Of a stretch of 11,146 nucleotides of DNA, positions 1-11,146 are shown piece after piece. Source of the DNA: Paracoccaceae bacterium (GTDB lineage: Bacteria > Pseudomonadota > Alphaproteobacteria > Rhodobacterales > Rhodobacteraceae). A program made the translations under genes and the position numbers. The stretch spans positions 1-11,146 of the forward strand of contig JALQUQ010000063.1 in NCBI GenBank assembly GCA_023263735.1, in the 5' to 3' direction. Position 1 is the first letter of the stretch. Each line of letters starts with the position of its first letter. The notes under the pieces were generated by a model, which did no database searches, had not been told where the DNA came from, and worked only from the letters and a program-made list of their open reading frames with translations.

Positions 1-177
1 GTCTCGCCTGACGACAGCTTGCTCTCGCGCATCACCCGCGCAGGTGTGCGCTCCACGCTGCAGCGCTGCAAACAATTGCTGCAAATCGGGGCAGACTGGC
101 AGCCCACAGGGGTGCTGGAACATCGGGTCGAAGGCAAACGCGCCCTGCCCGAAGGCGAGGCCAGATCCGCCAGATAA
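1..177 (+). pseudogene. Fragment resembling the FAD-dependent domain of MnmC-type oxidoreductases
   Basis: Frame 1 of the plus strand is open from the window edge to TAA at 175-177. It reads like protein to about codon 47: an acidic pair and a small helix (DDSLLSRITRAG), then CKQLLQIGADWQPTGVLEHR. By eye this recalls the C-terminal FAD oxidoreductase part of MnmC (tRNA wobble-uridine modification), where a similar DWQ-x-x-GVL-x-H/L stretch occurs. No start, no FAD Rossmann motif and no natural C-terminus are present, and the frame ends soon after meeting the opposite-strand integrase homology near 140-165. I read it as a broken remnant. The upstream part may continue outside the window. Family identity is uncertain; that it is a partial coding piece is more likely than the exact name. 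Confidence 0.33.
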
Positions 178-422
178 AGCCCGATCATCTCCGGCGCGGG
201 CGGCAGGGGCTCTGCCCCCTTCCTCCGACACCAGCGCGCAAAATGCGCCCAGTCCTTGGCATAGGCTTTCAGCGTGTTGTCAGACGCTGCAGCGCGCGCA
301 TAGTCGCGCGCGGTTTCGACCAGCCGGTCAAGCGTGCCAGAGCCAGCGACAGAGGGGGGGAGGGTGATCCCTTTGCTCTGATCGTGTTCGAGACTTGCGC
401 GCGACTTATCCTCTTTATCCAT
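1..422 (-). pseudogene. Truncated tyrosine-recombinase-type site-specific integrase (N-terminal part)
   Basis: A leftward frame starts at ATG 422-420 behind a strong ribosome binding site (GGAGGAG, about 5 nt upstream), only 20 nt after the stop of the SDR gene. Residues 1-95 match the N-terminal, SAM-like core-binding domain of phage-type integrases common in alphaproteobacteria: LPPSVAGSGTLDRLVE, then a DNTLKAYAKDWAHFARWC helix pair, then PEMIGLYLADLA. Homology-like sequence stops near position 145-160, where the frame turns into low-quality sequence (Cys, Ser, Pro and Arg rich) antisense to the plus-strand fragment. The frame stays open to the window edge, but no catalytic domain (R-H-x-x-R...Y) can be recognised. 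It is probably a dead fragment created by recombination. A longer intact gene beyond the edge is unlikely but cannot be excluded. Confidence 0.6.
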
Positions 423-442
423 ACGTCTCCTCCGGATCGCCG

Positions 443-1228
443 TCAGGACATGATCAATCCGCCATCGACGTTTACGGTTTGGCCGGTGATGTAGGCCGCA
501 TCCGCCGAAGCGAGAAAGGCAACCAAGGCGCCCACCTCGGCCGGTGTGCCTGCACGCCCCATCGGAATGCCCTCGACCCATTCGGCCATCAATTCTCCGG
601 GGCCGTAGGTGCCCAGCATCTGGCCCCAGACCCGGTCGTTATAGTCCCACATATCGGTGTGAATGATCCCGGGGCAGATCGCGTTCACGGTTATTCCCTC
701 GCGGGCCAGTTCCTTGGCCAGACTTTGCGTCAGCCCCACCACACCAAACTTCGACGCTGCATAGTGAGGTGTATAGATAAAGCCTTGCCGCGCTTGCCCC
801 GAGGCGGTGTTCACAAGTCGCCCCTTGATCCCCGAGGCCCGGAAACGGCGGATGGCCTCTTGGCAGCAGAGAAAAACGCCCTTGGTGTTGACGTCCAAGT
901 TAAAGTCCCATTCTCGCTCGGTCAGATCTTCGACCTTGGCGATTGTGATGACGCCCGCATTTTGGACCGAAACCGACAGGGGCCCCAGTGTGGATTCGAT
1001 TTCGCCATATGTGGCTTTGATGGCGGCGGCATCGGTCACATCCAGCACATAGCCACTGACCTTTGCCCCGGTCGCTTCGGCGATCATGCGCGCGGCGTCG
1101 GGCGTGTCTTTGTCGATGGCAGCGATGGCAACATTGGCCCCCTCTTGGGCGAACCGCGTCGCGATGCCCCGGCCGATGCCCTTGTTGCCCCCCGTTACCA
1201 TCACCGTTTGGCCTACAAATCGCTGCAT
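443..1228 (-). CDS. SDR-family NAD(P)-dependent oxidoreductase, probable polyol/sugar dehydrogenase
   Basis: Classical short-chain dehydrogenase, 261 residues, the usual length. The cofactor loop is TGGNKGIG (12-19), NAG is at 90-92, and the catalytic set is N114, S143, Y156 and K160 (YAASK). The C-terminus carries the usual NVDGG motif (253-257). The substrate loop is aromatic-rich (TDMWDYNDRVWGQMLG, 191-206), a style seen in sorbitol/galactitol-type dehydrogenases. The residue at the end of beta-strand 2 that is normally Asp in NAD enzymes is Ala37 (VAIAAID), so cofactor choice is unclear. The start is fixed by GAGGGAGA just upstream. It is the last carbohydrate gene of the leftward operon, 28 nt after the SorC regulator. 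It probably interconverts a polyol and a ketose ahead of the kinase; the substrate cannot be read from sequence. Confidence 0.85.
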   Translation of the reverse strand: MQRFVGQTVMVTGGNKGIGRGIATRFAQEGANVAIAAIDKDTPDAARMIAEATGAKVSGYVLDVTDAAAIKATYGEIESTLGPLSVSVQNAGVITIAKVEDLTEREWDFNLDVNTKGVFLCCQEAIRRFRASGIKGRLVNTASGQARQGFIYTPHYAASKFGVVGLTQSLAKELAREGITVNAICPGIIHTDMWDYNDRVWGQMLGTYGPGELMAEWVEGIPMGRAGTPAEVGALVAFLASADAAYITGQTVNVDGGLIMS

Positions 1229-1256
1229 CTTCTCTCCCTCTGGCGCTGTTTGGATG

Positions 1257-2207
1257 TCAGGCCGCCAATCTGGCCGCCGTGAATTTGTCTGTGACGAGGA
1301 TGTCGATAAGTCCCATTTTCAGGGCCCCGGCGATGGCCTCGGTCTTTGAGGCACCGCCCGCCAGAGCCATAACCCGATCGGCCTTTTTCAGGGCTTCGAG
1401 GGAAATTCCGATGACACGTTCGTTCAAGGGGGTAATCACCGGCCGACCGTCCTTGTCGTAAAAGCGGAACGAAATCTCGCCAATCGCCCCAGCCTCATGA
1501 AGCAGCGCCATTTCTTGTTTGGAAAAGACGTTGCCCGAACGGGCAAGAAGTTCTGATGGCTCCACCGCCCCGATCCCCACCACGGCAAGGCTAAGGCGAT
1601 CAAAAAGGTCCATCGTTCCCCGGACGACCGGGTCCGCCAACATCACCAACTTTGCCTCGCGCGAGGAGGTGATCCCCTGCACCAGCAACAGGCGTGCATC
1701 TGCCCCGGTCAGCCGCGCAAAGCGCGAAATGAGTTCGGTCGCATGGGTCTGCACGGCGGAATCCCCCATGCCCCCCAAGATCTGAACGATGTGTTTGGCT
1801 TTGACGCCGCGAAATGGGTGAATGTTATCCACCATTTTCAGAATGGTCTGGCTCCAACTGGAAACGCCGATGATCTCTTCGGGTTGAAGTGTCGCCTCCA
1901 GAAAATGCGCCGCGGCTTCGCCAATCCGCGCCATGATCGCGCCATCGCGATCTTCGGAACAGTCGACCACAATGGCTTCGGTCAGGCTGTACCGTTGCCG
2001 AAGCGCCGTTTCCAGTTCGGCATAGGTTCCCGGCGGCGGGATGACGGTGGTGCGCACAATGGCTTCTTGTTCGGCCCGCTTCAGCATTCGGGAAACGGTC
2101 GCCTGTGACATCCGCAGTTGCCGCGCGATCTCGGCCTGACGTTTCCCCTCCGAATGGTACATCTGGGCAATCCGTGCAATCAGACGCAGCTCGTTGACCC
2201 TGGACAT
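1257..2207 (-). CDS. SorC/DeoR-type sugar-binding transcriptional regulator
   Basis: A 316-residue SorC-family regulator. Residues 20-46 form the helix-turn-helix (RQAEIARQLRMSQATVSRML). Residues 60-316 form the NagB-like effector domain with family landmarks GVSSWSQT (114-121), GGMGDS (145-150), VVGIGAVEPSELL (209-221) and AGGASKTEAIAGAL...LVTDKFTA near the C-terminus. Members of this family sense a phosphorylated or free sugar intermediate and bind palindromic operators. The start ATG follows GAGGGGAG at about 5 nt. The gene lies inside the catabolic operon, between kinase and SDR, so it most likely controls this locus. A palindrome (2222-2235) sits directly ahead of it and recurs at both divergent promoters. 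Inferred role: substrate-relieved repressor of both operons; activation cannot be excluded. Confidence 0.92.
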   Translation of the reverse strand: MSRVNELRLIARIAQMYHSEGKRQAEIARQLRMSQATVSRMLKRAEQEAIVRTTVIPPPGTYAELETALRQRYSLTEAIVVDCSEDRDGAIMARIGEAAAHFLEATLQPEEIIGVSSWSQTILKMVDNIHPFRGVKAKHIVQILGGMGDSAVQTHATELISRFARLTGADARLLLVQGITSSREAKLVMLADPVVRGTMDLFDRLSLAVVGIGAVEPSELLARSGNVFSKQEMALLHEAGAIGEISFRFYDKDGRPVITPLNERVIGISLEALKKADRVMALAGGASKTEAIAGALKMGLIDILVTDKFTAARLAA

Positions 2208-2221
2208 CTCGCTCCCCTCAA

Positions 2222-2235
2222 TGAATTTTTATTCA
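2222..2235. promoter_or_regulatory. Candidate SorC operator A (TGAATTTTTATTCA)
   Basis: Perfect inverted repeat (ATGAAT, TTTT, ATTCAT if the flanking bases are included) placed 14 bp ahead of the regulator's ATG. It overlaps the last two codons and the TAA stop of the kinase gene. It differs from operator C in one central base. Its place suggests autoregulation from an internal promoter, or a roadblock to transcription entering from the kinase gene. Confidence 0.55.
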
Positions 2236-3695
2236 TCGTTAGTTGAAAGCGGATGATAGGTCGAGCGGGCAATGGCGTCTTTCCAGATCAGCAAACGGGC
2301 GGCGGCATCGGATGCCTGAGGCTCCAAGAGGTGCCCCCCCCGGGGAAGGGCTGCAACCTCGTCAAGCCCGGACCACAGACCAAGGGCCAATCCCGCCAGA
2401 TAGGCCGCGCCAAGGGCCGAGGCTTCGGGCGCGTCGCACTGAATGATCGGATGGTTCAGCGTATCTGCAACGCATTGCATCAAAAAGGTATTCTTGCTTG
2501 GGCCACCGTCTGCGTACAGCCTTCCAAGCGGCGTGGGCGACTGGCTGGACATGGCTGCAAAAACGTCATGCGCCTGAAATGCCATCGAATCCGTCACAGC
2601 GCGCGCCATCTGTGCGCGGTTCGTGTTGAACGTGATGCCGCAAAACAGGGCTCTTGCATCCGCATGCCAATGCGGCGCACCCAAACCGACGAACGCGGGC
2701 ACAAATCCCGGACCATCTGGCGCGGCTGTCGCAGCCAGATCGGTCAAGGCCTGAACATCCGAAAGCCCCAGCAAATCAACCATCCATGGCAAAGCGGCTG
2801 CGGAAACAAGGATGTTCCCTTCGAACGCATAGGTGGCCTGACCGTTGAGGGACCACGCGATTGTGGTCGTGATTCCATGTTTCGGCGCAATGAATTCGGG
2901 CAATGTGGTCATGATCGATGACCCGGTTCCGAATGTCACCTTGCCATCGCCCGGCTGAAATGCGCCATGGCCGAAAAGGGCGGCATGGCTATCGCCAATC
3001 GCCGCACAGACCGGTATCCCGTCGGCCAGATTTGATAATCCGCGCGTGACACCGAAAATCGATGCGCTGTCCTTGACCGTTGGAAGGCTGCTCTTTGGCA
3101 CGCCGAAAAGGCTGCAAAGCTCGTCGCTCCACTCCATGCGTTTCAGGTCAAAAAGCTGGCTGCGGGCCGCATTTGACGCATCGCAAGCATGGACCTCCCC
3201 GCCCGTCAGGCAATGGATCAGCCAACTGTCGATTGTGCCCAGACGCACCTTGGCAGTGCTTGGCACGCGGTCGATCAGCCAGCGCATCTTTGGGCCGGGA
3301 AACATCGGATCGATCGGAAGCCCCGTCAGTTCTTCGACTCGGGCCGCATGACCTTGGGCGGTCAGGGTGGCGCAGACTTCCGTTGTGCGGCGGCACTGCC
3401 AACTGACCACCGGGCCCAACGGTTTGCCCGTATCGGCATCCCATGCGGTGACGGATTCTCTTTGATTGGAAATCGCAATGCCAAGAACCGTAATCCCCGG
3501 GGCGTCGCGCAGGCAGTTCGAAATCGCCTCCTGCACCGACTCCCAAATCCGGAGAGGGTCTTGCTCGACCCAACCCGGATGGGGATGGTGGATGCCAACC
3601 GGTGCCGCCCCCCGCGCAAGGATTTCGCCTCCTTCCGAGACGAGGACCGCCTTGGAATTGGTTGTGCCCTGATCAATCGCGAGAATGGCGCGCAT
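2229..3695 (-). CDS. FGGY-family carbohydrate kinase (GlpK-like fold, altered substrate pocket)
   Basis: Full-length FGGY kinase, 488 residues. The N-terminal phosphate loop is DQGTTNSK (8-15), ISNQRES is at 75-81, W99 lies in WQCRRT, FGGY signature 1 is MFPGPKMRW (131-139), the catalytic Asp is D235 (AIGDSHAALFG), the ATP loop is FGTGSS (255-260), and the second ATP region is DGGPSKN (396-402). It aligns well by eye with E. coli glycerol kinase. Arg, Glu, Trp and Asp contacts to glycerol are kept (R79, E80, W99, D235), but the Tyr135 and Phe270 equivalents are Met131 and Ser260. It therefore probably phosphorylates a larger or branched polyol or ketose. GGAG lies 8 nt before the ATG. Between the transketolase pair and the regulator, it should make the phosphorylated ketose that the transketolase uses. 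Ketose kinases such as apulose kinase are the leading analogy. Confidence 0.88.
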   Translation of the reverse strand: MRAILAIDQGTTNSKAVLVSEGGEILARGAAPVGIHHPHPGWVEQDPLRIWESVQEAISNCLRDAPGITVLGIAISNQRESVTAWDADTGKPLGPVVSWQCRRTTEVCATLTAQGHAARVEELTGLPIDPMFPGPKMRWLIDRVPSTAKVRLGTIDSWLIHCLTGGEVHACDASNAARSQLFDLKRMEWSDELCSLFGVPKSSLPTVKDSASIFGVTRGLSNLADGIPVCAAIGDSHAALFGHGAFQPGDGKVTFGTGSSIMTTLPEFIAPKHGITTTIAWSLNGQATYAFEGNILVSAAALPWMVDLLGLSDVQALTDLAATAAPDGPGFVPAFVGLGAPHWHADARALFCGITFNTNRAQMARAVTDSMAFQAHDVFAAMSSQSPTPLGRLYADGGPSKNTFLMQCVADTLNHPIIQCDAPEASALGAAYLAGLALGLWSGLDEVAALPRGGHLLEPQASDAAARLLIWKDAIARSTYHPLSTNDE

Positions 3696-3722
3696 TTCAA
3701 CTGCTCCAGAAGAAGGGGGAAG

Positions 3723-3756
3723 CGGGGCGTGACAAAGGGAGGATCATCGCGCCCCG
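3723..3756 (-). other. Intra-operon GC-rich hairpin between transketolase and kinase genes
   Basis: The 77-nt gap between the two genes holds a 7-bp perfect GC stem (CGGGGCG on the minus strand, 3756-3750, with CGCCCCG, 3729-3723), extendable by two pairs past one mismatch. The loop is about 20 nt. No clear U-run follows. It could be an RNA processing or stabilising stem, or a weak attenuator that lowers kinase expression relative to transketolase. Confidence 0.3.
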
Positions 3757-3772
3757 ATCATCCAAACGCGGA

Positions 3773-4741
3773 TCAACCGCGCCCAGATTTTCTTGCGATC
3801 AAGGCTTTGGCGGCCTCGGCCACCGCTGCCGGCGACATGCCGAATTCATCCAGAAGGAATTCGGCAGACCCGGTTGGCGCAAAGATGCCCGGAACGCCCA
3901 GAATTTTCATGGGCGCGGGGGCCTCGGCAACGACGACCTCGGCAATCGCGGACCCAAGGCCCCCATAGGTCGAGTGTTCCTCGGCCGTCAGGATTGCGCC
4001 CGTGTCTTTCACAGCCGCAACGACGGCCTCGACGTCAATGGGTCTGACCGTGGCCATGTTCAAAACACGGGCCTCAATCCCCTCGCCGGCCAGAATTTCG
4101 GCCGCCTTGACCATTCTGTGCGTCAGCGTCCCGTTTGCAATCAGGGTAACGGCATCCCCATCGCGAAGCAGATCGGCCTTGCCCGGTTGAAAGACATGGT
4201 CCTTGGGCAACAGATCCGGCACACCCACGCGCGACAGACGCAAAAAGACGGGCCCGTCAAAGGTCGCGGCCCATTCGACAGCGGCGGCCGTTTCGATGGA
4301 ATCGCAGGGCGCGATTACCGGAAGGTTCGGCAAAACCCGGGTCCAGGCAAAATCTTCGATCGAATGATGCGTTGGCCCAAGTTCACCATAGGCCATGCCG
4401 GACGAGATCCCGACAAGTTTCACATTGGCATTCGAATAGGCAATGTCGGCCTTGACCTGTTCCAGTGAGCGGCCGGTCAAAAAGCAGGCTGCGGCGCAGA
4501 CAAAGGGCAAGAGGCCGCCATTGGCCAGACCAGCCCCAACGCCAACCATATTCTGTTCGGCGATGCCGACGTTGATCAGGCGATCGGGAAACTGAGATTT
4601 GAAGCCACCCAGCTTTGATGATCCGACCGAGTCGTTGCAGACCGCAACCACGCGCCCGTTTTCAGCGCCAAGTCGTTCCAGCGTCGCGGCAAAGGCGTCT
4701 CGGCAGTCATGCAGTTTCGGCGCGTTGGAAATGGCGTTCAT
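3773..4741 (-). CDS. Transketolase, C-terminal subunit (split transketolase)
   Basis: 322 residues covering the pyrimidine-binding and C-terminal domains of transketolase. NVGIAEQNM (57-65) carries the glutamate (E62) that activates thiamine diphosphate. GPTHHSIEDFA (122-132) is the conserved active-site His/phosphate loop, and the C-terminal domain ends with the usual GxxG/EEHSTYGGLGSAI region. It lacks the diphosphate domain, which is encoded by the adjacent upstream gene, so the two products should form one alpha/beta enzyme. Its ATG overlaps the TGA of that gene (ATGA, 4741-4738), a sign of translational coupling and fixed stoichiometry. Split transketolases are found both in central metabolism and in dedicated sugar pathways. 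Placement beside a sugar kinase and importer argues for a dedicated enzyme, as in AptAB-type apulose-4-phosphate transketolase, though substrate is inference. Confidence 0.9.
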   Translation of the reverse strand: MNAISNAPKLHDCRDAFAATLERLGAENGRVVAVCNDSVGSSKLGGFKSQFPDRLINVGIAEQNMVGVGAGLANGGLLPFVCAAACFLTGRSLEQVKADIAYSNANVKLVGISSGMAYGELGPTHHSIEDFAWTRVLPNLPVIAPCDSIETAAAVEWAATFDGPVFLRLSRVGVPDLLPKDHVFQPGKADLLRDGDAVTLIANGTLTHRMVKAAEILAGEGIEARVLNMATVRPIDVEAVVAAVKDTGAILTAEEHSTYGGLGSAIAEVVVAEAPAPMKILGVPGIFAPTGSAEFLLDEFGMSPAAVAEAAKALIARKSGRG

Positions 4742-5562
4742 GACTGTGCCTCCGAAAGTTCCGCGATGGCGATCTTGTATTGTTCAGCGTTTGGCACACG
4801 ATGATGCCAGTCGGCGCGGTCTTGCATGAACGAAATGCCATGGCCCTTGTTGGTATGGGCCACGATGCAATGGGGCCGGTCGCCACGTTTTTCCAAAGCC
4901 GGAACGATTTCTGCCATGGCATTGCCGTTGATCTCGGTCACGTCCCACCCAAAGGAGGTGAGCTTTGACGAAAACGGCGCCAGATCGTTGGTTTCCTTTA
5001 GCGACGCGCCCTGCTGGAAACGGTTGTGATCAATGATCAGGGTCAGATTGTTCAATCCGAATTGGGCCGCAGAACTGATTGCCTCCCAGTTTGACCCTTC
5101 TTGCATCTCACCATCGCCGGTCAGGACATAGGTGTGGTAATCGGCGGACAGGATCTTGGCTGCCTTGGCCATGCCAACCGCAACCGGAAGCCCGTGACCC
5201 AAGGGGCCGGTGTTTGTTTCCACGCCCGGAACCTTGTTGCAATTCGGGTGGCCATTCAGGCGCGAATGCGGCTTCAGGAACGTGCTGATCTCCTCTTCAG
5301 GAAGAAACCCGCGCTTGGCCAAAGTGATGTAAAGCGCAAGCGCCACATGCCCCTTTGAAAGCACGAACCGGTCGCGATCCGGGTGTTTGGGTTGATCGGG
5401 CCATATGCGCAGAACGCGGAAATAGAGCGCGGTCAAGATATCGATTGCCGACATCTCTCCCCCAATATGGCCAGCGCCAGCCTCATAAACGGCCTGCACG
5501 TCGCGGAGACGGATCTGCCGTGCGATGCGCTCGAGATCGTTCGGCTGCATGGTTCCTCGCAT
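4738..5562 (-). CDS. Transketolase, N-terminal subunit (split transketolase)
   Basis: 274 residues forming the diphosphate-binding half of transketolase. The early glycine-rich GAGHIGGEMSAIDIL (30-44), SKGH (69-72), NTGPLGHGLPVAVGMA and the thiamine-diphosphate/Mg motif GDGEMQEGSNWEA ending in DHN (GDG-x-N type) are all present. A second conserved part is HTNKGHGISFMQ. The farthest-upstream ATG is 5562-5560, but it has no ribosome binding site and lies in a palindrome just below the predicted promoter. The ATG at 5550-5548 (residue 5 of the longer form, MQPNDLERIA) has GAGGA close upstream and leaves operator B in the leader, so I think it is the likelier start. It heads the leftward operon and works with the next gene as a heteromeric enzyme transferring two-carbon units from a ketose phosphate. 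Confidence 0.9.
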   Translation of the reverse strand: MRGTMQPNDLERIARQIRLRDVQAVYEAGAGHIGGEMSAIDILTALYFRVLRIWPDQPKHPDRDRFVLSKGHVALALYITLAKRGFLPEEEISTFLKPHSRLNGHPNCNKVPGVETNTGPLGHGLPVAVGMAKAAKILSADYHTYVLTGDGEMQEGSNWEAISSAAQFGLNNLTLIIDHNRFQQGASLKETNDLAPFSSKLTSFGWDVTEINGNAMAEIVPALEKRGDRPHCIVAHTNKGHGISFMQDRADWHHRVPNAEQYKIAIAELSEAQS

Positions 5563-5575
5563 GAATATTTATACA
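5562..5575. promoter_or_regulatory. Candidate SorC operator B (TGAATATTTATACA)
   Basis: It differs from operator C at one position, which breaks the palindrome in one arm. It lies 7 bp downstream of the predicted minus-strand -10 box, covering the expected transcription start. A regulator bound here would block the transketolase-led operon. It also touches the first possible ATG of that gene. Confidence 0.5.
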
Positions 5576-5581
5576 GTTACT

Positions 5582-5612
5582 AATATACTTGCCGATCCAG
5601 TCAATCTGTCAA
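5582..5612 (-). promoter_or_regulatory. Predicted promoter of the leftward (transketolase) operon
   Basis: On the minus strand, TTGACA (5612-5607) is a perfect -35 box and TATATT (5587-5582) a 5/6 -10 box. They are separated by 19 bp, slightly longer than ideal. The expected start of transcription falls near 5575, inside operator B. Called by eye on consensus only. Confidence 0.45.
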
Positions 5613-5691
5613 GCTGGAAATGCAATAACAGAGCGCAGGGCTGAATGAAATTGATGATTGACACAGCGCAAGAGCCTGCGTTACGAATTAA

Positions 5692-5721
5692 TTACCCTAA
5701 CTGAATATTTATTCATATAAT
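5692..5721 (+). promoter_or_regulatory. Predicted promoter of the rightward (ABC transporter) operon
   Basis: A perfect TATAAT (5716-5721) directly abuts operator C. The -35 is weak (TTACCC at 5692-5697, 18-bp spacer), which would fit an activator-helped or leaky promoter. An isolated perfect TTGACA at 5658-5663 lies further upstream but has no good -10 partner at 17-18 bp. The ribosome binding site GGGAGGA is at 5743-5749. Confidence 0.45.
5702..5715. promoter_or_regulatory. Candidate SorC operator C (TGAATATTTATTCA)
   Basis: Perfect 14-bp palindrome (TGAATAT with ATATTCA-type symmetry broken only at the centre) in the spacer between the predicted -35 and -10 of the transporter promoter. 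Binding there would exclude RNA polymerase. It is the best-matching copy of the motif shared by operators A and B. Confidence 0.6.
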
Positions 5722-5753
5722 ATCTTTAGGGCGCGGCAACGAGGGAGGACTCC

Positions 5754-6731
5754 ATGCTGACGCAATCGAACCGTCAGATCGAAACGCCTGGCGGCAATAT
5801 CCTGGCCTCGGCCAAGGGTGCAACCGGGCCTTTGATCGGGCTGATCGCTCTTTGCCTGTTCCTCACTTTGTGGACCGATACGTTCTTTTCTCTGCGGAAC
5901 TTTCTGAACATCCTCGATCAGATCACCGTCCTTGGGATCATGGCCGTCGGAATGACCTTGGTTATCTTGATTGGTGGGATCGACCTTTCGGTTGGGTCCG
6001 TCATGGCCCTGACCATGATGGTGATGGGGTATCTGAATGTTGAGGCCGGTTTGTCCATGGGCCTTGCAATTCCACTTGCCCTTTCGACAGCCGCGCTGAG
6101 CGGGCTGATCTGTGGGATCATGATCACCCGGTTCAACGTTCCAGCCTTTATCGCGACATTGGCAATGATGTCGATCACACGCGGCCTTGCAAGCATGATC
6201 ACCAACGGCCAGCAAATCATCGGATTCCCCGCATGGTTCAACCTGTCCGCGATCGTCCGATACGGTGGCTTTCTGACGCTGACCGTCGCCTTGATGTTGG
6301 CCGTTTTCGTCATCGGGCTCTTGTATCAGCGCTACCGGTATGGCGGACGTGCGCTTTATGCAATCGGCGGCAACCCAGAGGTCGCACGTCTGGCTGGCAT
6401 CAACGTGCCCTTCGTGACCGTGATGGTTTATACGGTTTGCAGTGTTCTGGCGGGGTTGTCCGGCATCGTTCTGGGGGCCCGGCTTGACTCGGTCCAGCCT
6501 TCTTCGGGCGTCGGCTATGAACTTGATGCCATTGCCGCCGTCGTCATTGGCGGAACGTCCTTGTCGGGCGGAACCGGCGGGATCGGAGGAACCGTTGTCG
6601 GGGTGCTGATCATCGGCGTTCTGCGCAACGGTCTGAATTTGCTCAGCGTTTCGCCCTTTATGCAGCAGGTGATCATTGGCCTGGTGATTGTTTTGGCGGT
6701 CACCGCGGAAACGTTCCGCAAAAAGCGCTGA
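5754..6731 (+). CDS. CUT2-family sugar ABC transporter permease (RbsC-like)
   Basis: 325-residue inner-membrane permease of the ribose/xylose/autoinducer-2 type. It has about eight to ten hydrophobic segments (first near residues 26-40), the family signature GGIDLSVGS (74-82), the cytoplasmic coupling loop ALYAIGGNPEVARLAGI (200-216), and YELDAIAAVVIGGTSLSGG (255-273), which is highly typical of RbsC. The start is set by GGGAGGA five nucleotides upstream of the ATG. It is the first gene of the rightward operon and should form a homodimeric channel energised by the double ATPase two genes downstream. The order permease, binding protein, ATPase is less common than the ribose-type order, in which the ATPase comes first. 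Confidence 0.93.
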   Translation: MLTQSNRQIETPGGNILASAKGATGPLIGLIALCLFLTLWTDTFFSLRNFLNILDQITVLGIMAVGMTLVILIGGIDLSVGSVMALTMMVMGYLNVEAGLSMGLAIPLALSTAALSGLICGIMITRFNVPAFIATLAMMSITRGLASMITNGQQIIGFPAWFNLSAIVRYGGFLTLTVALMLAVFVIGLLYQRYRYGGRALYAIGGNPEVARLAGINVPFVTVMVYTVCSVLAGLSGIVLGARLDSVQPSSGVGYELDAIAAVVIGGTSLSGGTGGIGGTVVGVLIIGVLRNGLNLLSVSPFMQQVIIGLVIVLAVTAETFRKKR

Positions 6732-6772
6732 CAGACTTCTCCAGGTGTCGGTTGCGCATCTGGTTTGCAAGA

Positions 6773-6794
6773 CGACGGACGAAATCGTCCGTCG
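6773..6794 (+). other. Perfect hairpin in the leader of the binding-protein gene
   Basis: Two 10-bp arms, CGACGGACGA (6773-6782) and TCGTCCGTCG (6785-6794), are separated by AA. No U-run follows, so it is not a standard terminator. It lies 42-63 nt past the permease stop and about 65 nt before the binding-protein start. It probably acts as an mRNA 5' stabiliser or processing boundary that raises binding-protein output. As DNA it could instead be a regulator site. Confidence 0.5.
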
Positions 6795-6859
6795 AACAGG
6801 GAGGGGCAGTCCATATGCATGATGCGAGGTCGCCCCATTTCATGTCGGAGGAGACATAC

Positions 6860-7798
6860 ATGAAACTCAAGAACGTGATGATGGCCGCCACTGCATGCGT
6901 GGCTCTGTTCTCGCCGCTTGGAGCGTCCGCAGAAGGCGTCACCAAGATCGGTCTCGCCGTTCCGAACCTGCAGGCAGACTTCTTCAACCAGATCAAGATC
7001 GGCGTCGAAAAATATGCCGGTGAAAAGGGCATCGAGGTGATCGTCGTCGACGCCAAGAACGACACGGCAACCCAAGTCAGCCAAGTTCAGGATCTCATGA
7101 CCCAGGGCATCAATGCCTTTATCTACATTCCGGCCGGGGCAGCCGCCGCCGCAGTTCCGACCCGTCTGGCCCGTGAAGCGGGCATTCCGGTGATCAACGT
7201 CGACCGCGTTCCGGATGGCGCCCCCGGCGACACCTTTATCGGTGGTGAAGGTGTGAACTCTTCTTATCAGGTCTGCAGCGAGATCATCAAACGGGCGGGC
7301 GGCGCTGGCAAGATGGTCATCATTCACGGCCAAAAAGGCACCACCCCTGAAATCGATCGCACCGAAGGCTGCATGAAAGCCATTGGCGAAAATTCCGGCG
7401 TGGAACTGGTCGATGAACAGTGGACGGAGCGCTGGTCGGCAGACGAAGGCTTTGCCATCACCCAAAACATGCTGACCGCTCATCCCGACATCACCATGAT
7501 CTTTGGTCAGGCCGATGGCATTGCCATGGGTGCAGCCAAGGCGGTCGATGTGGCCAATCTGTCGGACAAAGTTATCATCGGCGGGTATGATGGCGACGGC
7601 TCGGCCCTGGAATATCTGGCCACCTGCAAGGGCCCGTTCGTCGTGACCGCAACGCAAAGCACGCGCCGCATGGGCCGTCTGGCAGTCGACTCCGCCTTGG
7701 CCGTGGCTGCCGGCGAAAAGGTCGAAGAGCGTCAGGTTTCCGAAGCGGTTCTGACCACCTGTGACAACGCAGCCCAGTTCGTGGCGGATCACCCGTAA
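6860..7798 (+). CDS. Periplasmic sugar-binding protein of the CUT2 ABC importer (RbsB-like)
   Basis: 312-residue precursor. Residues 1-24 are a signal peptide (positive MKLK, hydrophobic core, ASA before E25). The mature part is a type I periplasmic binding fold: IGLAVPNLQADFFNQI (30-45), FIYIPAGAAAA (87-97), NVDR (113-116), IHGQKGTTPEIDRTEG (155-170), FGQADGIAMGA (215-225), GGYDGDGSAL (241-250), ATQSTRRMG (264-272). Aligned by eye with E. coli RbsB, Asp/Arg, Arg, Asp and Gln sugar contacts are kept (D115, R116, R167, D244, Q266), while the Asn13 and Asn190 equivalents are Ala39 and Ala218. The ligand is therefore related to, but not the same as, ribopyranose. Start choice: GGAGGAG (6847-6853) fits this ATG. 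An in-frame ATG at 6815 with GGGAGGGG upstream would add 15 residues before the signal peptide. It delivers substrate to the permease encoded just upstream. Confidence 0.92.
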   Translation: MKLKNVMMAATACVALFSPLGASAEGVTKIGLAVPNLQADFFNQIKIGVEKYAGEKGIEVIVVDAKNDTATQVSQVQDLMTQGINAFIYIPAGAAAAAVPTRLAREAGIPVINVDRVPDGAPGDTFIGGEGVNSSYQVCSEIIKRAGGAGKMVIIHGQKGTTPEIDRTEGCMKAIGENSGVELVDEQWTERWSADEGFAITQNMLTAHPDITMIFGQADGIAMGAAKAVDVANLSDKVIIGGYDGDGSALEYLATCKGPFVVTATQSTRRMGRLAVDSALAVAAGEKVEERQVSEAVLTTCDNAAQFVADHP

Positions 7799-7819
7799 TC
7801 AGCGAAAGGCATCAGTGCC

Positions 7820-9307
7820 ATGACCCAGCCGTCACCGATCTTGTCGCTTCGCCGGATTCGAAAATCTTATGGTTCCGTCGAAGTTCTTCATGGGGTCGAC
7901 CTGGACATTTTTCCAGGAGAGGTCGTGGCGCTTTTGGGCGAGAACGGGGCCGGGAAATCAACGGTTTCAAACGTGATTTCCGGAACCGTTCCGCCATCTT
8001 CCGGTGAAATGACATGGCTCGGGGCGCCTTACGCCCCGGCCAACCCACGCGAGGCGATAGATGCCGGTGTCGGCATGATCCATCAGGAGTTGAAACTCCT
8101 TCCGCAACTCAGCATCGCGGAAAACGTCTTTGTCGGCCGCTATTTGATGAAAGGCGGCCGGATCGACCGCAAGACGATGGAAGTGCGCGCGCAATCCGGG
8201 CTCCAGCGACTGGGACTTGAAATCCCGCCCTCCCGCAAGGTTGAGGGTCTGTCCACCGCCAATCAGCAACTTATCGAAATCGCAAAAGCGCTGACATTGA
8301 ACGCGCGGTTGTTGATCCTTGACGAGCCGACGGCCGCGCTTGGTGGGGAAGAAACGCAACTTCTTTTCCGTCAGATTGAGCGACTGAAGACCGAGGGCGT
8401 CGGCATCATCTATATCTCTCATCGACTGGAAGAAATTCGCCAGATCGCCGACCGGGTCGTCGTCATGCGCGATGGATCGAAAGTGCAGGAATTCGACCGT
8501 GGCGACGTTCCCGTGCGGACAATCGTCGAAGCTATGGTCGGCCGGTCTTTGGAGCGGATGTTTCCCGCCATCCCCGCGCCCTCCGAGGAAACGATGCTGG
8601 AAGTCACGGGCTTGACCTCGCCCGAAGACCGTTTTCGCAACGTTACCTTCTCTGTTAAAAAGGGCGAGGTGTTTGGCATCGCGGGGCTCATGGGGGCCGG
8701 GAGGACAGAATTGGTCCGTGCCATCACGGGTGCCGATCCAATCGCCAAAGGCACCGTGAAAATCGAGGGCCGCGACATAACCCCCCGCTCCCCGCGAGAG
8801 GCGATCCGGAACGGGATGGTTCTTGTGCCCGAAGACCGAAAGCTTCAAGGCGTCGTCTTGCAGCATTCGATTGCCGAAAACATCGGATATGCAAATCTGG
8901 ATGAGCTGACCAAATCTGGGTGGATCACGTCGCGCAAGCTTCACGGCTTTGCCAACGCATTCATCAAACAATTTGGCGTCAAAGGCATGGGCTCGCAGAA
9001 TGCGGGGGAACTTTCGGGCGGCAACCAACAAAAGGTGGTGCTGGCGAAATGGCTGGCACGCAAGCCGCGCGTCGTGGTTCTGGATGAGCCAACCCGCGGT
9101 ATCGATGTGGGCGCCCGTTCCTCAATCTACGAACTTGTCATGGAATTGGCACGCAGTGGCGTCGCCGTTATCGTGGTGAGTTCGGACCTCGAAGAGGTCT
9201 TGGGCGTCTCCAATCGGATCATGGTGATGGCGCAAGGCAATCAATCTGGCATTCTCGATCGGAAGAACGCCAATGATGTGTCCATCATGGAACTGGCCAC
9301 ACGCTGA
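7820..9307 (+). CDS. Sugar ABC transporter ATP-binding protein with two ATPase domains (RbsA-like)
   Basis: 495 residues with two fused nucleotide-binding domains, as in RbsA/XylG/MglA. Domain 1: Walker A GENGAGKST (40-48), Q-loop Q89, a signature altered to LSTANQQ (144-150), Walker B LLILDEPTAAL (164-174), switch His201. Domain 2: degenerate Walker A GLMGAGRTE (289-297, Lys replaced by Arg), EDRK near 338, a clean signature LSGGNQQK (398-405), Walker B VVLDEPTRGID (419-429). This pairing of one good Walker A with one good signature is normal for the family and leaves one full ATP site. It starts 21 nt after the binding-protein stop behind a weak AAGG-type site. It powers the importer formed with the two upstream genes. 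Confidence 0.93.
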   Translation: MTQPSPILSLRRIRKSYGSVEVLHGVDLDIFPGEVVALLGENGAGKSTVSNVISGTVPPSSGEMTWLGAPYAPANPREAIDAGVGMIHQELKLLPQLSIAENVFVGRYLMKGGRIDRKTMEVRAQSGLQRLGLEIPPSRKVEGLSTANQQLIEIAKALTLNARLLILDEPTAALGGEETQLLFRQIERLKTEGVGIIYISHRLEEIRQIADRVVVMRDGSKVQEFDRGDVPVRTIVEAMVGRSLERMFPAIPAPSEETMLEVTGLTSPEDRFRNVTFSVKKGEVFGIAGLMGAGRTELVRAITGADPIAKGTVKIEGRDITPRSPREAIRNGMVLVPEDRKLQGVVLQHSIAENIGYANLDELTKSGWITSRKLHGFANAFIKQFGVKGMGSQNAGELSGGNQQKVVLAKWLARKPRVVVLDEPTRGIDVGARSSIYELVMELARSGVAVIVVSSDLEEVLGVSNRIMVMAQGNQSGILDRKNANDVSIMELATR

Positions 9308-9322
9308 ACAAGGAAAACGACG

Positions 9323-10111
9323 ATGGATAACATCACTCTCAACGCGCCAAAAATGTTCGATCTGACCGGCGAAGTTGCATTGGTCACCGGAGCAGGCAGC
9401 GGCATTGGCCAACGGATCGCCATGGGTCTGGCCCAATGCGGCGCCGATGTCGCTCTGCTTGATCGCCGCACCGACGATGGTTTGGCCCAGACCGCAGATT
9501 TCATAGCCCGGGTGGGCCGCAAGAGCATTCAGATTTCGGCCGATGTCACCTCGGGTGACGCATTGAACGAAGCCGTCGCGCGCACAGAGGCCGACCTTGG
9601 CCCCCTGTCTTTGGCGTTGAATGCCGCCGGTATCGCCAATGCCAATCCCGCCGAAGACATGGCAGAAAGCCAATTCCAGACGATGATGGACATCAACCTG
9701 AAAGGGGTCTTCCTGTCCTGTCAGGCCGAAGCCCGTGCGATGCTGAAGAATGGCCGTGGATCCATCGTCAATATCGCCTCGATGTCGGGCGTCATCGTCA
9801 ATCGGGGCCTGATGCAATGCCACTATAACGCATCCAAGGCGGGCGTCATCCATATGTCAAAATCCATGGCCATGGAATGGGTGGGCCGCGGCATTCGCGT
9901 CAACACGATCAGCCCCGGCTACACGGCAACGCCCATGAACACGCGCCCCGAAATGGTGCATCAGACCAAACTGTTCGAAGAGCAGACCCCGATGCAGCGG
10001 ATGGCAACCGTAGATGAAATGGTCGGACCCGCCGTCTTTCTCCTCTCCAACGCAGCAAGCTTCGTAACCGGCGTCGACCTGCTGGTCGATGGCGGATTCT
10101 GCTGCTGGTGA
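9323..10111 (+). CDS. SDR-family oxidoreductase, probable NAD-dependent polyol dehydrogenase
   Basis: 262-residue classical short-chain dehydrogenase. TGAGSGIG (22-29) binds the dinucleotide, and Asp47 at the end of beta 2 (ALLDRR) favours NAD, though the following Arg48-Arg49 could tolerate NADP. Also visible are NAAG (100-103), N124, S153, and Y168 with K172 (YNASK). The C-terminus LLVDGGFCCW is of the type seen in arabinitol/xylitol/sorbose-class SDRs. It lies 15 nt behind the ATPase gene with AAGGAAAA as ribosome binding site and is the last gene of the rightward operon. It probably oxidises the imported polyol to a ketose, or reduces a ketose. It is clearly not a recent duplicate of the other SDR in this locus: the cofactor loop, substrate loop and C-terminus all differ. 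Confidence 0.87.
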   Translation: MDNITLNAPKMFDLTGEVALVTGAGSGIGQRIAMGLAQCGADVALLDRRTDDGLAQTADFIARVGRKSIQISADVTSGDALNEAVARTEADLGPLSLALNAAGIANANPAEDMAESQFQTMMDINLKGVFLSCQAEARAMLKNGRGSIVNIASMSGVIVNRGLMQCHYNASKAGVIHMSKSMAMEWVGRGIRVNTISPGYTATPMNTRPEMVHQTKLFEEQTPMQRMATVDEMVGPAVFLLSNAASFVTGVDLLVDGGFCCW

Positions 10112-10250
10112 CACCCGGTAATCCTCCCCGTTCAATTCGTTCCTCTGCGGTTTTTGCGCGGTCTTGATCCTGCGGGCCTACTATCCCGCTGATTTTGCAC
10201 GGGGAATCCGTCGGTTTGTTGACCTATTGTTGACCTGGGATTTCGAACGC
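10112..10250. other. Gene-free stretch after the rightward operon
   Basis: No credible gene or clean rightward terminator is visible here. The only structure is a weak 5-bp stem with a long loop around 10189-10206 and the tandem 11-bp repeat described separately. With the tRNA remnant and terminator it makes up the 318-nt gap 10112-10429. Confidence 0.5.
10216..10237. repeat. Tandem direct repeat TTGTTGACCT, 11-bp period
   Basis: Two copies of TTGTTGACCT at 10216-10225 and 10227-10236, each followed by one further base. The spacing is about one DNA helical turn, so both would face the same side, as in protein-binding direct repeats. Function unknown. Confidence 0.45.
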
Positions 10251-10273
10251 AAAAAGCCGCCCCGGAGGGCGGC
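10251..10273 (-). terminator. Intrinsic terminator (leftward), originally downstream of tRNA-fMet
   Basis: The minus strand has a perfect 7-bp stem (GCCGCCC/GGGCGGC, 10273-10256) with a 4-nt loop, followed by TTTTT (10255-10251). It lies 30 nt past the tRNA-fMet 3' remnant in the same orientation, as expected for the end of an rRNA or tRNA operon. It may also limit read-through from the convergent SDR operon, but no T-run exists on the plus side. Confidence 0.8.
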
Positions 10274-10302
10274 ATGTAAGCACTTGATAACGCGTGCAAT
10301 TC

Positions 10303-10323
10303 TGGTTGCGGGGGCAGGATTTG
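10303..10323 (-). other. 3'-end remnant of initiator tRNA-fMet, probable att site of an integrated element
   Basis: The minus strand reads CAAATCCTGCCCCCGCAACCA. This is the end of the T-loop, the 3' T-stem strand, the 3' acceptor strand, the discriminator A and an encoded CCA. CCCCCGCAACCA is the ending of bacterial initiator tRNA. To the right, the sequence departs at once from what a T-arm needs (no GCAGG to pair with CCTGC), so no tRNA is encoded. Integrases that target the 3' end of tRNA genes leave exactly such a direct-repeat copy at the distal element end. The native-looking terminator lies to the left, so the element should lie to the right. Confidence 0.7.
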
Positions 10324-10429
10324 GACACTGTTTTTCCAGACACCGTAGCTACTGACTTGAAACTCCCGACGAGCTTTGGAATAGAGCAGGCGAGCGGTTC
10401 CCTCCATCCTATTCCCCGCAACTCAGCTT

Positions 10430-11146
10430 TCAGAACCCAGTCTCCCTAATAATGGTGCCTGCCACTAGGCGCCAGATGCGCCCCGCATAGCTTTCTGCAC
10501 GTCCGTCCAAGCGCAAGTGGGCGTGCTCCATCCGGGTTGCCATAATCGGCGTCACCGACGTCAAGTGTACACGATAGACCGGCGTTACAGGGACCAGACG
10601 CCCGTCCCGATCGGTTCGTGAAGCTACTGGTCCACCGTGTACAGACGAAAGGAGTGGATAAGGAAGGTCGTCGAGGCTGAAGGCATCAATGCCGTCGACA
10701 CGCACCTCAACCGGCCTCAGGCCGTCACTGGAAAAATGCAGCCGGCCGGTACTGCCGATTTCGATGCGCGCAATATCGCTTTCCGAAACGAACCCATCAA
10801 CCGTTATTTCTGACAGATCAGCCAGGACGAAAATGGGTTCACCGCGACCGACCCAATCCGCAGCAACCAAACTGTCCGCGCGTTCGACGACCATGGCATC
10901 GAAGGGAGCGCGGATATCGAGCAGATCAATCTCCGCTTCGACACTGCGCAACTGTTCTGCGCGACTGGCTCGTTCGCTAATCAGGACACTGACCCGTTCT
11001 GTCAGCGTATCGCTTCGCCCGGACATGCCGATCATACGATCCAGATTCTCGAGCTCCAACCGAAGACGATCGGCTTCGTATACCAGTTGCGGCGACGAAA
11101 GCAGGGCAATCCGCACGCCGCCTCTGACCTCCTCACCCTGCTCCGC
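10430..11146 (-). CDS. HlyD-like membrane-fusion/adaptor protein, C-terminal part (runs off the window)
   Basis: The frame is open to the window edge (upstream codons read EQGEEVRGG, typical of a lipoyl/biotinyl half-motif), so at least 238 C-terminal residues are visible and the true start is outside. A GTG at 11116 is not needed as a start. In order: first lipoyl half-motif with LLSSPQL, a helical hairpin of about 50 residues (YEADRLRLELENLDRM...RAEQLRSVEAEID), the second lipoyl half-motif (DIRAPFDAMVVE), then beta-barrel segments (WVGRGEPIFVLAD, TVDGFVSESDIARIEIGSTGRLHF). The ending LRLDGRAESYAGRIWR...IIRETGF resembles proteins in which a HlyD domain follows an M50 metalloprotease-like membrane part, rather than standalone RND adaptors. 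That resemblance is from memory. It bridges inner membrane and periplasm in export. It lies on the element side of the tRNA remnant, so it is probably horizontally acquired. Confidence 0.75.
   Translation of the reverse strand, partial: AEQGEEVRGGVRIALLSSPQLVYEADRLRLELENLDRMIGMSGRSDTLTERVSVLISERASRAEQLRSVEAEIDLLDIRAPFDAMVVERADSLVAADWVGRGEPIFVLADLSEITVDGFVSESDIARIEIGSTGRLHFSSDGLRPVEVRVDGIDAFSLDDLPYPLLSSVHGGPVASRTDRDGRLVPVTPVYRVHLTSVTPIMATRMEHAHLRLDGRAESYAGRIWRLVAGTIIRETGF

Follow-up and report, generated by a model that had tools for sequence, protein, structure and literature searches.

A nine-gene cassette of a Rhodobacteraceae draft genome resembles isomerase-less D-apiose clusters and may serve an apulose-centered pathway

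Apiose is a sugar of plant cell walls and flavonoids. For D-apiose, Carter and colleagues reportedly described in 2018 a pathway of the Pectobacterium type that uses ApsI, AplK, and AptAB. AplK converts apulose to apulose 4-phosphate, and AptAB then forms xylulose 5-phosphate and dihydroxyacetone phosphate. In E. coli STc131/STc14, the D-apiose cluster (ECSF_RS02670-02715) contains no ApsI and two putative oxidoreductases; cluster-positive E. coli strains grew on D-apiose, whereas K-12 failed (PMC13001218). An isomerase-less apiose variant, which a first-pass annotation of the DNA studied here had regarded as potentially new, has already been proposed for Escherichia (PMC13001218).

The window, i.e., the whole stretch of DNA that was analyzed, is an 11.1 kb draft-genome contig with nine genes in two divergent operons (Table 1). 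The minus-strand operon has the order TK-N/TK-C/FGGY kinase/SorC/SDR1, with a 4-bp overlap of the TK-N and TK-C genes, and the plus-strand operon has the order CUT2 permease/binding protein/ATPase/SDR2. The CUT2 importer, two dissimilar short-chain dehydrogenases (SDRs), FGGY kinase, split transketolase, and SorC regulator that the first-pass annotation had recognized are thus all there, each of the nine genes with an open frame. The window carries a complete import and breakdown kit, whose substrate would most likely be a rare branched plant sugar, namely apiose or its sugar alcohol.

Table 1. Features of the window; the names given to the binding protein, the kinase, and the SDRs are family-based predictions.
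Feature	Position	Strand	Domains and remarks
SDR1, short-chain dehydrogenase	443-1228	-	Pfam adh_short_C2; proposed NADPH-linked aldose/polyol step
SorC/DeoR-type sugar-binding regulator	1257-2207	-	Pfam Sugar-bind
FGGY kinase, AplK-like (proposed apulose kinase)	2229-3695	-	FGGY_N/FGGY_C
Transketolase C-terminal subunit TK-C	3773-4741	-	Transket_pyr + Transketolase_C
Transketolase N-terminal subunit TK-N	4738-5562	-	Transketolase_N
Divergent promoter region	5563-5753		palindrome TGAATATTTATTCA at 5702-5715
CUT2 ABC permease	5754-6731	+	BPD_transp_2
CUT2 substrate-binding protein	6860 (probable start)-7798	+	Peripla_BP_4
CUT2 ATPase	7820-9307	+	two ABC_tran stretches
SDR2, short-chain dehydrogenase	9323-10111	+	NCBIfam PRK06114; proposed NAD-linked polyol 2-dehydrogenase

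Among published systems, the D-apiose cluster of E. coli STc131 is closest to the window. Both have two SDRs, a CUT2 importer, an FGGY kinase, SorC, and a split transketolase, and both lack ApsI, so that the lead of the first-pass annotation toward apiose, AplK, and AptAB was well founded. The same applies to its idea that SDRs take the place of the isomerase, as the two SDRs of the E. coli cluster match those of the window one to one. The E. coli cluster differs in gene order, in its importer, a different subtype that comes with a DUF2291 gene, in the kinase and transketolase (39-47% identity), in transketolase residues 461 and 520, and in the binding protein, whose identity of 23% we count against an apulose pathway. 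The ApsI-type D-apiose pathway, as in the Sodalis and Rahnella clusters, shares the AplK-like kinase and the split transketolase with SorC and a CUT2 importer, but has an ApsI-like isomerase in place of the SDR pair and an importer of a different subtype.

The gene set, the one-to-one correspondence of the SDRs, the group and pocket of the kinase, and the existence of hybrid clusters favor the view that the cassette is a pair of catabolic operons that centers on apulose and belongs to the D-apiose type, to which we assign, on the basis of sequence comparisons, a probability of roughly 0.64. The analysis covered gene content, conservation, relationships, motifs, and hybrid clusters, and we infer every substrate, cofactor, and reaction direction of the pathway. 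The CUT2 importer would take up D-apiose or apiitol. Apiitol would arise from the aldose by reduction through SDR1, probably with NADPH, and its carbon 2 would be oxidized by SDR2, probably with NAD+, to yield apulose. The AplK-like kinase would convert apulose to apulose 4-phosphate, and the split transketolase would transfer a two-carbon unit of this compound to glyceraldehyde 3-phosphate, so that xylulose 5-phosphate and dihydroxyacetone phosphate are formed. SorC may sense an intermediate and control both promoters. Two redox steps would thereby replace one isomerization, as in fungal xylose use, in which xylose reductase is followed by xylitol dehydrogenase with unlike cofactors. The likeness to the fungal route is one of proposal only (aldose to polyol to ketose, unlike cofactors), and the window differs in that it is bacterial, that both steps are proposed for SDRs, and that another sugar would be used.

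We examined the recurrence of the cassette in a kinase-based sample, in which 80 out of 309 loci were kept and a gene was counted as present if tblastn gave at least 120 bits and at least 50% identity. All nine genes were found in 60 of the 80 loci, indicating that they were not gathered by chance. The gene order of the window recurs in 58 of these 60, including L046, which has a second SorC-like copy, and SDR1 adjoins SDR2 in two nine-gene loci (L070, L072). As for incomplete loci, L060, L067, and L078 are short or cut stretches, two are distant clusters (L077, L080), one belongs to another cluster type (L091), and 13 of the 80 have the kinase and at most weak ABC matches besides. L079, which we count against an apulose pathway, has transketolase, kinase, and SorC but neither an importer nor SDRs. 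Many of the rhizobial genomes examined carry the cassette, which ranges over rhizobia, Rhodobacteraceae, enterobacteria, other Pseudomonadota families, and Deinococcus. In 6 of 85 SDR-pair loci, tpiA adjoins SDR2, which fits dihydroxyacetone phosphate as a product. The ribB gene, found near 34 of the 85, was set aside as a pathway gene; an FMN riboswitch was present in all five ribB loci scanned, and ribB runs in the opposite direction in L096.

The kinase is 39.6% identical to AplK versus 36.0% to GlpK, and this small gap was counted against an apulose substrate. In the tree, the window kinase and AplK share one 18-row group with support of 100/99, and E. coli GlpK falls with the genome's own GlpK into a separate 14-row group; L120 and L121 (antisense frames), L122, ArthA, ArthB, and XylB were left out of this tree, and the own-genome row L118 was included. 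Tyr135, Gln246, and Phe270 of GlpK are replaced by other residues in the window kinase, which also stays below the curated GlpK cut-offs (441 versus 590 bits and 440 versus 498 bits). The 24 cluster kinases examined agree with AplK in their pocket residues, except that L106 has retained Tyr135. The latter kinase, from a Caballeronia-type cluster, lies outside the AplK group, which again counts against apulose. Residues 358 and 385 were not used, as two analyses disagreed on them.

TK-N is 47% identical to E. coli AptA and TK-C 41% to E. coli AptB, values that also weigh against the apulose assignment. In the tree, the split pair is on the AptA/AptB side, apart from four full-length transketolases. 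The grouping and pocket of the kinase would fit AplK, and the placement of the split pair would fit AptA and AptB; set against this are the identity of 39.6% for the kinase and two residues of the split pair. At TktA position 461, the window has Ser and AptB has Asn, and at position 520, these are Arg and Gly, respectively, a further point against apulose. The loss of Asp469, which the window and AptB share, was rejected as a diagnostic feature, as it is not specific; of 25 other split transketolases, 18 have Leu there as well. A PF02779 search of the genome hit two places, the window pair and a full-length transketolase on contig C82; had the pair been the sole transketolase and clustered with central-metabolism enzymes, the interpretation of the first-pass annotation would have been refuted. 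The naming of the kinase's relatives as glycerol kinase in several sources would suit a chance meeting of a central-metabolism transketolase and a glycerol-type kinase, but this is exceedingly improbable, being already contradicted by the second transketolase, the tree, and the recurrence of all nine genes in 60 of 80 loci, as well as by the missing GlpK residues.

SDR1 and SDR2 belong to different subfamilies. SDR2 is 63% identical to its E. coli apiose-cluster counterpart and scores 493.7 bits against the NCBIfam equivalog PRK06114, above the cut-off of 360, which the E. coli protein also exceeds; SDR1 is 55% identical to ECSF_RS02675 and passed no NCBIfam cut-off among the matches listed (25 of 231 models). 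The first-pass annotation had named clustering of the SDRs and kinase with a characterized pathway for another sugar as a ground for refutation; they do cluster with a described pathway, but with that of apiose. The NAD-Asp position is Ala or Ser in all 77 aligned SDR1 sequences, and Asp47 is present in all 79 aligned SDR2 sequences. SDR1 is therefore probably NADPH-linked and SDR2 probably NAD-linked, and we count this consistent difference of the cofactor motifs in favor of the apulose pathway. Counted against it were the solved relatives among the SDR2 matches listed, of which two out of three lack the Asp, and the SDR2 tree, in which support for joining the window and E. coli groups is no more than 89/88 and the larger group also takes in L161-L164, four SDR2-like genes that lie in no such cluster. 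We give somewhat less than even odds to the tentative proposal of a bacterial redox shunt in place of a sugar isomerase, with NADPH-dependent reduction of apiose to apiitol by SDR1 and NAD+-dependent oxidation of apiitol to apulose by SDR2. If true, NADPH would be traded for NADH, and one operon would serve both apiose and apiitol.

There is no ApsI in the window, and the first-pass annotation had made the novelty of the variant depend on there being no isomerase gene elsewhere in the genome. This did not hold, as an ApsI-like gene with 46% identity to the Sodalis gene is present on another contig (G000:C3:4340-5749); in L047 and L069, a gene 79-80% identical to it adjoins the full cassette. 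Among 31 other cassette genomes searched, 29 had no ApsI match. An SDR2 survey covered a sample of 398 Pseudomonadota genomes, from which 18 SDR2 loci were fetched. SDR1, kinase, and split transketolase were found in 14 of the 18 (one with TK-C cut off), and ApsI in none of these 14. As only 19 of the 398 genomes had SDR2 and only four had ApsI, with the window's own genome as the one overlap, the mutual exclusion of both was dropped as a statistic.

Hybrid clusters connect the system types. L155-L157 combine an AptAB-type transketolase (67-70%) with the window-type importer and SDR pair, L077 combines the window-type transketolase and kinase with an ApsI-like isomerase (57%) and has no SDRs, L160 has both importer types, and L069 has the full cassette, the E. 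coli-type apiose importer, and the isomerase. L069 and L160 look as if two compounds were served. Together with the ApsI-like gene in the window genome and the galactitol dehydrogenase 2wdz as second-best solved relative of SDR2, this would suit an apulose pathway in which the polyol apiitol is imported, the SDRs are two polyol dehydrogenases differing in stereochemistry or cofactor, and a separate isomerase handles the aldose where it is handled. We regard such an arrangement as unlikely, as the E. coli cluster combines the SDR pair with only the other importer and no ApsI, its carriers grew on D-apiose, and ApsI matches are so rare among the cassette genomes. In the E. coli carriers, apulose might come from isomerases of the host itself, which was counted against the apulose assignment of the cassette.

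The regulator is 42% identical to that of the E. coli apiose cluster. Counting the window, 76 of the 77 homologous regions contain the palindrome TGAATATTTATTCA with at most two mismatches, versus 3 of 1540 shuffles; it is a candidate SorC operator. A promoter scan of 5500-6900 gave no sigma-70-like match and nothing above chance. The binding protein has an RbsB-like pocket with changes, in which 7 of 10 residues are kept at what we take to be the RbsB contact positions.

In R. leguminosarum 3841, RL2718-RL2725 comprise two transketolases, a CUT2 transporter, and a short-chain dehydrogenase; RL2720-22, beside the two transketolase genes, were induced by arabinogalactan, not by arabinose or galactose, and the authors suggest arabinogalactan for RL2718-RL2725 (PMC3333776). 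By content, the region would match the arrangement of genes in L107 (Rhizobium sp. CCGE532). RL2720 is described as RbsA by one paper and as a binding protein by another; the L107 arrangement would make it the permease. Literature on the operon or its closest relative, judged mostly from listings, consisted of PMC13001218 and the RL2718-RL2725 papers, and arabinogalactan was the only substrate suggestion found for the cassette. The arabinogalactan response is not predicted by apiose and thus argues against the apulose reading, as do the Caballeronia-type clusters, which keep SDR1 but use a GolD/DthD-type dehydrogenase in place of SDR2. Both observations, the modest identities to AplK and AptAB, and the TktA positions 461 and 520 would agree with another C4-C5 ketose, for example a tetrulose or unbranched pentulose derived from a plant polyol. 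In that case, the resemblance to the apiose cluster would stem from common ancestry and not from a common substrate. This is quite improbable in view of the hybrid clusters, which mix window-type with AptAB-type and ApsI-like parts, and of the AplK-like pockets of the cluster kinases, apart from Tyr135 in L106.

Split transketolases also occur as sulfofructose transketolases of the SqwGH type. A sulfosugar route would accommodate the split enzyme, the fact that the ApsI-like genes hit a single NCBIfam model, that for sulfoquinovose isomerase, if far below its cut-off (119 of 700 bits at best), and a sulfite oxidase annotated near the cassette in one of seven annotated plasmid neighborhoods (L101). 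We consider it hardly credible, as none of the genes named in the other six neighborhoods points to a sulfur sugar, the SDRs correspond to those of the apiose cluster, and the kinase is present in 85 of 85 SDR-pair loci, a count biased by most loci having been fetched by kinase.

If the apulose reading is right, a widespread operon of root bacteria would gain a testable substrate, and a mechanism would be offered for isomerase-less apiose users. It would also add a bacterial case of isomerization by a reductase plus a dehydrogenase.

The window forms all of its contig in an assembly of 3.2 Mb, 740 contigs and 86% completeness, and ORF, Pfam and NCBIfam scans recovered nine genes with open frames, arranged as two divergent operons, just the set of importer, SDRs, kinase, split transketolase and SorC regulator that the first-pass annotation had read from it. 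A kinase scan with one genome per species matched 309 places, and 60 of the best 80 of these contained all nine genes. The gene order of the window was kept in 58 of the 60, among them L046 with an extra SorC-like copy, and in two SDR1 was relocated to adjoin SDR2. Among the 20 loci without all nine genes, L060, L067, and L078 are cut stretches, L077 and L080 are distant clusters, and L091 belongs to another cluster type; 13 of the 80 showed the kinase plus weak ABC matches at most. In an Agrobacterium locus (L079), the transketolase pair, kinase, and SorC gene were seen with neither SDRs nor importer within 21 kb. On annotated plasmids of Sinorhizobium, Agrobacterium, Pararhizobium, Shinella, and Rhizobium, the cassette is the same while the flanks differ, and it therefore behaves as one unit; it also occurs in a record filed as Roseateles and marked unverified. 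The nine-gene unit is thus real and widespread.

Locations of individual features
Feature	Location	Strand	Remark
ApsI-like gene of the window's genome	G000:C3:4340-5749 (L117:1489-2955)		46% identity to the Sodalis gene
Palindrome	window 5702-5715		in the divergent promoter
HlyD-type membrane fusion protein fragment	window 10430-11146	minus	truncated by the contig end; not visibly linked to the cassette
Reading frame	window 3-452	minus	no Pfam match at E 0.1; possibly resembles an integrase N-terminus (impression)
SDR2-like gene region, Arthrobacter plasmid	L108:1-12682
Third cluster type, Caballeronia	L106:4549-13783
Importer operon region, S. meliloti Rm41	L095:745-4397

PMC13001218 describes a D-apiose cluster of E. 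coli STc131/STc14 that lacks apsI and has two putative oxidoreductases, which are hypothesised to take the place of apsI, and reports growth on D-apiose in cluster-positive strains and none in K-12. In the E. coli SE15 region that this paper names, two SDRs accompany a CUT2 importer with a DUF2291 gene, an FGGY kinase, SorC, TK-N, and TK-C. As the identities of SDR2 (63%) and SDR1 (55%) to the window exceed those of TK-N (47%), SorC (42%), TK-C (41%), kinase (39%), and the importer ATPase (39%), permease (36%), and binding protein (23%), the SDRs are the best conserved part. The most likely reading of the cassette is a pathway for apiose/apiitol centred on apulose, in which the SDR pair would replace the isomerase. 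The earlier lead to apiose was supported, whereas its conditional claim of novelty was not, as the isomerase-less variant is already published for E. coli.

The proposed novelty had also presupposed that no isomerase gene lies elsewhere in the genome, but there is one match to the Sodalis ApsI-like gene. The label ApsI is given here by place and family in the Sodalis and Rahnella clusters rather than by likeness to the assayed Pectobacterium enzyme; the ApsI-like proteins have 16-20% identity to E. coli FucI. Within the 4.4 kb read, no cassette gene accompanies the match in the window's genome, and by eye it is flanked by ABC permease- and multicopper oxidase-like genes. An ApsI search of 31 other cassette genomes (those of L047 and E. 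coli SE15 not among them) gave no match in 29, a strong one in the genome of L069, and a weak one in another. In most of the carriers searched, the SDR pair is therefore the sole apparent entry, but in the window's genome it is not provably so.

The kinase scored under both cut-offs for glycerol kinase (441 of 590 and 440 of 498 bits). In a tree of 34 rows, with seven long or misread rows left out and one added, it sided with AplK in an 18-row group (100/99) that includes kinases from Bryobacteraceae, Deinococcus, Kribbella, and Methylobacteriaceae loci. A separate 14-row group contained the GlpK of E. coli and that of the window's genome, and the kinases of L106 (Caballeronia) and L081 were outside both. 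The GlpK signature published in PMC3245297 comprises Arg83, Glu84, Tyr135, Asp245, and Phe270, to which we add Gln246. The 24 cluster kinases compared retain Arg83, Glu84, and Asp245 and have Ser at position 246; Phe270 is lost (a gap next to Ser), and position 135 carries Tyr in L106 but Met or Leu in the other 23.

In a tree of 18 rows, with split transketolases taken from such clusters only, a fully supported branch parted 14 cluster pairs from four full-length enzymes, the genome's own included. Window-type pairs have Ser461 and Arg520 (TktA numbering), whereas AptAB-type pairs have Asn461 and Gly520. Loss of Asp469, considered as a telling residue, is shared by many split transketolases (Leu 18, Gln 5, Gly 1, and Phe 1 in 25 others) and carries little information. 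AptAB uses glyceraldehyde 3-phosphate and releases dihydroxyacetone phosphate, and the position of tpiA beside SDR2 in 6 of 85 loci with both SDRs (84 distinct, L147 being L026) fits such a reaction. In S. meliloti Rm41, tpiA, a full-length transketolase gene, and a fructose-6-phosphate aldolase gene lie downstream of the importer operon in the same orientation.

SDR2 of the window and its E. coli counterpart both scored above the cut-off of the curated model PRK06114. The window and E. coli groups were each well supported in the SDR trees, but their union had only 89/88 for SDR2 and was an open fork for SDR1. The larger SDR2 group also took in four SDR2-like genes (L161-L164) that have no such cluster around them. 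The second strand of SDR2 ends in Asp in all 79 aligned members, close relatives included, as in galactitol dehydrogenase but not in the other two solved relatives shown, which have Ala. At this NAD-Asp position, the 77 aligned SDR1 members, close relatives included, carry either Ala (72) or Ser (5), whereas the four solved relatives shown, one being an NADH-dependent reductase, have Asp. From these motifs and general SDR knowledge, we infer that SDR2 would be NAD-linked and SDR1 NADP-linked. On the Arthrobacter plasmid, an SDR2-like gene (55%) lies by FGGY kinases, a class II aldolase, and a dehydrogenase E1 gene, which is a different use of the SDR2 family.

At E 1e-75 or better, SDR2 was found in 19 of 398 sampled Pseudomonadota genomes, the window's own included. 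Fourteen of the 18 other loci had SDR1, kinase, and split transketolase (TK-C of L158 runs off the stretch), with no ApsI seen in these 14, and four (SDR2 58-60%) had none of the three partners. In L155, L156, and L157, the importer is of the window type and the transketolase of the AptAB type (67-70% identity to E. coli), and L160 has the SDR pair, an AptAB-type transketolase, and both importer types, so that two substrates possibly feed one pathway. A Bryobacteraceae cluster (L077) consists of window-type TK-N, TK-C, kinase, and SorC, then an ApsI-like isomerase, without any SDR. The full cassette is followed in L047 by an ApsI-like gene and is joined in L069 by an isomerase and an importer of the E. 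coli type; the L047 gene has 80% and the L069 isomerase 79% identity to the ApsI-like gene of the window's genome. A third cluster type in Caballeronia, a relative (L202), and Methylobacteriaceae (L091) was seen to hold an SDR1-like gene and a GolD/DthD-type dehydrogenase with an E. coli-type importer, FGGY kinase, and split transketolase. We also noted ribB near 34 of the 85 loci with both SDRs (e.g., L095, L096, L098, L101, and L107), with an FMN riboswitch at all five scanned.

Of the ten ribose contacts of RbsB, seven are retained in the binding protein, while Ala replaces Asn13 and Asn190 and Trp replaces Phe164; eight relatives read had the same pattern, bar one Tyr for Phe15. The palindrome TGAATATTTATTCA recurred with at most two mismatches in 76 of 77 homologous regions (window included) against 3 of 1540 single-base shuffles, the motif being derived from the window itself and the regions being related to each other, and is a candidate operator.

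By gene content, R. leguminosarum RL2718-RL2725 would fit the layout of L107; in PMC3333776, RL2718-19 are two transketolases, RL2720-22 a CUT2 system, and RL2725 a short-chain dehydrogenase, and the papers disagree on the identity of RL2720. RL2720-22 are reported there as 4- to 25-fold up with arabinogalactan and not with arabinose or galactose, which shows a plant-derived inducer and does not favour apiose. Among four transketolases, only cbbT was commonly required in rhizospheres (PMC11103875), and the codes NE and GN of RL2718 and RL2719 (PMC5118466) are read as non-essential and growth-neutral. Beyond the published E. coli cluster, the analysis shows that the variant extends to alphaproteobacteria and Deinococcus, and it contributes the hybrid clusters, the cofactor motifs that differ between the two SDRs, and a candidate operator.
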